From positions 1,709,501 to 1,773,500 of the forward strand of contig NZ_CP039904.1 of NCBI RefSeq assembly GCF_005221385.1: a stretch of 64,000 bases of DNA. Direction: 5' to 3'. The first letter of the stretch is position 1, and the number at the start of each line of letters is the position of its first letter. The position numbers and the translations under genes are program-made. Below the pieces are notes generated by a model. It was not told the origin of the DNA and ran no database searches. It worked only from the letters and a program-made list of their open reading frames with translations. This document shows, piece after piece, positions 1 to 64,000 of the stretch. Origin of the DNA: Agrobacterium tumefaciens (GTDB taxonomy: Bacteria > Pseudomonadota > Alphaproteobacteria > Rhizobiales > Rhizobiaceae).

Positions 1-538
1 GGGACTGAAGTCGCTCCTTGCGGCGTTGACGGAGCGCAATGTCGGTATCATGGGCATTGAGGGCGTTCGCCCTTCGATGATCGAGCCGGGCATGCCGCCG
101 TCGCTGAAGGGCGGGAAGCCCGCTTCCGACGTCGAGGTGGAGCCGGTTGCTGTCGCTGCGGAATTGCCGGAAGAAAAGCCGCGTGCTGCGGGCGAGATCC
201 GTGCCGTGGTGCAGTCGCTGGTCATCAACGAGCCGGTTCGCTCCGGCCAGTCGATCATGTTTCCCGAAGGGGATGTGACGGTTATCGGTTCGGTCGCCTC
301 GGGTGCGGAAATCATCGCCGGTGGTTCGGTGCATATTTATGGCGCCCTGCGTGGGCGTGCCATGGCCGGTTCGCTCGGCAACGTCTCGGCGCGCATCTTC
401 TGCCGCAAGCTCGAGGCGGAGCTTCTGGCCATCGATGGTGTCTACAAGGTTGCTGAAGACATCGACGAAAAGCTGCGCGGCCAGCCGGTCCAGCTGTGGC
501 TGGAAAACGATACGATCAAGGCCGAAAAACTTGGCTGA
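1..538 (+). CDS. minC: Septum site-determining protein MinC (C-terminal part)
   Basis: MinC inhibits FtsZ polymerisation away from mid-cell and is recruited to the membrane by MinD. The window opens inside the gene: the frame is open from base 2, with about 178 residues visible, and the true start lies upstream. The visible part is a variable acidic/proline linker followed by the C-terminal beta-helix domain, recognised by the RSGQ, GDVTVIGSV and GGSVHIYGALRGRAMAG motifs that mediate dimerisation and MinD binding. It is followed 37 bases later by minD and then minE, the usual minCDE order. The identification rests on both motifs and neighbours. The N-terminal FtsZ-inhibiting domain cannot be judged. 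Confidence 0.95.
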   Translation, partial: GLKSLLAALTERNVGIMGIEGVRPSMIEPGMPPSLKGGKPASDVEVEPVAVAAELPEEKPRAAGEIRAVVQSLVINEPVRSGQSIMFPEGDVTVIGSVASGAEIIAGGSVHIYGALRGRAMAGSLGNVSARIFCRKLEAELLAIDGVYKVAEDIDEKLRGQPVQLWLENDTIKAEKLG

Positions 539-575
539 TAAAACAGAGAAACAACTATTGGAACAGGAGAGCCAT

Positions 576-1391
576 ATGGGGAAGGTAGTCGTTGTTACTT
601 CCGGCAAGGGCGGGGTTGGCAAGACCACCTCGACTGCAGCGCTTGGCGCCGCGCTGGCGCAGAACAAGCAGAAGGTCGTGGTCGTCGATTTTGATGTCGG
701 TCTGCGTAACCTCGATCTCGTCATGGGTGCTGAACGCCGGGTGGTTTACGATCTCGTCAACGTCATTCAGGGTGATGCCAAGCTGACGCAGGCGCTGATC
801 CGCGACAAACGCCTCGAGACGTTGTTCCTGCTGCCTGCCTCGCAGACGCGCGACAAGGACAATCTGACGCCGGAAGGTGTCGAATGGGTGATCAACGAGT
901 TGAAGAAACATTTCGACTGGGTGATCTGCGACAGCCCGGCCGGCATCGAACGTGGTGCGACGCTGGCCATGCGCCATGCGGATGTGGCCGTTGTCGTCAC
1001 CAACCCGGAAGTCTCCTCGGTGCGCGACAGCGACCGCATCATCGGCTTGCTGGATTCCAAGACGCTGAAGGCTGAACGCGGCGAGCGCATGGAAAAGCAT
1101 CTGCTGCTGACGCGTTACGATTCCGCCCGCGCCGAACGTGGCGACATGCTGAAGGTGGATGACGTTCTGGAAATCCTCTCCATTCCGCTGCTCGGCATCA
1201 TCCCCGAAAGCACGGACGTGCTGCGCGCTTCCAACGTTGGCGCGCCCGTCACGCTGGCGGATGCCCGCTGCGCCCCGGCCATGGCCTATTTCGATGCCGC
1301 TCGCCGCCTCTCCGGCGAGGACATTCCGGTTGTCATCCCCGGTGAGAAGCGTGGCATCTTCTCCAAGATCTTTGCAAGGAGGGCTGCATGA
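576..1391 (+). CDS. minD: Septum site-determining protein MinD, ATPase
   Basis: This is a ParA/MinD-type ATPase that binds the membrane in its ATP form, recruits MinC and oscillates with MinE. The 271 residues match the usual length (about 270). The deviant Walker A motif KGGVGKTT is at about residues 10-17. The family sequences [14 protein letters not shown] and [11 protein letters not shown] follow. The C-terminus SKIFARRAA is short and basic, as expected of the membrane-targeting helix. The ATG at 576 is chosen because it gives the canonical [13 protein letters not shown] start and follows an AGGAGA ribosome site; the frame is open further upstream but overlaps minC in another frame. Its stop overlaps the minE start by four bases (ATGA), indicating translational coupling. 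Confidence 0.98.
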
Positions 1392-1648
1392 GCATCTTCA
1401 GTCTCTTCCGTAAACAGAAGTCGGCACCGCTTGCGCGTGAACGCCTGCAGGTGCTGCTTGCCCACGAGAGGGCATCGTCGGGAACCGATCTCGTCGCTGT
1501 CCTGCGGGAAGAAATTCTCGCCGTGATCGCCAAGCATGTGCAGATCGACAGCGACAGGGTGCATGTGAAGATGGATCGCGACGAGCATGTCTCCATCTTG
1601 GAGATCGATGTCGAGATACCGTTGAGCGCGGATTTGCGCGCTGCATAA
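1388..1648 (+). CDS. minE: Cell division topological specificity factor MinE
   Basis: MinE stimulates MinD ATPase and drives pole-to-pole oscillation, so that MinC inhibition is lowest at mid-cell. The 86 residues are the normal length. The N-terminal amphipathic stretch [14 protein letters not shown] is the membrane/MinD-interacting segment. The domain with [15 protein letters not shown] and the closing [15 protein letters not shown] strand is the topological specificity region. It overlaps minD by four bases and is the last gene of minCDE; a strong terminator follows within 15 bases. Confidence 0.97.
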
Positions 1649-1660
1649 GATATTTTGCGA

Positions 1661-1690
1661 AAACGCCGCCCCTCGCAGGGCGGCGTTTTT
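1661..1690. terminator. Terminator after minE, shared with a convergent gene
   Basis: The ten-base arms AACGCCGCCC (1662-1671) and GGGCGGCGTT (1678-1687) pair perfectly around a 6-base loop. T runs follow on the plus strand and A runs precede, so the hairpin can terminate both minE and the minus-strand binding-protein gene whose stop codon overlaps its end at 1689. Confidence 0.9.
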
Positions 1691-2594
1691 ATTTCTCGGC
1701 CGTCGTATCGACCGGCTTTCGAAACGCCTCGGCCAGATCGCCGGGCAGCGGGCGCTTCAGGTTGATGCCGTTCGGCGGTATCGGCGCATTGAACCATTTA
1801 TCGTAGATTTTTTCGATTTCGCCGCTCTCATAGATTTGCCCCAACGCTTGGTTGACCGCGTCCCGAAAACCGGTATCGCCGCGGCGAAGCATCAGGCCAT
1901 AGGGCTGCGGCGGGGCGAGATATTCGTTGGAAATAGAATAGTCGTCCGGCTTGCCTGTTTCAGCGACGAAGGACCGCAGAAGAATATCGTCCATCACAAA
2001 GGCGGAGGCGCGGTTTTCCGTTACCATCTCGAAACCGCCCTCAGTGCTGTCATTCTGCAGAACGGCGACGTTCAGCCCCAGCTTGCGGTTGAGCACATTC
2101 AACTGGCTGATATTGATGGTTCCGGTCGTTACCACCACGGTGCGGCCAGCAAGATCGGCAACCGTGTTCAAGCGGCTGGATTTCAGCGCCACATAACGCG
2201 TGCCGGTGATGAAATGGCTGTAGGAAAACCACACCGCCTTGCGTCTTTCTTCCGTATTGGTACTCGCCACGCATTCCATGTCGATCGTGCCGTCATTGAG
2301 AAGCGTAATGCGGTTGCTGGGGGTGCGTTTGACGAAGTCGATCTTCAGTTCCGGCAAGCGCAGTTTCTTCTTGATGGAATCCGCCACCCTCAGGCAAAGC
2401 TCGATGCTATAGCCGATGGGTTCTGCGCCGGTGCCGAGATAGGAAAAGGGAATATTGTGATCGGCATAACCCAGCCGGATGGTGCCGGTTCTGACAATGG
2501 TTTCGAGCGTCGGCGGCTGGCTGTCTTCACTTGCCGCGTGGGTGGATAAAAGACTTAAAATTCCGAATGCAAGCCCCAATGTCGATCTCTGCAT
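1689..2594 (-). CDS. Family 3 periplasmic solute-binding protein (Glu/Asp-like), orphan copy 1
   Basis: This is a periplasmic binding protein of the polar amino acid family (SBP_bac_3). The predicted product is 301 residues, starting MQRSTLGLAFG, with a signal peptide to about residue 22 and a GGAG ribosome site 8 bases before the ATG; an in-frame start 10 codons upstream would disrupt the signal. Motifs such as IRLGYADHNIPFSY, DMECVASTNTEERR and SAFVMDDILL are those of the GltI glutamate/aspartate group. It is the last gene of a minus-strand run with a paralogue (69 bases upstream) and a GGDEF-EAL protein. No permease or ATPase is nearby. It could feed a distant transporter or act as a ligand sensor for the neighbouring membrane enzyme. 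Confidence 0.85.
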   Translation of the reverse strand: MQRSTLGLAFGILSLLSTHAASEDSQPPTLETIVRTGTIRLGYADHNIPFSYLGTGAEPIGYSIELCLRVADSIKKKLRLPELKIDFVKRTPSNRITLLNDGTIDMECVASTNTEERRKAVWFSYSHFITGTRYVALKSSRLNTVADLAGRTVVVTTGTINISQLNVLNRKLGLNVAVLQNDSTEGGFEMVTENRASAFVMDDILLRSFVAETGKPDDYSISNEYLAPPQPYGLMLRRGDTGFRDAVNQALGQIYESGEIEKIYDKWFNAPIPPNGINLKRPLPGDLAEAFRKPVDTTAEK

Positions 2595-2662
2595 CGCGCA
2601 TCTCCAGCTAAAATGATCTGCCAAAACATGTCTTCATAAAATGCAGGTGGGAGGGAGCGCCC

Positions 2663-3556
2663 TCAGTCACGATATTCAATCGGATGTTCGTAGGCCTGTT
2701 TCAAAGTAGCCGCCATCGGCAGATTCAGGTTCATACTGTTGGGCGGAATGGGCTTGGTGAACCATTTTTCATAGAGGTCGTGAATGGCGGGACCGGCGAA
2801 AATCTGCTTGAGGCTCTCGTTGACGGCGGCCTTGAAGGCCGGATCGTCGCGCCGGAAAACCAGCCCATAGGGTTCTGGTGCGCTCAGCGTTTCCTCTGAT
2901 AATGCATAGAGGTTCGGGTTTTCTGACGTCGCAGCCAGGGCTGCAAGCAGGATGCCATCCATGACGAAAGCGGAGGCCTTGCCGGCAACGACGAGTTCGA
3001 AGGCCTCCTCGTTGGTTTTCGTCGGCATGACCGAGATATTGAGGTTCTTTTCCCGGTTTATGGCATTCAGCTGTTCGATATTGACGGTGCCGGAAGCGGA
3101 GGTGACGGAACGGCCAGCCAGATCGGCAAGGCTTTTCAGATTGTCCTGCCTGCGCGATAGAAACTGCGTTGCGGTCATGAAATTCGGATAGGAGAAATCG
3201 ACGATTTTCCGGCGCTCACTGTTATTGGTCGTGGCGGCGCATTCGATGTCGATCTGGCCGCTGCGGACGAGAATGAAGCGGGTGGCGGGCGTGGCTTTGA
3301 CATATTCGAGGTCAAGCCTGTCGAGCTTCAGCTTCTTTCGGATATCCTCACTGATCGTCCGACAGAGATCGGTCGAAAAACCCGTCACTTCCCCATTCGG
3401 CAGCTGGTAGGAAAAAGGCGGCTCGGCTTCGCGATAACCGATGCGGATTTTTGCGGTCCTGGCAATCTGCTGCAGCGTGTCGCCTTCGCTGGCGGCCTGC
3501 AGCGGGGTGATGGGGGCAAAGCATGTGACGAAAAGGCAAAATACCGCAAGACGCAT
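2663..3556 (-). CDS. Family 3 periplasmic solute-binding protein (Glu/Asp-like), orphan copy 2
   Basis: This 297-residue paralogue of the downstream gene is collinear over its whole length: shared TxxIRxGY at the mature N-terminus, DIECAATTNNSERRK, the DLAGRS hinge, SAFVMDGILLAA and KWFTKPIPPN near the end. The signal peptide covers about residues 1-22 (MRLAVFCLFVTCFAPITPLQA). An AAGGAA ribosome site precedes the ATG. The pair looks like a tandem duplication that has diverged. It starts 30 bases after the GGDEF-EAL stop, so co-transcription with that gene is likely. The ligand is inferred as an acidic amino acid or similar from the GltI-like motifs only. Confidence 0.85.
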   Translation of the reverse strand: MRLAVFCLFVTCFAPITPLQAASEGDTLQQIARTAKIRIGYREAEPPFSYQLPNGEVTGFSTDLCRTISEDIRKKLKLDRLDLEYVKATPATRFILVRSGQIDIECAATTNNSERRKIVDFSYPNFMTATQFLSRRQDNLKSLADLAGRSVTSASGTVNIEQLNAINREKNLNISVMPTKTNEEAFELVVAGKASAFVMDGILLAALAATSENPNLYALSEETLSAPEPYGLVFRRDDPAFKAAVNESLKQIFAGPAIHDLYEKWFTKPIPPNSMNLNLPMAATLKQAYEHPIEYRD

Positions 3557-3586
3557 GTTATTTCCTTTTGGCCGGCGGCCGGTTTC

Positions 3587-5929
3587 TTAAATCGCTTTTT
3601 GTGGCGGGTTATAGGTTTCCTGTATCGGACGCCCGGTGTCGCGCAGCGACTGACCGTCCCCGCCACCAAACCCGTCTTTCCCGGCCGGCGTGATGATGGC
3701 GCGATTTTTGAGGATGTGCGCAAGTGGCGCCGGTTCGGCGAAATAATAACCCTGAGCCTCGTCGCACCCGCAAAGCTTGAGTGCGGCGACCTGTTCACTG
3801 TTTTCCACGCCCTCGGCGGTCACCTTCAGGCCGATCTGATCAGCCATGTCGATGATGGTGTTGACGATCGCCGAACACATGGGATTGGTGGGCAGGCCGG
3901 AGACGAATTCGCGGTCGATCTTTATCTTGTCGAAGGCCACATGGGTCAGCGTGCTCAAACCGGCGTAACCGGTGCCGAAATCGTCAAGGGCGAGACGAAC
4001 ACCTCTTTCTTTCAGCAGCTTCAAGGCTCTGGCGCTGCTGTCCCGCTCCAGCATCGCCGTTTCCGTCACTTCCAGCTCCAGCCGTTCCGCCGGAAAACCG
4101 GATGTTTCAAGGGCGCGATCGACAACGGGGACGATGTCGTCATTGCCGAGCTGGACGGCAGAAAGATTGACGGCGAGCCTGATGTCCTTCGGCCAGGCCA
4201 TGGCATCCATACAGGCCTGCGCCAGAACCCATTCGCCGAGCGGCTTGATGAAGTTGTTTTCTTCGGCAATGGCGATGAAGCGGTCCGGCGTTATGAGGCC
4301 AAGCTTGCTATGCCGCCAGCGGGCAAGCGCTTCATAGGCGACGATGCGGCCGCTCTGCAGGTTGACCACGGGCTGGTAATGCAGCTCGAATTCGTGGTTT
4401 TCGAGGGCGGATTTCATATCTATTTCCAGCGCGTGCTTGTGCTGCGCCGCCATGTCCATGCCGGGCTCGTAAAAAACGAAAAGGCCGCAGCCCATGGATT
4501 TGGCGCGGTAAAGTCCGAGATCGGCCTGCTGCAGAAGCTGGGTGGCTGAGGTTCCGTGATCCGGCGCGCAGGCGATGCCGATGCTGGTATCGACGCTGAT
4601 GTCGCTGCCTTCAAGATTGAAGCTGCGTGAGACCGCGTGCACCACCCGCTTTGCCAACAGGGCCGCATCTGCCCGGTAGTCGTCGCTTCCCGCCTGAATG
4701 ATGGCGAATTCGTCGCCACCGAGCCGGCTCACCATGTCGTTTTCACCGAGCACGGAGGAAATTCGCGAAGCAACGGCCACCAGCAACGCATCGCCGGCGG
4801 CGTGGCCGAGCGTATCATTGACCGCCTTGAAGCGGTCGAGGTCGAGCAGCATGACGTTGAATGGCTGGCCGGATGCGGCGAGATGGTCGAGACGGTTTTC
4901 CAGCGTTTTCCTCAGCAATACGCGGTTGGGAAGACCGGTCAGCGCATCGTGATGCGCCATATGTTCCAGCTGTTCCGCCATATCCCGTATCTGCCTGAGG
5001 CGCCCGCGTTCCAGAACCGCTTCGCGCAAGGTTTCGATAGCCGTTGCCATGTCGCCGATCTCGTCTCTGCGTTCCTGAAACGGCGTGACAATATCGGTTT
5101 CCTCACGGGCGATCCGCAGTGTCGCCTGCACCAGAGCCGGAACGGGCTTCAGGAAATGCCGGGCGATCACCGTTACGAGAACGCCTGTGACCGTCAGCAC
5201 CACGATCAGCGCGGCGAGCGAATTGTAGATCAGCTTGCGCTGCGCGCCGTAAAGCGCATCCGAACCGCCGATACTGACGGCAACCGCACCAATCGGCTTT
5301 TTTGTCTCCGTGCTGATGATCGGCAGCAGGCCGATATAATGACTGGACTCACCAATGGTCGCAAAGCCGGTGGCAAAACGTGCCGCCACACCATCCTTGG
5401 CGAAAATGGGATCCGTCGCGAGCGGCTTTTCAGCGTCATCTGTGGCGTTATCGAAGGCTGCGGCGATTTGTCTGAAGCCGGCATCGGTCTCGTCATAGCG
5501 GAAAAGCCAGACGGCATTTTTGGTCTGTGCGCCGATGAGGGCGAGAACATCGCTGGGATTGAAGCCGGTAACGAGAATGGATTCGTCGTCGCCGATCGGC
5601 TTGTCGGTCAATATGCCGTTGACCTGGCCGCCGTCGTCGGCGGTAACGCTGACATAGGTATAGATGCTGCGCAGCGTCGCGCTGGCGATCTGCGAATTGA
5701 CGCGGGCCTGATTGAGCCATTGCTCGCTGGCGGCGGCAACGAACATGTACCAGCCGACAAGCGCACCGATGCTGTAGGCGAAGATCACACCGCCCAGAAA
5801 TATCAGGGTTATCTTGCTGGCAAGCGAACGGCGGCGCGAAAACCGGCCATTTTCCGGCTGCGTCGTTAAGTCAAGCGTGTGGCCGGGTTCAGTCTGTCTA
5901 TCTATCCCCCGATAGGCAGTCTCTTCCAT
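3587..5929 (-). CDS. Membrane GGDEF-EAL protein (cyclic di-GMP cyclase/phosphodiesterase)
   Basis: This 780-residue inner-membrane signalling protein controls cyclic di-GMP. The order is: cytoplasmic N-terminus, TM1 about 38-66, periplasmic sensor about 67-233, TM2 about 234-259, HAMP about 260-312, GGDEF domain about 325-485 with an intact RLGGDEF at 402-408, and EAL domain about 505-745. The EAL domain retains YEALARW (532-538), ELEVTE, DDFGTGY, KIDREFV and EGVE, so phosphodiesterase activity is plausible. The inhibitory I-site RxxD is absent: GEND stands at that position. It is followed by two orphan periplasmic binding proteins. That is the arrangement expected if a liganded binding protein docks on the periplasmic domain, as NspS does on MbaA in Vibrio cholerae (comparison is inference). 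Confidence 0.93.
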   Translation of the reverse strand: MEETAYRGIDRQTEPGHTLDLTTQPENGRFSRRRSLASKITLIFLGGVIFAYSIGALVGWYMFVAAASEQWLNQARVNSQIASATLRSIYTYVSVTADDGGQVNGILTDKPIGDDESILVTGFNPSDVLALIGAQTKNAVWLFRYDETDAGFRQIAAAFDNATDDAEKPLATDPIFAKDGVAARFATGFATIGESSHYIGLLPIISTETKKPIGAVAVSIGGSDALYGAQRKLIYNSLAALIVVLTVTGVLVTVIARHFLKPVPALVQATLRIAREETDIVTPFQERRDEIGDMATAIETLREAVLERGRLRQIRDMAEQLEHMAHHDALTGLPNRVLLRKTLENRLDHLAASGQPFNVMLLDLDRFKAVNDTLGHAAGDALLVAVASRISSVLGENDMVSRLGGDEFAIIQAGSDDYRADAALLAKRVVHAVSRSFNLEGSDISVDTSIGIACAPDHGTSATQLLQQADLGLYRAKSMGCGLFVFYEPGMDMAAQHKHALEIDMKSALENHEFELHYQPVVNLQSGRIVAYEALARWRHSKLGLITPDRFIAIAEENNFIKPLGEWVLAQACMDAMAWPKDIRLAVNLSAVQLGNDDIVPVVDRALETSGFPAERLELEVTETAMLERDSSARALKLLKERGVRLALDDFGTGYAGLSTLTHVAFDKIKIDREFVSGLPTNPMCSAIVNTIIDMADQIGLKVTAEGVENSEQVAALKLCGCDEAQGYYFAEPAPLAHILKNRAIITPAGKDGFGGGDGQSLRDTGRPIQETYNPPQKAI

Positions 5930-6033
5930 TCGCGATATTCCCCCGCGATGTCGCGTTATGATTGTTTTATGGAATTTTTATAGGGCATGCATTTCAATGC
6001 TGTCTGCTAAATAATTCAACAAAGTTTAGATGC

Positions 6034-6048
6034 GATTAAGAATTAATC
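6034..6048. promoter_or_regulatory. Dyad GATTAA-N3-TTAATC, possible operator
   Basis: The two perfect 6-base arms are separated by GAA, 105 bases upstream of the GGDEF-EAL start. The regulator is unknown. Confidence 0.35.
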
Positions 6049-6233
6049 CGTCTTTTTATAGTCGTCTCTTATATAAGGCGCTGCTTGCCTACACCCCGGG
6101 TTGAAAAAACCGGGTGCTGGCGATTATATTCTGTGGCGACGCCACCAAGACTTTATGACACGCTTTACGTGTTCTTCAAGGTGGATTCCCGGCTGCATGG
6201 GGGCGAAATTGACCTTGCCAAGGAGCGGATAAA

Positions 6234-6257
6234 CGGCATGTTGTGCGCAACATGCCG
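6234..6257. promoter_or_regulatory. 10-bp inverted repeat immediately before the amidase ribosome site
   Basis: CGGCATGTTG and CAACATGCCG pair perfectly around TGCG. The second arm ends 17 bases before the amidase ATG, so this could be a repressor operator or an mRNA hairpin controlling translation initiation. There is no T run, so a terminator is unlikely. Confidence 0.45.
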
Positions 6258-6274
6258 GTTTCAGGGAAGATATC

Positions 6275-7633
6275 ATGGCTCACAGGGGCAAGAACATCGC
6301 GCAACTTTCGGTTCTCATCCAGAGCGGCCATCTCGATACACGTAGCTTGGTGGAGGAGACGCTCGATGTGATCGGTAAGGACGATGACCAGGCGATTTTT
6401 ATCTGCCTGACGGCAGAGCGCGCCATGGCGGAGGCGGAAGCGGCATCGAAACGTATTCGCGAAGGCCGCTCCTGTGGTGTACTCGATGGCATTCCGGTGG
6501 CATGGAAGGATCTTTTTGATCTCGCGGGCGTGGCAACCACTGCCGGATCGACGGTGCTGTCGAACGATGCGCCTGCTGCCCGTGATGCAGATGTGGTGAC
6601 GGCGCTGAAGCAGGCGGGCATGGTCTCCATCGGCCGCACCAATATGAGCGAGTTTGCTTTTTCCGGTCTCGGCATCAATCCGCATTATGGCACGCCGCGC
6701 AATCCCGCCTCACAGGATGGCCATCGTTTGCCCGGCGGTTCGTCTTCCGGTGCGGGTGTGGCTGTGGCCGCCGGTCTCGTGCCGGTGGCGATCGGTACGG
6801 ATACCGGCGGATCGGTGCGCATTCCCGCCGCCTTCAACGGCGTGGTAGGCTACAAGGCAAGCCGCGGCCGTTATTCGATGCGCGGTGTTTATCCCCTGGC
6901 GAAAAGCCTTGATTCACTTGGGCCACTCACCCGCACCGTGCAGGATGCCGTCTGGGTGGATGCGGCCATGCGCGGCAAGGCCACGGCTGATGTGGCGCGC
7001 TCACCTCTTTCCGGCCTATCGCTGGTGGTGCCAGAGACAGTGTTTTTCGATGCAGTTGAGGATGGCGTTGCGGCTGCTTTCGAGCAGGCGGTGGAGCGGC
7101 TTGTTCGCGCCGGTGCTAAGGTGCGGCGGCAGGCATTTCCGATCTTTTCGGAACTGTTCGATCTTATCAGGCAAAAGGGTGCGCTGGTAACGGCGGAAGC
7201 TTTTACCCTGCATAAAGCCCGGCTGGAAGGTGCGGATGCCGCACGCATGGACCCGCGCGTTGTTGCCCGAACGAAGCTTGGCGCAAATATCTCCATGCCC
7301 GACTACATCGCCATTATCGAGGCGCGCGAACGCATGACGGCGGCGTTTATGGGCATGATCGGCAAGGACGAACTGCTGGTGTCACCGACATTGCCGCATG
7401 TGGCCGCACAGGTCGCGCCGCTTGTCGATGATGACGATGCCTTCTTTGCCATGAATGCGAAGACCCTGCGTAACACCCAGATCGGCAATTTTCTCGATCT
7501 CTGCGGTGTTTCCATTCCGTGCGGAACAGGCGAGGCGGGAATGCCCGTGGGGCTGCTGCTCTCCGGCCTGCATGGAATGGATGAGGATGTGCTGGGTGTT
7601 GCGATGGCTGCGGAAGAGATTGTGCGGGGTTGA
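6275..7633 (+). CDS. Amidase signature family hydrolase
   Basis: This cytoplasmic amidase-signature enzyme hydrolyses a carboxamide by the Ser-cisSer-Lys triad. In the 452-residue product the lysine is in VAWKDLF (K78), the cis-serine in the GGSSSG loop (about 156-158) and the nucleophile in DTGGSVRIPA (S180). The length is that of stand-alone amidases; the C-terminal extra domain of allophanate hydrolases is missing. The ATG at 6275 follows an AGGGAAGA ribosome site. It is transcribed alone, with a repeat element after its stop. The substrate cannot be told from sequence: GatA is unlikely because gatC/gatB are absent, and indoleacetamide or biuret-type substrates are open possibilities. Confidence 0.88.
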   Translation: MAHRGKNIAQLSVLIQSGHLDTRSLVEETLDVIGKDDDQAIFICLTAERAMAEAEAASKRIREGRSCGVLDGIPVAWKDLFDLAGVATTAGSTVLSNDAPAARDADVVTALKQAGMVSIGRTNMSEFAFSGLGINPHYGTPRNPASQDGHRLPGGSSSGAGVAVAAGLVPVAIGTDTGGSVRIPAAFNGVVGYKASRGRYSMRGVYPLAKSLDSLGPLTRTVQDAVWVDAAMRGKATADVARSPLSGLSLVVPETVFFDAVEDGVAAAFEQAVERLVRAGAKVRRQAFPIFSELFDLIRQKGALVTAEAFTLHKARLEGADAARMDPRVVARTKLGANISMPDYIAIIEARERMTAAFMGMIGKDELLVSPTLPHVAAQVAPLVDDDDAFFAMNAKTLRNTQIGNFLDLCGVSIPCGTGEAGMPVGLLLSGLHGMDEDVLGVAMAAEEIVRG

Positions 7634-7682
7634 GGGGCAGTTTCATCCCCTCTTGTTGTCGGCAACGTAAAAACCTGTCCTC

Positions 7683-7769
7683 GGTCATCCTCGGGCCTGT
7701 CCCGAGGATCCGCTGCCGATTGATTTTTGATGCGTGGTTAGATCCTCGGCACAAGGCCGAGGATGGCGT
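7683..7769. repeat. Palindromic intergenic repeat, family A copy 1
   Basis: Two hairpins face each other: the left arm has TCATCCTCGGG...CCCGAGGATCC and the right arm GATCCTCGGC...GCCGAGGAT. This is the same outer frame as the copies at 18920-18995 and 36062-37397. It sits between convergent genes and may end transcripts from both. Confidence 0.8.
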
Positions 7770-7796
7770 CGCGTGGGGAGAGGACTCCCGACAATC

Positions 7797-8438
7797 TCAC
7801 CGCGCCGCCCAGTTGGCGCCGCGGCGGAACATGGTCTTCATCTGCGGCACGGAAAATTCCTTGGCCTGATGGCCGAGCGCCGAATAGAAAACCCGGCCCT
7901 TGCCGTATTTGCGTTTCCACACCACCGGCATCACCACGCCGTCGATCCACCAGGCATGATCGCCGGTGAATTTCGTCGTCGCCAGCACCTCGTTGGAGGG
8001 GTCGACATGCATGTAATATTGCTCCGACGTGTAGGGAAAATCGGAAATTCCCTCCATCAGCGGGTCATCGGGGCGGGTGATGTTGACGTGATAGTCGATG
8101 ATATTGCCGGGATGGGCGACCCACTGGCCGCCGATCATGAACTGATATTCGACGCATTCGCGGAAACTGTCGCCAGCACCACCATGGAAACCGGCAATGC
8201 CGACACCGTTTTCGACGGCGGCGGTGAGGTTCTTGATCTCTTCCTTCTCGATTTTCGACATGGTGACGATGGGCACGACGAGGCTGAGATCATGCACCGA
8301 AGGATCGGCAAAAGCCTCGGTTGAGTGCTCCACATAGACTTTGAAACCGTCTTCCTCCAGCATGTCCTTGACGATGGTGGCGCATTCCTGTGGCTCGTGG
8401 CCGCTCCAGCCGCCCCAAACGATGAGTGCTTCACGCAT
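7797..8438 (-). CDS. ThuA-like protein (trehalose utilisation family)
   Basis: This ThuA-family protein has 213 residues and a class I glutamine amidotransferase-like fold. ThuA in Sinorhizobium and Agrobacterium works with the oxidoreductase ThuB in disaccharide use through 3-keto sugars. Family signatures are visible: LIVWGGWSGHEP at the start, GIAGFHGGAGDSFRE in the middle, HPGNIIDYHVNI and GKGRVFYSALGH near the end. A GGAGGA ribosome site lies before the ATG. It is the last gene of a ROK-Gfo/Idh-ThuA unit, 33 bases after the oxidoreductase. Its exact reaction on the substrate of this cluster is not known; acting on a 3-keto glycoside is an inference from its partners. Confidence 0.85.
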   Translation of the reverse strand: MREALIVWGGWSGHEPQECATIVKDMLEEDGFKVYVEHSTEAFADPSVHDLSLVVPIVTMSKIEKEEIKNLTAAVENGVGIAGFHGGAGDSFRECVEYQFMIGGQWVAHPGNIIDYHVNITRPDDPLMEGISDFPYTSEQYYMHVDPSNEVLATTKFTGDHAWWIDGVVMPVVWKRKYGKGRVFYSALGHQAKEFSVPQMKTMFRRGANWAAR

Positions 8439-8471
8439 TTATTTCCTCCTCCGGATTATTGGATGACTTGG

Positions 8472-9572
8472 TTATTTGCCGAGCTGGCCGTCGACCAGCG
8501 ATGTTTCCAGCGGAGCAGGGCGCTCCGCCTTGGTGGTGATGGAAACGGCGGTGCCGCTGTCCGATGCCGTCTGGAAGGCTTCCATCACCTCCAGCACATG
8601 CAGGGCGAGATCGCCATTGGCGCGGTGCGGGCGGTTTTCGCGGATCGCATACGCCATATCAGCGACGCCGATGGAGCGGTAGTTACCGTCGGCATAAGGC
8701 GACGACAGTGCCTGCGGCTCGAACTGGCCGCCCTTTTTCAGCAATTGCACCTCGCCGCCGAAATGGTTGGGATCGGGCACGAGCAGCGTGCCTTCCGTGC
8801 CGTAGAGTTCCAGCGGCACATGTTTGTGGCCTGCCACATCGAAGCTCATACCCACCTGCACCACGGCACCATTCTGGAAGGCCAGCACGCCGGAAACATG
8901 GGTGGCGACATGGACGGGGATTTTCTCGCCGTTCTTCGGCTCGCTGGTGATGAGGCGCTGATTGCGCGGCGCGATGGCAAAACCAGCCACCTTGGCGACC
9001 GGACCGAACAGGTTGACGAGATCGGTAATGTAATAGGGTCCCATATCCAGCATCGGGCCGCCGCCAACCTCGTAATAAAAGGCCGGGTTGGGGTGCCAAC
9101 GCTCATGGCCGGGGCACATGAAGGTGGCCGTTCCGCCGACTGGCTGGCCCAGCACGCCCTCATCGATCAGCCGGCGTGCGGTCTGGTGGCCGCCGCCGAG
9201 GAAGGTGTCGGGGGCCGAGCCGATGCGCAGGCCCTTGGCTTTTGCCGCATCCGCGAGGCGTTTGCCTTCGGTGAAATTGATGCCGAGCGGCTTTTCGGAA
9301 TAGGCGTGTTTGCCGGCGTGCAGTGCGCGCAGGCCCACCTCCACATGCGCCTTGGGGATCGTCAGGTTGACGATGATCTCCACGGAGGGATCGGCCAGCA
9401 ATGCGTCGATGCTTTTTGCCTGAAGGCCGAATTCATCGGCCCGCGCCTTTGCAGCCTCCTCGTTCATATCCGCCAGTCCGCGAATGTCGAGAATGGGAAA
9501 CGACGCCATGGCCTTGAGATAGGCGCTGGAGATGTTGCCGCAGCCGATGATGCCGATACCGACCTTGTTCAT
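8472..9572 (-). CDS. Gfo/Idh/MocA-family NAD(P)-dependent sugar oxidoreductase (ThuB-like)
   Basis: The 366 residues have an N-terminal Rossmann fold with GIIGCGNISSAY (about 6-17) and the family lysine in SEKPLG. The C-terminal alpha/beta substrate domain has DMGPYYITD. Members oxidise a sugar ring hydroxyl, often at C3, with NAD(P). A GGGAGGAAA ribosome site precedes the ATG. The gene lies between the ROK repressor (53 bases upstream) and the ThuA-like gene, the same pairing as thuA-thuB. A second, different member of the family ends the divergent arm, so the regulon has two dehydrogenases, possibly acting on different steps or epimers. Confidence 0.87.
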   Translation of the reverse strand: MNKVGIGIIGCGNISSAYLKAMASFPILDIRGLADMNEEAAKARADEFGLQAKSIDALLADPSVEIIVNLTIPKAHVEVGLRALHAGKHAYSEKPLGINFTEGKRLADAAKAKGLRIGSAPDTFLGGGHQTARRLIDEGVLGQPVGGTATFMCPGHERWHPNPAFYYEVGGGPMLDMGPYYITDLVNLFGPVAKVAGFAIAPRNQRLITSEPKNGEKIPVHVATHVSGVLAFQNGAVVQVGMSFDVAGHKHVPLELYGTEGTLLVPDPNHFGGEVQLLKKGGQFEPQALSSPYADGNYRSIGVADMAYAIRENRPHRANGDLALHVLEVMEAFQTASDSGTAVSITTKAERPAPLETSLVDGQLGK

Positions 9573-9625
9573 GTGATTTCCTCCCGTAAATCAGAAATGC
9601 CGAAGCCCGCTCTCAACCCTGCCGG

Positions 9626-10825
9626 CTAGAGCGCCGGCCCTGTTGTGTTCCATGGCGATTCGTAAAGCTCGTAAAGCGCGACGGCTGCAGCCCCTTGCGC
9701 CCATAATTCATCGCTCGCAACGTCGAAAACCAGTTCCGCGACGCCGGCCAGCGAAGGCGGCACGGCGGCGTTGTAACTGTCACGGATGCTGGCAATGAAG
9801 GGTTCGCCAAGTTCAAGGCTGGAGCCGGTGATGATGACGCGTGGCGGTGCAAACAGTGTAACGATATTGGCAAGTGTCAGGCCCAGTGCCGCGCCGGCGC
9901 GCAGGGCTGCCGCAATGAGATCGTGATCTTCGGCCGCAATCAGCGCATGGGCATGCTGCATGCCGCGACCAAGCCGGATGGCCTCGGCAAATCGCCCGTC
10001 CACCGGGCGCGAGCCTAAAATAGCGTTTTCACCCGCCTGGCTCGCCAGCCGGACTGTGCCTTCATTGGCAAGGCCGATGACGAGGTCGCCGAGATTGTGG
10101 CTGAGGCCGCCGGCACCACGGAACAGCTGATTCTGGTGCAAAACGCCAAGCCCGAGCGTCTGTTCGAGCGAAATCAATACCATGTCTTCCAGATCGCGCG
10201 CATGGCCGAACCAGTGGTGGGCAAGCGTGATGGCGTGGGCGTCGCTTTCGATGATGGTCGGCGAGCTCAGCCGCGACGTCATTTCCTCGGCGAAATTGAC
10301 ATTCACTTCACGCAAAATCGGGCTGCTGCGGATTTTCCCGGTGCGATGCTCGATGACGCCGGGAAGGCCGAGGCAGACCATGTCGACATCTTCCAGCGAC
10401 AGACCGGCATCGACCACGCAGCGCCGCACGCCGTCCTCCACCAGATCGGCAATGACGCCGATCGGCTGGCGATCGACACGGATCGGCAGGGCGAGGGTGG
10501 ATAGCACATTGCCGCAGAAATCGGTGACGACGAAGACCATGCGGCTTGCGGCGATCTTGGCACCCACGACGCGGGCAGCATCCGGGTTCAGTTCCAGCAT
10601 CACCCGCGGCCTGCCGCGCGCGCCTTCTGTGCGGATATCACCGAGATGACGGGTCAGAATCAGTCCGTCATCAAGCAGCGAGGCGGTAATCGCCGAAACG
10701 GTGGTGGTGGAAAGTTGCGTTCTTTCGCTGATTTCCACCCGCGAGATCGGCCCATGGCGGCGGATGCTGTCCAGCACGCTTAGCCTGTTGATCGCGCGCA
10801 TCAATTCTGGGTCTGCGGTCTTCAT
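9626..10825 (-). CDS. ROK-family transcriptional repressor of the adjoining sugar regulon
   Basis: The 399 residues comprise an N-terminal winged helix (HGPISRVEISERTQLSTTTVSAI, about 18-40) and a ROK sugar-binding domain. The ATG giving MKTADPELM is chosen; a longer frame reaches 10936 but runs back through this gene's own promoter. Kinase activity is not expected, as in ROK repressors (NagC, XylR). The region after SHNLGD, where most ROK proteins carry a zinc-binding Cys box, reads IGLANEGTVRLAS with no cysteine, which is unusual. It is divergent from the ABC transporter operon. Matching operator-like sequences lie over both promoters, so it probably represses itself and both arms until a sugar inducer binds. 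Confidence 0.88.
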   Translation of the reverse strand: MKTADPELMRAINRLSVLDSIRRHGPISRVEISERTQLSTTTVSAITASLLDDGLILTRHLGDIRTEGARGRPRVMLELNPDAARVVGAKIAASRMVFVVTDFCGNVLSTLALPIRVDRQPIGVIADLVEDGVRRCVVDAGLSLEDVDMVCLGLPGVIEHRTGKIRSSPILREVNVNFAEEMTSRLSSPTIIESDAHAITLAHHWFGHARDLEDMVLISLEQTLGLGVLHQNQLFRGAGGLSHNLGDLVIGLANEGTVRLASQAGENAILGSRPVDGRFAEAIRLGRGMQHAHALIAAEDHDLIAAALRAGAALGLTLANIVTLFAPPRVIITGSSLELGEPFIASIRDSYNAAVPPSLAGVAELVFDVASDELWAQGAAAVALYELYESPWNTTGPAL

Positions 10826-10874
10826 GGTGTCCTGCTGCGATCGATGCCGGTTCGAGAACCGATTTATGTCGGGT

Positions 10875-10979
10875 TGCGGATTAAATAACGGTGTAGGGGA
10901 GGGGTGTGTCAAGCGGTTCGCGCAAAAAATCGGCATAGTGCCTTGACATTGAGCGAGGCCTAATGTGAATTAATCCGCA
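10875..10979. promoter_or_regulatory. Divergent promoters with mirror-image operators
   Basis: TGCGGATTAA (10875-10884) and its exact reverse complement TTAATCCGCA (10970-10979) lie 85 bases apart. Rightward promoter: TTGACA at 10943-10948, and a -10 candidate about 10966-10972 that runs into the right operator. Leftward promoter on the minus strand: TTGACA (complement of 10907-10912), then 18 bases, then TTATTT (complement of 10883-10888), overlapping the left operator. Each operator thus covers a -10 region, as expected for repression of both arms by the ROK protein. Confidence 0.65.
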
Positions 10980-11021
10980 TTGGGGAATAAATGAGGAAAT
11001 CCCCGAGGGAGGATCATCATC

Positions 11022-12323
11022 ATGACGATTTGGCACGCAGGCGCAAGCCTGAGCGGCAGGCTGACAGGCTTTGCCGCAACGACAAGCATCGCTCTCATGC
11101 TCGGCGCGGCCAGCGCCTCGGCCGCAACGGTCGTTAAATGGATGCATGTGGAACTGGACCCGAAAGCCGTGGCCGTCTGGGAGGAGATTGCCAAGGATTT
11201 CGAGACCAAGCACCCTGATGTGGATGTGCAGCTGCAATTCCTGGAAAACGAAGCCTTCAAGGCGAAATTGCCGACCCTCTTACAGTCCAACGACGTACCG
11301 GATTTCTTCTATAGCTGGGGCGGCGGCGTTCTTGAGGAGCAGTCCAAAACCGGTGCGCTGAAGGATTTGACCGAGGTTTTCGACGCTGACGGCGGCAAGC
11401 TGCGGCAGGCCTATAATGCATCCGCAATCGACGGCTTGTCCTTCGATGGCAAGGTCTGGGCCGTGCCTTACAAGGTCAGCCTCGTCAGCTTCTTTTATAA
11501 CAAGGCGCTGTTTGCCAAGGCCGGTGTGAAGGCGGAAGACATCAAGAGCTGGGACGATCTCGGCGCCACGGTCAAGAAGATCAAGGAAGCCGGCATCGTG
11601 CCGATCGCCGGTGGCGGCGGTGAAAAATGGCCGATCCATTTCTACTGGAGCTATCTCGTCATGCGCAATGGCGGGCAGGCCGTGTTCGATGCCGCCCGCA
11701 AGGGCGAGGGCGAAGGTTTCATGGATCCGGCCATCATCAAGGCAGGCGAACAGCTGGCCGAATTCGGCAAGCTGGAACCCTTCCAGCCCGGTTATCTCGG
11801 CTCCACCTGGCCGCAGGCGCTTGGCGTCTTCGGTGATGGCAAGGCGGCGATGATCCTCGGTTTTGACAATACTGAAGCCAACCAGCGCAAAAATGCCGGT
11901 GACGGCAAGGGCCTTGCCGCCGACAATATCGGCCGCTTCGCATTCCCCGCCGTCGAAGGCGGTGTCGGCAAGGCCACCGATACGTTGGGCGGCCTGAATG
12001 GCTGGGCGGTCACGAAAAACGCCTCCAAGGAAGCGATCGATTTCGCGACATTCCTGACCAGCAAGGAAAGCGAAGAGAAGATGGCGGCTGCCGGCATGAT
12101 CCTGCCGGTTGCGAGCGGGGCGGACGGCGCGGTCAAAAACCCGCTGCTGGCGGATTCGGCCAAGCAGCTTGCCGGTTCCACCTGGCACCAGAACTTCTTC
12201 GACCAGACGCTGGGTGCTGCCGTCGGCCGCGTCGTCAATGACGTCTCCGTCGAGATTGTTTCCGGCCAGATGAGTGCGGAAGAGGGCGCCAAGCAAATCC
12301 AGGATGCTTTCGAGCTTCGCTGA
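11022..12323 (+). CDS. ABC sugar transporter, periplasmic binding protein (family 1)
   Basis: This carbohydrate-binding SBP_bac_1 protein has 433 residues and a long Sec signal peptide ending about residue 35 (GAASASA). The mature start KWMHVELDPKAVAVWEEIAKDFETKHP and the later SWGGGVLEEQ and WAVPYKVSLVSFFYNKALF are typical of the oligosaccharide/glycoside group. A GGGAGGA site precedes the ATG. It is the first gene of an operon with two permeases, an ATPase, an isomerase and an oxidoreductase. It is likely the specificity component for the glycoside that induces the ROK regulon; the ligand is unknown. Confidence 0.9.
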   Translation: MTIWHAGASLSGRLTGFAATTSIALMLGAASASAATVVKWMHVELDPKAVAVWEEIAKDFETKHPDVDVQLQFLENEAFKAKLPTLLQSNDVPDFFYSWGGGVLEEQSKTGALKDLTEVFDADGGKLRQAYNASAIDGLSFDGKVWAVPYKVSLVSFFYNKALFAKAGVKAEDIKSWDDLGATVKKIKEAGIVPIAGGGGEKWPIHFYWSYLVMRNGGQAVFDAARKGEGEGFMDPAIIKAGEQLAEFGKLEPFQPGYLGSTWPQALGVFGDGKAAMILGFDNTEANQRKNAGDGKGLAADNIGRFAFPAVEGGVGKATDTLGGLNGWAVTKNASKEAIDFATFLTSKESEEKMAAAGMILPVASGADGAVKNPLLADSAKQLAGSTWHQNFFDQTLGAAVGRVVNDVSVEIVSGQMSAEEGAKQIQDAFELR

Positions 12324-12395
12324 TTGTCGCCTGCGATGCGGCTGCCGCGTTAAACCGCGGCGCCGCGATATCTGCACAAAAGAAAGCGGATAGAG

Positions 12396-13334
12396 ATGAC
12401 GGATATTTCCATGACTTCTGCGTCCATACCGGCGCGCGGCGCAACGAAGACAAAGCGCAAGCAAAGCTCGGTCGCACATGACCGGGCGCTGACCCTGCTG
12501 GTTTTCCTGCCGCCCGCACTTCTGCTCTTTACCCTGTTCGTCATCCTGCCCATGGGCGAGGCTGCATGGTACAGCCTTTACCGCTGGAACGGTTACGGCA
12601 CGCCTACCGACTTTGTGGGCCTGAGGAATTTTCAGGTCCTGTTCGGCAATGCCGCCTTTTCGCAGGCGCTGCTCAATAACGGCCTCATCATCCTGATTTC
12701 CGTGTTGATCCAGATTCCGCTGGCGATCTGGCTTGCCATGATGCTGGCGCATCGCATTCCCGGCGTCGTCGCCTTCCGGCTGGTTTTCTTCCTGCCCTAT
12801 GTGTTGGCGGATGTCGCAGCCGGTCTGATCTGGCGTTTTGTTTATGACGGCGATTATGGCCTGTTTGCCGCCATCTCCAATTTCTTCGGCTTTGCCAATC
12901 CTTATGTGCTGGCTGACAAGGATGTGGCGATCTATGCCGTGCTCGGCGTCATCGTCTGGAAATATTTCGGCTTTCACATGATGCTGTTCATCGCCGGACT
13001 GCAATCCGTCGACAAGAACGTGCTGGAGGCCGCCGAAATCGATGGCGCTTCCGGCTGGCAGAAATTCCGTTATGTCACGCTGCCGATGCTCGGCTCCACC
13101 GTTCGCCTCTCCGTCTTCTTCGCGGTGATCGGCTCATTGCAGCTGTTCGACATGATCATGCCGCTTACCGGCGGCGGCCCGTCCAACTCCACGCAAACCA
13201 TGGTCACCTTCCTCTATACCTACGGCGTCATGCGCATGCAGGTGGGGCTTGGCAGTGCGGTGGGCGTCGTTCTCTTCATCATCTGCGTGACGCTCGCCTT
13301 CGGTTATAAAAGGATTTTCATGCGCCATGACTGA
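12396..13334 (+). CDS. ABC sugar transporter permease (MalF-type)
   Basis: The 312-residue inner-membrane permease has six predicted helices after a basic cytoplasmic N-terminus (KTKRKQSSVAHDR). The ATPase-contact EAA loop is EAAEIDGASGWQKFRYVTLPML. The closing segment PLTGGGPSNSTQTMVTFLYTYG is characteristic of the first permease in CUT1 systems. It lies 72 bases after the binding-protein gene and overlaps the second permease by 8 bases. Confidence 0.92.
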   Translation: MTDISMTSASIPARGATKTKRKQSSVAHDRALTLLVFLPPALLLFTLFVILPMGEAAWYSLYRWNGYGTPTDFVGLRNFQVLFGNAAFSQALLNNGLIILISVLIQIPLAIWLAMMLAHRIPGVVAFRLVFFLPYVLADVAAGLIWRFVYDGDYGLFAAISNFFGFANPYVLADKDVAIYAVLGVIVWKYFGFHMMLFIAGLQSVDKNVLEAAEIDGASGWQKFRYVTLPMLGSTVRLSVFFAVIGSLQLFDMIMPLTGGGPSNSTQTMVTFLYTYGVMRMQVGLGSAVGVVLFIICVTLAFGYKRIFMRHD

Positions 13335-14175
13335 CACATCCACCTCCGTCCGCATGCCGCTGCAAACGAAGCTCTATCTCTATATATCGCTGAGCCTTAT
13401 CGCGGCCATCGTGCTCATCCCCTTGCTCACCACCGCACTTGGCGGCTTCAAGACGCTGGGAGACCTGCGCGTCAACCCGTTCGGCATCCCGGCTGAATGG
13501 CAATGGGCCAATTACGGCGATATCCTTCTTGGCAAACGTTACTGGCTGCAAATCTTCAATTCGCTTGTCATCGCCCTATTGACGGTGTTCCTGACGCTTA
13601 CCGTCTCGGCCATGGCGGCTTTCACCTTCGCGCATGTGAAGTTCTTCGGCTCGTCCTTCCTGCTCAATTATTTCCTGCTGGGGCTGATGTTCCCGGCGGC
13701 CACCGCCATCCTGCCGCTGTTCATCCGCATCCGCGATCTGGGCCTCTTGGATACCTATTGGGGTGTGGTGCTGCCACAGGTGGCCTTCGGGCTGGGCATG
13801 AGCATTCTCCTGTTCCGCAATTATTTCCGCAATCTGCCGGAGGAGCTGTTTCAGGCCGCCTTCGTGGATGGCTGCGGATATCTGCGGTTCTTCTGGCACA
13901 TTTCCATGCCGCTTTCGCGACCCATTGTCGCCACCGTCGGCATCGTTTCCTTCGTCGGCAGCTGGAACAGCTACATCCTGCCGCTGATCATGCTGAATTC
14001 GGAATCGAAATATCCCTGGCCGCTTGGCATCATGGTCTATCGCGGTGAATTCGGCACCGAATGGCAGCTGGTGCTCGCCTTCATCACGCTGACGATCCTG
14101 CCGACCGTCATCGTCTTCTTCCTTGCACAGAAACACATCATCGCGGGCCTGACGGCCGGTGCCGTCAAATCGTGA
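13327..14175 (+). CDS. ABC sugar transporter permease (MalG-type)
   Basis: The 282-residue partner permease of the CUT1 transporter has about six helices. The EAA loop appears as QAAFVDGCGYLRFFWHISMPL. Here the usual EAA glutamate is replaced (LFQAAFVDG), a common variation. The N-terminus carries TTALGGFKTLGDLRVNPFGIP, typical of MalG-type subunits. Its start overlaps the upstream permease stop, and the ATPase gene begins 17 bases after it. Confidence 0.92.
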   Translation: MTDTSTSVRMPLQTKLYLYISLSLIAAIVLIPLLTTALGGFKTLGDLRVNPFGIPAEWQWANYGDILLGKRYWLQIFNSLVIALLTVFLTLTVSAMAAFTFAHVKFFGSSFLLNYFLLGLMFPAATAILPLFIRIRDLGLLDTYWGVVLPQVAFGLGMSILLFRNYFRNLPEELFQAAFVDGCGYLRFFWHISMPLSRPIVATVGIVSFVGSWNSYILPLIMLNSESKYPWPLGIMVYRGEFGTEWQLVLAFITLTILPTVIVFFLAQKHIIAGLTAGAVKS

Positions 14176-14192
14176 CTTGAAAGGAGCAAAAC

Positions 14193-15266
14193 ATGGCTTC
14201 CGTCGAACTTAAGGATATCCGCAAGTCCTATGCCTCGCTTGATGTTATCCACGGCATCTCGCTTGATATAGCGGATGGTGAATTCATCGCGCTGGTCGGC
14301 CCTTCCGGTTGCGGCAAGTCCACGCTTTTGCGCATGATCGCCGGGCTGGAGGAGATTACCGATGGGGACATCCTAATCGGCGGCACCGTCGTCAACTCCA
14401 TGACCCCGCGTGAGCGCAACATCGCCATGGTGTTCCAGTCCTATGCGCTTTATCCGCATATGACAGTGGCCGAAAACATGGGCTTCAACCTGAAGCTCGC
14501 CGGCCAGCCGAAAAACGTCATCGATGAGCGCGTGGCGGAGGCCGCCCGCATGCTCGATCTCGGCAAGCTTCTGGATCGCAAGCCCTCGCAGCTTTCAGGT
14601 GGCCAGCGCCAGCGTGTCGCCATGGGCCGCGCCGTGGTGCGCAACCCGGCGGTCTTCCTGTTCGATGAGCCGCTGTCCAATCTGGACGCCAAGCTGCGCG
14701 TGCAGATGCGCAGCGAAATCAAGGCGCTGCATCAGAAAGTTGGCACGACGTCGATCTATGTCACCCATGACCAGATCGAGGCGATGACGCTGGCGGACCG
14801 GGTGGTGGTGCTCAATCACGGTCGCATCGAGCAGCAGGGCACGCCGCTGGAACTCTACAAGACGCCGGCCAATCTTTTCGTTGCTGCCTTCATCGGCTCG
14901 CCGGCCATGAACCTCATCGAAGGTGTGGTCGATGGCGAGGGCGATCAGCCCGCCGCCCGGTTGAAGGATGGAACCGCGATCCGTATTGCCGCGACACGCA
15001 AGGTCAAGCGCGGCCAGCCTGTGACGATCGGGCTTCGCCCCGAACATATCGGTTCGACCATCGGTGGCGATATCTCGCTTTCCGGCCGCACCGTGCTGGT
15101 GGAGCCGACGGGGGCGCAGACCCATGTGGTCTTCGAACTGGCGGGCGATCAGGTGACGGCCGTGGTGGATGGCGAGCAGCCGGTGAAGGTCAACACACCC
15201 TTTGCCGCCACCGTGCATCATGAGCGTGTGCATGTGTTCGACAGGGCAAGTGGGCTGGCGCTTTAA
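14193..15266 (+). CDS. ABC sugar transporter ATPase (MalK/UgpC-type)
   Basis: The 357-residue nucleotide-binding subunit energises the sugar importer. Motifs: Walker A GPSGCGKST (about 36-44), Q-loop FQSYALYPHMTV, signature LSGGQRQRVAMGRA (about 134-147), Walker B VFLFDEPLSNLDA and switch histidine YVTHDQ. The C-terminal third is the TOBE/regulatory domain found in CUT1 ATPases (GLRPEHIG). An AAGGAG site lies before the ATG. The fact that a dedicated ATPase is included makes this a self-contained importer. Confidence 0.95.
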   Translation: MASVELKDIRKSYASLDVIHGISLDIADGEFIALVGPSGCGKSTLLRMIAGLEEITDGDILIGGTVVNSMTPRERNIAMVFQSYALYPHMTVAENMGFNLKLAGQPKNVIDERVAEAARMLDLGKLLDRKPSQLSGGQRQRVAMGRAVVRNPAVFLFDEPLSNLDAKLRVQMRSEIKALHQKVGTTSIYVTHDQIEAMTLADRVVVLNHGRIEQQGTPLELYKTPANLFVAAFIGSPAMNLIEGVVDGEGDQPAARLKDGTAIRIAATRKVKRGQPVTIGLRPEHIGSTIGGDISLSGRTVLVEPTGAQTHVVFELAGDQVTAVVDGEQPVKVNTPFAATVHHERVHVFDRASGLAL

Positions 15267-15270
15267 ACCT

Positions 15271-15299
15271 ATTTCGCTTTTTTAGTGAAATAGCGAAAT
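15271..15299 (+). terminator. Weak hairpin after the ABC ATPase gene
   Basis: ATTTCGCT (15271-15278) and AGCGAAAT (15292-15299) pair across a 13-base loop that contains a T run. It may attenuate transcription between the transporter genes and the two enzyme genes. It is not a classical terminator because the T run is in the loop. Confidence 0.35.
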
Positions 15300-15385
15300 T
15301 CTCTTGCCCTTCCGCTTTTGGGGCTTGTCTGAAAATTACGAGCGGTTAGCTTGGCGCTGGGAGTCAAAGCGGTTTTACCGCTCAA

Positions 15386-15399
15386 CTGTATCGATACAG
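15386..15399. promoter_or_regulatory. Perfect 14-bp palindrome before the isomerase ribosome site
   Basis: CTGTATCGATACAG is fully self-complementary. It abuts the GGGAGG ribosome site of the isomerase gene. A second dyad, AGCGG-N5-CCGCT, lies just upstream at 15368-15382. Either could be an internal operator in the 145-base gap after the transporter genes. Confidence 0.4.
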
Positions 15400-15411
15400 G
15401 GAGGTTATTTT

Positions 15412-16464
15412 ATGAGAACGATCAAGGGACCGGGTCTTTTTCTCGGCCAGTTTGCCGGTGATGTCGCCCCCTTCAACAGCTGGGATGGCATTACCAAATG
15501 GGCGGCGGAAAAGGGTTATGCCGGCGTGCAGGTTCCGACCTGGGCCGGGCAATTGATCGATCTCAAAAAAGCGGCGGAATCGAAGGATTATTGCGATGAG
15601 TTCGCCGGCGTGGCGCGCCAGAACGGTGTGGAAGTCACCGAGCTTTCCACCCATCTGCAGGGCCAGCTGGTTGCCGTTCATCCCGTCTATGACGAGGCAT
15701 TTGACGGCTTTGCAGTGCCTGAAATGCGCGGCAATCCCAAGGCCCGGCAGCAATGGGCCGTGGAGCAGGTGAAGCTGGCGCTGAAAGCCTCGAAAAATCT
15801 CGGCATCAAGGCACATGCGACCTTTTCGGGCGCTCTCGCTTGGCCCTTCATCTATCCTTGGCCGCAGCGGCCGGCCGGTCTGGTGGAAACCGCCTTTGAC
15901 GAGCTGGCAAAACGCTGGACGCCGATCCTTGATTATGCCGATGAGCAGGGTGTGGATGTCTGCTACGAAATCCATCCCGGCGAAGACCTGCATGACGGCG
16001 TGACCTTCGAGATGTTTCTGGAGCGGGTGAAGAACCACAGCCGCGCCAACATGCTCTACGACCCCTCGCATTACGTGCTGCAATGCCTCGATTATCTCGA
16101 TAATATCGATATCTACAAAGACCGCATCAAGATGTTCCACGTCAAGGATGCGGAGTTTAACCCGACAGGCCGGCAAGGCGTTTATGGCGGTTATCAGGGC
16201 TGGGTGGAGCGCGCCGGCCGCTTCCGTTCGCTGGGCGACGGGCAGGTGGATTTCGGTGCGGTCTTCTCGAAAATGGCGGCCAATGATTTCGACGGCTGGG
16301 CCGTGGTCGAATGGGAATGCGCGCTGAAACATCCCGAAGACGGCGCCCGCGAAGGGGCGGAATTCGTTAAGGCGCATATCATCCGCGTCACGGAAAAAGC
16401 CTTTGACGATTTCGCATCAAGTGGCACCGACGATGCGGCCAACCGCCGTATGCTGGGGCTTTAA
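15412..16464 (+). CDS. Sugar isomerase/epimerase-like TIM-barrel enzyme
   Basis: This 350-residue AP-endonuclease-2/xylose isomerase-like TIM barrel is expected to use a divalent metal. Likely ligands are the glutamate of CYEIHPGED, aspartate/histidine of LYDPSHYVL, histidine of KMFHVKDAEF and the late glutamate of AVVEWECALK. The start MRTIKGPGLF is chosen for its GGGAGG ribosome site; an upstream extension is non-conserved in character. In other bacteria such proteins beside Gfo/Idh oxidoreductases act on 3-keto glycosides, as epimerases (YcjR of E. coli) or eliminases. The same role is proposed here, but not shown. The next gene is an oxidoreductase 71 bases on. Confidence 0.85.
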   Translation: MRTIKGPGLFLGQFAGDVAPFNSWDGITKWAAEKGYAGVQVPTWAGQLIDLKKAAESKDYCDEFAGVARQNGVEVTELSTHLQGQLVAVHPVYDEAFDGFAVPEMRGNPKARQQWAVEQVKLALKASKNLGIKAHATFSGALAWPFIYPWPQRPAGLVETAFDELAKRWTPILDYADEQGVDVCYEIHPGEDLHDGVTFEMFLERVKNHSRANMLYDPSHYVLQCLDYLDNIDIYKDRIKMFHVKDAEFNPTGRQGVYGGYQGWVERAGRFRSLGDGQVDFGAVFSKMAANDFDGWAVVEWECALKHPEDGAREGAEFVKAHIIRVTEKAFDDFASSGTDDAANRRMLGL

Positions 16465-16466
16465 GA

Positions 16467-16512
16467 ACATTTCCAGGAAAAGTGTGAAGCGGTTTTCCGT
16501 CCGGAAATGCGC
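16467..16512. repeat. Rhizobial palindromic repeat, family D, inside the operon
   Basis: CATTTCCAGGAAAAGTG, GAAGCGGTTTTCC and GTCCGGAAATGCG form the common rhizobial extragenic palindrome whose ends CATTTCC and GGAAATG are complementary. It fills the gap between isomerase and oxidoreductase genes. Degenerate relatives are at 23260-23315 and 30588-30630. Confidence 0.65.
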
Positions 16513-16535
16513 TCAAAAAATGCCGAGGAGATATT

Positions 16536-17723
16536 ATGGCTATTGAAGGAAAGACAACCGACAAGGCGAACAGGCGCATTCGCCTTGGCATGGTCGGTGG
16601 TGGTTCGGGCGCATTCATCGGCGGCGTCCATCGTATGGCAGCAAGGCTCGACAATCGCTTCGATCTGGTGGCGGGGGCCTTGTCCTCAACGCCGGAGAAA
16701 TCCCTCGCTTCCGGCCGCGAGCTGGGGCTTGATCCGGAGCGTTGCTACGGCTCCTTCGAGGAAATGGCCGAAAAGGAAGCGTTGCGCGAGGACGGCATCG
16801 AGGCGGTGGCGATCGTCACGCCCAATCATGTGCATTATCCGGCCGCGAAAGCCTTTCTCGAGCGCGGCATCCATGTCATCTGCGACAAGCCGCTGACCTC
16901 TAATCTGGAAGACGCCAAAAAGCTGAAGGACGTGGCCGACAAGGCTGATGCGCTGTTCATCCTCACCCATAACTATACCGGTTATCCGATGGTGCGGCAT
17001 GCGCGGGAACTGGTGCAGTCCGGCGCGCTCGGCACGATCCGTCTGGTGCAGATGGAATATCCGCAGGACTGGCTGACGGAAGCGGTGGAACAGACCGGCG
17101 CGAAACAGGCGGTCTGGCGCACCGATCCGGCACAATCCGGCGTCGGCGGCTCCACCGGCGATATCGGCACCCACGCCTATAATCTCGGCTGCTTCATTTC
17201 CGGTCTGGAAGCCGATGAACTGGCAGCGGATGTCCACACTTTCGTCGAAGGCCGCCGGCTGGATGACAATGCGCATGTCATGCTTAGGTTCAAGGCTAAG
17301 GACGGCAAGCAGGCCGCCAAGGGCCTGCTCTGGTGCAGCCAGGTGGCGGTTGGCCATGAAAACGGTCTGAAGATCCGTGTTTATGGTGACAAGGCGGGTA
17401 TTGAGTGGACGCAGGCCGATCCGAACTATCTGTGGTTTACGAAGCTAGGCGAGCCGAAGCAGCTGATCACCCGCGGTGGTGCTGGCGCCGGGGCAGCCGC
17501 CGCACGTGTGACCCGCATCCCGTCAGGGCACCCGGAAGGATATCTGGAAGCCTTCGCTACCATCTATACCGAGGCAGCGCATGCCATCGAAGCCCGTCGC
17601 ACCGGCTCGCCGCTGGACAAGGCGGTGATCTATCCGACCGTCGATGACGGTGTAAAGGGTGTTGCTTTCGTTACTGCCTGCATCGAATCCGGCAAAAACA
17701 ATGGCGGCTGGGTGAGGCTGTAG
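16536..17723 (+). CDS. Gfo/Idh/MocA-family oxidoreductase, second of the sugar regulon
   Basis: The 395-residue NAD(P)-dependent sugar dehydrogenase has the Rossmann motif MVGGGSGAFIGGVH (about 19-32), the catalytic lysine in CDKPLT, and GDIGTHAYNL in the substrate domain. It is only distantly similar to the oxidoreductase at 8472-9572 and about 30 residues longer. A GAGGAG site precedes the ATG. It is the last gene of the plus-strand operon; a strong hairpin follows. It likely oxidises the imported glycoside or inositol-like product; substrate unknown. Confidence 0.87.
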   Translation: MAIEGKTTDKANRRIRLGMVGGGSGAFIGGVHRMAARLDNRFDLVAGALSSTPEKSLASGRELGLDPERCYGSFEEMAEKEALREDGIEAVAIVTPNHVHYPAAKAFLERGIHVICDKPLTSNLEDAKKLKDVADKADALFILTHNYTGYPMVRHARELVQSGALGTIRLVQMEYPQDWLTEAVEQTGAKQAVWRTDPAQSGVGGSTGDIGTHAYNLGCFISGLEADELAADVHTFVEGRRLDDNAHVMLRFKAKDGKQAAKGLLWCSQVAVGHENGLKIRVYGDKAGIEWTQADPNYLWFTKLGEPKQLITRGGAGAGAAAARVTRIPSGHPEGYLEAFATIYTEAAHAIEARRTGSPLDKAVIYPTVDDGVKGVAFVTACIESGKNNGGWVRL

Positions 17724-17740
17724 GACTGGATACGACGTTA

Positions 17741-17781
17741 CCGCGCCATCTTCTCCCCGCCCGGGGCAGAAGATGGCGCGG
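17741..17781. terminator. Strong bidirectional hairpin between convergent genes
   Basis: CCGCGCCATCTTCT (17741-17754) and AGAAGATGGCGCGG (17768-17781) pair over 14 bases, and the loop adds CCCC/GGGG pairing. It separates the oxidoreductase from the convergent trhO gene. There is no T run, so termination efficiency is uncertain. Confidence 0.6.
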
Positions 17782-17822
17782 GGTCGATCACTAAATGAGC
17801 GGCATATCGATCGCTGGCCGTT

Positions 17823-18767
17823 TTATCGTCCCAGATGCTGCTCGCCGCGCTTTTTCGCCAGCTCGATCTGCTGCTGGCGATCGCGGAAACGCTGGCGGTC
17901 CTCTTCCGTGCGGTCGTCGTAACAGCTCGGGCAGGAAACGCCTTCCTCGAATTTGGGTGACAGGCGTACGTCCGGTGTGATCGGGTTGCGGCAGGCGTGG
18001 CAGAGCTGATGGTCACCTTCGGCAAGACCGTGCACCACCGAAACGCGCTCATCGAAGACGAAACAGGCGCCTTCCCAGAGACTTTCTTCTTCCGGTACCT
18101 CTTCCAGATATTTCAGGATACCGCCCTTGAGGTGATAGACCTCATCGAAACCCTGCTCTTTCATGAAGGCGGTGGCCTTCTCGCAGCGAATGCCGCCGGT
18201 GCAATACATGGCGATCTTCGGCTTGTTGTGCAGGCCGGGATTGTTCTTCACCCAGTCGGGAAACTCGCGGAAGGTCTTGGTCTTCGGATCGACCGCACCC
18301 TTGAAGAGGCCGATGGCGGTCTCGTAGTCATTGCGCGTATCGATGAGGATGGTGTCCGGATCGGAGATCAACGCATTCCAGTCCTGGGCCTCGACATAGG
18401 TGCCGACGATGCGGTTCGGATCGATATCCGGCACGCCCATGGTGACGATCTCTTTTTTGAGCTTCACCTTCAGCCGCACGAAAGGCATGTGCGAAGCGCG
18501 GCTTTCCTTGTGCTCCAGCGCGGTAAATTCCGGCTGGGCGCGCAGGAAGGAGAGCACGGCGTGAATGCCCGTATCCGGCCCGGCAATCGTGCCGTTGATG
18601 CCTTCAGCGGCAAGCAGCAATGTGCCCTTGACGCCGTTTTTCTGGCAGAGCTCGAACAGCTGTTCGCGCAGGCTCTCGAACCGAGGCAGGCGGGCAAAAT
18701 GGTAAAGTGCTGCCACAAGGAAATCACCAGAGACTTCCGGGCGGGGGAGAATGGTCGTGTCGGTCAT
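17823..18767 (-). CDS. trhO: tRNA uridine(34) hydroxylase TrhO (rhodanese-like)
   Basis: TrhO (YceA) hydroxylates U34 of certain tRNAs, an oxygen-dependent step towards 5-alkoxyuridine. The product is 314 residues from [10 protein letters not shown]. It has an N-terminal ferredoxin-like acylphosphatase-type domain with [16 protein letters not shown], a central rhodanese domain with active cysteine in [12 protein letters not shown], and a Cys-rich C-terminal zinc-like segment (CHACRNP and CPSCYDD). The start is chosen over an upstream ATG because it matches the family N-terminus. It is monocistronic, with repeat A2 upstream of its promoter region. Confidence 0.92.
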
Positions 18768-18919
18768 GGGCGCTGAAATACAGCGACGGCGGCCGCAAAG
18801 CAATATTTATCCGCCGCGGCCAGCATTTTGAAAATCGTCAAATATCAAGCGATGTGGGGGGAAATGAGGGCGGTTTGTGCCTCGAGTTCCGTGTTTGGAA
18901 GACGGCAAAACCTCTCTTC

Positions 18920-18995
18920 CGTCATCCTTGGGCTTGACCCGAGGATCCACAACCCGACGTACCATGGATCCTCGGGTCTAGCCCGAGGATGACGG
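18920..18995. repeat. Palindromic intergenic repeat, family A copy 2
   Basis: CGTCATCCTTGGGCTTGACC and GAGGATCCA, then TGGATCCTCGGG, TCTAG and CCCGAGGATGACGG: two hairpins in inverted orientation, about 76 bases long. This is the best intact copy for comparison with the IS-interrupted copy at 36062. It lies between trhO and the CHAD gene. Confidence 0.85.
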
Positions 18996-19048
18996 AGCGT
19001 ATGGCTTTGCCGCTGTCAATAAGTCGGGCCATGCCATTGTTTCTCATC

Positions 19049-19957
19049 CTATTTCGCCGCCTGCTGCCACAAGAGGCCGATGATGCGGCTTTCGGTGCGG
19101 GCGGACTCGGAAAAGACTTCGTCCGCCAGTTCAAGGCCTTCCGCGCGTAGCGCCTGCTGCCTTTCGATGATCGCATCGAGAAGAAGCGCCAGTCGTTCGC
19201 CATTGCCGAAACGGTCCGGTTCCCGGTCGGCAACGGCGGCGAGGACCGAAAGGTCATGCTCATGGCCGAGAATATCGACAAGCCGTTTGGTGTCGGCGCG
19301 CTTGGCGCGCATGGCGGAAGGCCAGAGGCGGCGCATGAGGCCAAGATGCATCCAGTGGGTCTGCCCCGCTTTGCGCAATTCGTGAAAATGCTCGACATCC
19401 GCCTGGTCGCGACAATCGGAGAGTGCTTTTCGCGCCTTCACCCGTTGTTTTGCCCAGCTGCTTCTCACCAGTCTGGCCGTCTTTTTCAGGTCATCCGGCA
19501 GGGAGAGGGCTTGAAGCCGTTCGTGTCCGGTCTCGCAGCCGGCGATCGCCGCCGCTATGGCGTCGTCAAGATCCACCTCATGGTTAAGGGCATCGTCGCG
19601 ACGCTCGCGCAGCATTGCCGTGATCGATCGCAACGCCTCACCCTGCGCGTCGGAGAGCGCAAAAGCCTCGAGATATTCCGCCGTTTCCACCAGCGCCGTC
19701 GCATCCCGTGCAAAGGCGAGTGAACGGGCGATATCGCGAAAACGGGCATTCTCCTCGCGGCTGAAATCGGGCGCCGCCTTGCGGATGAGGCGGTAGAGCG
19801 CCCGCAGCCGCTTGAAGCGCTTGCGCGCATCGTGCACCGCCTCATGTGATCCGGAGGGCTGGTCGCGAAGGATGGTGATCGCGTCCTTAATCAGCTCTAG
19901 CCCGGCGCGGCGGATTTCGTCGCCAAAGGGCTTTTTCGGATCAATCCTGAAGGGCAT
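19049..19957 (-). CDS. CHAD-domain protein
   Basis: CHAD (conserved histidine alpha-helical) domains bind inorganic polyphosphate and usually accompany CYTH enzymes. About 302 residues, all helical, with the characteristic basic/histidine motifs HEAVHDARKRFKRLRALYRL near the N-terminus and HFHELRKAGQTHWMHLGLM and GHEHDL in the second half. The start MPFRIDPKKPF is chosen; it overlaps the upstream CYTH gene by 17 bases, which implies coupled translation. A longer frame reaches 20017 but would overlap CYTH more. Localisation to polyphosphate granules is known for the family, not shown here. Confidence 0.88.
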   Translation of the reverse strand: MPFRIDPKKPFGDEIRRAGLELIKDAITILRDQPSGSHEAVHDARKRFKRLRALYRLIRKAAPDFSREENARFRDIARSLAFARDATALVETAEYLEAFALSDAQGEALRSITAMLRERRDDALNHEVDLDDAIAAAIAGCETGHERLQALSLPDDLKKTARLVRSSWAKQRVKARKALSDCRDQADVEHFHELRKAGQTHWMHLGLMRRLWPSAMRAKRADTKRLVDILGHEHDLSVLAAVADREPDRFGNGERLALLLDAIIERQQALRAEGLELADEVFSESARTESRIIGLLWQQAAK

Positions 19958-20429
19958 CCGGCAGGCCTCCACTTGAACAGTCCATGGCGAGTGACTGGTT
20001 GGAGAAGCGACGGTCACCCGTCACCTCTTTCCCGAGCCAAGGAGGCAGGTCTGGGTTGGCATTCTCATCGTTCATTTCGACTTCCGCGACGACCAGGCCC
20101 TGATACCGGCCCTCGAAAACATCGATTTCCCAAGTGAAGCCGCCATGATCAACGGTGTGACGCGTCTTTTCTATCACCACACCCGGTGCGCTTGCCATCA
20201 GCTCTTCCGCGTCCTGGAGGGGAATGGAATATTCATATTCGTCGCGGACAAGCGCGCTTGCGCCTATCTTGATGGTCAGTGTCGCATCACGCCCATTGAC
20301 GATCCTGACCCGGACCGAACGATTTTCCAGCGAAGCGACATATGCCTGCCGGAAAGCCATGCTATGCGTCACCTCATCGCGCCATTCACCGCCTGCAACA
20401 AGAAACTTCCGTTCAATTTCCTTGGCCAT
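19941..20429 (-). CDS. CYTH-domain protein (triphosphate tunnel family)
   Basis: The 162-residue CYTH/triphosphate tunnel metalloenzyme has the diagnostic ExExK signature EIERKFL at residues 4-10. Later strands carry RVRIVNGRDATLTIKIG, EYEYSIPL, TRHTVDHGGFTWEIDVFEG and EVEMNDE, supplying the basic and acidic tunnel residues. Members cleave inorganic triphosphate or related substrates, or make cAMP (class IV cyclases). The short form here, paired with CHAD, favours an inorganic triphosphatase. It is the first gene of a two-gene unit and reads away from eda. Confidence 0.9.
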   Translation of the reverse strand: MAKEIERKFLVAGGEWRDEVTHSMAFRQAYVASLENRSVRVRIVNGRDATLTIKIGASALVRDEYEYSIPLQDAEELMASAPGVVIEKTRHTVDHGGFTWEIDVFEGRYQGLVVAEVEMNDENANPDLPPWLGKEVTGDRRFSNQSLAMDCSSGGLPDALQD

Positions 20430-20566
20430 GCTGTCTCCGCAAACTGGTGCGCCAGATTATCGCAAGATGATGTCGCGAAGAAGCGAATTGATTGAAGTAT
20501 CTGGATAAAAAATGGCCCTGCCATGCCTCGACATCATAGCCGGGGCAGGCTAATCGGTAAACGGGA

Positions 20567-20593
20567 TTTCAATCGTTTCAATCGTTTCAATCG
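20567..20593. repeat. Three tandem copies of TTTCAATCG
   Basis: A 9-base unit is repeated three times exactly, ending just 5 bases before the ribosome site (AGGGAGG, 20598-20604) of eda. It could be a regulatory array or a slippage-prone tract altering the leader. Confidence 0.8.
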
Positions 20594-20610
20594 CGCAAGG
20601 GAGGCTCATC

Positions 20611-21249
20611 TTGGCCCAGGACTCCGAAAAACTTCTTTCCATCCTCAAACTTCAGCCGGTCGTGCCGGTGCTGATCGTGGATGATGCCGCTTCCGCCGTG
20701 CCGCTGGCGCGCGCTTTGGTCGCGGGCGGCCTGAAGGCAATCGAGATCACCATGCGCACCCCGGCGGCACTGGATGCCATCCGTGCGGTAGCGGCGGAAG
20801 TGGAAGGCGCCAATGTCGGTGCCGGCACCATTCTCAACGCCCGGGATTTTGAAGCCGCAGCCGAAGCAGGCTCCACCTTCATCGTCAGCCCCGGCATCAA
20901 TAAAAGCGTGCTGGAGGCGGCGCGCGGTTCCAACGTGCCGTTGCTTCCGGGTGCAGCCACCGCCAGCGAAGTCATGGCGCTGCGTGACGAGGGTTACAAG
21001 GTCCTGAAATTCTTCCCCGCCGAACAGGCTGGCGGTGCGCCTTACCTCAAGGCCCTGTCGTCGCCGCTCGCCGGCACGGTGTTCTGCCCGACCGGCAGTG
21101 TTTCTCTGAAAAATGCCAATGACTATCTGTCTCTGCCGAACGTCGTCTGCGTCGGCGGCTCCTGGGTCGCACCGCGCGAACTGGTGGCGACCGGCGACTG
21201 GGCTGGCATCACCAAGCTTGCCGCTGAAGCGGCCGCCCTGCGCGGCTGA
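20611..21249 (+). CDS. eda: 2-dehydro-3-deoxyphosphogluconate aldolase
   Basis: KDPG aldolase, the last step of the Entner-Doudoroff pathway, cleaves KDPG to pyruvate and glyceraldehyde 3-phosphate. The 212 residues match the family. Glu45 in EITMRT is the general base, Lys133 in KFFPAE forms the Schiff base, and GAGTIL, SPG and PTGSV complete the active site. The start is TTG at 20611, supported by AGGGAGG six bases upstream and by the expected N-terminus; no ATG fits better. Tandem 9-mers lie directly upstream and a hairpin terminator follows. It is a stand-alone gene; edd and zwf are not adjacent. Confidence 0.95.
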   Translation: MAQDSEKLLSILKLQPVVPVLIVDDAASAVPLARALVAGGLKAIEITMRTPAALDAIRAVAAEVEGANVGAGTILNARDFEAAAEAGSTFIVSPGINKSVLEAARGSNVPLLPGAATASEVMALRDEGYKVLKFFPAEQAGGAPYLKALSSPLAGTVFCPTGSVSLKNANDYLSLPNVVCVGGSWVAPRELVATGDWAGITKLAAEAAALRG

Positions 21250-21262
21250 TTGACATTACTTC

Positions 21263-21292
21263 AAACCCGTTCACGAAGGCGTGAGCGGGTTT
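21263..21292 (+). terminator. Terminator after eda
   Basis: AAACCCGTTCAC and GTGAGCGGGTTT pair over 12 bases (one G-T pair) around GAAGGC, 14 bases after the eda stop. Confidence 0.75.
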
Positions 21293-21358
21293 GACATTTA
21301 TATTCGCGCCGCGGCTTCCTATCTCACCTGTAGATTTTGACCTTTACAGGAGATTTTG

Positions 21359-22054
21359 ATGTTCGACGCCAAGAAGCTTCTTGAACAATTCCTCGGCTCG
21401 CAGGTGCCGGGCCTTTCGGGAAGCGTCCGTGACAGAGCCGGGCAGGCCGCCGATATCGCCAAGAACAATCCCCTCAAGGCAGGTGCTCTCGCCGCCGCCA
21501 TTCTGGGCACCAAGACCGGCCGCAAGCTCGCCGGCAATGTCGCCACTATCGGCGGTGTCGCCGCCATCGCCGGCCTCGGTTATCTCGCCTATAAGAATTA
21601 CAAGTCCGGCCAGGCTCCGGAAGTCGCGCCGAAACCCGAGCCGGAGCTTCTGGCGCCGCCCGCTGATTCCGCCTTCCATCCGCAATCGCCCGCTCTTTCC
21701 AATGATTTTGCCCTGAAACTCATTCAAGCGATGATCGCTGCCGCCAAGGCCGACGGTCATATCGATGAAAAAGAGCGCGCCAATATCATGGACAAGGTGC
21801 AGGTCTCCGGTCTCGATACGGAAGCGGAGCGGTTCCTGGAAAAGGAATTGGCCGATCCGCTGGATATCGATGCGCTGGTGGCCGCCGCCCGCACGGAAGA
21901 ACAGAAGGTGGAGCTTTATACCGCCTCGCGGCTTGCCATCGAGGCCGATACGCGCGCGGAGCGAGGGTATCTCGATCTTCTTGCCGGGCGGCTTGGGCTG
22001 CCGGATGCGCTGGTGGACCACATTGAAGCGACGGTGGTGGCGGCGAAGGTTTGA
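21359..22054 (+). CDS. DUF533/TerB-like membrane-associated protein (YebE type)
   Basis: The 231-residue product starts MFDAKKLLEQFLG. A glycine/alanine-rich hydrophobic segment lies at about 43-78 (AGALAAAILGTKTGRKLAG, VAAIAGLGYLAYK), which could be a membrane hairpin. A proline-rich linker follows at about 85-105. The C-terminal helical domain has LIQAMIAAAKADGHIDEKER, the metal-binding-like signature of the TerB/DjlA/DUF533 fold. The second of two adjacent start codons (TTG ATG) is chosen, with CAGGAG seven bases upstream. The function is unknown; YebE-type genes in enterobacteria respond to envelope stress. Confidence 0.82.
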   Translation: MFDAKKLLEQFLGSQVPGLSGSVRDRAGQAADIAKNNPLKAGALAAAILGTKTGRKLAGNVATIGGVAAIAGLGYLAYKNYKSGQAPEVAPKPEPELLAPPADSAFHPQSPALSNDFALKLIQAMIAAAKADGHIDEKERANIMDKVQVSGLDTEAERFLEKELADPLDIDALVAAARTEEQKVELYTASRLAIEADTRAERGYLDLLAGRLGLPDALVDHIEATVVAAKV

Positions 22055-22096
22055 GGTTAGGTGGCCTGGGGCTTGAGCATGAGGGTTTGAGCGAGT

Positions 22097-22260
22097 GGGT
22101 CACCCCCCTCTGCCCTGCCGGGCATCTCCCCCACAAGGAGGGAGATCAGCCAGTAGGCGACGTCCGCTCACTCGCAACGTCGGAGATGGCCGAGAGGTCG
22201 CCGCGTATCGATCTCCCCCCTTGTGGGGGAGATGCCCGGCAGGGCAGAGGGGGGTGACCC
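22097..22260. repeat. Long inverted repeat, family C (two 50-base arms)
   Basis: Arms 22097-22146 and 22211-22260 are reverse complements at 49 of 50 positions, starting GGGTCACCCCCCTCTGCCC. Within each arm ATCTCCC...GGGAGAT forms a secondary hairpin. The 64-base centre is not self-complementary. The element separates the DUF533 and acetyltransferase genes and could fold into a very stable RNA structure. Open frames seen across it are by-products of the repeat. Confidence 0.9.
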
Positions 22261-22340
22261 ACACCCGCCAAGCCGGCAAGTCGCGCCTCACATGCACTGT
22301 TGTCATCCCATCCCGCTTGCCCTAATCCTTGTCCCAGACA

Positions 22341-23039
22341 ATGGGGAAGAGAATGCGCGATCTGAGTGATTTCAAGGGATGTCCGGCACCAAAGCCGGTG
22401 GTGTTGAAGGGCCGTTACGTGACGGCGGAGCCGTTTGATCGTGACAGGCATCTCGCAAAGCTCTGGGCCGCACTTGGCGGTGAGGGCGTCAATGCACTTC
22501 TCAAATATTTCCCGCAAAACGCCTTTCCCGGTGCCGACGCCTTTGGTGATTGGCTGATCGGTGCAGGGCAAAAACTCAACTGGGTTACGCTGATCTTCGT
22601 GGAAAATGCCAGCGGTGATGTGGTGGGCATGGCGAGCTACATGCGGCCTGATCCTGCCAATGGTGTGGTCGAGGTCGGTTCCGTCGCCCATGGCGGCAGG
22701 ATGAAGCGCTCGCCTTTATCCACTGAGGCGCATTACCTGATGGCGAAACATGTTTTCGAGGATCTGGGTTACCGCCGCTATGAGTGGAAATGCCACAACG
22801 AAAACGAGCCCTCCAAGATCACCGCGAAACGTTATGGTTTCACCTTTGAGGGCGTCTTCCGTCAGCATATGATCTCGAAGGGTGAGAACCGCGATACCGC
22901 GTGGTTTTCCATGATCGATGGCGAATGGCCGCTGATCGGCAAGGCCTTTGAAATCTGGCTTTCGCCGGAGAATTTTGCAGATGACGGGGCGCAGAAGCGC
23001 AAGCTCGAGGATATCCGTGCGGAGCTTGCCAATGGCTGA
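22341..23039 (+). CDS. GNAT-family N-acetyltransferase
   Basis: The 232-residue acetyl-CoA-dependent transferase is of the RimJ/RimL-like class. The fold is indicated by NWVTLIFVENASGDVVGMASYM (beta strands), VEVGSVAHGGRMKRSPLSTEAHYLM (CoA-binding strand and loop) and YRRYEWKCHNENEPSKITAKRYGF, the conserved RimJ-like helix. ATG at 22341 is used; ATG at 22353 and TTG at 22329 are alternatives, and none has a strong ribosome site. It overlaps the next small gene by 8 bases. The substrate is unknown. Confidence 0.85.
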   Translation: MGKRMRDLSDFKGCPAPKPVVLKGRYVTAEPFDRDRHLAKLWAALGGEGVNALLKYFPQNAFPGADAFGDWLIGAGQKLNWVTLIFVENASGDVVGMASYMRPDPANGVVEVGSVAHGGRMKRSPLSTEAHYLMAKHVFEDLGYRRYEWKCHNENEPSKITAKRYGFTFEGVFRQHMISKGENRDTAWFSMIDGEWPLIGKAFEIWLSPENFADDGAQKRKLEDIRAELANG

Positions 23040-23241
23040 GAAGAAGGATTGGTCGCCGGCTTTAGCAGCCGCCCTCATCATCATCGGCTTCGGGCTGGTG
23101 TTCTTCGTCATGCCGAAAATTATGCTGTGGCTGGGTGATTATTCACCCTGGCTTGCGGCTGCCTTCGGCACGGTTGCGGTGCTCTGTTTCTTTCTGGTGT
23201 TCTGGCTGCGCGCGCGTTACCAGCGCCGTCGTGACGGTTAG
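23032..23241 (+). CDS. Small membrane protein of unknown function
   Basis: The 69-residue protein has two hydrophobic helices (LAAALIIIGFGLVFFVMPKIML and WLAAAFGTVAVLCFFLVFWL) and a basic tail RARYQRRRDG, giving a hairpin with both ends probably in the cytoplasm. The ATG overlaps the acetyltransferase stop in the pattern ATGGCTGA, so it is translationally coupled. I do not recognise a family beyond the type of small rhizobial inner-membrane protein. Confidence 0.7.
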   Translation: MAEKKDWSPALAAALIIIGFGLVFFVMPKIMLWLGDYSPWLAAAFGTVAVLCFFLVFWLRARYQRRRDG

Positions 23242-23312
23242 AGCACCCAAGTACTTTAACTCTTCTGTTTTAACCAGAACGTAAGCCGCTACGCATTTTT
23301 ACTGGAAACGCC

Positions 23313-24374
23313 CTAGAGCCGAAGCGAAGCGCCGAGCAATAACAGACCCATGATCAAAACGAACAGCGCACCGGCGATCTCGATCGCGTGGCTGATGCCA
23401 GCTGCCTTGCGGCTGCCGGGGCCGGCGAAACGCACCGCAAGACCCTTGGCCGATACCGCCATGATGGCGAGAACCGAAACCATGATGGCGGTGCCGAGCG
23501 ACATGGCCAGCACGGAAAGCACGCCGCCGAGATAAAGTCCGTTTAAGAGCGCGAAGCTCATGACGATGATGGCGCCCGAGCATGGCCGCAGCCCGACCGC
23601 AATGATGGCCGACCAGGCTTCGTGCAGGCTGAAATTCTTGCTTTTCAAAAGCATGGGGTCGGGCGCATGGGATTTGCCGCAGGCCGAGCAGAGGTCGCCC
23701 GCGCCATCATGGTCGTGATCGGCAAAGACCGGCTTGCCCTGGAACCGCAACCCTGTGCCCATGCCGCTGGTTCTGCCCGCCGCTGTTTCGCCCGCCGTAG
23801 CGAAGACGGCGACGGGTTCGCGCTTTATGCGCAGCGACCAGAGTTTGCGCGCCAGAAGCCAGGCGCCGAACAGCGCCACCATGGCGAAACTGGCGATCTC
23901 CATCGCCTGTGTCGCCTTGGTCATGGTGATCGAGGTGCCGCGCAGCACGAGCCAGGCCGCGCCGACGAGGCCGATGGCGACTGCGCCCTGAATGAGCGCC
24001 GAGACGAAGGAAATGAGAATGCCGCGTCTCAGCTGTGTTTCATTGGCGATCATGTAGGACGAAATGACGGCCTTGCCATGGCCGGGCCCGGCGGCATGGA
24101 AAACGCCATAAGCAAAGGAAAGGCCGATCAGCGAACCAAGCGCCCAGCCATCCTCGCGCATCGCCTTCAACGCGCCGGTCAGCGCCCTGTAGAACATCTG
24201 CTGATGTACATTGATCCATTGCATTAGCGGCGCAAGTGGCCCGCCGACGGAAAAGGAAGGTTCGGCCGAACCGATGCCAAGTGGCGACTGTGCATGTGAA
24301 GCGCCGGCAACGGCAAGCAGGGTGATGGCCGCAATGACCAGAGGCCCCGCCAGACGGCCGCTGCGGCTCAGCAT
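23313..24374 (-). CDS. Nickel/cobalt-type metal transporter (NicO/RcnA family)
   Basis: This 353-residue inner-membrane protein of the NicO superfamily has an N-terminal signal-like helix, about six further helices, and the family motifs FAYGVFHAAGPGHGKAVISSY (histidines in the membrane) and GLRPCSGAIIVMSFAL. A cytoplasmic His/Cys-rich loop (FADHDHDGAGDLCSACGKSHAPD) around residues 215-240 is a likely metal sensor or chelating segment. It overlaps the upstream DUF1007 gene by 7 bases; this pair is common in Rhizobiales and is assumed to move Ni, Co or Zn. The exact metal and direction are uncertain. Confidence 0.88.
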   Translation of the reverse strand: MLSRSGRLAGPLVIAAITLLAVAGASHAQSPLGIGSAEPSFSVGGPLAPLMQWINVHQQMFYRALTGALKAMREDGWALGSLIGLSFAYGVFHAAGPGHGKAVISSYMIANETQLRRGILISFVSALIQGAVAIGLVGAAWLVLRGTSITMTKATQAMEIASFAMVALFGAWLLARKLWSLRIKREPVAVFATAGETAAGRTSGMGTGLRFQGKPVFADHDHDGAGDLCSACGKSHAPDPMLLKSKNFSLHEAWSAIIAVGLRPCSGAIIVMSFALLNGLYLGGVLSVLAMSLGTAIMVSVLAIMAVSAKGLAVRFAGPGSRKAAGISHAIEIAGALFVLIMGLLLLGASLRL

Positions 24375-25009
24375 GTCACCTCCAGCCGGGTGGCGAAGAG
24401 CTTCGTCATGTCGGTACCGGTCGGATCATTGAAGAATGCATCGGTAAGCGAACTCTGGTTCTGCGAGATCACCTCGTCGGGATCGGGGCGAACGACATGG
24501 TGCTTGCAGGCATTCAGATCCTTGCCCTCGGTGGCAATATCGGCGTCTTTGGCAAAATCGATTGCCGTATACATGGTCGGATCCCAGGCGCCGAAACTCA
24601 GCTTGCCTTTCACTGCAAGGGGTTTGGCGGGCTTTACGGAAAAGAACATCAGGATCTGCTGATCCTTGTAATCCACGTGAATGGCGTCCGGTTTGGCAAA
24701 TTCTACCGGTTTTCCGTTGGCAGTGATGAAGGTGTAATAGGAATATTCGGCGAGCGACTCCAGTACGGTGGTGCCGATTTCGGCCAGCTCGTCCTTGTCC
24801 AGCTTCAGGTCGCTGTTCTTGTCGTAGTCCATTACCACGCTTGCCGAGAACATCTCGTCAAAACGCCAGATATTGCGCACTTCCTGAACGGTGCCGTTCG
24901 GCCCCTCGACAATTTCCATGCGCGCTTCGGCGAAGATATGTGGATGCGCCGAGGCCGCGACGGGAATACAGGCAAGGCCAGCCGCGAGAAGCAAAAATCG
25001 TCTGTTCAT
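24368..25009 (-). CDS. DUF1007-family periplasmic protein, partner of NicO transporter
   Basis: The 213 residues from MNRRFLLLAAG have a signal peptide ending at about ASA. The mature protein begins with HPHIFAEARMEIV, a His-containing N-terminus that could bind a metal after cleavage. LDKDELAEI resembles a calcium-loop sequence. A single cysteine is in NACKHH. The frame extends upstream but the signal peptide sets the start. It overlaps the NicO gene, so it probably delivers or assists metal export or import from the periplasm. Function is inferred only from conserved neighbourhood. Confidence 0.85.
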   Translation of the reverse strand: MNRRFLLLAAGLACIPVAASAHPHIFAEARMEIVEGPNGTVQEVRNIWRFDEMFSASVVMDYDKNSDLKLDKDELAEIGTTVLESLAEYSYYTFITANGKPVEFAKPDAIHVDYKDQQILMFFSVKPAKPLAVKGKLSFGAWDPTMYTAIDFAKDADIATEGKDLNACKHHVVRPDPDEVISQNQSSLTDAFFNDPTGTDMTKLFATRLEVTC

Positions 25010-25100
25010 TATCCGCTTTGTCCTGCCTTCGAATCTCGAAGGCTCGAGTCTAGCAGAAATTGGGACCGAATTTCGACCCGGTGCTGACCGACGGGATATT

Positions 25101-26285
25101 TCAGAATGTGCCGGTGAAACGTGAGGTGACGCTGGAGCCGCTATAAGAGAAGTCTGTGTCGCGCTCGCCATGCAGCAGACGGTTGAATTCCACTTCAAGC
25201 TTGCTGCTCTGGCCGGTATCGATTGACAACGTGGCCACAAGCCTGCGTTCGCTGGTATCGTAGTTGTAGTAAATCCAGTCCTTGTGAACGCGCTGCAGCG
25301 CAAGGTTGAGCCCCACCTTGTCGGTAAGCCTGCTTTTCATGACCAATTGCCAGCGCCGATGGAATTCGGCGATCGGGTCATCGGGGTCGAAAAGCGCATA
25401 GTCCTGCGAAAAACCGGCGCCGAAGGCGATGCGGTCAGTGGCTTTTACCTCGGCTTCTGTTCGCAGATAGGGCCGGGTGCGTTTCACCTTGTCGCTGATC
25501 TCATCGCCGGAAATGGTTGTGAGGCCCGCCTCGGCCAGAACCGCGAAACGGTCGGAGAACTTGTAACCATAAGCAAGCGAGCCGCGCAGCGTATTGGCCT
25601 CAAACCGCTCGTATTTTTCCTGTTGGCTTTCCGGCACGACGATGCGGTCATAAGCGAGTGTCAGCCCGGCTTCGCCGCTGGCCAGCGGTCGTTCATGTTC
25701 AGCCTTGAGGGATAAAAGTGCCTCATTGGCCTCCAGCCGGGTGGGCAGGAAATAGGCGGGCCTGAAACGCGCCTTGCCTTTCATCAGGCTGGCAAGGCTT
25801 GCCGTCAGTGTGTTCTTGCCGCCCAAGGCCAGGATGCCGAGCTGCGAAGAGGCCTCCAGTTTGTGGTCCAGCCGCCGATAACCGATGTCTTCTTCTGGCA
25901 GGTGCACGAAGATATCACCGGCATCGCTGCGCGTGCCGCGCAATTCGATTGCCCATTCCAGTTTTTCAGAAAAACGCCTGGTCAACCCCAGCGAGGCAAT
26001 GGTGTTATGTTCATTGGCAAAACTATATCGGGGGAGACGGACCTCTTCATGCTCGAGTGCATAACGCAGTTCTGCCCCTTCCAGCGCGACCTTGCCATTG
26101 AGCCCGAAGCCGGCGCGCAGCGAAATCGCGCTCAGACGGTTGGTATCGGCGAAATAATTTGTGTCATAGGCGACGCCCGACTTGTAGGTGACAGTGTGCT
26201 CATCCGCACTTTCGCCCGCCCGTGCGCCGGGGCCACAGGCAAGTCCAAGAACAAGCGCGATACATCCCCCCAGCCGCATTCGCAT
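25101..26285 (-). CDS. Predicted outer-membrane beta-barrel protein, unknown function
   Basis: This 394-residue secreted protein has a signal peptide ending about GARA (residue 23). The rest is a run of alternating amphipathic strands, such as LEVEFNRLLHG, RWQLVMKSRLTDKVGLNLALQRV and TRPYLRTEAEVKATDRIAFGAGF. It ends with an aromatic residue (SRFTGTF), the signature recognised by the BAM complex. This suggests an outer-membrane barrel of about 16 strands, similar in style to the DUF560/BBP2-like 'outer membrane beta-barrel' families. It is divergent from the tiny secreted protein at 26551, and no transport partner is adjacent. Confidence 0.72.
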   Translation of the reverse strand: MRMRLGGCIALVLGLACGPGARAGESADEHTVTYKSGVAYDTNYFADTNRLSAISLRAGFGLNGKVALEGAELRYALEHEEVRLPRYSFANEHNTIASLGLTRRFSEKLEWAIELRGTRSDAGDIFVHLPEEDIGYRRLDHKLEASSQLGILALGGKNTLTASLASLMKGKARFRPAYFLPTRLEANEALLSLKAEHERPLASGEAGLTLAYDRIVVPESQQEKYERFEANTLRGSLAYGYKFSDRFAVLAEAGLTTISGDEISDKVKRTRPYLRTEAEVKATDRIAFGAGFSQDYALFDPDDPIAEFHRRWQLVMKSRLTDKVGLNLALQRVHKDWIYYNYDTSERRLVATLSIDTGQSSKLEVEFNRLLHGERDTDFSYSGSSVTSRFTGTF

Positions 26286-26550
26286 CTCCGGTCTCTAATT
26301 AAGCAATATCTTATATTTAGATGGTTAATAAAGTTTCCGGGGATTGTTTACTGTCATAGCGGCAAATGATCACTCACAGCAATCGAGTTCAGTGAGATGA
26401 ACGCGACGCGAGATAGATAAAATTTTATTAAAATTACAAGTATTAGTGTTAATTATTTATTGTAATATTAGCGTTTGCTTGAATTAGAATCCTCTAAATA
26501 TACAGTCCGGTTACGCCAGATGGCGTGATCAAACATAAGAGGAGAGAGAA
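26286..26550. promoter_or_regulatory. AT-rich divergent promoter region
   Basis: The segment between the beta-barrel gene and the small secreted protein is markedly AT-rich, especially 26405-26480, in contrast to its neighbours. It presumably holds promoters for both genes. No specific operator was recognised. Confidence 0.45.
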
Positions 26551-26838
26551 ATGATTGCTAAATTTGCTTGCGTAGCCGCTATTCTTACTGTCGCTTCCGT
26601 TGGTCAGGCCAATGCTGGCGGTCTTCTGGGCGGTATCCTTTCCGGAAACAGCAACAAGGGTGGCGCGCTTGTCGTCGTGTCGCCAAGCGTCGATCTGGGG
26701 CTCAACGGTATCCTGTCCAATAACGGGATTCTGAACGGCAACAAGACCGGTATCCTGAGCGGTATCCTGAATGGCAACAAGACCTCTGTCGACGTCATCG
26801 ACAACAAGAATGACGGCGGCAAGAAGCGCCGGCACTAA
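26551..26838 (+). CDS. Small secreted repeat protein (GILNGNKT repeats), unknown
   Basis: The 95-residue product has a clear signal peptide (MIAKFACVAAILTVASVGQANA). The mature part of about 73 residues is low complexity: GGLLGGILSGNSNKG, LNGILSNNGILNGNKTGILSG and ILNGNKTSVDV, i.e. short units GIL(S/N)GN(K/N) repeated, ending in KKRRH. No cysteine is in the mature chain. A strong AGAGGAGAGAG ribosome site precedes the ATG and a terminator follows 135 bases later. It could be an envelope-anchored, amyloid-like or matrix protein; I recognise no family. Confidence 0.7.
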   Translation: MIAKFACVAAILTVASVGQANAGGLLGGILSGNSNKGGALVVVSPSVDLGLNGILSNNGILNGNKTGILSGILNGNKTSVDVIDNKNDGGKKRRH

Positions 26839-27326
26839 CAGGCCAGACCGAAAATCGACAGGGATTTTCGACGAGAACGATGTGCGCAGGACATAAGCCG
26901 GAAATAATCCCCGCGTTGCGTGTGTATGACGCATGGCACTTCCGGAAACAACAAACGGCGCATCGCACAACTGAAAGGGGGCCTCATGGCCTCCTTTTTT
27001 TGAAATACTCTCGGCCATGCCTTCACAAAGTTGCGTGCTGGACGCTACTTCTGATGGGTTTTGTTGATTGGATGTAGCTGTGGTGGCTTAATTCTGGTCG
27101 CTCGGATTTATGTGTTTATTACCTAATTAATATATTATTAGACATCAGAATATTAACGGATTTATATCGATCATACTTATGTTTTTTAAATTTTTACACG
27201 ATGTTAACCTTGTTGAGCTTCAATCATAAGGTGCGTTCACCTCGTTAATTGCGTTGTGTTTTCCGTGGCGGATTTGTTCGCGTCCCGCAACGTGGTGGGT
27301 GAAGATATTTTTCAAGGAGCTATCGC
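26839..27326. other. 488-base intergenic region upstream of the Omp25-like gene
   Basis: No credible gene is seen. It contains the terminator at 26974-27001 and a very AT-rich stretch at 27110-27240 that likely includes the promoter of the porin-like gene. Short open frames here lack ribosome sites and composition typical of genes. Confidence 0.5.
26974..27001 (+). terminator. Terminator after the small secreted protein
   Basis: AAAGGGGGCC (26974-26983), a TCAT loop and GGCCTCCTTT pair, followed by a T run to 27001. It is a typical intrinsic terminator. Confidence 0.85.
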
Positions 27327-27974
27327 ATGTTGAAACAATCATTTCTGGCACTCGTCACTCTCGGCGTGTTTTCGGGGGCCGCCGCTGCCGCTGATGCGGT
27401 CAATGACATTCCGGCTGCACCGTATGTCAATGACGTTGCGCCTTCCTTTTCCTGGGAGGGTTTTTACGCCGGTGGTTCGGCTGGTTATGGCTGGAACCGT
27501 GTGAAGTCGACCACTTTTGGCGTCACGACGAAGCATGAATTCGATGGCGCCCGTTTTTCCGGTTTTGCCGGTTATAATTTCGAGGTGGCACCATCCGTCG
27601 TTCTCGGCGTTGAGGGCGACCTTGGCTATGCCTGGGGCGACAAAACCATCGTTACCAGCAAGGTTTCCGCAGGTCTTAACGGCTCCGCACGTCTGCGTGC
27701 CGGTTATGCCGTCGATCGTGCCTTGATCTACACTGCCGGCGGCTACACCGCGACCGATAGCGAAGTTGATGCACCGTTCGGCAAGGACAGCAAGGTGCTG
27801 CATGGCTGGACGGTTGGCGCGGGTATTGATTACGCTTTCACAGACAATTTGTTCGGCCGCGTTGAATATCGCTACAACGATTTTGGTAAGGCGACCTACA
27901 GAACGGGTGCGATCTCATCGGTGGGCGATGTCAATGAACATCTCGTCAAGGTTGGTCTCGGCGTAAAGTTCTGA
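27327..27974 (+). CDS. Outer-membrane protein of the Omp25/Omp31 family
   Basis: The 215-residue eight-stranded beta-barrel is of the rhizobial/Brucella Omp25 type. The signal peptide ends at about AAAA (residue 21). The mature start AADAVNDIPAAPYVNDVAP is the typical linker. SFSWEGFYAGGSAGYGWN is the hallmark first strand, with later GFAGYNFEVAPSVVLGVEGDLGYAW and LFGRVEYRYNDFG, ending in VGLGVKF with the terminal Phe needed for outer-membrane insertion. An AAGGAG site precedes the ATG. In this family the role is structural and in envelope stability. Confidence 0.92.
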   Translation: MLKQSFLALVTLGVFSGAAAAADAVNDIPAAPYVNDVAPSFSWEGFYAGGSAGYGWNRVKSTTFGVTTKHEFDGARFSGFAGYNFEVAPSVVLGVEGDLGYAWGDKTIVTSKVSAGLNGSARLRAGYAVDRALIYTAGGYTATDSEVDAPFGKDSKVLHGWTVGAGIDYAFTDNLFGRVEYRYNDFGKATYRTGAISSVGDVNEHLVKVGLGVKF

Positions 27975-28061
27975 CCAAGGGCGCTTCCGCTCTTCGGAGC
28001 GGCCGAGGTCGCTGACAGCGCCAACGCCACGGGCGCCATGGGACTGTTTTATCGATCCATA

Positions 28062-28093
28062 CCGGCCCGGCGGGAAATATTCTGCCGGGCCGG
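28062..28093. terminator. GC-rich hairpin downstream of the Omp25-like gene
   Basis: CCGGCCCGGC and GCCGGGCCGG pair perfectly over 10 bases around a 12-base loop. It lies 87 bases after the stop and lacks a T run, so it may be a terminator or an mRNA-stabilising structure. Confidence 0.55.
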
Positions 28094-28262
28094 ATAACTT
28101 ATTGCGAGCCTGTGCTTGCCGTGAGACACGAAAGAAGCGGGCATGTTTTCGTTCGAAACCAAAAACGTGCGCTTCCTGACATACGAGCTTGAACCGTGGG
28201 TGGTTTTGGTGTGATGGTGCGATCCGATCCCGTCCCGTCTCCCAGCATCCAGTCGATTCCCC

Positions 28263-29444
28263 ATGCTACAGAAAAGCACTTCGCCGGGCGCTTTTGATCG
28301 TCAGGCCTATATGATCGCGCTGCTGGTCTTCGTTGCCGGCGGCACCAATGCGGCTGTCGTGCCTTTTATCGGATTTTACATTATTCAGGTGCTCGGCCAC
28401 GCGCCTGCGACACTCGGCATCTACAGCGTTACAGCGATGGTTGCCTCGATTGTAGCCAGTCGTATTTATGGTGAACGTGTCGATGCCGGTGTGCGGGTGC
28501 GGCCCTTGCTGCTTCTTTCCGTTGCCGGGGCTTTTATCGCTGCGGCGGCGGCGACTTTCGGTCATCTGGCGCTGCTGGTGGCTGTTACGGCCACTGGAAT
28601 GGGGCTTTCCAACGCCGCCAGCACGCTCGTCTTCAGTTATGGCCGATATCACGGCCGGGTGCAGGCGCTCGATACCACCGCCTACAACGCTTTCCTGCGG
28701 ATGATGGTATCGCTGGCGTGGATGCTGCTTCCGGCCGCCGCCTATCTGATCGTCGATCTCGCCGGTGCAAAAGCCGTGTTCATGAACGCCATGCTGATGG
28801 CAGCCATCTGGGGCGGGCTGGCCTTGGCCATCGTGCCGCGCGGCCAGACATGCCCTATGGAACGGCGACAGGGGGGCGAGACCGATGAAGGGCGCAACCT
28901 GCCGCTGCTTATGGCGGCGGCGGCCAGTTTCTGCATGTCTTTCGCCCATTCCCTGTGCGCGTCGGCTCTGCCGGTGTTTCTTGTGCGTGAGGTTGGGTTG
29001 CCGGATTACGCGCCGGGCCTGTCGCTCAGCATCAAATGCGCCATGGAGGTTCTGCTGATCCTGCTTGCGCCGAGGATCATGCGCCGGGTCAGCGCGCGCC
29101 TGTTGCTGAGCGGTGCGGCGGTGACGGCGATTATAGCCTTCAACATCATCGCCTCGGTCACGACATTACCCGCCATGCTGTTCGGCGCAGCCATGGAGGG
29201 AGCTTATTATGGCCTTTTTGCCGGCACGAGCCTGACCTTCATTCAGGGTTTTGCACGCGGGCGCACGGCGCGGGCGACCGCGCTTTATATGAACTCCATC
29301 TTCCTTGCCGCACTGTTTGCGGTGCCCTTGATGGGGTTCGTGGCACAATATTCCAGCTTCGGTGTGTCGATCCGGCTTGCCTCGGTGGGCGCCGGCGCAG
29401 CCCTGCTGCTATTGTTCCTGACGCGGCGTCAGGTGAGCGAATAG
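28263..29444 (+). CDS. MFS transporter, SetA-like sugar efflux type
   Basis: The 393-residue protein has about 12 membrane helices in two bundles joined by a polar loop (RGQTCPMERRQGGETDEGRN, about 198-217). The N-terminal helix has FVAGGTNAAVVPFIGFYII, and GMGLSNAASTLVFSYGRYHG resembles sugar efflux transporters of the Set family. Substrate is unknown; other MFS drug exporters cannot be excluded. It is monocistronic and convergent with the WD40 gene, with a hairpin between. Confidence 0.82.
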   Translation: MLQKSTSPGAFDRQAYMIALLVFVAGGTNAAVVPFIGFYIIQVLGHAPATLGIYSVTAMVASIVASRIYGERVDAGVRVRPLLLLSVAGAFIAAAAATFGHLALLVAVTATGMGLSNAASTLVFSYGRYHGRVQALDTTAYNAFLRMMVSLAWMLLPAAAYLIVDLAGAKAVFMNAMLMAAIWGGLALAIVPRGQTCPMERRQGGETDEGRNLPLLMAAAASFCMSFAHSLCASALPVFLVREVGLPDYAPGLSLSIKCAMEVLLILLAPRIMRRVSARLLLSGAAVTAIIAFNIIASVTTLPAMLFGAAMEGAYYGLFAGTSLTFIQGFARGRTARATALYMNSIFLAALFAVPLMGFVAQYSSFGVSIRLASVGAGAALLLLFLTRRQVSE

Positions 29445-29458
29445 ACGGCTCTCCGCCA

Positions 29459-29483
29459 CATTCCCGTGATAAGGACGGGAATG
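29459..29483. terminator. Hairpin between convergent MFS and WD40 genes
   Basis: CATTCCCGT and ACGGGAATG pair over 9 bases around a 7-base loop, 14 bases after the MFS stop and 40 bases after the WD40 stop in the other direction. Confidence 0.6.
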
Positions 29484-29523
29484 AGAGGAATAGAGCCAGT
29501 AAATTGTCTGACCGGTGCCTGCC

Positions 29524-30516
29524 TTACGCCGAAATATCGATAATGCCGCAGTCGCCTGCCTCTGAGGCAAAGGCGAGCAGTTTGCCGGTGGCGCTCCAGT
29601 CCATGGCGGTGATGGCGCCCTTGCCGGGGCGACGAAGCAGGGCTTCCTTGCCATCGGCCAGGCGTACGCCGAGGATCATGCCGTCGATGAAGCCAATGGC
29701 GAGCACATCTTCCACCGGGTGGAAGGCGACGTTGGTGACCATGATGTTGGCGCGGCTGCCGAGCTCTTCCGGCGCCTTGCCCATCGGGCCGTCCTTGCCG
29801 GCAAATGGCCAGACGATGGCGGCCGGCGCGCCGGAAGAGGCAAGCCATTTGCCCTTAGCCGACCAGGAAATGGATTTGACCTTGGCTGGATAACCCGTCA
29901 TGCGCATGTGGCGGGCTTCCATGCCGCCCTTGGTGGCTTCCATCTTCCAGCCATGCAGGGCGTTTTCCTGCATGGTGGTGACGAGGAACTTGCCGTCAGG
30001 CGAGAAGGTGACGCCGGTATGCGCGCCCTTCCATTCCAGATCGACCGGATCGCCGGCGCTAGCCACCCAATGCAGTGTCACGCCGTTGTAACGTGCAACC
30101 GCAATGCGCAGGCCCTTGGGCGCAAAGGCAATCGCCTCCACCGTGCGCTCTTCCTTGAATTCCTTGATCGTGCCGTCCGACAGCCGCACGAAGCTGGACT
30201 TGCCGAGACCGTAAGCGACCGCCTTCTGCGGCCCGCCGGCAACGACGCCGACCCATTTGCGCGGCACGTGCGCCAACTCGCTGATGCTGCCATCATGGCC
30301 GATGCGCAGCACGCGTCCATCCTCACCACCGGAAAGCAGCGTGGCGCTGTAGGGATCACGAATGCAGGTCAAAAGCCCCTCATGCGCCTCGGTTACCTTT
30401 TCGCCGCCATCCAGCCGGTGAATGGTGCCGGCGGCGGTGGCAAACAGGGGAATGTCGCCGAGAAAATGGGTCGAGACCACGTGGCCTTCGATATCAAGCG
30501 GGGCAACAGTCGGCAT
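29524..30516 (-). CDS. WD40 repeat protein next to the COG0523 GTPase
   Basis: The 330-residue cytoplasmic beta-propeller protein has WD40-like blades visible as repeated units of about 40 residues, e.g. LLSGGEDGRVLRIG, VTFSPDGKFLVTTMQENALHGW, SISWSAKGKWLASSGAPAAIVW and AMDWSATGKLLAFASEAGDCGI. The start MPTVAPLDIEG is chosen. It lies downstream of the His-rich COG0523 GTPase in the same direction but separated by a 394-base gap with repeats. In Rhizobiales this pairing recurs and suggests a scaffold role in zinc-limited metallochaperone function (inference). Confidence 0.85.
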   Translation of the reverse strand: MPTVAPLDIEGHVVSTHFLGDIPLFATAAGTIHRLDGGEKVTEAHEGLLTCIRDPYSATLLSGGEDGRVLRIGHDGSISELAHVPRKWVGVVAGGPQKAVAYGLGKSSFVRLSDGTIKEFKEERTVEAIAFAPKGLRIAVARYNGVTLHWVASAGDPVDLEWKGAHTGVTFSPDGKFLVTTMQENALHGWKMEATKGGMEARHMRMTGYPAKVKSISWSAKGKWLASSGAPAAIVWPFAGKDGPMGKAPEELGSRANIMVTNVAFHPVEDVLAIGFIDGMILGVRLADGKEALLRRPGKGAITAMDWSATGKLLAFASEAGDCGIIDISA

Positions 30517-30587
30517 GGGGCATCGGTCTTTCGTATCTGTGTCGGATGGGGCGACGATGTCGACCCCGGCGGCAGGCATGGTTCTAA

Positions 30588-30630
30588 AGCATTTCCGGCA
30601 AAAGCGGAACCGCTTTTACGTTCGGACGAT
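30588..30630. repeat. Rhizobial palindrome, family D variant
   Basis: GCATTTCCGGC, then the perfect 18-base palindrome AAAAGCGG-AA-CCGCTTTT, then a diverged end. It relates to the element at 16467-16512 by the CATTTCC and AGCGG/CCGCTTTT parts. Confidence 0.5.
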
Positions 30631-30720
30631 TCGTGAAATCAAGGAGATAGAGCGCTTTGTCGTCGAGGGACCCACGGTGTACGGCATCACGATTTTACAG
30701 GACGGTGCATCTCCCTGTCC

Positions 30721-30836
30721 CTCATTCCTGTGCTTGTCACAGGAATCCAGCCGACGCGCGTCTGCGCGACGGGAAGGCTCTTTTCAGCCCAAAGACTTGG
30801 GCTGGCTGGATCCCTGTGACAAGCACAGGGAGGAGG
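30721..30836. repeat. Palindromic intergenic repeat, family B copy 1
   Basis: It starts CTCATTCCTGTGCTTGTCAC, contains AGCCCAAAGACTTGGGCT as an internal hairpin, and ends with TGGATCCCTGTGACAAGCAC and AGGGAGG. It is inverted relative to the copies at 38736 and 39737. Confidence 0.85.
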
Positions 30837-30910
30837 GGCGGTGAGCGCATCCGAATGACGTACGCGGTGCCACCCCGGCGCCAAAGGCCGGGGTGAAGGA
30901 GGGATAAGGA

Positions 30911-32020
30911 TCAGGCCGTTGCGAGGCAGGCGTTGAAGCTCTTTTCCAGCTTTTCGCGATCCAGTTCGCGGCCGATGAAGACGAGGCGGCTTTCGCGTTT
31001 TTCGTCTTCCTTCCACGGGCGCTGGTGATCGCCCTCGATGATCATGTGCACACCCTGCACCACGTAACGTTCCGCATCGCCCTTGAAGGCGATGATGCCC
31101 TTCAGGCGCAGAATGTTCGGACCGTCGGTCTGGGTAACCTTCTGGATCCATGGGAAGAAACGCTCGGGGTTCATCTCCCCGCCGCGCAGCGATACCGATT
31201 GTACGGTCACATCATGGATCGGCGAAACCGCGCCATGGTGGTGGTGATCGTGGCCATGGTCGTGATCATGGTGATGATGCCCGTGGTCATGGTCGTGATG
31301 ATGGTGGTCATGGCTGTGATCGTGGTCGCAATCGGGCCCGCAGACGTGATCCTCATGGCCGTGCTCGAGGAAATGCGGATCATTTTCCAGCGCGCGTTCC
31401 AGGTTGAAGGCGCCCTGATCGAGCACCCGGGCGAGATCGACGCCGGAACGGGTTGTCTTGTAGATGCGGGCGGAAGGGTTGATGGCGCGCACGATATCCT
31501 CGATGCGGGCGACTTCCTCGGGCGAAACGAGATCGGTCTTGTTGACGACGACGACATCGGCAAAGGCGATCTGGTCTTCGGCCTCGCGGCTGTCCTTCAG
31601 CCGCAGCGGCAGGTGCTTGGCGTCAACCAGGGCAACGACCGCATCAAGCTCGGTCTTGGCGCGCACGTCGTCATCCATGAAGAAGGTCTGGGCGACGGGA
31701 ACCGGGTCGGCAAGACCTGTCGTCTCGACGATGATGCCGTCGAAACGGCCGGGACGGCGCATCAGGCCTTCCACGACGCGGATCAGGTCGCCGCGCACCG
31801 TGCAGCACACGCAGCCATTGTTCATTTCGTAGATTTCTTCATCGGACTCGACGATCAGATCGTTATCGATGCCGATCTCGCCGAATTCATTGACGATGAC
31901 AGCGTATTTCTTGCCGTGGTTCTCGGAGAGAATGCGGTTAAGAAGCGTTGTCTTGCCGGCGCCGAGATATCCCGTCAGGACGGTGACTGGAATGGGCTTG
32001 GCTGGTGCTGTTTCGGTCAT
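30911..32020 (-). CDS. COG0523 (CobW/ZNG1-type) GTP-dependent metallochaperone, His-rich
   Basis: This G3E-family GTPase delivers zinc or cobalt to target metalloproteins. In its 369 residues Walker A is GYLGAGKTT (17-25), the metal motif GCVCC is at 69-73, the guanine motif NKTD at 160-163, and a long His/Asp-rich loop at about 217-262 has more than 20 histidines plus CGPDCD. The C-terminal CobW_C domain begins near VQSVSLRGG. The length and His-rich loop favour the zinc subgroup. A dyad resembling a Zur operator lies about 130 bases upstream. The next gene in this direction is the WD40 protein. Confidence 0.93.
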
Positions 32021-32137
32021 GGAAAACCCCGCGTGGAGACAAGGCCGGTAGAGGCCTCAAGGAAGAAGTGTCGACGTCCATATAGGCGCGACGTCCGGGC
32101 AGTTCAAAGAGATTTTGGCCGAATCCGGCCAAGTGCC

Positions 32138-32938
32138 TCAAATTTTGTTATGAAATAACGTTATGTCAAAAGCGTGGACATCTTCAAGCAGTTCGACAAG
32201 GCCCTTGACGGCGTGGGAGATGAGCCTCTCACCCTTTTGCGCCGTGGCTGCTGCGGCATTTCCGGCAACACCATCAGGGTTGAGATCGCTCATCAGCCAG
32301 CCGAAGGCGTGCGGGCCATAGGCGCGCAGATGCCGGAAGCGGCTGGCGAAATCGCTCTGGCGCGAGCGGAAATCGGCTGCCTTTTCCATTCTTACCCGTT
32401 CCGGGCAGAGCGCCAGCATGACGGAGGTTTCGATATCGCCGCCATGAATGTCGATCGCCTTGTCTTCCGGCTTCACCACATCGGCGGGCACGCCGAAACG
32501 GGTCCAGCTGGTGGCAACCGCCAGCATGCCGAAACGGGCGCGGGCCTCGGTGGCAACGATGGTCATCAGCGGCGAGTTGCCGCCATGGGCGTTCAGCATC
32601 ACGAATTTGCGCACGCCTTTTTCATGTTCCGTCTTCGCAATGCCGAGCCAGCGTTCAACAGCTTCATCGTAATGCAGTGTCTTCGTGCCCGGCACGTCCA
32701 TGTGTTCGATGGAATATCCGACGGGTTCCACCGGCAGGAAGGAGACCGGCAGATGGGAGGGCAGGGCGGCGGCGAGACGGGCAACGATACCTTCGGCAAT
32801 CAGCATATCGGTCTCGAAGGGCAGGTGCGGCCCATGCTGTTCATGCGCCCCCAGCGGCAGCACGGAAATTGCACCTGTTGCGCGAAGATGCGGGTCTGTT
32901 ACGTTTTCGTCGTGATAATGCGTGTATGAGTTTGGCAT
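32138..32938 (-). CDS. Creatininase-family amidohydrolase
   Basis: The 266-residue enzyme is of the creatininase/FAPy deformylase (MftE-like) fold. Metal-binding motifs are GAHEQHGPHLPFETD (about 28-42), NAHGGNSPL and DIHGGDIETS. The start MPNSYTHYHDEN is used although no good ribosome site is seen; a longer frame reaches 33166 through a lysine-coding region of the divergent MarR gene and is unlikely. The MarR start lies 80 bases away on the other strand, so MarR may control it. The substrate is uncertain. Confidence 0.82.
   Translation of the reverse strand: MPNSYTHYHDENVTDPHLRATGAISVLPLGAHEQHGPHLPFETDMLIAEGIVARLAAALPSHLPVSFLPVEPVGYSIEHMDVPGTKTLHYDEAVERWLGIAKTEHEKGVRKFVMLNAHGGNSPLMTIVATEARARFGMLAVATSWTRFGVPADVVKPEDKAIDIHGGDIETSVMLALCPERVRMEKAADFRSRQSDFASRFRHLRAYGPHAFGWLMSDLNPDGVAGNAAAATAQKGERLISHAVKGLVELLEDVHAFDITLFHNKI
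32147..32164. promoter_or_regulatory. Zur-like dyad upstream of the COG0523 gene
   Basis: GTTAT-GAA-ATAAC (32147-32159) overlaps the perfect palindrome ATAACGTTAT (32155-32164). AT-rich GTTAT/ATAAC dyads are the usual core of alphaproteobacterial Zur sites. It lies 127 bases upstream of the GTPase ATG, inside the last codons of the upstream gene. Confidence 0.5.
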
Positions 32939-33017
32939 CTGGCAGTCCGCGCGTGCATTCGGTAAGGATTTCCAGCAACATATATCGGTTCCGCCACAGG
33001 GTAAAAGGCACTCGCAT

Positions 33018-33527
33018 ATGAGCAAGGACAAAACTGGGCATAAGGACAAGGGCGCCAAAAAAGAAAAGGGCGGCAAGAAAATAAAGGACGCCAAAAAAAG
33101 GGATGAGAATTTCAACCCCGAAGAACTGGCGCAATCCATCACCCAGGCCGCCCGTTCCATGCGCACGGCGCTGAGCCACAGCCTGGCCGAAAGCGGGCTT
33201 TATGCCGGGCAGGACGGTGTTATCCTGGCGCTGGCGCAGGAAGGCAGCCTGACACCGGGGCAGATCGCCCAGAAACTCGGCGTCAAGGCGCCCACCATGA
33301 CGCGCACCATCGGCCGCATGGAGGCCCAGGGCTTCGTGGAGCGCAGCGGCGACGACGAGGATGGCCGCGTGACCTTGGTGAAGCTGACGGAGGCGGGACT
33401 GAAAAGCGTTGAACACATCAACATCTCGATAGCCGATTGTGGCGCCAGGGCCATAGAGGGGCTTTCGGCCAAGGATGTGCGCACCGTGGTTAAACTTCTC
33501 AAGGCAATCGATACCAATCTTCAATGA
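33018..33527 (+). CDS. MarR-family regulator with lysine-rich N-terminal tail
   Basis: The 169 residues have a winged-helix core from about residue 35, with GSLTPGQIAQKLGVKAPTMTRTIGRMEAQGFVERSGDDEDGR as recognition helix and wing. Residues 1-33 are extremely lysine-rich (MSKDKTGHKDKGAKKEKGG and KKIKDAKK), an unusual tail that may give nonspecific DNA contact. ATG at 33018 is preceded by a weak AAAGG site. It is divergent from the creatininase gene. The inducer and targets are unknown. Confidence 0.85.
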   Translation: MSKDKTGHKDKGAKKEKGGKKIKDAKKRDENFNPEELAQSITQAARSMRTALSHSLAESGLYAGQDGVILALAQEGSLTPGQIAQKLGVKAPTMTRTIGRMEAQGFVERSGDDEDGRVTLVKLTEAGLKSVEHINISIADCGARAIEGLSAKDVRTVVKLLKAIDTNLQ

Positions 33528-33592
33528 TTTGTTGAAATTTTTAAAAATAAAACTCTGTTTTGTGGGTATCTCTTAAACGGGTTGCGGATTTT

Positions 33593-33620
33593 GTTTAAAT
33601 TGTTTAATTGCAATTTAAAC
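33593..33620. promoter_or_regulatory. Inverted repeat GTTTAAATTG-N8-CAATTTAAAC before the LacI-type gene
   Basis: The ten-base arms (33593-33602, 33611-33620) are perfect, and the inner AATTGCAATT (33606-33615) is itself palindromic with the central GC expected of LacI-family operators. It ends 39 bases before the GTG start, suggesting autorepression. Confidence 0.55.
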
Positions 33621-33659
33621 AGGGACATCCGTCGCTGACATGCGTTTGGGAGGAATGCT

Positions 33660-34682
33660 GTGGCTCAAAAGGTCAAACTGTCCACGATTGCCGAAAGTCT
33701 TGGTCTCTCGACCGCCACCATTTCCCTTGCATTACGTGACAGTCCGCTGGTTGCTTCCGATACACGCGACAAGATCAAGGAACAGGCGCGTGCGCTGGGT
33801 TATATCTACAACCGTCGTGCCGCCAGCCTGCGCACATCGCGCTCCGGCATTGTTGGCGTGGTGTTCCACGATGTGATGAACCCGTTTTACGGGGAAATTC
33901 TCAAAGCCATCGAAAGTGAGCTGGACCGCAGCCGCCAGACCTTCATTCTTTCCAATCATTATGATTCAGTGGAAAAACAGCGCACCTTCATCGAAACGTT
34001 GCTGCAGCTGGGTTCCGATGGCATCATCATGTCGCCGGCCATCGGCACGCCGATTGAGGATATGACGCTTGCCGAAGAGAACGGCATGCCGGCCATTCTC
34101 GTAGCCCGTTCCATGGATGGCGTCGACATGCCGACCTATCGCGGTGACGACAGCTACGGCATTTCGCTCGCCACCAACCACCTGATCAGCCTCGGTCACC
34201 GCACCATCGCCATGGTTGGTGGTACCGATCAAACATCGACGGGCCGTGACCGTTATCAGGGTTACGTCAATGCACTGCGTAAAGCCGGCATCGAGGTCGA
34301 TCCGAACCTGCGCATTCCCGGCCCGCGCTCCAAGCAGGGCGGTTTCGAGGCGGCGGTGCATTTTCTGTCACTACCGCAGAAGCCGACGGCCGCCGTCTGC
34401 TGGAACGATCTGGTCGCCATCGGCCTGATGAACGGCATTTCGCGTGCTGGTCTGGTGCCGGGTGTCGATATTTCGGTAACCGGCTATGACGATCTGGAGG
34501 AGGCGGCGATTGCCACGCCGGCGCTGACCACCGTTTCCAACGGTCAGGCCGAGGTGGGGCGTCTTGCGGCCCGCGCGCTGCTGGACAGGCTGGCGGGCAG
34601 CCATGAACCTGACGGCATTCACCTCATCAAGCCGGAAATGCGCATCCGGCAATCCACCGGGCCGGTGCGGCCGCGGGTTTGA
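33660..34682 (+). CDS. LacI/GalR-family transcriptional regulator
   Basis: The 340 residues have an N-terminal HTH (LSTIAESLGLSTATISLALRDSP) and hinge (YIYNRRAASLRTSRSG), then a periplasmic-binding-protein-like sugar domain with GVVFHDVMNPFYGEIL and VTGYDDLEEAA. The start is GTG at 33660, with GGGAGGA five bases upstream. The strong dyad upstream suggests autoregulation. The dehydrogenase gene downstream, about 340 bases away past a repeat, may or may not be a target. Confidence 0.9.
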   Translation: MAQKVKLSTIAESLGLSTATISLALRDSPLVASDTRDKIKEQARALGYIYNRRAASLRTSRSGIVGVVFHDVMNPFYGEILKAIESELDRSRQTFILSNHYDSVEKQRTFIETLLQLGSDGIIMSPAIGTPIEDMTLAEENGMPAILVARSMDGVDMPTYRGDDSYGISLATNHLISLGHRTIAMVGGTDQTSTGRDRYQGYVNALRKAGIEVDPNLRIPGPRSKQGGFEAAVHFLSLPQKPTAAVCWNDLVAIGLMNGISRAGLVPGVDISVTGYDDLEEAAIATPALTTVSNGQAEVGRLAARALLDRLAGSHEPDGIHLIKPEMRIRQSTGPVRPRV

Positions 34683-35021
34683 GGCTTCAGACGATGGGAA
34701 ATGGTGCGCGTTCTGTGCATTGCACCTTTCCGTCATCCCAGCCTTGAGCGGGAATCCAGCTACCGCGTGTCCACGCGGTAAAAAAAGACTCTCTCAGCCC
34801 AAAGACTTGGGCTGGCTGGATGCCGGATCAAGTCCGGCACGACGGTGAGGGGGCGCAAAAAATCGGCATGAAACTTCCGTCTGCCCCCATAGCATCCCCT
34901 TATTGCCCTTTTCACGGCGGTCTTTGTTTGAAAGGATCGCCGCCCAGAGGAGTGGTATGCGAGCGGTTCGCCTGCAACCCACTTCAGCATATTGGAATGT
35001 TATCAGGAGGAATATCCGCTC
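34683..35021. other. 339-base gap with a mosaic repeat, upstream of the dehydrogenase
   Basis: No gene. It contains the mosaic family B repeat at 34731-34846. The remaining 170 bases presumably hold the promoter of the dehydrogenase. Confidence 0.55.
34731..34846. repeat. Palindromic intergenic repeat, family B mosaic copy 2
   Basis: The inner module AGCCCAAAGACTTGGGCT with GGCTGGAT is identical to copy 1, but the outer hairpins differ (CGTCATCCCAGCCTTGAGCG on the left, GCCGGATCAAGTCCGGC on the right). It shows that outer modules are exchanged while the TCATCC...GGAATCCA frame is kept. Confidence 0.8.
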
Positions 35022-35984
35022 ATGTCTGACAAAAAGGCCGTCGTTCTCGTTCCCGGCAAGATAAACCCGCGCGTTCTCGAACGCCTCGAAGGCAAGGTCG
35101 AGATCGTGACTGTGCCTGCCGGTGCCGAGCCGGTTCTGCCGGCAGGCGCGGCGGAACGCATCAATGCCATCGCCGTTTCCGGCGTCGTCAACGCAAAGTG
35201 GATCGATGCGCTGCCGAAGCTCGAGATCATCGCCAATTTCGGCGTGGGTTATGACGGCGTCGATGCCAAACATGCCGCCACACGCAACATCGTGGTGACG
35301 AATACGCCTGACGTGCTGAACGACGAGGTGGCCGATACGACGATTGCGCTTTTGATCAACACCGTGCGCCGTCTTTATCAGGCCGAGACCTGGTTGCGCG
35401 ATGGCAAATGGGTTGGTGAAGGTCCGTTCGCGCTGTCGCCGTTTTCGCTCCGCGGCCGCAAGGTGGGTCTCTTTGGCATGGGCCGCATAGGGCAGGAAAT
35501 CGCCAAGCGGCTGGAGCCTTTCAAGGTGGAAATCGGATACCACACCCGCAGCAAGCGGGATGGCCTCCCTTACACCTATTACGGCTCGCTGAAGGAGATG
35601 GCGGAAGCCGTCGACATCCTGATCTGCATCGTGCCCGGCACGCCGGAAACGCATAAGGCGATCAACACCGAAATCCTGACAGCGCTGGGGCCTGAGGGCG
35701 TGTTCATCAATGTCGGGCGCGGTTCCAGCGTCGATGAGGATGCGCTTTTGCAGGCGCTTAAGAGCGGTGCTGTGGGCGCTGCCGGCCTCGATGTGTTCTA
35801 TGCCGAGCCGAAGGTGCCGGAAGCCTTCCTGTCGCTGCCGAATGTCTCCCTGCTGCCGCATGTCGCCTCCGCCTCGATCCCGACGCGCAACGCCATGGCC
35901 GATCTGGTGGCCGACAATATTCTCGGCTGGTTCAGGGACGGCAAGGTGCTGACGCCGGTGCCGGAAACGCCAGTCAAGGGGTGA
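35022..35984 (+). CDS. D-isomer-specific 2-hydroxyacid dehydrogenase
   Basis: The 320-residue NAD(P)H-dependent reductase is similar to glyoxylate/hydroxypyruvate or 2-ketoacid reductases. The nucleotide fold has GLFGMGRIGQEIAKRL. Catalytic residues are arginine in NVGRGSS, glutamate in DVFYAEP and histidine in LLPHVASAS. NFGVGYDGVD is in the substrate domain. ATG at 35022 follows AGGAGG (11 bases, slightly long); the in-frame ATG ten codons earlier would place that site inside the gene. It is transcribed alone and a small hairpin (36005-36021) follows. Confidence 0.9.
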   Translation: MSDKKAVVLVPGKINPRVLERLEGKVEIVTVPAGAEPVLPAGAAERINAIAVSGVVNAKWIDALPKLEIIANFGVGYDGVDAKHAATRNIVVTNTPDVLNDEVADTTIALLINTVRRLYQAETWLRDGKWVGEGPFALSPFSLRGRKVGLFGMGRIGQEIAKRLEPFKVEIGYHTRSKRDGLPYTYYGSLKEMAEAVDILICIVPGTPETHKAINTEILTALGPEGVFINVGRGSSVDEDALLQALKSGAVGAAGLDVFYAEPKVPEAFLSLPNVSLLPHVASASIPTRNAMADLVADNILGWFRDGKVLTPVPETPVKG

Positions 35985-36061
35985 GGCTTTGGGGAAAGGG
36001 CGAGGGCTGCGAAGAGCAGCCTTCAAGGTGTAGACTAGGGCGAAGGCTCCGCCCTCTTCTT

Positions 36062-36125
36062 CGTCGTCCTCGGGCTTGACCCGAGGATCCACGATCAGTT
36101 GAAAGCAATGGATCCTCGGGTTAAG
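36062..36125. repeat. Left half of family A repeat copy 3, interrupted by an IS
   Basis: TCGTCCTCGGGCTTGACCC and GAGGATCCA, then TGGATCCTCGGG and TTAAG. The element then stops at the IS boundary and resumes at 37379 with TTAAGCCCGAGGATGAC. Removing the IS and one TTAAG restores a complete palindrome like copy 2. Confidence 0.85.
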
Positions 36126-37378
36126 TGTAAAGACCGGACACATCCCTGACATGTGTTCGGAGACATCCCTGACAGTCAGACTTTGTCTTCGAGGTTTATC
36201 TTTGCGATCTGCGTTGCCCCGAAGAACACGCCGAAGAGACCTGGGCTGTTGAGTGGCCGGATGGCCAGGCGCTCGCTTCTGAAAGCGTTCGGGATGCGCC
36301 ATGCTTTGCCCTTGAAGCTGAGATAGCCTTTGGTAGAACTGACGCTGCGCACGATCTCGCTTCTGTCGTAGACGGGCTCGGGAAGCTGACTTGGAAATGG
36401 GCGTGCAGAAGGCCGATAGCGGCTTGCAGGCACAGCCATGTCGATCGCTTCATGCGGGCGATGGTGATTGTAAATCTCACGCCAGCGGTCGAAAGCTCTC
36501 TGGGCATGTGCCTGATCCTTCAGCGCGGCGAAGTCCGTCACCTCGGCCTTGAGGCTGCGATGGAAACGCTCGTTCTTGCCGCGCCCCTGCGGATGATAGG
36601 GTCGTGAATGGATCAACTCGATGCCAAGCTTCAAAAGCCAGACCCGCAAGCGCGTCCACTGGTTTGGAACACCTGCACCCCACGGGTTGCCATTGTCGCA
36701 GTAAATCGCCAGCGGCATGCCATAGCGGCGAAAGATCGTCTCCAGCTTCGTCTGTACGGTCTCCAGTTGCTCGTTGAGGCAGGCCTCTATCGCGATGGCA
36801 AAGCGGGAGTGGTCATCGATGATCGTCAGGGGGTAGCACCAGTTGCCGCAGCCCATCTGCGTACGCCCCTTGAAGTCCATCTGCCACAGAAGGTTCGGTG
36901 CTTCACGCTCGAAGCGGCTCTCTGCCATGCGCTCACTTGCCTGCGGTCCGATCCGACCATGGCGGGACAGGACAGCATGCACGGTGGATGCTGAGGGAGG
37001 CTCGATGCCCAGATCCTGCATTCGCCTTGCGATCTTGCGAGCACCCCAGGCAGGGTGCTCGTCACGAATGGCAAGCACGCAGCGCTCCAGATCATCGGAT
37101 GTCCGTCGAGGGCTTGAGTGTGGACGACGGGAGCGATCCTTTACCGCCTCTCCCGCATTCGCCCGACGCCGCCAGAGATAACCCGTCTGCCGACTGATGC
37201 CGAAGCGCTTGCACAGGGCCGAAACATTGGCCCCGTCCAACGTCGCAAGCAGCACGAACTCCCTACGCTGGTCCATGACAGAAATCTCCCGCCAAGCCAT
37301 CCCGACCCTCCTCTGCCAACCGGCAAAAGTGTCAGGGATGTCTCCGAACATCTGTCAACTATGTCTCCGGGCTGAACA
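36126..37378. mobile_element. IS481-family insertion sequence, 1253 bp, intact
   Basis: The ends are TGTAAAGACCGG (left) and TGTTCAGCCCGG (right, reverse complement), continuing as imperfect inverted repeats of about 50 bases that become identical in the inner part (TGTTCGGAGACATCCCTGAC). It is flanked by a 5-bp duplication TTAAG (36121-36125 and 37379-37383). One transposase gene with an intact DDE triad fills it. TGT...ACA termini fit IS481/IS3-related elements. Confidence 0.9.
36176..37300 (-). CDS. IS481-family transposase
   Basis: The 374-residue DDE transposase has an N-terminal HTH (ALCKRFGISRQTGYLWRRRA) and an integrase core with D in LLWQMDFKG, D in YCDNGNPWG and E in GKNERFHRSLKAEV. 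The C-terminal beta domain has SSTKGYLSFKGKAWRIP. The start MAWREISVMDQRREF is chosen because it matches the typical MSWREVSVMDQR N-terminus; an ATG at 37351 lies inside the terminal repeat. The frame is uninterrupted, so the element may be active or recent. Confidence 0.92.
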   Translation of the reverse strand: MAWREISVMDQRREFVLLATLDGANVSALCKRFGISRQTGYLWRRRANAGEAVKDRSRRPHSSPRRTSDDLERCVLAIRDEHPAWGARKIARRMQDLGIEPPSASTVHAVLSRHGRIGPQASERMAESRFEREAPNLLWQMDFKGRTQMGCGNWCYPLTIIDDHSRFAIAIEACLNEQLETVQTKLETIFRRYGMPLAIYCDNGNPWGAGVPNQWTRLRVWLLKLGIELIHSRPYHPQGRGKNERFHRSLKAEVTDFAALKDQAHAQRAFDRWREIYNHHRPHEAIDMAVPASRYRPSARPFPSQLPEPVYDRSEIVRSVSSTKGYLSFKGKAWRIPNAFRSERLAIRPLNSPGLFGVFFGATQIAKINLEDKV

Positions 37379-37397
37379 TTAAGCCCGAGGATGACAT
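37379..37397. repeat. Right end of family A repeat copy 3
   Basis: TTAAGCCCGAGGATGACAT completes the palindrome started at 36108. TTAAG is the second copy of the IS target duplication. Confidence 0.85.
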
Positions 37398-37522
37398 CGT
37401 GGGGGCGGTAAAGTTCCGGGGTTGTCCCGGAGATGACCCCAAGTGAGCGGTAAATTACCCCCAACCCTCGGTAGATGACGTCGAGTGGGTAGGTTTTGCC
37501 GCAACCCCACGAATGCTTTCAC

Positions 37523-38650
37523 TTATTCCGCAATCTCCGCGCTTCCCACCCATCGTCCTTCGGCGAAAGACCGGGCCATGGCGTGAATGCTGCGCTCGAT
37601 CTTCAGCCCTTCCTCGAAATCGATGATATGGGCCTTTTTCCCCTCGATTGCCGCGATCAGTTCCCGGCATTCGATCACCTTCAGATCGTTGAAGCCGAGG
37701 CCGTGGCCGGGGGCGGGGATGAAGCGGTCATAGGGCTTGTGATGCGGCGCGGTGAGGATTGTTCTGAAACCCTGCTCCTCCGGGCGTCCGTCCGTGGTGT
37801 AGAACTGGAACTCGTTCATCCGTTCCTGATCGAAGAGAATCGAACCCGTCGAGCCATAAATCTGGATGGCGATGCGACCCTTGCGGCCCCAGGCGGAACG
37901 GTTGGCGATGAGCACGGCGGAAATGCCGCCTTCGAGCTTCAGCAGCACGCTGGCAAGATCATGCGTCTCGACGGCGCGCTCGCCGCCGCCGGCAAGCGGG
38001 CGAGTCTCATAAGGTTTCACCATGTCGGTGATGGCGCTTTCGGCATGGCCGAACAGGGCAAAGAGCAGCGATAGCGGATGCACGGCGAAATCATCCAGCG
38101 CGCCATAACCGGAGGAAGCTTCGCTCTTCCAGTAGAAGGGCTGGGTGGCATCCGCCATGAAGTCCTCGTCCATTTCGGCGCGGACGTGATAGACCCTGCC
38201 GATGGCGCCTTCGTCGATCAGGCGGCGGATATGGCGGATGACGGGGTTCTGAATGTAGTTGTAGCCCATCGCCGCGGCCTTGCCGGAACGGCGGGCCGCA
38301 TCGCGCATCTTCACCGCGTCAGTAAAGGCGGGCGCCATCGGCTTTTCACACCAGACATGTTTGCCGGCCTCAAGGGCGGCAATCGCCATTTCCGGGTGGA
38401 AGGCGTTCGGCGTGGTGACCGAGATGACGTCGATCTCGGGGTCGGACAGCAGGTCGCGCCAGTTACCTGTCGAGCGGGCGAAGCCGAACTCGGCGGCTTT
38501 CTTCGCGGCAAGCTCGGGATTGACTTCCGCGAGCGTCACGAGGCGCGGGCGCTCCACATCGCCGAAGACGCTGGTGACATTGTTCCACGCCAGCGCGTGG
38601 CATTTGCCCATGTAACCGGTGCCGATAAGGCCCACGCCAAGAGCGGCCAT
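37523..38650 (-). CDS. Gfo/Idh/MocA-family oxidoreductase beside the inositol cluster
   Basis: The 375-residue NAD(P)-dependent dehydrogenase has Rossmann motif GLIGTGYMGKCHA (about 7-19), CEKPMAP with the catalytic lysine, and GALDDFAVHPLSLL in the second domain. It lies downstream of iolB in the same direction, across a 215-base gap with repeat B3. The position suggests a role in inositol or inositol-derivative metabolism (for example scyllo-inositol or methylated inositol oxidation), but sequence alone cannot show this. Confidence 0.85.
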   Translation of the reverse strand: MAALGVGLIGTGYMGKCHALAWNNVTSVFGDVERPRLVTLAEVNPELAAKKAAEFGFARSTGNWRDLLSDPEIDVISVTTPNAFHPEMAIAALEAGKHVWCEKPMAPAFTDAVKMRDAARRSGKAAAMGYNYIQNPVIRHIRRLIDEGAIGRVYHVRAEMDEDFMADATQPFYWKSEASSGYGALDDFAVHPLSLLFALFGHAESAITDMVKPYETRPLAGGGERAVETHDLASVLLKLEGGISAVLIANRSAWGRKGRIAIQIYGSTGSILFDQERMNEFQFYTTDGRPEEQGFRTILTAPHHKPYDRFIPAPGHGLGFNDLKVIECRELIAAIEGKKAHIIDFEEGLKIERSIHAMARSFAEGRWVGSAEIAE

Positions 38651-38735
38651 GGTATTCTCCTCCCGAGAGTTTTAGAATGAAATCAAAGTATTGAGCGTTT
38701 ATTGAAATGTGGCAGGCGAAACAAAGCCCCTCCGC

Positions 38736-38853
38736 CCTCATCCCTGTGCTTGTCACAGGGATCCAGCCAGCCCAAGTCCTTGGGCTGGGAAGACTCTCCC
38801 CGTCGCGCAGACGCGCGCCGGCTGGATTCCTGTGACAAGCACAGGAATGAGGA
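38736..38853. repeat. Palindromic intergenic repeat, family B copy 3
   Basis: It starts CTCATCCCTGTGCTTGTCAC, has AGCCCAAGTCCTTGGGCT inside and ends GGATTCCTGTGACAAGCAC and AGGAATGAGG. It is in the same orientation as copy 4 at 39737, so the two flank iolB as direct repeats. Confidence 0.85.
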
Positions 38854-38865
38854 TAGGTGAGTGAA

Positions 38866-39678
38866 TTACGGATTATCCCGTTTGAAAATCCAGTCGTGAT
38901 CCGGGTGGTTCTTGAAGCGCCATTTGCGCATCGGCCCGGCCATCACGTTCAGATAATACATCTCATAACCATAGGGCGCGCCGCAGGGGTGGTGGCCCTT
39001 GGGCACCAGCACGACATCGCCGTCCGACACCGCCATGGTCTCATCCAGCGAACCGTCTTCGGTAAAGACACGCTGGAAACCGAAACCCTGCGCCGGGTTG
39101 AGGCGATGATAATAAGTCTCCTCCAGATAGGTCATGTCAGGGTAATTATCCTCATCATGTCGGTGCGGCGGATAGGACGACCAGTTGCCGGATGGCGTGA
39201 AGACTTCCGTTACCAGCAGGCTGTCGGCCACATCGCGCTCTTCCATGGCGATTGGGAAGATGTAACGCGTATTGGCGCCCTTGCCGCGCTCGGTGAGCTG
39301 CACGCCATTGGGACCGATCTGCTGCGCCTCGCGGCTGCCTTTTTCGCCGGGTGCGGTGCAGACGCCGACGGTGCAATCCGTCGTGGCAGTCAGCGACCAT
39401 TCGGAGCCTGCGGGCACGTAGACGCAATGCGGCGGCTTGCGTTCGAACACGTTCATGCGGTCGCCGAGTTCACCGAAATCCTTATCCCCTGCGGAAATCG
39501 TCGCCTTGCCTTCGACCAGCACAAGGATGACTTCGGTATCGCCGGTGTTTTCCGTCGCCGTCTCGCCCGGCTTCAGGCGGTAGAGGCCGAAACCGACATA
39601 ACCCCAATCCGCGCTTTGGGGCGTGATATCGTGCACCTTGCCGCTGGTCGCGACCGGCTTGCGCAGAAGTGAGGTCAT
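38866..39678 (-). CDS. iolB: 5-deoxy-glucuronate isomerase IolB
   Basis: IolB converts 5-deoxy-D-glucuronate to 2-deoxy-5-keto-D-gluconate in myo-inositol breakdown. The 270-residue double cupin has metal-site motifs PPHRHDEDNYPDMTYLEETYYH in the second half and GHHPCGAPYGYEMYYLNVMAGP near the end, the IolB hallmark. An AAGGAA ribosome site precedes the ATG. It is downstream of iolE in the iolCDEB order. Gaps of about 240 and 215 bases with repeats on both sides may weaken operon coupling. Confidence 0.95.
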   Translation of the reverse strand: MTSLLRKPVATSGKVHDITPQSADWGYVGFGLYRLKPGETATENTGDTEVILVLVEGKATISAGDKDFGELGDRMNVFERKPPHCVYVPAGSEWSLTATTDCTVGVCTAPGEKGSREAQQIGPNGVQLTERGKGANTRYIFPIAMEERDVADSLLVTEVFTPSGNWSSYPPHRHDEDNYPDMTYLEETYYHRLNPAQGFGFQRVFTEDGSLDETMAVSDGDVVLVPKGHHPCGAPYGYEMYYLNVMAGPMRKWRFKNHPDHDWIFKRDNP

Positions 39679-39736
39679 GGTGGTGTTCCTTTTTGGTCAG
39701 TCGTTCAATGTATCGGGCGGCTATTCCCGCGTTTCC

Positions 39737-39860
39737 CTCATCCCTGTTCCCTGTGCTCGTCACAGGGATCCAGCCAGCCCAAGTCCTTGGGCTGAGAGGA
39801 GTCTTCCCGCCGCGCCGACGCGCGTCGGCTGGATTCCTGTGACAAGCACAGGAATGAGGG
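39737..39860. repeat. Palindromic intergenic repeat, family B copy 4
   Basis: It matches copy 3 almost throughout but has an 8-base insertion (TTCCCTGT) near the left end and small changes in the middle. It sits between iolE and iolB. Confidence 0.85.
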
Positions 39861-39920
39861 AGGAGGGTTGCACCGGAACATACGATTCTAGGACGTATGG
39901 ACGAATGCTCCCCGCTCGGT

Positions 39921-40829
39921 TCAAGCAGCCTGAGCCTTGTCCAGCCCCGCTTCACGCGCAAAAGCCTTCAGCGATTTCAGCCCGAGGCTCTGATATTCGA
40001 AGGGGTTGCGGACATCCGGGTCCTGTTCCGCCTCGATCACCAGCCAGCCGCTGTAACCATGCTCGGCCGCCACCTTCAGCACCGGCGGGAAGTTCACGCC
40101 GCCTTCGCTGTCGCCGGGAACGGTGAACACGCCACGGCGCACGCCTTCGAGGAAGGAAAGCCGCTCGCCCCGAACCTGATCAGCAATGGCAGGGCGCACG
40201 TTCTTGGCATGGATATGGCCGACGCGACCCATATATTTCTGCGCGACACGCACGGGATCGCCGCCGCCGAACAGGCAATGGCCGGTATCGAGCAGAAGGT
40301 GCGTCTTCGGGCCGGTGTGCTGCATCAGAAGGTCGATCTCGTCTTCGCTCTCGACCACCGTTCCCATGTGGTGATGATAAACGAGGGTGATACCCTGTTC
40401 TGCGGCAAAGGCGGCCAGCGCCTCGACCCCCGCGCCGAATTTCGCCCAGTCATCGGCCGCAAGGCGCGGACGGTCGACCAGCGCCTTGTTGTCATCGCCG
40501 TGGATGGCGTTCGAGGTCTCGCAGACGATGATGACCTTCGAGCCCATGGCCTTCAAGAGATCAAGCGCCGGCTGCATGGCCTTCTTTTCGGATTCGATGT
40601 CGTCGGTCAGAAGGTTCAGCGAATGCCAGCCGGAGACGAAGGAGAGACCGCGCGGCGAAAGCACGCCCTTCAGGCCTTCCGGCTTAGTCGGGAACTTGTG
40701 GCCCTTTTCGATGCCGTCGAAACCGATCTTGGCGGTTTCATCGAGGCACTGTTCGAGGCTGATATGGGCGCCCAGCGTGCGGTCATCGTCGTTGGACCAG
40801 GCGATGGGATTGGTACCGTAACGGATCAT
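39921..40829 (-). CDS. iolE: Inosose dehydratase IolE
   Basis: IolE dehydrates 2-keto-myo-inositol to the 3,5/4-trihydroxycyclohexane-1,2-dione precursor. The 302-residue TIM barrel begins [20 protein letters not shown], with [25 protein letters not shown] (metal histidines and glutamate), [25 protein letters not shown] and [10 protein letters not shown]. The ATG at 40829 is one base after the iolD stop, so the two are coupled. A longer frame upstream is inside iolD. Confidence 0.95.
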
Positions 40830-40830
40830 C

Positions 40831-42657
40831 TTACTGTCTTTCCTTGACATGGTTTTCATAACGGGCGCGCGCCGGGCCGATTTCGGCACGGTCGGAGACT
40901 TCAGGCACCGCGACATCCCACCAGTGACCGCCGGCCTGAGGGGTCGGATAGGGATCGGTATCGATGACGATCACTGTTGTTCGGGTGGAGGCACGGGCGC
41001 TCGCGAGCGCTTCTTCCAGTTCAGTGATGGTGGAAACCTTACGCGCATCCGCCCCCATCGAGCCGGCATGGGCGACGAAATCGATGGCGATGGGGTTGAC
41101 GTTGGTGTGGGCGTAGAGGTTGTTGAACTCCGCGCCGCCGGTCTCCATCTGCAGGCGGTTGATGCAGCCATAGCCCCTGTTGTCGGTGATGACGAGCGTG
41201 ATCTTCACGCCCATGGCGACCGATGTGGCAAGCTCCGAATTCATCATCATGTAGGAGCCGTCACCGACCATGACGATCACGTCGCGGTCCGGCTCCGCCA
41301 TCTTGATGCCGAGGCCACCGGCCACTTCATAACCCATGCAGGAGAAGCCGTATTCCATGTGATAGGAGAGCGGCAGCTTGGATTTCCAAAGCTGGTGCAG
41401 CTCACCCGGCATGGTGCCTGCCGCGCACATGACGACGGTATTGTCACGCGACTGGCGCTGCACCGCGCCGATGACCTGCATGTCGGTGGGCAGGCTGTTG
41501 GCGTTGTCTTCGCCCGGCGCGGCTGTATCGGCATCGGCCTTTTCGAACCATGCCGCCTTGAGACCGGCATCCGGCGCGGCAAAACGGTGGCTGCCGAGTG
41601 CTGCGGAGAGCTTTTCAAGCCCGATCTTCGCATCCGCCGTCAGGCTGATCGCATCATGCTTGGCGCTGTCATAGGGCTGGACGTTGAGCGCCAGGATCTT
41701 GCGGTTAGGGTTCTTGAACAGCGCCCAGGAACCGGTGGTGAAATCCTGAAAACGGGTGCCGACGCCGAAGACCAGATCGGCCTTTTCACTGATGATATTG
41801 GCGCTTTCCGCGCCCGTGACGCCGACGGGACCGAAGTTGAGATCGTGATCCCACGCCAATGCCGATTTCCCAGCCTGCGTTTCGACAACGGGAATGGAAT
41901 GGGTTTCGGCAAAGCGCTTCAGGGTTTCGGTTGCGCCGGCAAAATGCACGCCGCCGCCGGCAACGATGATCGGGTTCTTCGCCGCCTTCAGCGCGGCGAC
42001 CGCATCTTCGAATTCCACAACATCCGGCTCAGGACGGCGCTGACGCCAGACGCGCTTTTCGAAGAAGCTGACAGGATAATCATAGGCTTCCGCCTGCACA
42101 TCCTGGCAGAAGGCGAGCGTGACCGGGCCGCAATCGGCCGGGTCTGTCATGGTGCGCATGGCGCGGGGAAGGGCGGTCAGCAACTGTTCCGGTCGCATGA
42201 TGCGGTCAAAGTAACGGCTTACCGGGCGGAAGCAGTCGTTGACCGTCATGGTGCCGTCGCCGAAATCTTCGAGCTGCTGCAGCACGGGGTCGGGGCCGCG
42301 ATTGGCGAAGACATCGCCGGGAATCAGCAGAACCGGCAGGCGGTTGACATGCGCAAGGGCCGCCGCCGTCACCATATTGGCGGCGCCGGGACCGATGGAG
42401 GAGGTGACCGCCATCGCCCGCCGGCGGCGCAGCTGCTTGGTGTAAGCAATGGCCGCATGGGCCATGGATTGCTCGTTCTGGCCGCGATAGGTCTGCAGCT
42501 CGTCGCGAATGCCATGCAGCGCTTCGCCGATACCGGCGACGTTGCCGTGGCCGAAAATGGCCCAGACACCGGCAATATAGGTTTCGCCATGTTCATTCAT
42601 CTGCGCGGCGAGGTAACGAACCATTGCCTGCGCAGCCGTCATTCTGATTGTCTTCAC
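40831..42657 (-). CDS. iolD: 3D-(3,5/4)-trihydroxycyclohexane-1,2-dione hydrolase IolD
   Basis: This thiamine-diphosphate enzyme opens the inositol ring to give 5-deoxy-glucuronate. The 608 residues fit the family. The N-terminal PYR domain has [22 protein letters not shown], with the cofactor-activating Glu. The central domain contains [14 protein letters not shown] and the C-terminal PP domain [14 protein letters not shown]...NRGYGCIN, the TPP motif GDG-N. It overlaps iolC by four bases and abuts iolE. Confidence 0.95.
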
Positions 42658-44570
42658 GCTGCCTCTCCCTTTTTGGCGCGCGCCTCATCCCAAATGCGGC
42701 ACAGGCTGATATAGCGCTGCGCCATATCCTTCACCGCTTCCTGATCGGTGATCCTGCCACCGAGCCAGCTTCGCGCGGCATCTGCGAAAATCGTGCGGCC
42801 AACGGCGAAACCTTTGACCAGATCAAAACCGGCGGCAAGGCGGAAGCTTTCCTCCAGCTCGCTTTGCGGGGCGTCGAGACCGAGAACGACGATGCCGCGC
42901 ACATAAGGATCGTTACGATGCACGGCATCGCAGGCGTTCTTCCAGGCGGCGCGGGTCTTCATCGGCTCCAGCTTCCACCAGTCGGGATAGACCCCGATCT
43001 CATAAAAACGCTCGACGATGCGGGCGGCTGTCAGATCGTCGGTCGGGCCGACCTTGGAAGGAATGACCTCCAGCAACATTTCCAGCCGGTTGCGGCGTGT
43101 CGCCTGGAACAGACGCATGACCGTCTCCTCCTGCGTTGATCGCATCTCCTCCGTATCGTCGGGATGATAGAAGCACAGGACCTTGACGACATTTTCAAGC
43201 GGCCATTCGGACAGCCCGCCGAAATCCTTGCCGAGTTCCGGTTCCAGCGTCAGCGGACGGGAGCCGGGCCATTCCACTGGGCGGCCGATCCAGAGACCGG
43301 AACCGCTCGCGGCAAACAGGGCGTCACGGCCAAGGCGACCGTCGCAGAGAATACCGTAACCCGGCCTGTCGCCGGCCACCTGCTGTGCGGCTTCTAGGCA
43401 GAGCTTCTTGAAAGCGCCGATCTTTTCGTGCTTGACGCCAAGCTCGTCGGCGATGGCTTCCAGCTGCATGCGGTGGTCAAAGGCGAAGACGCGCATCGTG
43501 TCCCAGTCGCCCTTGCGGTTGGTGGACCAGTGCACCTGTTCCAGCGCCTCGTCCTTGCGCAGCGCCTTGTTGCGAATGCCGGCCTTGAAGAAATATTGCA
43601 GCTCTTCCCAGCTCGGATAGGCCGGCGTGCAGCCGTGGCGGGAAACGGCGAAGGCGCCGCATGCATTGGCGTATTTTAATGTCGTCGGCCAGTCTTCGCC
43701 GCGCAGCCAGCCACGGAACAGCCCGGCCATGAAGCCATCGCCCGCACCCAGAACGTTGAAGACCTCGATCGGGAAACCTTCGCCCGTCTCGCCATCGTCG
43801 AGACTTGCCGGGATTTCACCGGTGAAGACCGAGGCCCCCATCGGCCCGCGCTTGCACACCAGCGTCGCATTCGAAACCTTGCGCACGGCCTTCAGCGCCG
43901 CAAGCGTATCGGTGGAGCCGCCGGCGATGTGGAATTCTTCCTCGGTGCCGACGATCAGGTCGAAGAGATGCAGGGTGGATTGCAGCTTGGCGGTGACCTT
44001 CTGCGATTCCACGAAACGGCTTTCGCCGTCGCCATGGCCGGCCACACCCCAGAGATTGGGCCGGTAATCGATATCGAGCGCGGTCTTCGCGCCATTTTCG
44101 CGGGCGAGTTTCAGCGCCTTCAGCACGGCCGCTTCCGTTTTTGGATGCGACAGATGCGTGCCGGTGGCGCAGACGCAAGCAGCTTCGGCGATGAAGGCGG
44201 GATCGATATCGTCTTCGCTGAGCGCCATGTCGGCGCAGTTTTCGCGATAAAAGATCAGCGGGAACTGGTTCTGGTCGCGAATGCCGAGCAGCACCAGCGC
44301 GGTCAGCCGCTCCGGGTCTGTCTTCACGCCGCGCACATCAACGCCTTCACGCACCAGCTGCTCGCGGATGAAGCGGCCCATATGCTCATCTCCGACACGG
44401 GTGATGACGGCGCTGTTGAGCCCAAGGCGTGCAGCGCCGGCTGCTATATTGGTGGGAGAGCCGCCGATATATTTGGCAAAGGAGGCCATGTCCTCCAGAC
44501 GGCCGCCAACCTGCGAACCGTACAGATCGACAGACGAGCGCCCGATCGTGATAAGATCAAGTTTTTTCAA
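42654..44570 (-). CDS. iolC: Fused 5-dehydro-2-deoxygluconokinase and DUF2090 aldolase-like protein
   Basis: The 638-residue bifunctional protein has a PfkB-type kinase (about 1-325) with KYIGGSPTNIAAGAARLG near the start and NVLGAGDGFMAGLFRGWL as the catalytic/ATP motif, converting 2-deoxy-5-keto-gluconate to its 6-phosphate. The C-terminal half (about 345-625) is DUF2090, with RVFAFDHRMQLE, GILCDGRLGRDAL, VKVLCFYHPDD and KGFAVGRTIF. It resembles a TIM-barrel aldolase and likely replaces IolJ, cleaving the product to DHAP and malonate semialdehyde (inference). It is the first structural gene of the operon. Confidence 0.93.
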   Translation of the reverse strand: MKKLDLITIGRSSVDLYGSQVGGRLEDMASFAKYIGGSPTNIAAGAARLGLNSAVITRVGDEHMGRFIREQLVREGVDVRGVKTDPERLTALVLLGIRDQNQFPLIFYRENCADMALSEDDIDPAFIAEAACVCATGTHLSHPKTEAAVLKALKLARENGAKTALDIDYRPNLWGVAGHGDGESRFVESQKVTAKLQSTLHLFDLIVGTEEEFHIAGGSTDTLAALKAVRKVSNATLVCKRGPMGASVFTGEIPASLDDGETGEGFPIEVFNVLGAGDGFMAGLFRGWLRGEDWPTTLKYANACGAFAVSRHGCTPAYPSWEELQYFFKAGIRNKALRKDEALEQVHWSTNRKGDWDTMRVFAFDHRMQLEAIADELGVKHEKIGAFKKLCLEAAQQVAGDRPGYGILCDGRLGRDALFAASGSGLWIGRPVEWPGSRPLTLEPELGKDFGGLSEWPLENVVKVLCFYHPDDTEEMRSTQEETVMRLFQATRRNRLEMLLEVIPSKVGPTDDLTAARIVERFYEIGVYPDWWKLEPMKTRAAWKNACDAVHRNDPYVRGIVVLGLDAPQSELEESFRLAAGFDLVKGFAVGRTIFADAARSWLGGRITDQEAVKDMAQRYISLCRIWDEARAKKGEAA

Positions 44571-44714
44571 AAGGTTCCTCCTTCGGGCCGCCCGTTGCGG
44601 CGGCCTGCCTCACATGTTTGGAGCGATATCGGGCAAAGCTGCCCGCACCTTTCGCCATCCCGTTCCGGCAGGCCTCCTCCGCCCGCTGTCATCCGTCACG
44701 AGACGGACGAATAT

Positions 44715-44728
44715 GGAATGCCCGTTTC
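44715..44728. promoter_or_regulatory. Near-match to the IolR site upstream of iolC
   Basis: GGAA-TGCCCG-TTTC differs at one position from the GGAA-N6-TTCC motif reported for the rhizobial inositol regulator. It lies about 150 bases upstream of iolC. Confidence 0.4.
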
Positions 44729-44776
44729 ATGGATTTGGATCATAAATTCTATTTTTTCCATTTTCAATAAAAATAT

Positions 44777-45592
44777 TCAGGCTGTTTTGCGGGTTCCCAC
44801 AGCCACGGCCAGCGTAATCGCCAGACAGAGGGTGGCGGAAAGGGAGCGGAATGCACCAAAATCGATCTCCGTGACCGTCAGAAGCGTTGCGCCGGATTTT
44901 CGCAGCGGATTGACGGCAGAATCAGAGAGCGCAACCACCGGAATGCCATTGGCCCGGGCCGTTTCCGCCAGTTCCAGCGTCTCAGTGGAATAGGGGGAGA
45001 AGGTGATGGCGATCAGCGCGTCATCGCTGGAGATGGCGCTGATATTGCCCAGCCCGCCGACGGCGCTGTGCAGAACCGCCGGAACCTTCATTTTCTCGAA
45101 GGCATAGGCAAGGTAACTGGCTATGGGGAAAGAACGTCGCAAACCGACAATGTGGACGGTGCGCGCGCCAGCCAGTGCCGAAACTGCCTCGTCAAGCTGC
45201 CGTGTATCGACCGATTTCAGCAGCATTTCCAGCGAGGAACGACCAGCTTCGACAAATTCCGCAAGCAGGCTGGAGGCACTTTCATCGCCCTTTTCACGCA
45301 GATGGTCGAGCCGTGTGGTGTAATCCGGCCAGCCGCCGACATAGGAATCGCGAAACAGGCGCTGCATTTCCGAAAAACCGGAAAAGCCCATGATCTGGCA
45401 AAACCGCATGAAGGCCGAAGGCTGCACGCCAGCACCCTCTGCCATTTCGGCGACGGTGGAAACGGCGATGCGGTCCTGATTGGAGGCGACATAATCGGCG
45501 CATTGCCGCAATCGTTTCGGCAGCCCCTCCGCAACCTGGAGCAACCGCTCCTCAAAAGCCTTCACCGATTCTGGCGCCTCGATTGCCGTCAT
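44777..45592 (-). CDS. iolR: RpiR-family transcriptional regulator IolR
   Basis: The 271-residue regulator has an N-terminal RpiR-type HTH (ISTVAEMAEGAGVQPSAF-like, about 43-62, with FMRFCQIMGFSGFSEMQRLFRD) and a C-terminal SIS sugar-phosphate binding domain (TVHIVGLRRSFPIASYLAYAFEKM, ITFSPYSTETLELAETARANGIPVVALSDS). In rhizobia the inositol repressor belongs to this family rather than DeoR. The position upstream of iolCDEB and the sites before both genes support repression relieved by an inositol-derived phosphate such as 2-deoxy-5-keto-gluconate 6-phosphate. Confidence 0.88.
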   Translation of the reverse strand: MTAIEAPESVKAFEERLLQVAEGLPKRLRQCADYVASNQDRIAVSTVAEMAEGAGVQPSAFMRFCQIMGFSGFSEMQRLFRDSYVGGWPDYTTRLDHLREKGDESASSLLAEFVEAGRSSLEMLLKSVDTRQLDEAVSALAGARTVHIVGLRRSFPIASYLAYAFEKMKVPAVLHSAVGGLGNISAISSDDALIAITFSPYSTETLELAETARANGIPVVALSDSAVNPLRKSGATLLTVTEIDFGAFRSLSATLCLAITLAVAVGTRKTA

Positions 45593-45639
45593 TGTCGTTC
45601 CTTTATGCAGACTGAAATTGTGTGCACTTTAACTCCAGT

Positions 45640-45653
45640 GGAATTTTTATTCC
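45640..45653. promoter_or_regulatory. IolR-type operator GGAA-N6-TTCC upstream of iolR
   Basis: GGAA-TTTTTA-TTCC matches the motif exactly and is extended to TGGAA/TTCCA. It lies 47 bases upstream of the iolR start, pointing to autoregulation. Confidence 0.6.
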
Positions 45654-45721
45654 ATTGGGTTTTTTAGGAACGAATAAATGAGGTGTCGTGGGTCCGTTGT
45701 GGGCACAGTTGATCCGACGCC

Positions 45722-45775
45722 CTCATTCCTGTGCCTGTCACAGGGGTCCAGCCAATGCGCATCTGCGCGGTGGGG
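45722..45775. repeat. Family B repeat, half copy 5
   Basis: It starts CCTCATTCCTGTGCCTGTCA and contains CACAGGGGTCCAGCC with the small hairpin CGCATCTGCG, but the right-hand outer arm is missing. It is a truncated copy between iolR and the ABC transporter genes. Confidence 0.75.
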
Positions 45776-45809
45776 GCTGGAAACCTGTTCTGGTTTTATT
45801 TCGATGCAC

Positions 45810-46526
45810 TCAGTGCAGCCCGCCAACGCCAAGATGCGTATCGACAATATCCGGGTTCTCCGCAAGCGCGCTGGACGGCCCTTCCCAGACGATGCGGCCA
45901 CGTTCCATGATGATGGCGTGGTCGGCGAAGTCGATGGCCATCTGGATACGCTGTTCGACGAGAAGAATGGTCATTTCGCCCGATTGCGCCAGTTTGGAAA
46001 AGGCCGCCATCAGCTCCTCGCAGATGACGGGGGCGAGGCCTTCCAGCGGTTCGTCGAGAAGCAGCACGCGCGGCTGGCCGAGAATCGTGCGGGCGGTGGA
46101 AAGCATCTGCTGTTCGCCGCCGGAAAGTTGCGAGCCGAGATTGCGGCGGCGCTCCTTCAGGCGCGGAAACAGCGTGTAGGCTTCCTCGATGGCCGATTTC
46201 GGCCGGGTCTTGAGGCCGACGAACAGGTTTTCCTCGACGGTCAGCGTCGGGAAGACATCCCGCGTCTGCGGCACGTAGCCGAGGCCGGCTTTGGCGCGGG
46301 CGGCGCTCGGCAGGGCGGCGATGTCCTGCCCGCCGATGCGGATATCGCCGGCAAAGCGTTTCGTCTGGCCGGCCAGCGTGGCGAAGAGGCTGGTCTTGCC
46401 GACGCCGTTGCGGCCGAGAACCGCGAAACGCGAGCCCGACGGCACGGAAAGCGACAGGCCCTCGATGACGCGGGTGGGGCCGTAACCGGCGGTGAGGTTG
46501 ACGATTTCAAGCGGCGCTGCGGGCAT
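45810..46526 (-). CDS. livF: Branched-chain amino acid-type ABC transporter ATPase (LivF)
   Basis: The 238-residue nucleotide-binding subunit has Walker A GRNGVGKTSL, signature LSGGEQQMLSTAR, Walker B VLLLDEPLEGLAP and switch histidine region LLVEQRIQMA, typical of LivF. It starts MPAAPLEIVNLTAGY, overlapping the LivG stop by 20 bases. It is the last gene of the five-gene transporter. Confidence 0.93.
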   Translation of the reverse strand: MPAAPLEIVNLTAGYGPTRVIEGLSLSVPSGSRFAVLGRNGVGKTSLFATLAGQTKRFAGDIRIGGQDIAALPSAARAKAGLGYVPQTRDVFPTLTVEENLFVGLKTRPKSAIEEAYTLFPRLKERRRNLGSQLSGGEQQMLSTARTILGQPRVLLLDEPLEGLAPVICEELMAAFSKLAQSGEMTILLVEQRIQMAIDFADHAIIMERGRIVWEGPSSALAENPDIVDTHLGVGGLH

Positions 46527-47271
46527 CGGCGTAACTTCCCAGATAGGCTTGGCGGACTTCCGCATTGCTGGTGACGTCTTCCGGCGAACCGTCGAAGATG
46601 ACCGCGCCTGCGGCGAGCACCACCACACGTTTGGCAAAACGGAAGACCAGATCCATGTCATGCTCGATCATCAGGATCGCGAGATCGGCCGGCAGCCGGT
46701 CGAGTGCCTGTTCGATGCGCGCGGTTTCCGTGGAAGGCACGCCGGCGGCCGGTTCGTCGAGCAGCAGGATTTTCGGGCGAAGCGCCATGGCAAGCGCGAT
46801 CTCGATCAGCCGTTGCTGGCCATAGGCGATTTCGCGCACGCGGGTTTCTGCAAGGGCCAGAAGACCGAGCGTGCCGAGAATGTCGCGGGCTTCGCTCATC
46901 ACCGCGGGCATGGCGCGGTAACGGCCGAAAATCCGGCCCGTCTTGCCTTCGCGCTGGAGAATGGCAAGCGCCACATGCTCCTCCGGCGTCATGTCCTGAA
47001 ACAGCCTTGTGACCTGGAAGGAGCGGACGAGGCCGCGCTTCACCCGCTGGCTGGCGCTGAGGCCGGTCACGTCTTCGCCGGCGATGCGCACCGTGCCGGC
47101 CGAGGGCTTGATGTTGCCGGTGACGAGATTGACGAAGGTGGTCTTGCCGGCGCCATTGGGGCCGATCAGCACCGTGCGGTCTCCCGGCGAAAGCGACAGC
47201 GAGACATTGTTGGTGACGACGAGGCCGCCGAAATTCTTCTTGAGGCCGGATACTTCGAAAATGGCGCTCAT
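46507..47271 (-). CDS. livG: Branched-chain amino acid-type ABC transporter ATPase (LivG)
   Basis: The 254-residue partner ATPase has Walker A GPNGAGKTTF, signature region IAYGQQRLIEIALA (the usual LSGG is replaced, as in LivG), Walker B ILLLDEPAAGV and LMIEHDMDLVF. It overlaps LivM by four bases. Together with LivF it drives the LivH/LivM channel. Confidence 0.93.
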   Translation of the reverse strand: MSAIFEVSGLKKNFGGLVVTNNVSLSLSPGDRTVLIGPNGAGKTTFVNLVTGNIKPSAGTVRIAGEDVTGLSASQRVKRGLVRSFQVTRLFQDMTPEEHVALAILQREGKTGRIFGRYRAMPAVMSEARDILGTLGLLALAETRVREIAYGQQRLIEIALAMALRPKILLLDEPAAGVPSTETARIEQALDRLPADLAILMIEHDMDLVFRFAKRVVVLAAGAVIFDGSPEDVTSNAEVRQAYLGSYADARSAA

Positions 47272-48275
47272 TTACGAACTCCCCGCAGGCGCGCAATGAT
47301 CTGCTCACCTGCGCCATAAAGCCCGCGTGGTGCGAAGAGCACGACGGCAATCAGCAGCAGGCCGACAATGGTGAGCCAATGAAATGGATTGGCGGCGGAA
47401 ACGACATCTTCGAACCACATGAAGGTGACGGTGCCGATCAGCGCACCATAGAGCGAACCCGCGCCGCCGAGTACCAGCATGACCAGCGCTTCGGCCGAAA
47501 GCGTGAAGCTGAGGCTATCGAGGCCGACGACCTGGGTGGAAATCGCGTTCAGTGCGCCGCCAATGCCGGCGACGACGCCTGATATGACGAACATCTTCAA
47601 AATCGTGCCATTGACCGAGCCGCCCATGGCCTGAATGCGGATGCTGTCCTGCTTGACGCCGCGACACAGCATGCCGAAGGGCGAGTGGACAATGACCCTG
47701 AGGGCGAGGAAAACGAGGAGCAGCAGACAGACGCCATAGATATAGGCGGTGCGGCCGAAAAGATCGAACTCGAAGGTGCCGAACAGGGCGTCCGGCGAGA
47801 CGCCGGCAAGGCCGTCGCTGCCGCCCGTCCAGTTCGACGCCTTGTTGGCCGCCTCATGGAACAGATGGATGACGGCGATGGAAAGCACCAGCTGCGGCAG
47901 GCCGTGGGCACGCAGCAGAACCGTGCCGGAGAGCAGCCCGGCGACGCCGCCTGCTGCGGCGCCGATGGCGGTCATGAGCAGCGGATCGGTGATCTCGAAA
48001 TGGGCGGCGGCGATGCCGGCGGCATAGGCGCCCGCACCGAAGAGCGCCGCATGGCCGAGCGTGGCGACACCGCAATACCCTGTGACGAGATCGATCGAAA
48101 GCACGAGAAGCCCAATGGCGATGATGCGGGTCAGAAGCGCCAGATTATCCGGAAACAGAAAGTAGCCGATGATGGCGGCGGCGATGATGAGGAGCGGCCC
48201 TGCGACAGCGCGCAGCGGCGAGCGTGTTTTCGGGATCTCTGCCGTTTCAGTCACGTCGTTCATGAGCACCGCCAT
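47268..48275 (-). CDS. livM: Branched-chain amino acid-type ABC transporter permease (LivM)
   Basis: The 335-residue membrane permease has about nine to ten helices. The signatures are GYCGVATLGHAALFGAGAYAAGI near the N-terminal third and VIVHSPFGMLCRGVKQDSIRIQAMG, the LivM cytoplasmic loop. It starts one base after the LivH stop. The first ATG is used; another lies four codons downstream. Confidence 0.93.
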   Translation of the reverse strand: MAVLMNDVTETAEIPKTRSPLRAVAGPLLIIAAAIIGYFLFPDNLALLTRIIAIGLLVLSIDLVTGYCGVATLGHAALFGAGAYAAGIAAAHFEITDPLLMTAIGAAAGGVAGLLSGTVLLRAHGLPQLVLSIAVIHLFHEAANKASNWTGGSDGLAGVSPDALFGTFEFDLFGRTAYIYGVCLLLLVFLALRVIVHSPFGMLCRGVKQDSIRIQAMGGSVNGTILKMFVISGVVAGIGGALNAISTQVVGLDSLSFTLSAEALVMLVLGGAGSLYGALIGTVTFMWFEDVVSAANPFHWLTIVGLLLIAVVLFAPRGLYGAGEQIIARLRGVRK

Positions 48276-48276
48276 C

Positions 48277-49140
48277 TCATTTCGCCCTTCCGAGAAGGCC
48301 GCGCGGGAACAACGTGATGATCACGATGACCGCCAGATAAAAGAAGAATTCGCCATATTCAGGGGCGAGATACCGCCCGGTCGTATCGATGGCGCCGAGC
48401 AGCAGGCAGGCGATCAGCGCGCCGGGGATGGAGCCCGCGCCGCCGACCGAGACCACCACGAGGAAGGTGACCATATAGCGCAGCGCATAATAGGGTTCGA
48501 CCGGCAGCAGTTCCGCGCCGATGACGCCGCCCATTGCGGCAAGACCGACGGCGATGGCGAAGCTGACGGCATAGATGATTTCGGTGCGCACGCCCAGCGC
48601 CGCAGCCATCGCGGCATTGTCCACCGCCGCTCGCAGCTTGATGCCGAAGGCCGTCTTTTCGAAGGTGAACCACAATGCACCCGCGACGGCCAGACCGCAG
48701 GCAATGGCGAAGATGCGGTGGGTCGCAATGGTGCGGAAGCCGAGATCGGTCGGGCCAGCCAGCTGCTGCGGCAGCGGAATGGTCTTCAGCGTCGGGCCGA
48801 AGACGAAATTGGCGATGCCGATGATGCAGAAGGTGATGCCGATGGTCATCAGCACCTGCGTCAGTTCAGGTGCACCATAAATCCGCCGGTAAAGGAAACG
48901 TTCGAGCGGTATGGCGATGATAATGGTGCCGACGATGGCAACGAGGATCGCCGCCGCATAACCGAGACCGAGGCCGTGGGCGGCATAAGAGGCGAGGTAA
49001 CCGCCGATCATGGCGAAAGCGCCATGCGCCAGATTGACCACCCGCATCAGTCCCATCGTCACCGAAAGGCCGATGGAGATGATGAACAGGACCATGCCAT
49101 AGGCAAGCGCATCGATAAGGATGCTGAAGACCGTCTGCAT
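48277..49140 (-). CDS. livH: Branched-chain amino acid-type ABC transporter permease (LivH)
   Basis: The 287-residue permease has eight predicted helices. GLMRVVNLAHGAFAMIGGYLA is the family N-terminal motif and AFGIKLRAAVDNAAMAAALGV the ATPase-contact loop. The start MQTVFSILIDAL is chosen: the frame extends upstream into the inverted repeat before the gene and is not needed. An AGGAG site precedes it. Confidence 0.93.
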   Translation of the reverse strand: MQTVFSILIDALAYGMVLFIISIGLSVTMGLMRVVNLAHGAFAMIGGYLASYAAHGLGLGYAAAILVAIVGTIIIAIPLERFLYRRIYGAPELTQVLMTIGITFCIIGIANFVFGPTLKTIPLPQQLAGPTDLGFRTIATHRIFAIACGLAVAGALWFTFEKTAFGIKLRAAVDNAAMAAALGVRTEIIYAVSFAIAVGLAAMGGVIGAELLPVEPYYALRYMVTFLVVVSVGGAGSIPGALIACLLLGAIDTTGRYLAPEYGEFFFYLAVIVIITLFPRGLLGRAK

Positions 49141-49191
49141 GTTGAAAAAACTCCTCCCGGTGCTGTAACGCCCGTCCGGGCCGGAACCGAA

Positions 49192-49240
49192 CCGCCGCAA
49201 GGGCGGCTCGACCGTTGCAAGAATGCCGCCCTTGTGGCGG
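49192..49240 (-). promoter_or_regulatory. Hairpin between binding-protein and permease genes
   Basis: Arms CCGCCGCAAGGGCGGC (49192-49207) and GCCGCCCTTGTGGCGG (49225-49240) pair at 15 of 16 positions around a 17-base loop. On the minus-strand mRNA it follows the binding-protein stop (at 49259) by about 18 bases. Such structures protect the upstream mRNA or partly terminate, giving more binding protein than permease. Confidence 0.65.
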
Positions 49241-49258
49241 CGAGGCCGGTATCGCCGG

Positions 49259-50431
49259 TTATTTCGCGGCGGTGAGACCCGGATCGCCCTGTTTTTCGAA
49301 GGTCTGGACTTCCTTGTTGTAATAGTTGCCGTCATCGCCCTTGGCGACTTCGCGCAGATAGATGTTCTGCGTGATGTGGCGGCTTTCCGGATCGATGCTG
49401 ACAGGGCCGCGCGGGCTTGTCCAGGAAAGACCCTTCACCGCCTCGACTGCCTTTTCCGCATCCTGTTTGCCGCCGGTGGCCTCGATCATCTTGCTGATGA
49501 CATACATGCCGTCAAAGGCGCTAACGGCAGGGAAGGACAGTTCCTTCGGATTGCCGATCGCCTTGGTGGCGGCTTCCACGAAGGTCTTGTTCTCAGGTGA
49601 ATCATGCGAGACGGCATAATGGAAGGTCGTCTGCATGCCGAGTGCGGCCTCGCCAAGTGCCGGCAGGTCGGATTCCTGCGTGAGATCGCCCGGCGCGAAG
49701 AGCTTGACGCCTGATGATTTCAGCCCGTTATCGTTGAAGGCCTTGACGAAGCCGAGCGTGGTCGGGCCTGACGGCAGGAAGGCGAAAACCCCTTGCGCGC
49801 CGGAATCCTTCACGCGCTGCATGATGGGGCTGAAATCATTGGTGGAAAGCGGCATGCGGATGGTTTCCACCACCTCACCGCCGGCGGCGGTAAATGCCGT
49901 CTTGAACGCGTTTTCGGCATCGACGCCGGGGCCGTAATCGCTGACCAGTGAAATGACCTTCTTCACACCGCCATCAAACGCCACCTTGGCAATGGGGGTG
50001 GAGGTCTGCCAGGTGGTGAACGAGGTACGCACCACATAGGGGCTTTTGGTCACGATGGCCGAAGTGGCGGCATTCATGATGACCATCGGCACATTGCCCT
50101 GCTTCAGAAGCGGCGTGACGGCCATGGCGTCGGGTGTGAAATAGAAGCCGGCGAGATATTGCACGCGTTCCTTCACCACCAGTTCCTGTGCCAGCGCCTT
50201 GGACTGCGCCGGATCGGCTTGCGGCACATCGCGATAGACGACCTCGACCGTGTCATCGCCGACCTTGTTGCCGTGAAGTGCAAACCAGGCATCGATGCCG
50301 GCCTTGAAGTTCTTGCCCTGCAACGCAAAGGGGCCGGAGAACGGACCGACCACGCCGACCTTGATTGTCTCGGCATAAGCAGCAGAACTGAAGCAGATGG
50401 CCGCGATTGCGGCGGTGATCCGTAATTTCAT
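49259..50431 (-). CDS. ABC transporter substrate-binding protein, HAAT/LivK type
   Basis: This 390-residue periplasmic protein has a signal peptide (MKLRITAAIAAICFSSAAYA). The mature start ETIKVGVVGPFSGPFALQGKNFKAGIDAW is the type I binding fold typical of the branched-chain/amide/aromatic group. The start is fixed by the signal peptide; the frame runs further upstream into the promoter. The genes downstream encode LivH, LivM, LivG and LivF. The ligand is unknown: LivK, urea or aromatic acid types are all possible. Confidence 0.9.
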   Translation of the reverse strand: MKLRITAAIAAICFSSAAYAETIKVGVVGPFSGPFALQGKNFKAGIDAWFALHGNKVGDDTVEVVYRDVPQADPAQSKALAQELVVKERVQYLAGFYFTPDAMAVTPLLKQGNVPMVIMNAATSAIVTKSPYVVRTSFTTWQTSTPIAKVAFDGGVKKVISLVSDYGPGVDAENAFKTAFTAAGGEVVETIRMPLSTNDFSPIMQRVKDSGAQGVFAFLPSGPTTLGFVKAFNDNGLKSSGVKLFAPGDLTQESDLPALGEAALGMQTTFHYAVSHDSPENKTFVEAATKAIGNPKELSFPAVSAFDGMYVISKMIEATGGKQDAEKAVEAVKGLSWTSPRGPVSIDPESRHITQNIYLREVAKGDDGNYYNKEVQTFEKQGDPGLTAAK

Positions 50432-50808
50432 TGATTTTCTCCCAATTGATCCGTGGCTCCCATCCACAGATCCAGGCTGCCAGATTGATGAGTGCGGTGA
50501 CCAAAGTAAAATGAAATAAGGGGGGTAATAAATAACCTGACGGTTATCAATCCCGGCTTCATCTGCTTCCGTCTGCAATGGGATCACACAATAGGCATCG
50601 CCGGGTGATTCTCAATACGAAGCCCACCGGCGACCATCGCGGGCGGCCTGTCTGGAAGCTGCCGCGTCTGGATGTCCCGTTATCAAACGGCTGCGGCCGG
50701 TGACGGGAAGACACGGATTTCATGCGCGCAAAATGATATGCCTTAACCAGTTCTAAGGGGATTGTTCGTAGTCTCGCGAAGCATATTTTGAAATTTATTT
50801 GGTGTCTG
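50432..50808. promoter_or_regulatory. Upstream region of the HAAT transporter operon
   Basis: 377 bases without a credible gene. It contains a dyad at 50532-50547 and presumably the leftward promoter for the transporter and the rightward promoter for the small unknown gene. Confidence 0.5.
50532..50547. promoter_or_regulatory. Dyad ATAACC-N4-GGTTAT, possible operator of the transporter operon
   Basis: The perfect six-base arms surround TGAC, 101 bases upstream of the binding-protein start. No regulator gene is adjacent. Confidence 0.4.
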
Positions 50809-51186
50809 ATGGGCGAATATCAAAATAAGGCTGTTGAGCTGATGCGAAATCGCGTCGGAGAAAGTATACTCAACAACAAGATCGAGCGCCGCGAGGCGTT
50901 TCTGCGCAAGGCGCTGGCTCTGTATCACGTCATGGGTGGTACGGTGGAGGGTGTTCAGGCGGCGACGAAGGATGTTGCAACCTTGCCGGTGCCGGCCGTC
51001 GACGTGGCCGTCGGCGATGTCATGTATAAGCTTGCCGCAATCGGCCATGTCGCCGATATCGATATCATTCAGGCCGGTTATAACAAGCTCGACGCCGCAA
51101 ACCTGCATATCCTCAGCAAAGGCAAGAAGCTGTTGCAGAAACAGCGGGAAAACAAGCTTGCCGCCACCACGACACCGGAAAAATAA
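50809..51186 (+). CDS. Hypothetical protein, small helical, unknown
   Basis: The 125 residues begin MGEYQNKAVELMRNRVG. The protein is cytoplasmic, rich in Ala, Lys and Leu, and mostly helical in appearance, with two blocks (VGESILNNKIERREAFLRKALALYH-like helix, and VGDVMYKLAAIGHVADIDI) and a basic C-terminus. No signal or membrane segment and no motif I recognise. An alternative TTG start seven codons upstream is possible. A perfect 11-bp hairpin follows (51228-51254). Codon use resembles neighbouring genes. Confidence 0.6.
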   Translation: MGEYQNKAVELMRNRVGESILNNKIERREAFLRKALALYHVMGGTVEGVQAATKDVATLPVPAVDVAVGDVMYKLAAIGHVADIDIIQAGYNKLDAANLHILSKGKKLLQKQRENKLAATTTPEK

Positions 51187-51227
51187 GCGTAATTTCCGTT
51201 CCTGCCCGCCAAAAGTGCGGTTCAGGG

Positions 51228-51254
51228 TATGCCCCAGCACTAGGCTGGGGCATA
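51228..51254. terminator. Hairpin between convergent genes
   Basis: TATGCCCCAGC and GCTGGGGCATA pair over 11 bases around ACTAG, between the small gene (stop 51186) and the convergent AraC gene (stop 51268). Confidence 0.7.
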
Positions 51255-51267
51255 GGCATTTCAGGCG

Positions 51268-52092
51268 TCAGGCGACGATCGGAATCCAGATTTCCACGGT
51301 GCCCCGTCCCGTTTGCGGATCGAAACGTCGATCATACAGTTCGAAATCGGGGGAGCGGGCGGTTTTGAGGCCGGCATCGGGCAAGGCTTTGTTCCAGATC
51401 GTATAGACCGTTTTGGGAAGATCCGAGATATGGCCACTATGGGTGAAGACCGCGTAGGATTGCGCGGGTACCTCGATGTGATCCATGCCGGCTGTTTTCT
51501 TCAGCGCTTTGACGCCGGCTAGATATGTGCAGTTGCCAGCTTCATCGGCGACGCTGCATACGCCGTAAGCGGCCCCGGATACCGCCTCCTCGACGTCGTT
51601 TTCACGGGTGTTAAAGGCTTGCCAGAGCGTCGGAATAGCGCCGTTGTTCTCCAGCGAACAGGCGGTGCTGAGACCGACTACCAGGAAGGCGTCGGCGCTG
51701 CGCATTTCCGGTGGCTGGACTTTGACGAACATGTCGTTCTTCATTTTGAATGGCTCCATGAGATCAAGGGATGAGGTTGATCGGGCCTTGCGAACAATGC
51801 TCGGTAATATGTTGAAATAATTCGCAAAGGCTCGTGTGAACGCCTCATGAGACCCGTATCCCGCACCAAGCGCGACGGTGAGGATGTCAGCATCGCACTG
51901 CGCGATGGTTCTGGCCGCCTCGGAAAGCCGACGCGCCCGGACATAAGACATGATCGACAGGCCGGTGGAAAGCTGGAACAACCGGCACATATGATGTGTG
52001 CTGATGGCGCAGCGGTCGGACAGGACCATCAATGTCAGGTCTTTGTGCAGGTCGGTCTCGATCTGCCAGATAAGTTTGTCCAGGGCGGGCAT
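51268..52092 (-). CDS. AraC-family regulator with GyrI-like effector domain
   Basis: The 274 residues have an N-terminal AraC HTH (about 1-105: LMVLSDRCAISTHHMCRLFQLSTG and ILTVALGAGYGSHEAFTRAFANYFN) followed by a GyrI-like small-molecule-binding domain (about 118-274: FVKVQPPEMRSADAFLVVGLS, QSYAVFTHSGHISDLPKTVYTIW, FELYDRRFDP). This order is that of Rob-like multidrug/effector-responsive activators. The inducer and targets are unknown. Confidence 0.88.
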   Translation of the reverse strand: MPALDKLIWQIETDLHKDLTLMVLSDRCAISTHHMCRLFQLSTGLSIMSYVRARRLSEAARTIAQCDADILTVALGAGYGSHEAFTRAFANYFNILPSIVRKARSTSSLDLMEPFKMKNDMFVKVQPPEMRSADAFLVVGLSTACSLENNGAIPTLWQAFNTRENDVEEAVSGAAYGVCSVADEAGNCTYLAGVKALKKTAGMDHIEVPAQSYAVFTHSGHISDLPKTVYTIWNKALPDAGLKTARSPDFELYDRRFDPQTGRGTVEIWIPIVA

Positions 52093-52295
52093 GGGGTCTC
52101 CTGTGGTTCACACCCGCATCATGCAAAACCGCTCCCCTTCATGCTTGATCGGGTTTGACTTGTTGTCGCGAATGGACCGGACAATACAGGAGACATCCGA
52201 ATATTTGTCGGATGTCGCGCCGCTGCTTCCAAGTTGACCGGGTGCCAGCGCGCCCGAAGGTGAATACGCTGGCATGGGGCCCTTACCTGGCGATG

Positions 52296-54029
52296 TCAGG
52301 CGACCTGCGGTGACACAATCTCCTGCCAGGCATCATAGGCCGATAGAACCGTTTCCATCTGTGCAGTATGGCCGGTGATGAAATCATCGCCGTAGATCGT
52401 CTCATCGGGATATTCGGTGATCAACGTCATCGGCACGGTGTGGCGGTCGTCGATGGACGAGAGGCACGGGAAGCCGTTGATGATGCGGAAACCGGTTTCG
52501 CCGGCGTGGATTTCATAAAGCGCGATCTGTCGATTGTTGTAATCGAGCAGCCCGGGAATGGCGCCGAGATGGCGGGTTACCCTGTCGAGCAGGGCTTCGG
52601 CCTGGCTTTCCCAGTCGGCATGATGGCGGATGATGAGGAAGAAGCCTTTCGGCAGTGTCCACATGGCGAAGTTGCGCGGCACATAACCTGATAGAGGCCG
52701 GGTCCATTCATGCGAGGGATAGCCGTGCAGGTTTACATGCAGGCTGGCACCGCTCATCTCCTGCGCTTTGAAGCGGATTTCCTTCTCGTTGAGATGGCTG
52801 CCTGAATTTTCCGGCGTGCGATATTCGAGATCGTCGCCCAGCGCCGTGTAGCGTGCCGCATGGTGCATATGACGGGGATTGTCGATGCGCAGCCGTTGGT
52901 GCAGGGCATAGCCGTCAGGGTTTTCCAGCGGCGATATGGTGAAATGCGCACCCTTGCGCTCTGCAAGTTTGCGGGCCGCCCGGATGGCGCCGACGATGCC
53001 TGTCGTCTCGTTGGGGTGCTGGCCGCCACTCACCATCACGGCGGCATCGCTGCCGGCGATGTAACGGGCGGCCAGAATGCGGCCGGAACGCGAGCGGGCA
53101 TCGAAGGCCTCGCCGCCGATCTCCGATAGCAACCCTGCGATCTGACCTGCGGCCACCGGTTCGCTGGCCGCATCGATCGTCTGCTCCTTGCCATCGAGGA
53201 AGGCGGTGGTGAGCGCACGGGTCTCGATGCGGACCGAAACCTCGCCATTGCTCTTGGCGATTTCCGGAACGATCTGGCCGGGTTTCAGGCCGCGGTCACC
53301 CAGCGGTCGGCCCGATTTTTTCTGGAAGAATTCCAAGAGCGAGAAATAGAAATCCTCATGCAGCGCTTCACGCAGGCTGACGACTTCATCGCCGACCGGT
53401 AGCGACAGGTCTTCGGCCGGATGCGCAGCGCGGATGTTCAATTCCTCGAAATAGGGTTCTTCATTACCCCAGTCGTGGCTGGCGACTGCTTTAATGGCCG
53501 CTTCGAAAAGTCGCTCGTAGTCCGTCTCCAGCCGCTCGCCGGTCATATCGCCTGCAAGACGGAACCAGCCGGTGGGTGAGACATTGGTTTCGCCGACGAT
53601 ATCGTCGTGAACCCGGTTTGGAGCCAGAACCTTCAGTGTTTCCGTCCGGTCGCCACGCTTGAGTGTCAGGTCATAGTGAAGGGCATCGTCCTTGCGGGCA
53701 ATGAAGCCAATCTTCGCATCGCCGACCAATGCTGCCAGCGGATAGGCCTCCAGCCGGAAACGGTTGGCGGGCGCGTTTGCGTGCACCGGGTAACCCACCT
53801 CGATGCTATCGACGCCATCAAGATTGATCTCTTCCAGAAAGGTGAAGAGAAGCGGCTTGTAGGCGCTGCGGATACGGGCGCTGATGCCCTTCTTCTTCAG
53901 CCTCTCTTCGGCCTCGCGGCGGCTTTTGGCATCATCGAAGGTCCATGCCTCGAAGGATTGGCCGGGCGCGGCGCGGGCGACAAGGGCGTCCAGGGTGCGC
54001 TCGAAGGTCTGTTCGAAAATCTGGCTCAT
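52296..54029 (-). CDS. M14-family zinc carboxypeptidase-like protein, cytoplasmic
   Basis: The 577 residues have no signal peptide. The peptidase M14 fold is in the second half: zinc ligands in GGQHPNETTGI (HxxE) and HVNLHGYPSHEW, NPDGYALHQRLRIDNPRH as the substrate loop, and LYEIHAGETGFRI near the catalytic end. The N-terminal 300 residues are a distinct all-beta/alpha region without a motif I recognise. It starts 5 bases after the dipeptide permease stop, so it is the last gene of the importer operon, suggesting intracellular processing of an imported peptide or amide. Confidence 0.83.
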   Translation of the reverse strand: MSQIFEQTFERTLDALVARAAPGQSFEAWTFDDAKSRREAEERLKKKGISARIRSAYKPLLFTFLEEINLDGVDSIEVGYPVHANAPANRFRLEAYPLAALVGDAKIGFIARKDDALHYDLTLKRGDRTETLKVLAPNRVHDDIVGETNVSPTGWFRLAGDMTGERLETDYERLFEAAIKAVASHDWGNEEPYFEELNIRAAHPAEDLSLPVGDEVVSLREALHEDFYFSLLEFFQKKSGRPLGDRGLKPGQIVPEIAKSNGEVSVRIETRALTTAFLDGKEQTIDAASEPVAAGQIAGLLSEIGGEAFDARSRSGRILAARYIAGSDAAVMVSGGQHPNETTGIVGAIRAARKLAERKGAHFTISPLENPDGYALHQRLRIDNPRHMHHAARYTALGDDLEYRTPENSGSHLNEKEIRFKAQEMSGASLHVNLHGYPSHEWTRPLSGYVPRNFAMWTLPKGFFLIIRHHADWESQAEALLDRVTRHLGAIPGLLDYNNRQIALYEIHAGETGFRIINGFPCLSSIDDRHTVPMTLITEYPDETIYGDDFITGHTAQMETVLSAYDAWQEIVSPQVA

Positions 54030-54034
54030 CGCTG

Positions 54035-54889
54035 TTACCTCGAGGTTCTGCCTGTTGGGTCAAGGCTGTCGCGCAGCCAGTCGCCGAGAAGGTTGAGGCC
54101 AAGCACGGTGAGGAGAATGGCGAGGCCGGGGAAAACGCTGACCCACCATGCCGTCTGCAGATAGGTGCGGCCATCCGCCAGCATGCCGCCCCAGCTCGGA
54201 ATGGTCGGATCGACGCCGAGGCCAAGGAAGGTGAGGCTGCTTTCAAGCAGGATATTGTTGGCGACATTGAGCGTCATCAGCACGATGACGGGGCCGATGA
54301 GGTTCGGCAGCAGGTGCTGGAGGATGATGCGCCAGTCCTTCACGCCGATGGCGCGGGCGGAAAGGATGAATTCCCGTTCCCTCAGCGTCAGCACCGAGCC
54401 GCGCACGAGGCGGGCATATTGCACCCATTGAGACACGATCAGCAGGATGATGGTGTTGGTAAGGCTGCCGCCGACAATGGCGATGAAGGTGATGGCAAGA
54501 AGGATGAAGGGCATGGCGAGCTGGATATCGGCAAAGCGCATGACCAGCATATCCCAGAAGCCGCGATAATAACCGGCCACGAGGCCGACAGCGACGCCGA
54601 AGATGACGGCGCCGATGACCGAAGTGAAACCGACCAGCAGCGAAATCTTGCCGCCGGCGACGACGCGGGCGAGCACGTCACGCCCCAGCGGATCGGTGCC
54701 GAGCGGATGGGCGGCGCTGGCAAAGGGCTTGGCAAGGCGCGCCATCAGGTCGATCTTCTCCGCCCCACCGGGAAACAGCACGTCGGAAAAGAGGACGGCA
54801 AGGCAGATGACGGTGGTGAGCAACGCGCCGAGAACGAATTCGAGATTGGTGAAGCGCGACAGGCGCGAGGTTTTGGCAGCCATCGTCAC
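54035..54889 (-). CDS. Peptide-type ABC transporter permease (DppC-like)
   Basis: The 284-residue permease has an N-terminal cytoplasmic segment, six helices, HPLGTDPLGRDVLARVVAGGKISL (the DppC marker), and EFILSARAIGVKDWRIILQHLLPN, the EAA loop. It ends with LLGDWLRDSLDPTGR. It abuts the DppB gene and precedes the M14 peptidase. Confidence 0.93.
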   Translation of the reverse strand: MTMAAKTSRLSRFTNLEFVLGALLTTVICLAVLFSDVLFPGGAEKIDLMARLAKPFASAAHPLGTDPLGRDVLARVVAGGKISLLVGFTSVIGAVIFGVAVGLVAGYYRGFWDMLVMRFADIQLAMPFILLAITFIAIVGGSLTNTIILLIVSQWVQYARLVRGSVLTLREREFILSARAIGVKDWRIILQHLLPNLIGPVIVLMTLNVANNILLESSLTFLGLGVDPTIPSWGGMLADGRTYLQTAWWVSVFPGLAILLTVLGLNLLGDWLRDSLDPTGRTSR

Positions 54890-55813
54890 TTACTCCGTGC
54901 GGATGCGCGGATCGACAAGCCCATAGGCGATATCGACCAGAAGGTTGATGCCGACGATCATCAGCGACAGCACGGTGATGACGGCCTGAAGCACGGGATA
55001 ATCACGCGCGCCGACCGCATCGAAAGCCAGCGTGCCGAGACCCGGCCAGTTGAAGACACGCTCGATGACGACGATGCCGCCGAGCAGCCCGCCGAATTGC
55101 AGGCCGAAATAGGTAATCAGCGGAATGGCGCAGTTGCGCAGCGCGTGTTTGTACAGCACCTTGCTTTCGCTGAGACCCTTGGCGCGCGCCACCATGACAT
55201 ATTGCGAACGCAGCGTATCGAGCATGGCCGTGCGCACCAGGCGCACATTGGTGGCCGTCAGGATCACACCCATGGTGACTGACGGCATGATGTAGCTGGC
55301 AAAACCGCCCATGCCGCTGGGCGGCAGCCAGCCGAGCGTGATGGAGAACAGGAGCACCAGCATGGTGGCCAGCCAGAAATTCGGGAAGGACAGGCCGACA
55401 AGCGAGAAGATGCGGATCACCTGATCGGCCGTCTTGCCGCGCGAGGTCGCCGCCTTGATGCCGAGCGGGATCGAAAGCACAATCGACACCGCCATCGAGA
55501 TGAAGGCGAGCAAAAGCGTGGCGGGCAGGGCGTCGGCAATCAGCCGCGAGACCGGCGTGCTGCCGGTGAAGCTGCGGCCGAAATCGAGCGTTACGAGGCC
55601 CTTCAGGAAGCTGAAATATTGCACGAAGAACGGTCGGTCGGTACCGAGCGCCGCGCGAATGCGCGCCAGATCGTCTTCCGTCATGCTGCCGCCGCCCTGG
55701 AACATGGTGACAGCCGGATCGCCCGTCAGGCGGATGGCGAAAGAGACGAGAAGGGTGATGGCGATGACGACAAAAATCGCCTGCAGCAATCGCTTGATGA
55801 GGAAACCGGCCAC
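54890..55813 (-). CDS. Peptide-type ABC transporter permease (DppB-like)
   Basis: The 307-residue permease starts at GTG 55813 (VAGFLIKRLLQAIF), with AAGG eight bases upstream. An upstream in-frame ATG would add 21 residues without hydrophobic or family character. Family motifs are LIKRLLQAIFVVIAITLLVSF, YVMVARAKGLSESKVLYKHALRN (EAA loop) and IERVFNWPGLGTLAFDAV. It ends one base before the DppC start. Confidence 0.92.
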   Translation of the reverse strand: MAGFLIKRLLQAIFVVIAITLLVSFAIRLTGDPAVTMFQGGGSMTEDDLARIRAALGTDRPFFVQYFSFLKGLVTLDFGRSFTGSTPVSRLIADALPATLLLAFISMAVSIVLSIPLGIKAATSRGKTADQVIRIFSLVGLSFPNFWLATMLVLLFSITLGWLPPSGMGGFASYIMPSVTMGVILTATNVRLVRTAMLDTLRSQYVMVARAKGLSESKVLYKHALRNCAIPLITYFGLQFGGLLGGIVVIERVFNWPGLGTLAFDAVGARDYPVLQAVITVLSLMIVGINLLVDIAYGLVDPRIRTE

Positions 55814-55902
55814 GTTTTTTACCTTGCGAGGAAACGGGGGAAGAGAAATCCCGCCTTGCCCGCGAGAGGCGGACAAGGCGGCGTGTCAGAGGATCAACCC
55901 GC

Positions 55903-57438
55903 TTATTCGACGGTGACGTCGGTAAGCTTCAGGCGGTTGTCCGGCGGTGCGATGAAACCCTTGACCCGCTTGTTGATGCCATAAATGGCATTGGTGTTGT
56001 AAAGCGGAATTTCCAGCGCGCGTTCGGCGGTATAGCTGCCGATTTCCTTGAGGATCTTTTCGCGCTCGGCACGGTCGGTCAGCGGGCGCTGGGATTCCAG
56101 CAGCTTGTCCAGCTTCTCGTCCTTGTCGTAAGGGTTCCACTTTTCACCCGAGTGATACATGGAATAGGCCGTGTTATCGTAATCGAAGGTCCAGCCGCCC
56201 CATTTCTGCTGGAACATCGCGCCGGTCTTGCCCTGCGGGATGATGTCGTTCAGCAGAACGTTGGTTTCGTAAGGCTTGATGGTGGCGGTGATGCCGACCA
56301 TGGAGAGGTAGCTGGAAATAACCTGCGCCACCTCGTTCATTGTCGCGTCATTGCCGCGGATATCGATCTGCAGCGCCGCACCTGCCTTGACGCCGGCTTC
56401 CGCAAGCAATTTTTTCGCACCTTCCGGATCGTAAGGCAGCGGCTTCAGTTCCGGATCGTAACCGAAGGACAGCGCGCTCTGGAAGCTTGCAATCTCGGAG
56501 GCCTGGCCGGCAAGGATCGACTTGACGATGGTGCCACGGTCGACGGCCATGATGATCGCCTTGCGCACCTTCGGATCGGCGGTGATGCCATCACGGGTGT
56601 TGAAGCGCAGCGCATCCACAGTCGGGCCGGGAACGCTGACGATCTCCAGCTTGGAATCGCCCTCGATAACCGGGATCATGCCGATCGGGATGGTGGGCGG
56701 AATGACGAGATCGACGCGGCCGGCCTGCAATTCGGCAACGGCGGTCGCCGGTTCGGCGATGAAACGATATTCAAGCTCGGAAAGCTTCGGCGCACCGCCC
56801 CAGTAATCCGGGTTGGCTTCCAGCTTGATGTTGGTCTTCGGCGCGTAGGAAACGAATTTGAACGCACCGGTGCCGATCGGGTTGAGGTTGAAATTATCCT
56901 CGCCCTTTTCCTGAATGTACTTCGGCGGAACGATCATGCCGCCATAACCGGCAAGCTTGGTCAGCAGCACCGGATCCGGCGCCTTCAGCTTCATGTCGAC
57001 AGTGTAGTCGTCGATGACGTCGACGCTTTCGATGGCGACATAGTTGGAGCGCTGCGGGCCCTTGGCACCCTGTTCGCCGAGAAGGCGCTCGAAGGTGAAC
57101 TTGACAGCGGCGGCGTCGAAGGGTTCGCCATTGTGGAACTTGACGTTCTGGCGCAGCTTGAAGCGGATGCGCTTGCCCTCATCCAGCTCTTCCCAGGATT
57201 CGGCAAGGCCGGGGGCCAGTTTCAGGTCCGGGCCGCGATAGGTCAGGCCGTCGAAGATGTTGGTGGCCACAGCCGCCCATTGCACGAGGAAGGTGTCGAT
57301 CGGATCCCAGCTGCCCGGGTCCTGCGGGCTGGAAATGGTCATCTTGCCGGCGGCAAGAGCCGGTGCGGCGTTCAAGGCCGTGGCGGCCATGGCAAGCGCG
57401 ACGAACGTTGTCGTCATCCCCTTCTTGATTATTGTCAT
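55903..57438 (-). CDS. Peptide-type ABC transporter substrate-binding protein (family 5)
   Basis: The 511-residue SBP_bac_5 has a signal peptide ending at about ALA (residue 29). Family signatures include SSPQDPGSWDPIDTFLVQ, LAPGLAESWEELDEGKRIRFKLRQNVKFHNGEPFDAAAVKFT and NPIGTGAFKFVSYAP. A GAGGAA ribosome site precedes the ATG. The ligand could be a peptide, opine or other compound; the M14 peptidase in the operon favours a peptide or amide. It is the second gene of the operon. Confidence 0.93.
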   Translation of the reverse strand: MTIIKKGMTTTFVALAMAATALNAAPALAAGKMTISSPQDPGSWDPIDTFLVQWAAVATNIFDGLTYRGPDLKLAPGLAESWEELDEGKRIRFKLRQNVKFHNGEPFDAAAVKFTFERLLGEQGAKGPQRSNYVAIESVDVIDDYTVDMKLKAPDPVLLTKLAGYGGMIVPPKYIQEKGEDNFNLNPIGTGAFKFVSYAPKTNIKLEANPDYWGGAPKLSELEYRFIAEPATAVAELQAGRVDLVIPPTIPIGMIPVIEGDSKLEIVSVPGPTVDALRFNTRDGITADPKVRKAIIMAVDRGTIVKSILAGQASEIASFQSALSFGYDPELKPLPYDPEGAKKLLAEAGVKAGAALQIDIRGNDATMNEVAQVISSYLSMVGITATIKPYETNVLLNDIIPQGKTGAMFQQKWGGWTFDYDNTAYSMYHSGEKWNPYDKDEKLDKLLESQRPLTDRAEREKILKEIGSYTAERALEIPLYNTNAIYGINKRVKGFIAPPDNRLKLTDVTVE

Positions 57439-57479
57439 CTACCTGTTCCTCTTCAGATTGTTGTGGGTCTGGTTGTTAT

Positions 57480-59300
<1,821 letters not shown>

Positions 59301-59869
59301 GTCAGCGTCTCCGGCTTGGCGTGCGCGGCAATTCTGGCGCGGCCATCTGAATTATGGAAGGGCAAAAGGGCGTCGGACAGGCGCCGGCATCAGGCGTTGC
59401 GCGAAAGAAGGCGAATGTGAAGGAAGAGCGCATGGTGGCTCACGCCGCCTCGAAGGCGCAATGGGCATCGGATGAAGCCGGCAGACGCGGATATTGCGAT
59501 CTTGCCCCGGCTTTGAAAGCCACGACGTCGGTGCCGGCAAGATGCCCGGCATCGGCCCCGGAATCGATGTTGCGCATGAAATTGTATTCCCCACCCTTGT
59601 TTTACAAAAAAGCTAACAAAACCCGACAATCATGTCCAGAGTGTTGAACAATTTTTATGTACTGCTCTACAAATGCGCAAGTGCATTTATTTTGGGCGCG
59701 GGTGTGCCTCAATGTGCTGGGCGCGTACAACGCCTCTTCAGGGCTTACTTTCGAGGATGACGGAGGAAGGGTAAGCGGACAAATTTTATCGTGATGTCGC
59801 AATGGTAGACGATTGTATCGTTGCCCGTGCTACAGGCGGATAAACAATAATCCAACGAGGATACCGAAC
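59301..59869. other. 569-base intergenic region upstream of the peptide transporter operon
   Basis: Open frames here lack ribosome sites and I see no gene. The operon promoter should be near 59400-59700. There is an AAATGC-N6-GCATTT dyad at 59671-59688, and a short family A remnant (CGAGGATGACGGAGG) at about 59752-59766. A small ABM-domain gene starts at 59870 in the opposite direction. Confidence 0.5.
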
Positions 59870-60163
59870 ATGACGAATAGAACGGGCGCAGTCAGATTAT
59901 CCGGCTTCCTGCGTTGCGCATCGGTGGAGGATATCCAGCTTGTGGAAACCCATCTTCCCGAGCACCTTCGTCTGACCAGAGCGGAACCCGGCTGCATTTC
60001 CTTTGACGTCACTCAGACCGACGACCCTCTGATCTGGCGGGTGGAGGAACTTTTTGTCGATCGCGCCGCCTTTGATTTTCATCAGCAGCGGACGCGGGCA
60101 TCGGAGTGGTTTGCTGCCACCTCCGCCATTCCACGGGATTACGAGATAACGGCGGTGGCGTGA
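59870..60163 (+). CDS. ABM-domain (antibiotic biosynthesis monooxygenase-like) protein
   Basis: The 97-residue dimeric alpha/beta ferredoxin-like protein has VRLSGFLRCASVEDIQLVETHLPEH at the start and LTRAEPGCISFDVTQTDDPLIWRVEELFVDRAAFDFHQQRTRASEW, the ABM pattern. These include putative quinol monooxygenases. ATG at 59870 follows a CGAGGA site. It lies tail to tail with the QuiC1-type gene. Confidence 0.82.
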   Translation: MTNRTGAVRLSGFLRCASVEDIQLVETHLPEHLRLTRAEPGCISFDVTQTDDPLIWRVEELFVDRAAFDFHQQRTRASEWFAATSAIPRDYEITAVA

Positions 60164-60177
60164 GAAGAACGGCCGGC

Positions 60178-60201
60178 CGCAGCGGCATTCCTGTCGCTGC
60201 G
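60178..60201. terminator. Hairpin between convergent genes
   Basis: CGCAGCG and CGCTGCG pair over seven bases around a 10-base loop, followed by TGTCGGTTTTCGACG as a second small hairpin (60206-60220). Confidence 0.45.
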
Positions 60202-60223
60202 TACTGTCGGTTTTCGACGGCAA

Positions 60224-62161
60224 TTATTCCTTCGGCATGCCGACCGGTGGTGCAAGACGTCGTTGGGCCGCAATGCGGAAAGGCGCGTTCATGGCCCCAT
60301 AACCGGCATAGGCACCACGCCGCTCGATGATCTCGAAGAAGAAACCTTCACCGAAGGTGCGGCTGTATATCTGGAAATATTCGCCATTGTCGTCGCGGTC
60401 ATAAAGAATACTTGCTTCTCGCAGGGCATCGGAAAATTCCGGTTCCAGCCCGAAACGGGCTTCCAGATCGTCGTAATAATTGCGCGAGATCGGCAGGGCG
60501 TGGAAACCTCGTGCCTGCATTGCCTTGGCCGTCGCGAAAATATCATCGGTGGCAAAGGCGATGTGCTGGATGCTGGTGCCGAAACCCTCGGCCAGAAATT
60601 TGCCGGCGAAGGTCTTGCGATTGTCGGCGCCGTTCATGGTCAGGCGGAAATGCGGCGAGGGCACGCTTTCAATTGCCTGACTGCGCACCAATCCGCCGGG
60701 ATCGACCACATCGACCATCGGCGTGCGGCGGGTGGAAAACAGCGATGTGTAGAACAGAAGCCAGGTCAGCATTTCATCATAATGCGTTGTTTGCGCAAGG
60801 TGATCGATGCGCTTCAGGCCGGCATCTTCGGCTGCCTTCCGTCCCTGCGTCGACACGAACTCATTGTCCCAGATGGAGGCGAGCGCCGGCGAGGCATCGA
60901 GGAAATAGATGACGCCGTTGCCCACGCCCTGAATGGCGGGAACGGCCACTTCGCCCGTCTTGCGCGGTTCCGTGAAGGTCGGCGCGCCGAGCGCTTCGGC
61001 CCGGGCAAGGGCCGCCTGTGCATTATCGACCTTCAGGCCGAAGGCATAGGCATTGGTGCCGTGGATGGAATAGGACGCGCCGGCGAAACTGTCGCCTTCA
61101 TCGCTGGTGTTGATAACAATGCGGATGTCGCCCTGCGTATAAAGATCGACATCGCGATTGCAGTGCTTGCCGGTTCTTTCGAAACCGAGCGTGGCGAGCA
61201 ATGTCTCCAGATGGGCTTTTTCCTCCGGTGCCGTGGTGAATTCGACGAATTCCACCCCTTGCGTTTGCACCCGCTCCGGCATGGCCGGCACATCGATGCG
61301 AATATCGGGTTCGAGACGGCGCACCTGATCCATGAGGTTGATGAGCGAGCGGTGACCGTCTTCGGCGAGCAGGCGGGCCGAGCCGCCGCGGAACTGGTCG
61401 TTGAAGATTTCCAGCGATAGCGGGCCGCTGTAACCCGTCGCCGCCACGGCGCGCATGAAATCCACCACCGGCAGGTCGCCTTCGCCCGGCATGTTGCGGA
61501 AATGGCGGCTCCAGTAGAGCAGGTCCATGTCGATCAGCGGCGCATCGGCCAGCTGCACGATGAAGATCTTGTCGCCGGGGATGGAGCGGATCGAATTGGG
61601 GTCGATCTTGCGTGAGAGCGTGTGGAAACTGTCGAGAATGATGCCGACATTGGCGTGGTCGGCGCGGCGCACCACCTCCCAGGCATCGCGGTGATCGCTG
61701 ATATGGCGGCCCCAGGCCAGTGCCTCATAGCCGACGCGCACGCCGTGTTTTGCCGCAAGCTCCCCAAGTTGATGGAAATCGGCGGCGGCGCGGTCGATGC
61801 CGCCAAGCGAGACCGGCGAGACATTCGAGCAGATCAGCATCAGGTCGGTGCCGAGTTCGCCCATGATGTCGAATTTGCGCTGAGCGCGTTCGAAGGCGCG
61901 GGCGCGGTGCGGCTCCGGCATGCCCTCGAAATCGCGGAATGGCTGGAAAAGCGTAATGTCCAGCCCGTGATCGGCGACAAGCGCCTTCACCTCGCGCGGG
62001 GAGGCGTCATAGGTCAGGAAATCGTTTTCGAAAATCTCCACGCCACTGAAACCCGCCTTGGCGATGGCCGCCAGTTTTTCGGGAAATTCGCCGCTGATCG
62101 ATACGGTTGCAATGGATGTGCGCATTGGCATGCCGTGTCTGCCTGTGTCATAGCTCGCCAT
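60224..62161 (-). CDS. quiC1: 3-dehydroshikimate dehydratase/HPPD-like fusion (QuiC1 type)
   Basis: The 645-residue two-domain protein has a TIM barrel in the N-terminal half (about 1-290: FPEKLAAIAKAGFSGVEIFENDFL, LILDSFHTLSRKIDP-like metal strand, LSLEIFNDQFRGG) and a C-terminal glyoxalase/HPPD-like region (about 300-640: GVEFVEFTTAPEEKAHLE, RIDHLAQTTHYDEMLTWLLFY, SIQHIAFATDDIFATAKAM, GEGFFFEIIERRGAY). QuiC1 in Pseudomonas has this fusion and converts 3-dehydroshikimate to protocatechuate in quinate and shikimate use. The metal ligands look intact; the HPPD half is thought to be structural. ATG at 62161 has AAGGAAGG. Confidence 0.9.
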   Translation of the reverse strand: MASYDTGRHGMPMRTSIATVSISGEFPEKLAAIAKAGFSGVEIFENDFLTYDASPREVKALVADHGLDITLFQPFRDFEGMPEPHRARAFERAQRKFDIMGELGTDLMLICSNVSPVSLGGIDRAAADFHQLGELAAKHGVRVGYEALAWGRHISDHRDAWEVVRRADHANVGIILDSFHTLSRKIDPNSIRSIPGDKIFIVQLADAPLIDMDLLYWSRHFRNMPGEGDLPVVDFMRAVAATGYSGPLSLEIFNDQFRGGSARLLAEDGHRSLINLMDQVRRLEPDIRIDVPAMPERVQTQGVEFVEFTTAPEEKAHLETLLATLGFERTGKHCNRDVDLYTQGDIRIVINTSDEGDSFAGASYSIHGTNAYAFGLKVDNAQAALARAEALGAPTFTEPRKTGEVAVPAIQGVGNGVIYFLDASPALASIWDNEFVSTQGRKAAEDAGLKRIDHLAQTTHYDEMLTWLLFYTSLFSTRRTPMVDVVDPGGLVRSQAIESVPSPHFRLTMNGADNRKTFAGKFLAEGFGTSIQHIAFATDDIFATAKAMQARGFHALPISRNYYDDLEARFGLEPEFSDALREASILYDRDDNGEYFQIYSRTFGEGFFFEIIERRGAYAGYGAMNAPFRIAAQRRLAPPVGMPKE

Positions 62162-62187
62162 ATTGCCTTCCTTTTCAGCCTTATGTA

Positions 62188-62206
62188 CTGATTGGTTAAT
62201 AATCAG
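62188..62206. promoter_or_regulatory. Operator-like dyad between quiC1-type gene and TetR gene
   Basis: CTGATT-N7-AATCAG, a 19-base symmetric site in the 86-base divergent gap. It is the probable binding site of the neighbouring TetR repressor. Confidence 0.6.
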
Positions 62207-62247
62207 GGCGTGGGCTTGGGCCAGCCGCCCCACCGATGGAATGGATC

Positions 62248-62940
62248 ATGACCAAAAGTGCTACTTCGAACGGAACCCGAGACAGCCGGCAGGCGAAGCG
62301 CGATCCGGAAGGGGTGCGCCGCGACATTCTTTCGGTGGCCATGGAAGAGTTTTCGCAGAACGGTCTCTCCGGCGCCCGCATTGATGAAATTGCGGCCCGC
62401 ACGCGTACGTCCAAGCGCATGATCTATTACTATTTCAGCGACAAGGAGAGCCTTTACCAGCGTGTGCTGGAAGAGGCCTATGCCAAGGTGCGCGGGGGTG
62501 AGAGCGATCTGGAGCTGGACGATCTGGAGCCGGCGGCGGCACTCGACAAGCTCTGTCGGTTCACCTTCGATCACCACCGGCGCAATCCGGCCTTCATCCG
62601 CATGGTGATGATCGAGAACATCCATCATGGCCGGCACATGCAATCGTCCGAAACCATCCGTCAGCTCAACCGACCGGCCATTGATGCATTGGAAAGCGTT
62701 CTGCTGCGCGGCCAGAAAGGCGGCATCTTCCGCGATGGCATCGATGCGCTGGAACTGCACTGGCAGATCAGCGCGCTGTCCTTCTTCAACGTTTCGAACG
62801 CCGAGACCTTTTCGTTCATCTTCGGCGACAGCCTGTTTACCGAAAAGGGTCAGGAGACATTGTCGCGGCATGTCAGCGACATGGTACTGCGTTATGTGCT
62901 GACGCCCGGCCATATCACGACGATCGGGAAAAACGGTTGA
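62248..62940 (+). CDS. TetR-family regulator of the quinate/shikimate-type cluster
   Basis: About 230 residues; the HTH is [44 protein letters not shown]. The C-terminal domain has [31 protein letters not shown] at 62248 is used; an ATG four codons upstream is also possible. It is divergent from the quiC1-type gene with a shared dyad, and convergent with aroQ, the stop codons overlapping by 26 bases. An aromatic or dehydroshikimate inducer is inferred from the neighbours. Confidence 0.88.
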
Positions 62941-63358
62941 TGAGATGGCGTAACGCCACCTCGTAACCTTCGATGCCGAGACCGGCGATTACGCCTTCGG
63001 CGCGGGTCGAGACGTAGGAATGGTGGCGGAAAACCTCGCGTTTGTGGATGTTGGAAATATGGACCTCGATGACATCAGCTTCGAAGGCATTCAGCGCATC
63101 GAGGATCGCCACTGATGTGTGGGTAAAGGCGCCGGGATTGATGACGATGCCCGACGATTTGCCCCGCGCTTCGTGAATCCAGTCGATCAGCTCATATTCG
63201 CGGTTGCTCTGGGCAAAGAACAGCTCGTGGCCGGCAGCATCGGCCACCTTGCGGCAGTTGGCCTCCACGTCGGCCATCGTCTCATAGCCGTAGATTTCCG
63301 GCTGGCGCTGGCCGAGCAGGTTGAGATTGGGTCCGTTCAAAACAGTAAAAAGGCTCAT
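62915..63358 (-). CDS. aroQ: Type II 3-dehydroquinate dehydratase
   Basis: The 147-residue dodecameric type II dehydroquinase interconverts 3-dehydroquinate and 3-dehydroshikimate. Motifs: [17 protein letters not shown] with the catalytic Tyr, [31 protein letters not shown] with the catalytic His. The start [11 protein letters not shown] overlaps aroE by four bases, so the two are coupled. With the dehydratase above, it supports quinate/shikimate catabolism rather than biosynthesis. Confidence 0.96.
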
Positions 63359-64000
63359 GCCACACCCTCCGCCATGCACAGTTCGGTGAAATGCGCCGTC
63401 ATGCGCTCCGCATCCGGCTCGCGGCCGCAGAACAGGCGGAATGCGCCGACGGCCTGAAACACCGTCATGCCGCCGCCGGGCAGGGTGCGACAGCCCTTTT
63501 TCGCCGCCGTCGCCAGAAGTTCGGTGACCAGTCGCATATAGACGATATCGGCCACCCAGTGCCGCTGTTCGATGAGGTCGGCCGCGACCGGCATGCCCGG
63601 ATGGGCAGGCATGCCCATGGGGGTGGCATGGATGAGACCATCGGTGAGGGGCAGGGAGGCAGCAGGGTCTTCAACGGCAAAAGCGCGGCCGTCGCCGAAA
63701 CGGGCATTGAGTTCACCGGCGAGCCGCTCCGCCCGCGGGAAATCGCGGTCGAAAATATCGAGACGGATGATATCGAGCTTCAGCGCCGCATGGGCCACCG
63801 CAACGCCCGCTCCGCCAGCGCCGACCAGCAGCGCCCGGTCACGTTTCGCATCCGGCAGGCCGCGCACGAAACTTTCATAAAAGCCGTACCAGTCGGTATT
63901 GTGGCCGACGCGTCGGCCATCCTTGAAGACCACGGTGTTGACCGCGCCAAGCATGCGGGCATCGTCGGAGAGTTCATCCAGATGCGGAATGACCGCCTGT
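63355..64000 (-). CDS. aroE: Shikimate dehydrogenase-like protein (C-terminal part)
   Basis: The gene runs off the right edge; the visible 3' part encodes about 214 residues ending MAEGVA, and the frame is open to base 64000 ([23 protein letters not shown] is the conserved pre-Rossmann strand). The NAD(P) motif is [17 protein letters not shown]; later [10 protein letters not shown] and [18 protein letters not shown] are AroE hallmarks. Whether it prefers NADP shikimate or NAD quinate cannot be told without the N-terminus. It overlaps aroQ by four bases. Confidence 0.92.

Follow-up and report, generated by a model that had tools for sequence, protein, structure and literature searches.

The three genes at positions 5929-1689 of the window (the whole stretch of 64,000 nucleotides of Agrobacterium tumefaciens DNA that was analysed), minus strand, encode a GGDEF-EAL membrane enzyme followed by two binding proteins (SBP1 and SBP2), without transporter genes, and it is likely that this module is a receptor that couples periplasmic ligands to c-di-GMP by means of two exchangeable ligand-binding subunits. 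The best reading, by analogy with NspS-MbaA, is that SBP1 and SBP2 would be alternative ligand-loaded co-receptors that dock on one Cache domain. In this mechanism, the two SBPs, which are predicted to be soluble, exported Venus-flytrap proteins related to GltI and which lack an adjoining transporter of their own, would each be closed by a different amino-acid-like ligand. The closed SBP would dock on the periplasmic, sCache-like part of the enzyme, perhaps via a PIGDD-type insertion, and the docking signal would be transmitted through TM2 and the HAMP domain to alter the relative activities of diguanylate cyclase and phosphodiesterase. Precedents for SBP-gated c-di-GMP control are NspS-MbaA (PMC8967002) and ScrB-ScrC (PMC10269520).

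The enzyme (P0001, 780 aa, 3587..5929, minus strand, as for all its domains) is arranged as TM, sCache-like periplasmic domain, TM, HAMP, GGDEF and EAL. Hydrophobic stretches at residues ~36-67 and ~232-261 (19-residue windows) flank a periplasmic part of ~165 residues, and Pfam places the HAMP domain at residues 254-305 (5015..5170), the GGDEF domain at residues 325-480 (4490..4957) and the EAL domain at residues 506-733 (3731..4414). The motifs RLGGDEF, DLDRFK, EALARW, AVNLS, EVTET, DDFGTG, KIDREF, AEGVE and QGYY, which we take to be the catalytic motifs, are present, for both GGDEF and EAL; these were also checked across the 61 module records. Pfam, hydrophobicity and motifs thus bear out the initial annotation of a transmembrane protein with a periplasmic domain of this size, HAMP, GGDEF and EAL. 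The active-site motif of the GGDEF domain is intact, and the Arg of its I-site is missing, with GEND in place of RxxD. GGDEF is intact at every module locus except one, where the gene is split. An EAL motif of the DDFG- or DDLG-type was not found in L162 and L165, and two genomes from a single genus have lost EAL but retained GGDEF. Given this retention, the conserved output is more likely to be synthesis.

SBP1 (P0002, 297 aa, 2663..3556, minus strand) starts 30 bases past the stop of the enzyme, and SBP2 (P0003, 301 aa, 1689..2594, minus strand) follows 68 bases after SBP1, with its start ATG at 2594; a TTG at 2624 is a longer alternative start for SBP2. Both are SBP_bac_3 proteins (Pfam) with 45% identity to each other, a hydrophobic N-terminus and, by pattern search, no lipobox, in agreement with the earlier description of two paralogous secreted binding proteins 30 bases past the enzyme. 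The module is flanked by a convergent minE and a divergent amidase gene. Between SBP2 and minE, reading of the sequence points to a GC-rich inverted repeat with A/T-rich ends (1660..1689), a possible two-way terminator, which is absent from the terminator-scan output; the promoter scan of the DNA gave fewer sites than its shuffles. The locus tags Atu3250-3253 and SMb21517-8 were our guess for the module genes; Atu3250-3253 is wrong, Atu3252 being named as a GntR-type regulator in a paper.

The closest solved relatives of SBP1 and SBP2 are GltI/DEBP (2IA4, 2VHA), with E values of 9.5e-52 and 2.2e-55, and the sequence family is that of the GltI transport SBPs, though both proteins score below the cut-off of their nearest NCBIfam model, the Glu/Asp SBP NF008063. 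In GltI numbering, the pocket of SBP1 has R24 E27 P72 R75 N164, and that of SBP2 has A24 N27 R70 P72 R75 T164. Arg24, Arg75 and His164 are presumably part of the Glu/Asp side-chain pocket of GltI, and Thr92, Arg97 and Asp182, which are kept in SBP2 (47/47), are assumed to hold the amino-acid backbone. Ser27 and Ser72 are further side-chain pocket positions of GltI (PMC10942590). In the SBP1 set (n=47), R24 is found in 47/47, E27 in 46/47, P72 in 38/47, R75 in 47/47 and H164 in 3/47, and in the SBP2 set (n=47), R24 is found in 0/47, P72 in 45/47, R75 in 47/47 and H164 in 4/47; at position 27, SBP1 carries Glu and SBP2 carries Asn, Thr or another residue, the alignment being gappy there. The Glu/Asp side-chain pocket (Arg24, Ser27, Ser72, Arg75, His164) is therefore not kept in the module SBPs, which differ from 2IA4 and 2VHA in that Ser72 and His164 are mostly replaced, as is Arg24 in SBP2. 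The Glu/Asp assignment made at the outset agrees with the GltI family membership, but not with these changed side-chain positions in both proteins or with the loss of Arg24 from SBP2, because of which the affinity of SBP2 for acidic ligands may be low. In addition, the f241 SBP1 pocket lacks Arg24, Arg75 and Asp182, so that an amino acid as ligand may not hold throughout. S72P moves GltI-based sensors from Glu to Asp (PMC10942590). A plain aspartate reading of Pro72 was nevertheless not taken up, since the residues at position 27 differ from the S27A of that Asp-shifted sensor, and since Pro72 also occurs in two GltI-like proteins with permeases.

In the phylogenetic trees, the module SBPs form a single group with respect to the GltI-like proteins sampled (support 100/100), and a branch with 100/100 support (99/99 once members from outside the class are added) sets SBP2 apart. 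SBP1 has no clade of its own, and the claim is therefore limited to the SBP2 branch. Judged from these alignments and trees, SBP2 split off once, anciently, and the two SBPs keep different pockets. The ancient split and the group-specific pocket residues make redundant duplicates unlikely; the two separately maintained pockets also support the part of the initial annotation that proposed two different ligands.

Among the loci fetched, 53 match the periplasmic domain of the enzyme strongly, and every one of these adjoins GltI-type SBPs: 51 have GGDEF(-EAL) and two SBPs (one has three SBPs), and 2 have chemoreceptors with one SBP and GltJKL. None of nine weaker sensor matches lies beside GltI-type SBPs (in L152, the gene is cut by the contig end). 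Conservation of the three genes had been set beforehand as a test, and the order enzyme-SBP-SBP is kept in 51/51 GGDEF-type loci, an outcome that favours the proposal and rules out chance adjacency. The module is present in 39/39 genomes of the Agrobacterium genus, in another alphaproteobacterial family and in two families outside the class. The flanking genes fall into at least nine context groups among 22 representative loci, making inherited synteny an unlikely sole cause. SBPs (matching P0003 at >=220 bits) and the sensor (>=200 bits) occur in the same 10 of 297 sampled family genomes, the SBPs being in none of the other 287, and the loci of GltI-like SBPs of Variovorax, Methylobacterium and others (L054-L097) have no match to the module sensor.

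The sensor domain of P0001 (residues 67-233, 5231..5731) is sCache_3_3-like: the best match of its predicted fold, in a weak model (pLDDT 63, built from 16 mostly close sequences), is a formate-bound sCache chemoreceptor domain (8PY1). Because the sCache fold is itself a ligand-binding fold, this sensor could sense directly. It is conceivable, but improbable, that the Cache domain needs no partner to sense a small ligand and that the SBPs are transport proteins sharing the promoter, with permeases elsewhere. The fold match agrees with direct sensing, but the residues R142 and T145 (PacF numbering), described as formate-binding in PMC12501870, are retained in 0/20 module sensors, and the sensor and SBPs co-occur across genomes. 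The SBP-linked sensors also have an added insertion of ~8 residues, which the aligned plain sCache chemoreceptors lack and which the PIGDDESILVTG motif (residues 111-122, 5564..5599) spans. A permissive pattern of this motif is found in 61/61 module records; it is unmatched in four of five sensors from outside the class, though variants are visible. This PIGDD-type insertion is perhaps a docking site for the SBPs. With regard to transport, GltI/DEBP works with GltJKL, and the genome has amino-acid-type ABC permeases elsewhere, with 24 GltJ-like matches. However, the best of these is 33% identical and close to other SBP genes, and no GltJ/K-like permease was found within 4 kb on the same strand in any of 61 module records or in 5 further loci, confirming the absence noted initially. 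An orphan SBP alone means little, because transporter-less GltI-like SBPs occur without the sensor too, only 11/43 outgroup loci having a GltJ/K-like permease within 4 kb.

Two variants of the co-receptor reading were also considered. One SBP could be the sensor, with the other occupying the dock as a decoy or negative partner, so that the pair would set a threshold for one ligand instead of sensing two; this is rather unlikely. The constant retention of both paralogues and the loss of Arg24 from SBP2 are consistent with it, but the conserved backbone residues of SBP2 argue for retained binding of something. It is less probable still that the SBPs dock on the enzyme and also feed a non-adjacent permease, such that signalling reports transport load. 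Such double duty is suggested by the f87 operons, which combine one GltI-type SBP, GltJKL and a chemoreceptor bearing the module sensor, but the GGDEF versions have no adjacent GltJ/K-like permease, and the module SBPs are grouped apart from the transport-type SBPs.

The co-receptor arrangement resembles NspS-MbaA of Vibrio cholerae and Sinorhizobium meliloti, where a separate periplasmic SBP gene adjoins a membrane GGDEF-EAL gene and SBP occupancy sets diguanylate cyclase versus phosphodiesterase activity (PMC8967002, PMC9993111). P0001 is likewise a GGDEF-EAL membrane enzyme with a periplasmic domain. The parallel holds as an analogy but not at the level of the protein family, NspS being described as PotD-like and polyamine sensing (PMC9993111) and both module SBPs being SBP_bac_3, with no adjacent PotD-like polyamine SBP; moreover, NspS-MbaA has one SBP, with its gene first in V. 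cholerae, whereas the Agrobacterium module has two and the enzyme first. In ScrA-ScrB-ScrC of Vibrio parahaemolyticus, a periplasmic protein of the same operon is described to switch a dual-function c-di-GMP enzyme (PMC10269520); that system has one binding protein and the signal-producing ScrA, whereas the module consists of the enzyme gene and two SBP genes only, a scrA-type signal-synthesis gene being absent from its three-gene operon and from the neighbours minE and amidase. In RmcA of Pseudomonas aeruginosa, an SBP_bac_3 domain reported to sense L-arginine (PMC8846402) lies inside the c-di-GMP protein, whereas the module SBPs are two separate proteins. A two-SBP GGDEF module was not found in the open-licence papers searched.

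The outputs differ while the sensor and SBP are constant: GGDEF-EAL, GGDEF only (L098, L099, L106) or a chemoreceptor (L153, L154). Neither the sCache-like nature of the sensor nor its presence in a chemoreceptor with an adjacent GltI-type SBP had been noted in the initial annotation. The chemoreceptor-version sensor is placed, weakly, among the module sensors, and its SBPs fall with the GltI-like transport-type SBPs; because the SBP and sensor trees disagree, sensor and SBP of this version are not one inherited pair, which counts against the co-receptor reading. A more tentative proposal, which we hold to be possible but somewhat short of even, is that an SBP-docking Cache family arose from directly sensing sCache receptors and plugs into diguanylate cyclase, GGDEF-EAL and chemoreceptor outputs, and that in the c-di-GMP versions the ancient SBP pair competes for or shares one dock, so that the enzyme integrates two amino-acid-like ligands outside the cell, as their ratio or in combination.

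As far as we are aware, only a small number of extracellular ligands are known for c-di-GMP enzymes, and the gating of c-di-GMP by SBPs is limited to a handful of cases. The chemoreceptor version, found in another family, allows the same dock to be tested independently, and, if the co-receptor reading is true, one enzyme with two divergent SBPs would be a natural system in which to ask how a single Cache domain reads two binding proteins. The module probably enables Agrobacterium to sense two nutrients in its surroundings and to change between swimming and attachment; if so, this genus-wide module would link a defined nutrient input to the motile-to-attached switch of Agrobacterium.

The operon lies on the minus strand of the window, in a genome of 4 contigs (5,515,917 bases). 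The GGDEF-EAL enzyme P0001 (5929..3587, 780 residues) combines a periplasmic region of about 165 residues, flanked by two hydrophobic segments, with HAMP, GGDEF and EAL domains, and it is followed after 30 bases by a secreted binding protein (SBP), SBP1 (3556..2663), and after another 68 bases by SBP2 (2594..1689). The unit is bounded, as seen by Pfam, by a convergent minE and a divergent amidase; the inverted repeat read in the sequence between SBP2 and minE is absent from the list of the terminator scan. The two SBPs are 45% identical, and the nearest solved relative of both is the Glu/Asp-binding protein GltI/DEBP, although both score under the cut-off of the NCBI Glu/Asp model (187.7 and 203.3 bits, cut-off 375). 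Among named records, SBP1 has 12 Agrobacterium/Rhizobium relatives at 88-97% identity, followed by matches at 75%, 62% and 62%, and these relatives assign the window to Agrobacterium.

Since GGDEF and EAL domains are too widespread to serve as queries, genomes were searched with the sensor region (residues 67-233, sCache_3_3-like) alone, a match of at least 190 bits with this query being considered strong. The survey covers sampled genomes, and the structure model was built from 16 sequences. Beyond the genus and the family of the chemoreceptor version described below, at most 6 or 7 candidates were scored per genome, such that misses are possible there. Strong matches are present in all 39 genomes at the genus level, in 10 of 297 at the family level (11 loci; six of these genomes are within the genus), in two further genomes among 397 of the order (G685 and G503), in two further among 385 of the class (G970 and G873, the only such genomes among the nine of their own family) and in three further among 378 of the phylum (5 loci). 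All strong-match loci were fetched (46 + 2 + 5 = 53), and in 51 of them a GGDEF or GGDEF-EAL gene has two GltI-type SBPs (three in G304) behind it on its own strand, the other two being chemoreceptors. The identical order is found in 15 named records (L039-L053), 13 of which were not added to the 53, while L051 (Rhizobiales bacterium) and L052 (R. herbae) count as additional cases. Same-strand GltJ/K-like permeases within 4 kb of the SBP are absent from all 61 module records (46 + 15 named), and none is present in the available stretch of the five loci outside the class; at L100, ATPases are close by, upstream of the enzyme. The three-gene order without a transporter, noticed in the window by the initial annotation, is thus conserved across genomes.

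The SBPs co-occur with the sensor: in the 297 family genomes, the 22 copies scoring at least 220 bits against SBP2 occur exactly in the 10 sensor-bearing genomes, the next-best match (197.5 bits) being the third SBP of the genus member G295 and all others reaching at most 168.3 bits. This third SBP lies beside GltJ-, GltK- and GltL-like genes, an extra GltIJKL-type transporter (L155, 7018-10238), and clusters with transport-type SBPs instead of those of the module. In nine loci with weaker sensor matches (L108-L111, L148-L152; the L152 contig stops within the gene), no such SBP was found; all seven of those scanned with Pfam are chemoreceptors, six with sCache_3_3.

Inherited synteny alone would hardly explain the conserved adjacency; the frames up to 6 kb on either side of 22 representative loci fall into at least nine unconnected groups (E 1e-25, single linkage). 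The absence of a transporter is by itself not special, since a GltJ/K-like permease is found beside the SBP in only 11 of 43 outgroup loci; it is the fixed pairing that is special. Among loci L054-L097 (Variovorax, Methylobacterium and others), 32 of the 43 evaluated GltI-like SBPs are without such a permease within 4 kb on their own strand. In G970 and G873, the gene order is SBP, GltJ, GltK, GltL, chemoreceptor (L153, 3866-8900; L154, 4109-9081), where the chemoreceptor, likely SBP-dependent, carries the same sensor family (29-35% identity to the three module sensors compared). Two genomes of one genus, G231 (two loci) and G171, encode an enzyme with GGDEF but without EAL, probably by a single loss; G231 has two module copies (L098, L099), both GGDEF-only. 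The strongest argument for their working together is that sensor and SBP remain adjacent even though the output and the transporter differ. The chemoreceptor-linked SBPs cluster with transport-type SBPs (96/86 with L054), outside those of the module, whereas the corresponding sensors are placed, weakly, among the module sensors (82/67), and this discordance speaks against a simple history.

A 113-row tree places all 94 module SBPs in a single group (100/100), separate from 19 GltI-like outgroup rows. A 100/100 branch has SBP2 on one side, as does a 99/99 branch after adding loci outside the class; the SBP1 rows are paraphyletic in both trees. At L142 of G304, a genus member (4650-9874), the extra copy among the three SBPs behind the enzyme sides with SBP1. 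The pockets of 47 distinct SBP1 and 47 distinct SBP2 sequences were compared in GltI numbering. Thr92, Arg97 and Asp182, which we take to be the contacts of the amino-acid backbone, are retained in every sequence of both sets. SBP1 further has Arg24 (47), Glu27 (46), Pro72 (38), Arg75 (47) and Asn164 (42), and SBP2 has Gly, Ala or Ser at position 24 (47), Arg70 (47), Pro72 (45), Arg75 (47) and Ser91 (47). In the GltI-like outgroup, 8 of 12 agree with GltI at ten of eleven positions (24, 27, 72, 75, 90, 91, 92, 97, 164 and 182); more variation is seen across the wider outgroup of 46 (Ser72 in 22, Ala72 in 21; Arg75 in 24, Thr75 in 21), and pocket change per se is therefore not module-specific. 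Pro72 is noteworthy because S72P made sensors built on GltI prefer aspartate where they had preferred glutamate (PMC10942590). Aspartate would be just one candidate ligand, given position 27. The ligands have probably drifted within the module, as the pockets of family f241 differ again, its SBP1 being without Arg24, Arg75 and Asp182.

GGDEF and D-L-D-x-F-K are present in all 61 module records and EAL in 58, of which 57 have EALxRW (ETLVRW in L147), 57 have DDFGTG (DDLGTG in L146) and 56 have AEGVE, AEGIE or VEGIE. The I-site RxxD is kept as RPGD in one subgroup (L100 and related, 8 records); the window has GEND, without the Arg. Of the loci outside the class, L163 and L164 carry ESLIRW together with DDLGTG, and in L162 (8221-10512) and L165 (6837-9059) EALVRW is present and a DDFG- or DDLG-type motif was not found; these two EAL domains are possibly inactive as phosphodiesterases. 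The GGDEF region of L161 (G1133, 8569-10013) is split over two frames (427 + 87 aa), with both SBPs open. In L163 (10731-13379) and L164 (10049-12697), the two SBPs are followed by frames of 232 and 646 aa, the longer of which matches the EAL query, so that the c-di-GMP cluster may extend further there.

A. tumefaciens has 13 GGDEF-EAL proteins according to a 2014 review (PMC4018554), which, in the sections available, mentions such binding proteins for none of them. In the NspS-MbaA system, NspS loaded with norspermidine is believed to bind the enzyme and to favour its cyclase activity, whereas the free enzyme acts as a phosphodiesterase (PMC8967002). By analogy, SBP1 and SBP2 are quite likely alternative co-receptors of one sensor, as the initial annotation had suggested. 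The NspS-MbaA logic would then be carried over with two binding proteins on one common dock, at which SBP1 and SBP2 may compete, may add up, or one may act as an antagonist.
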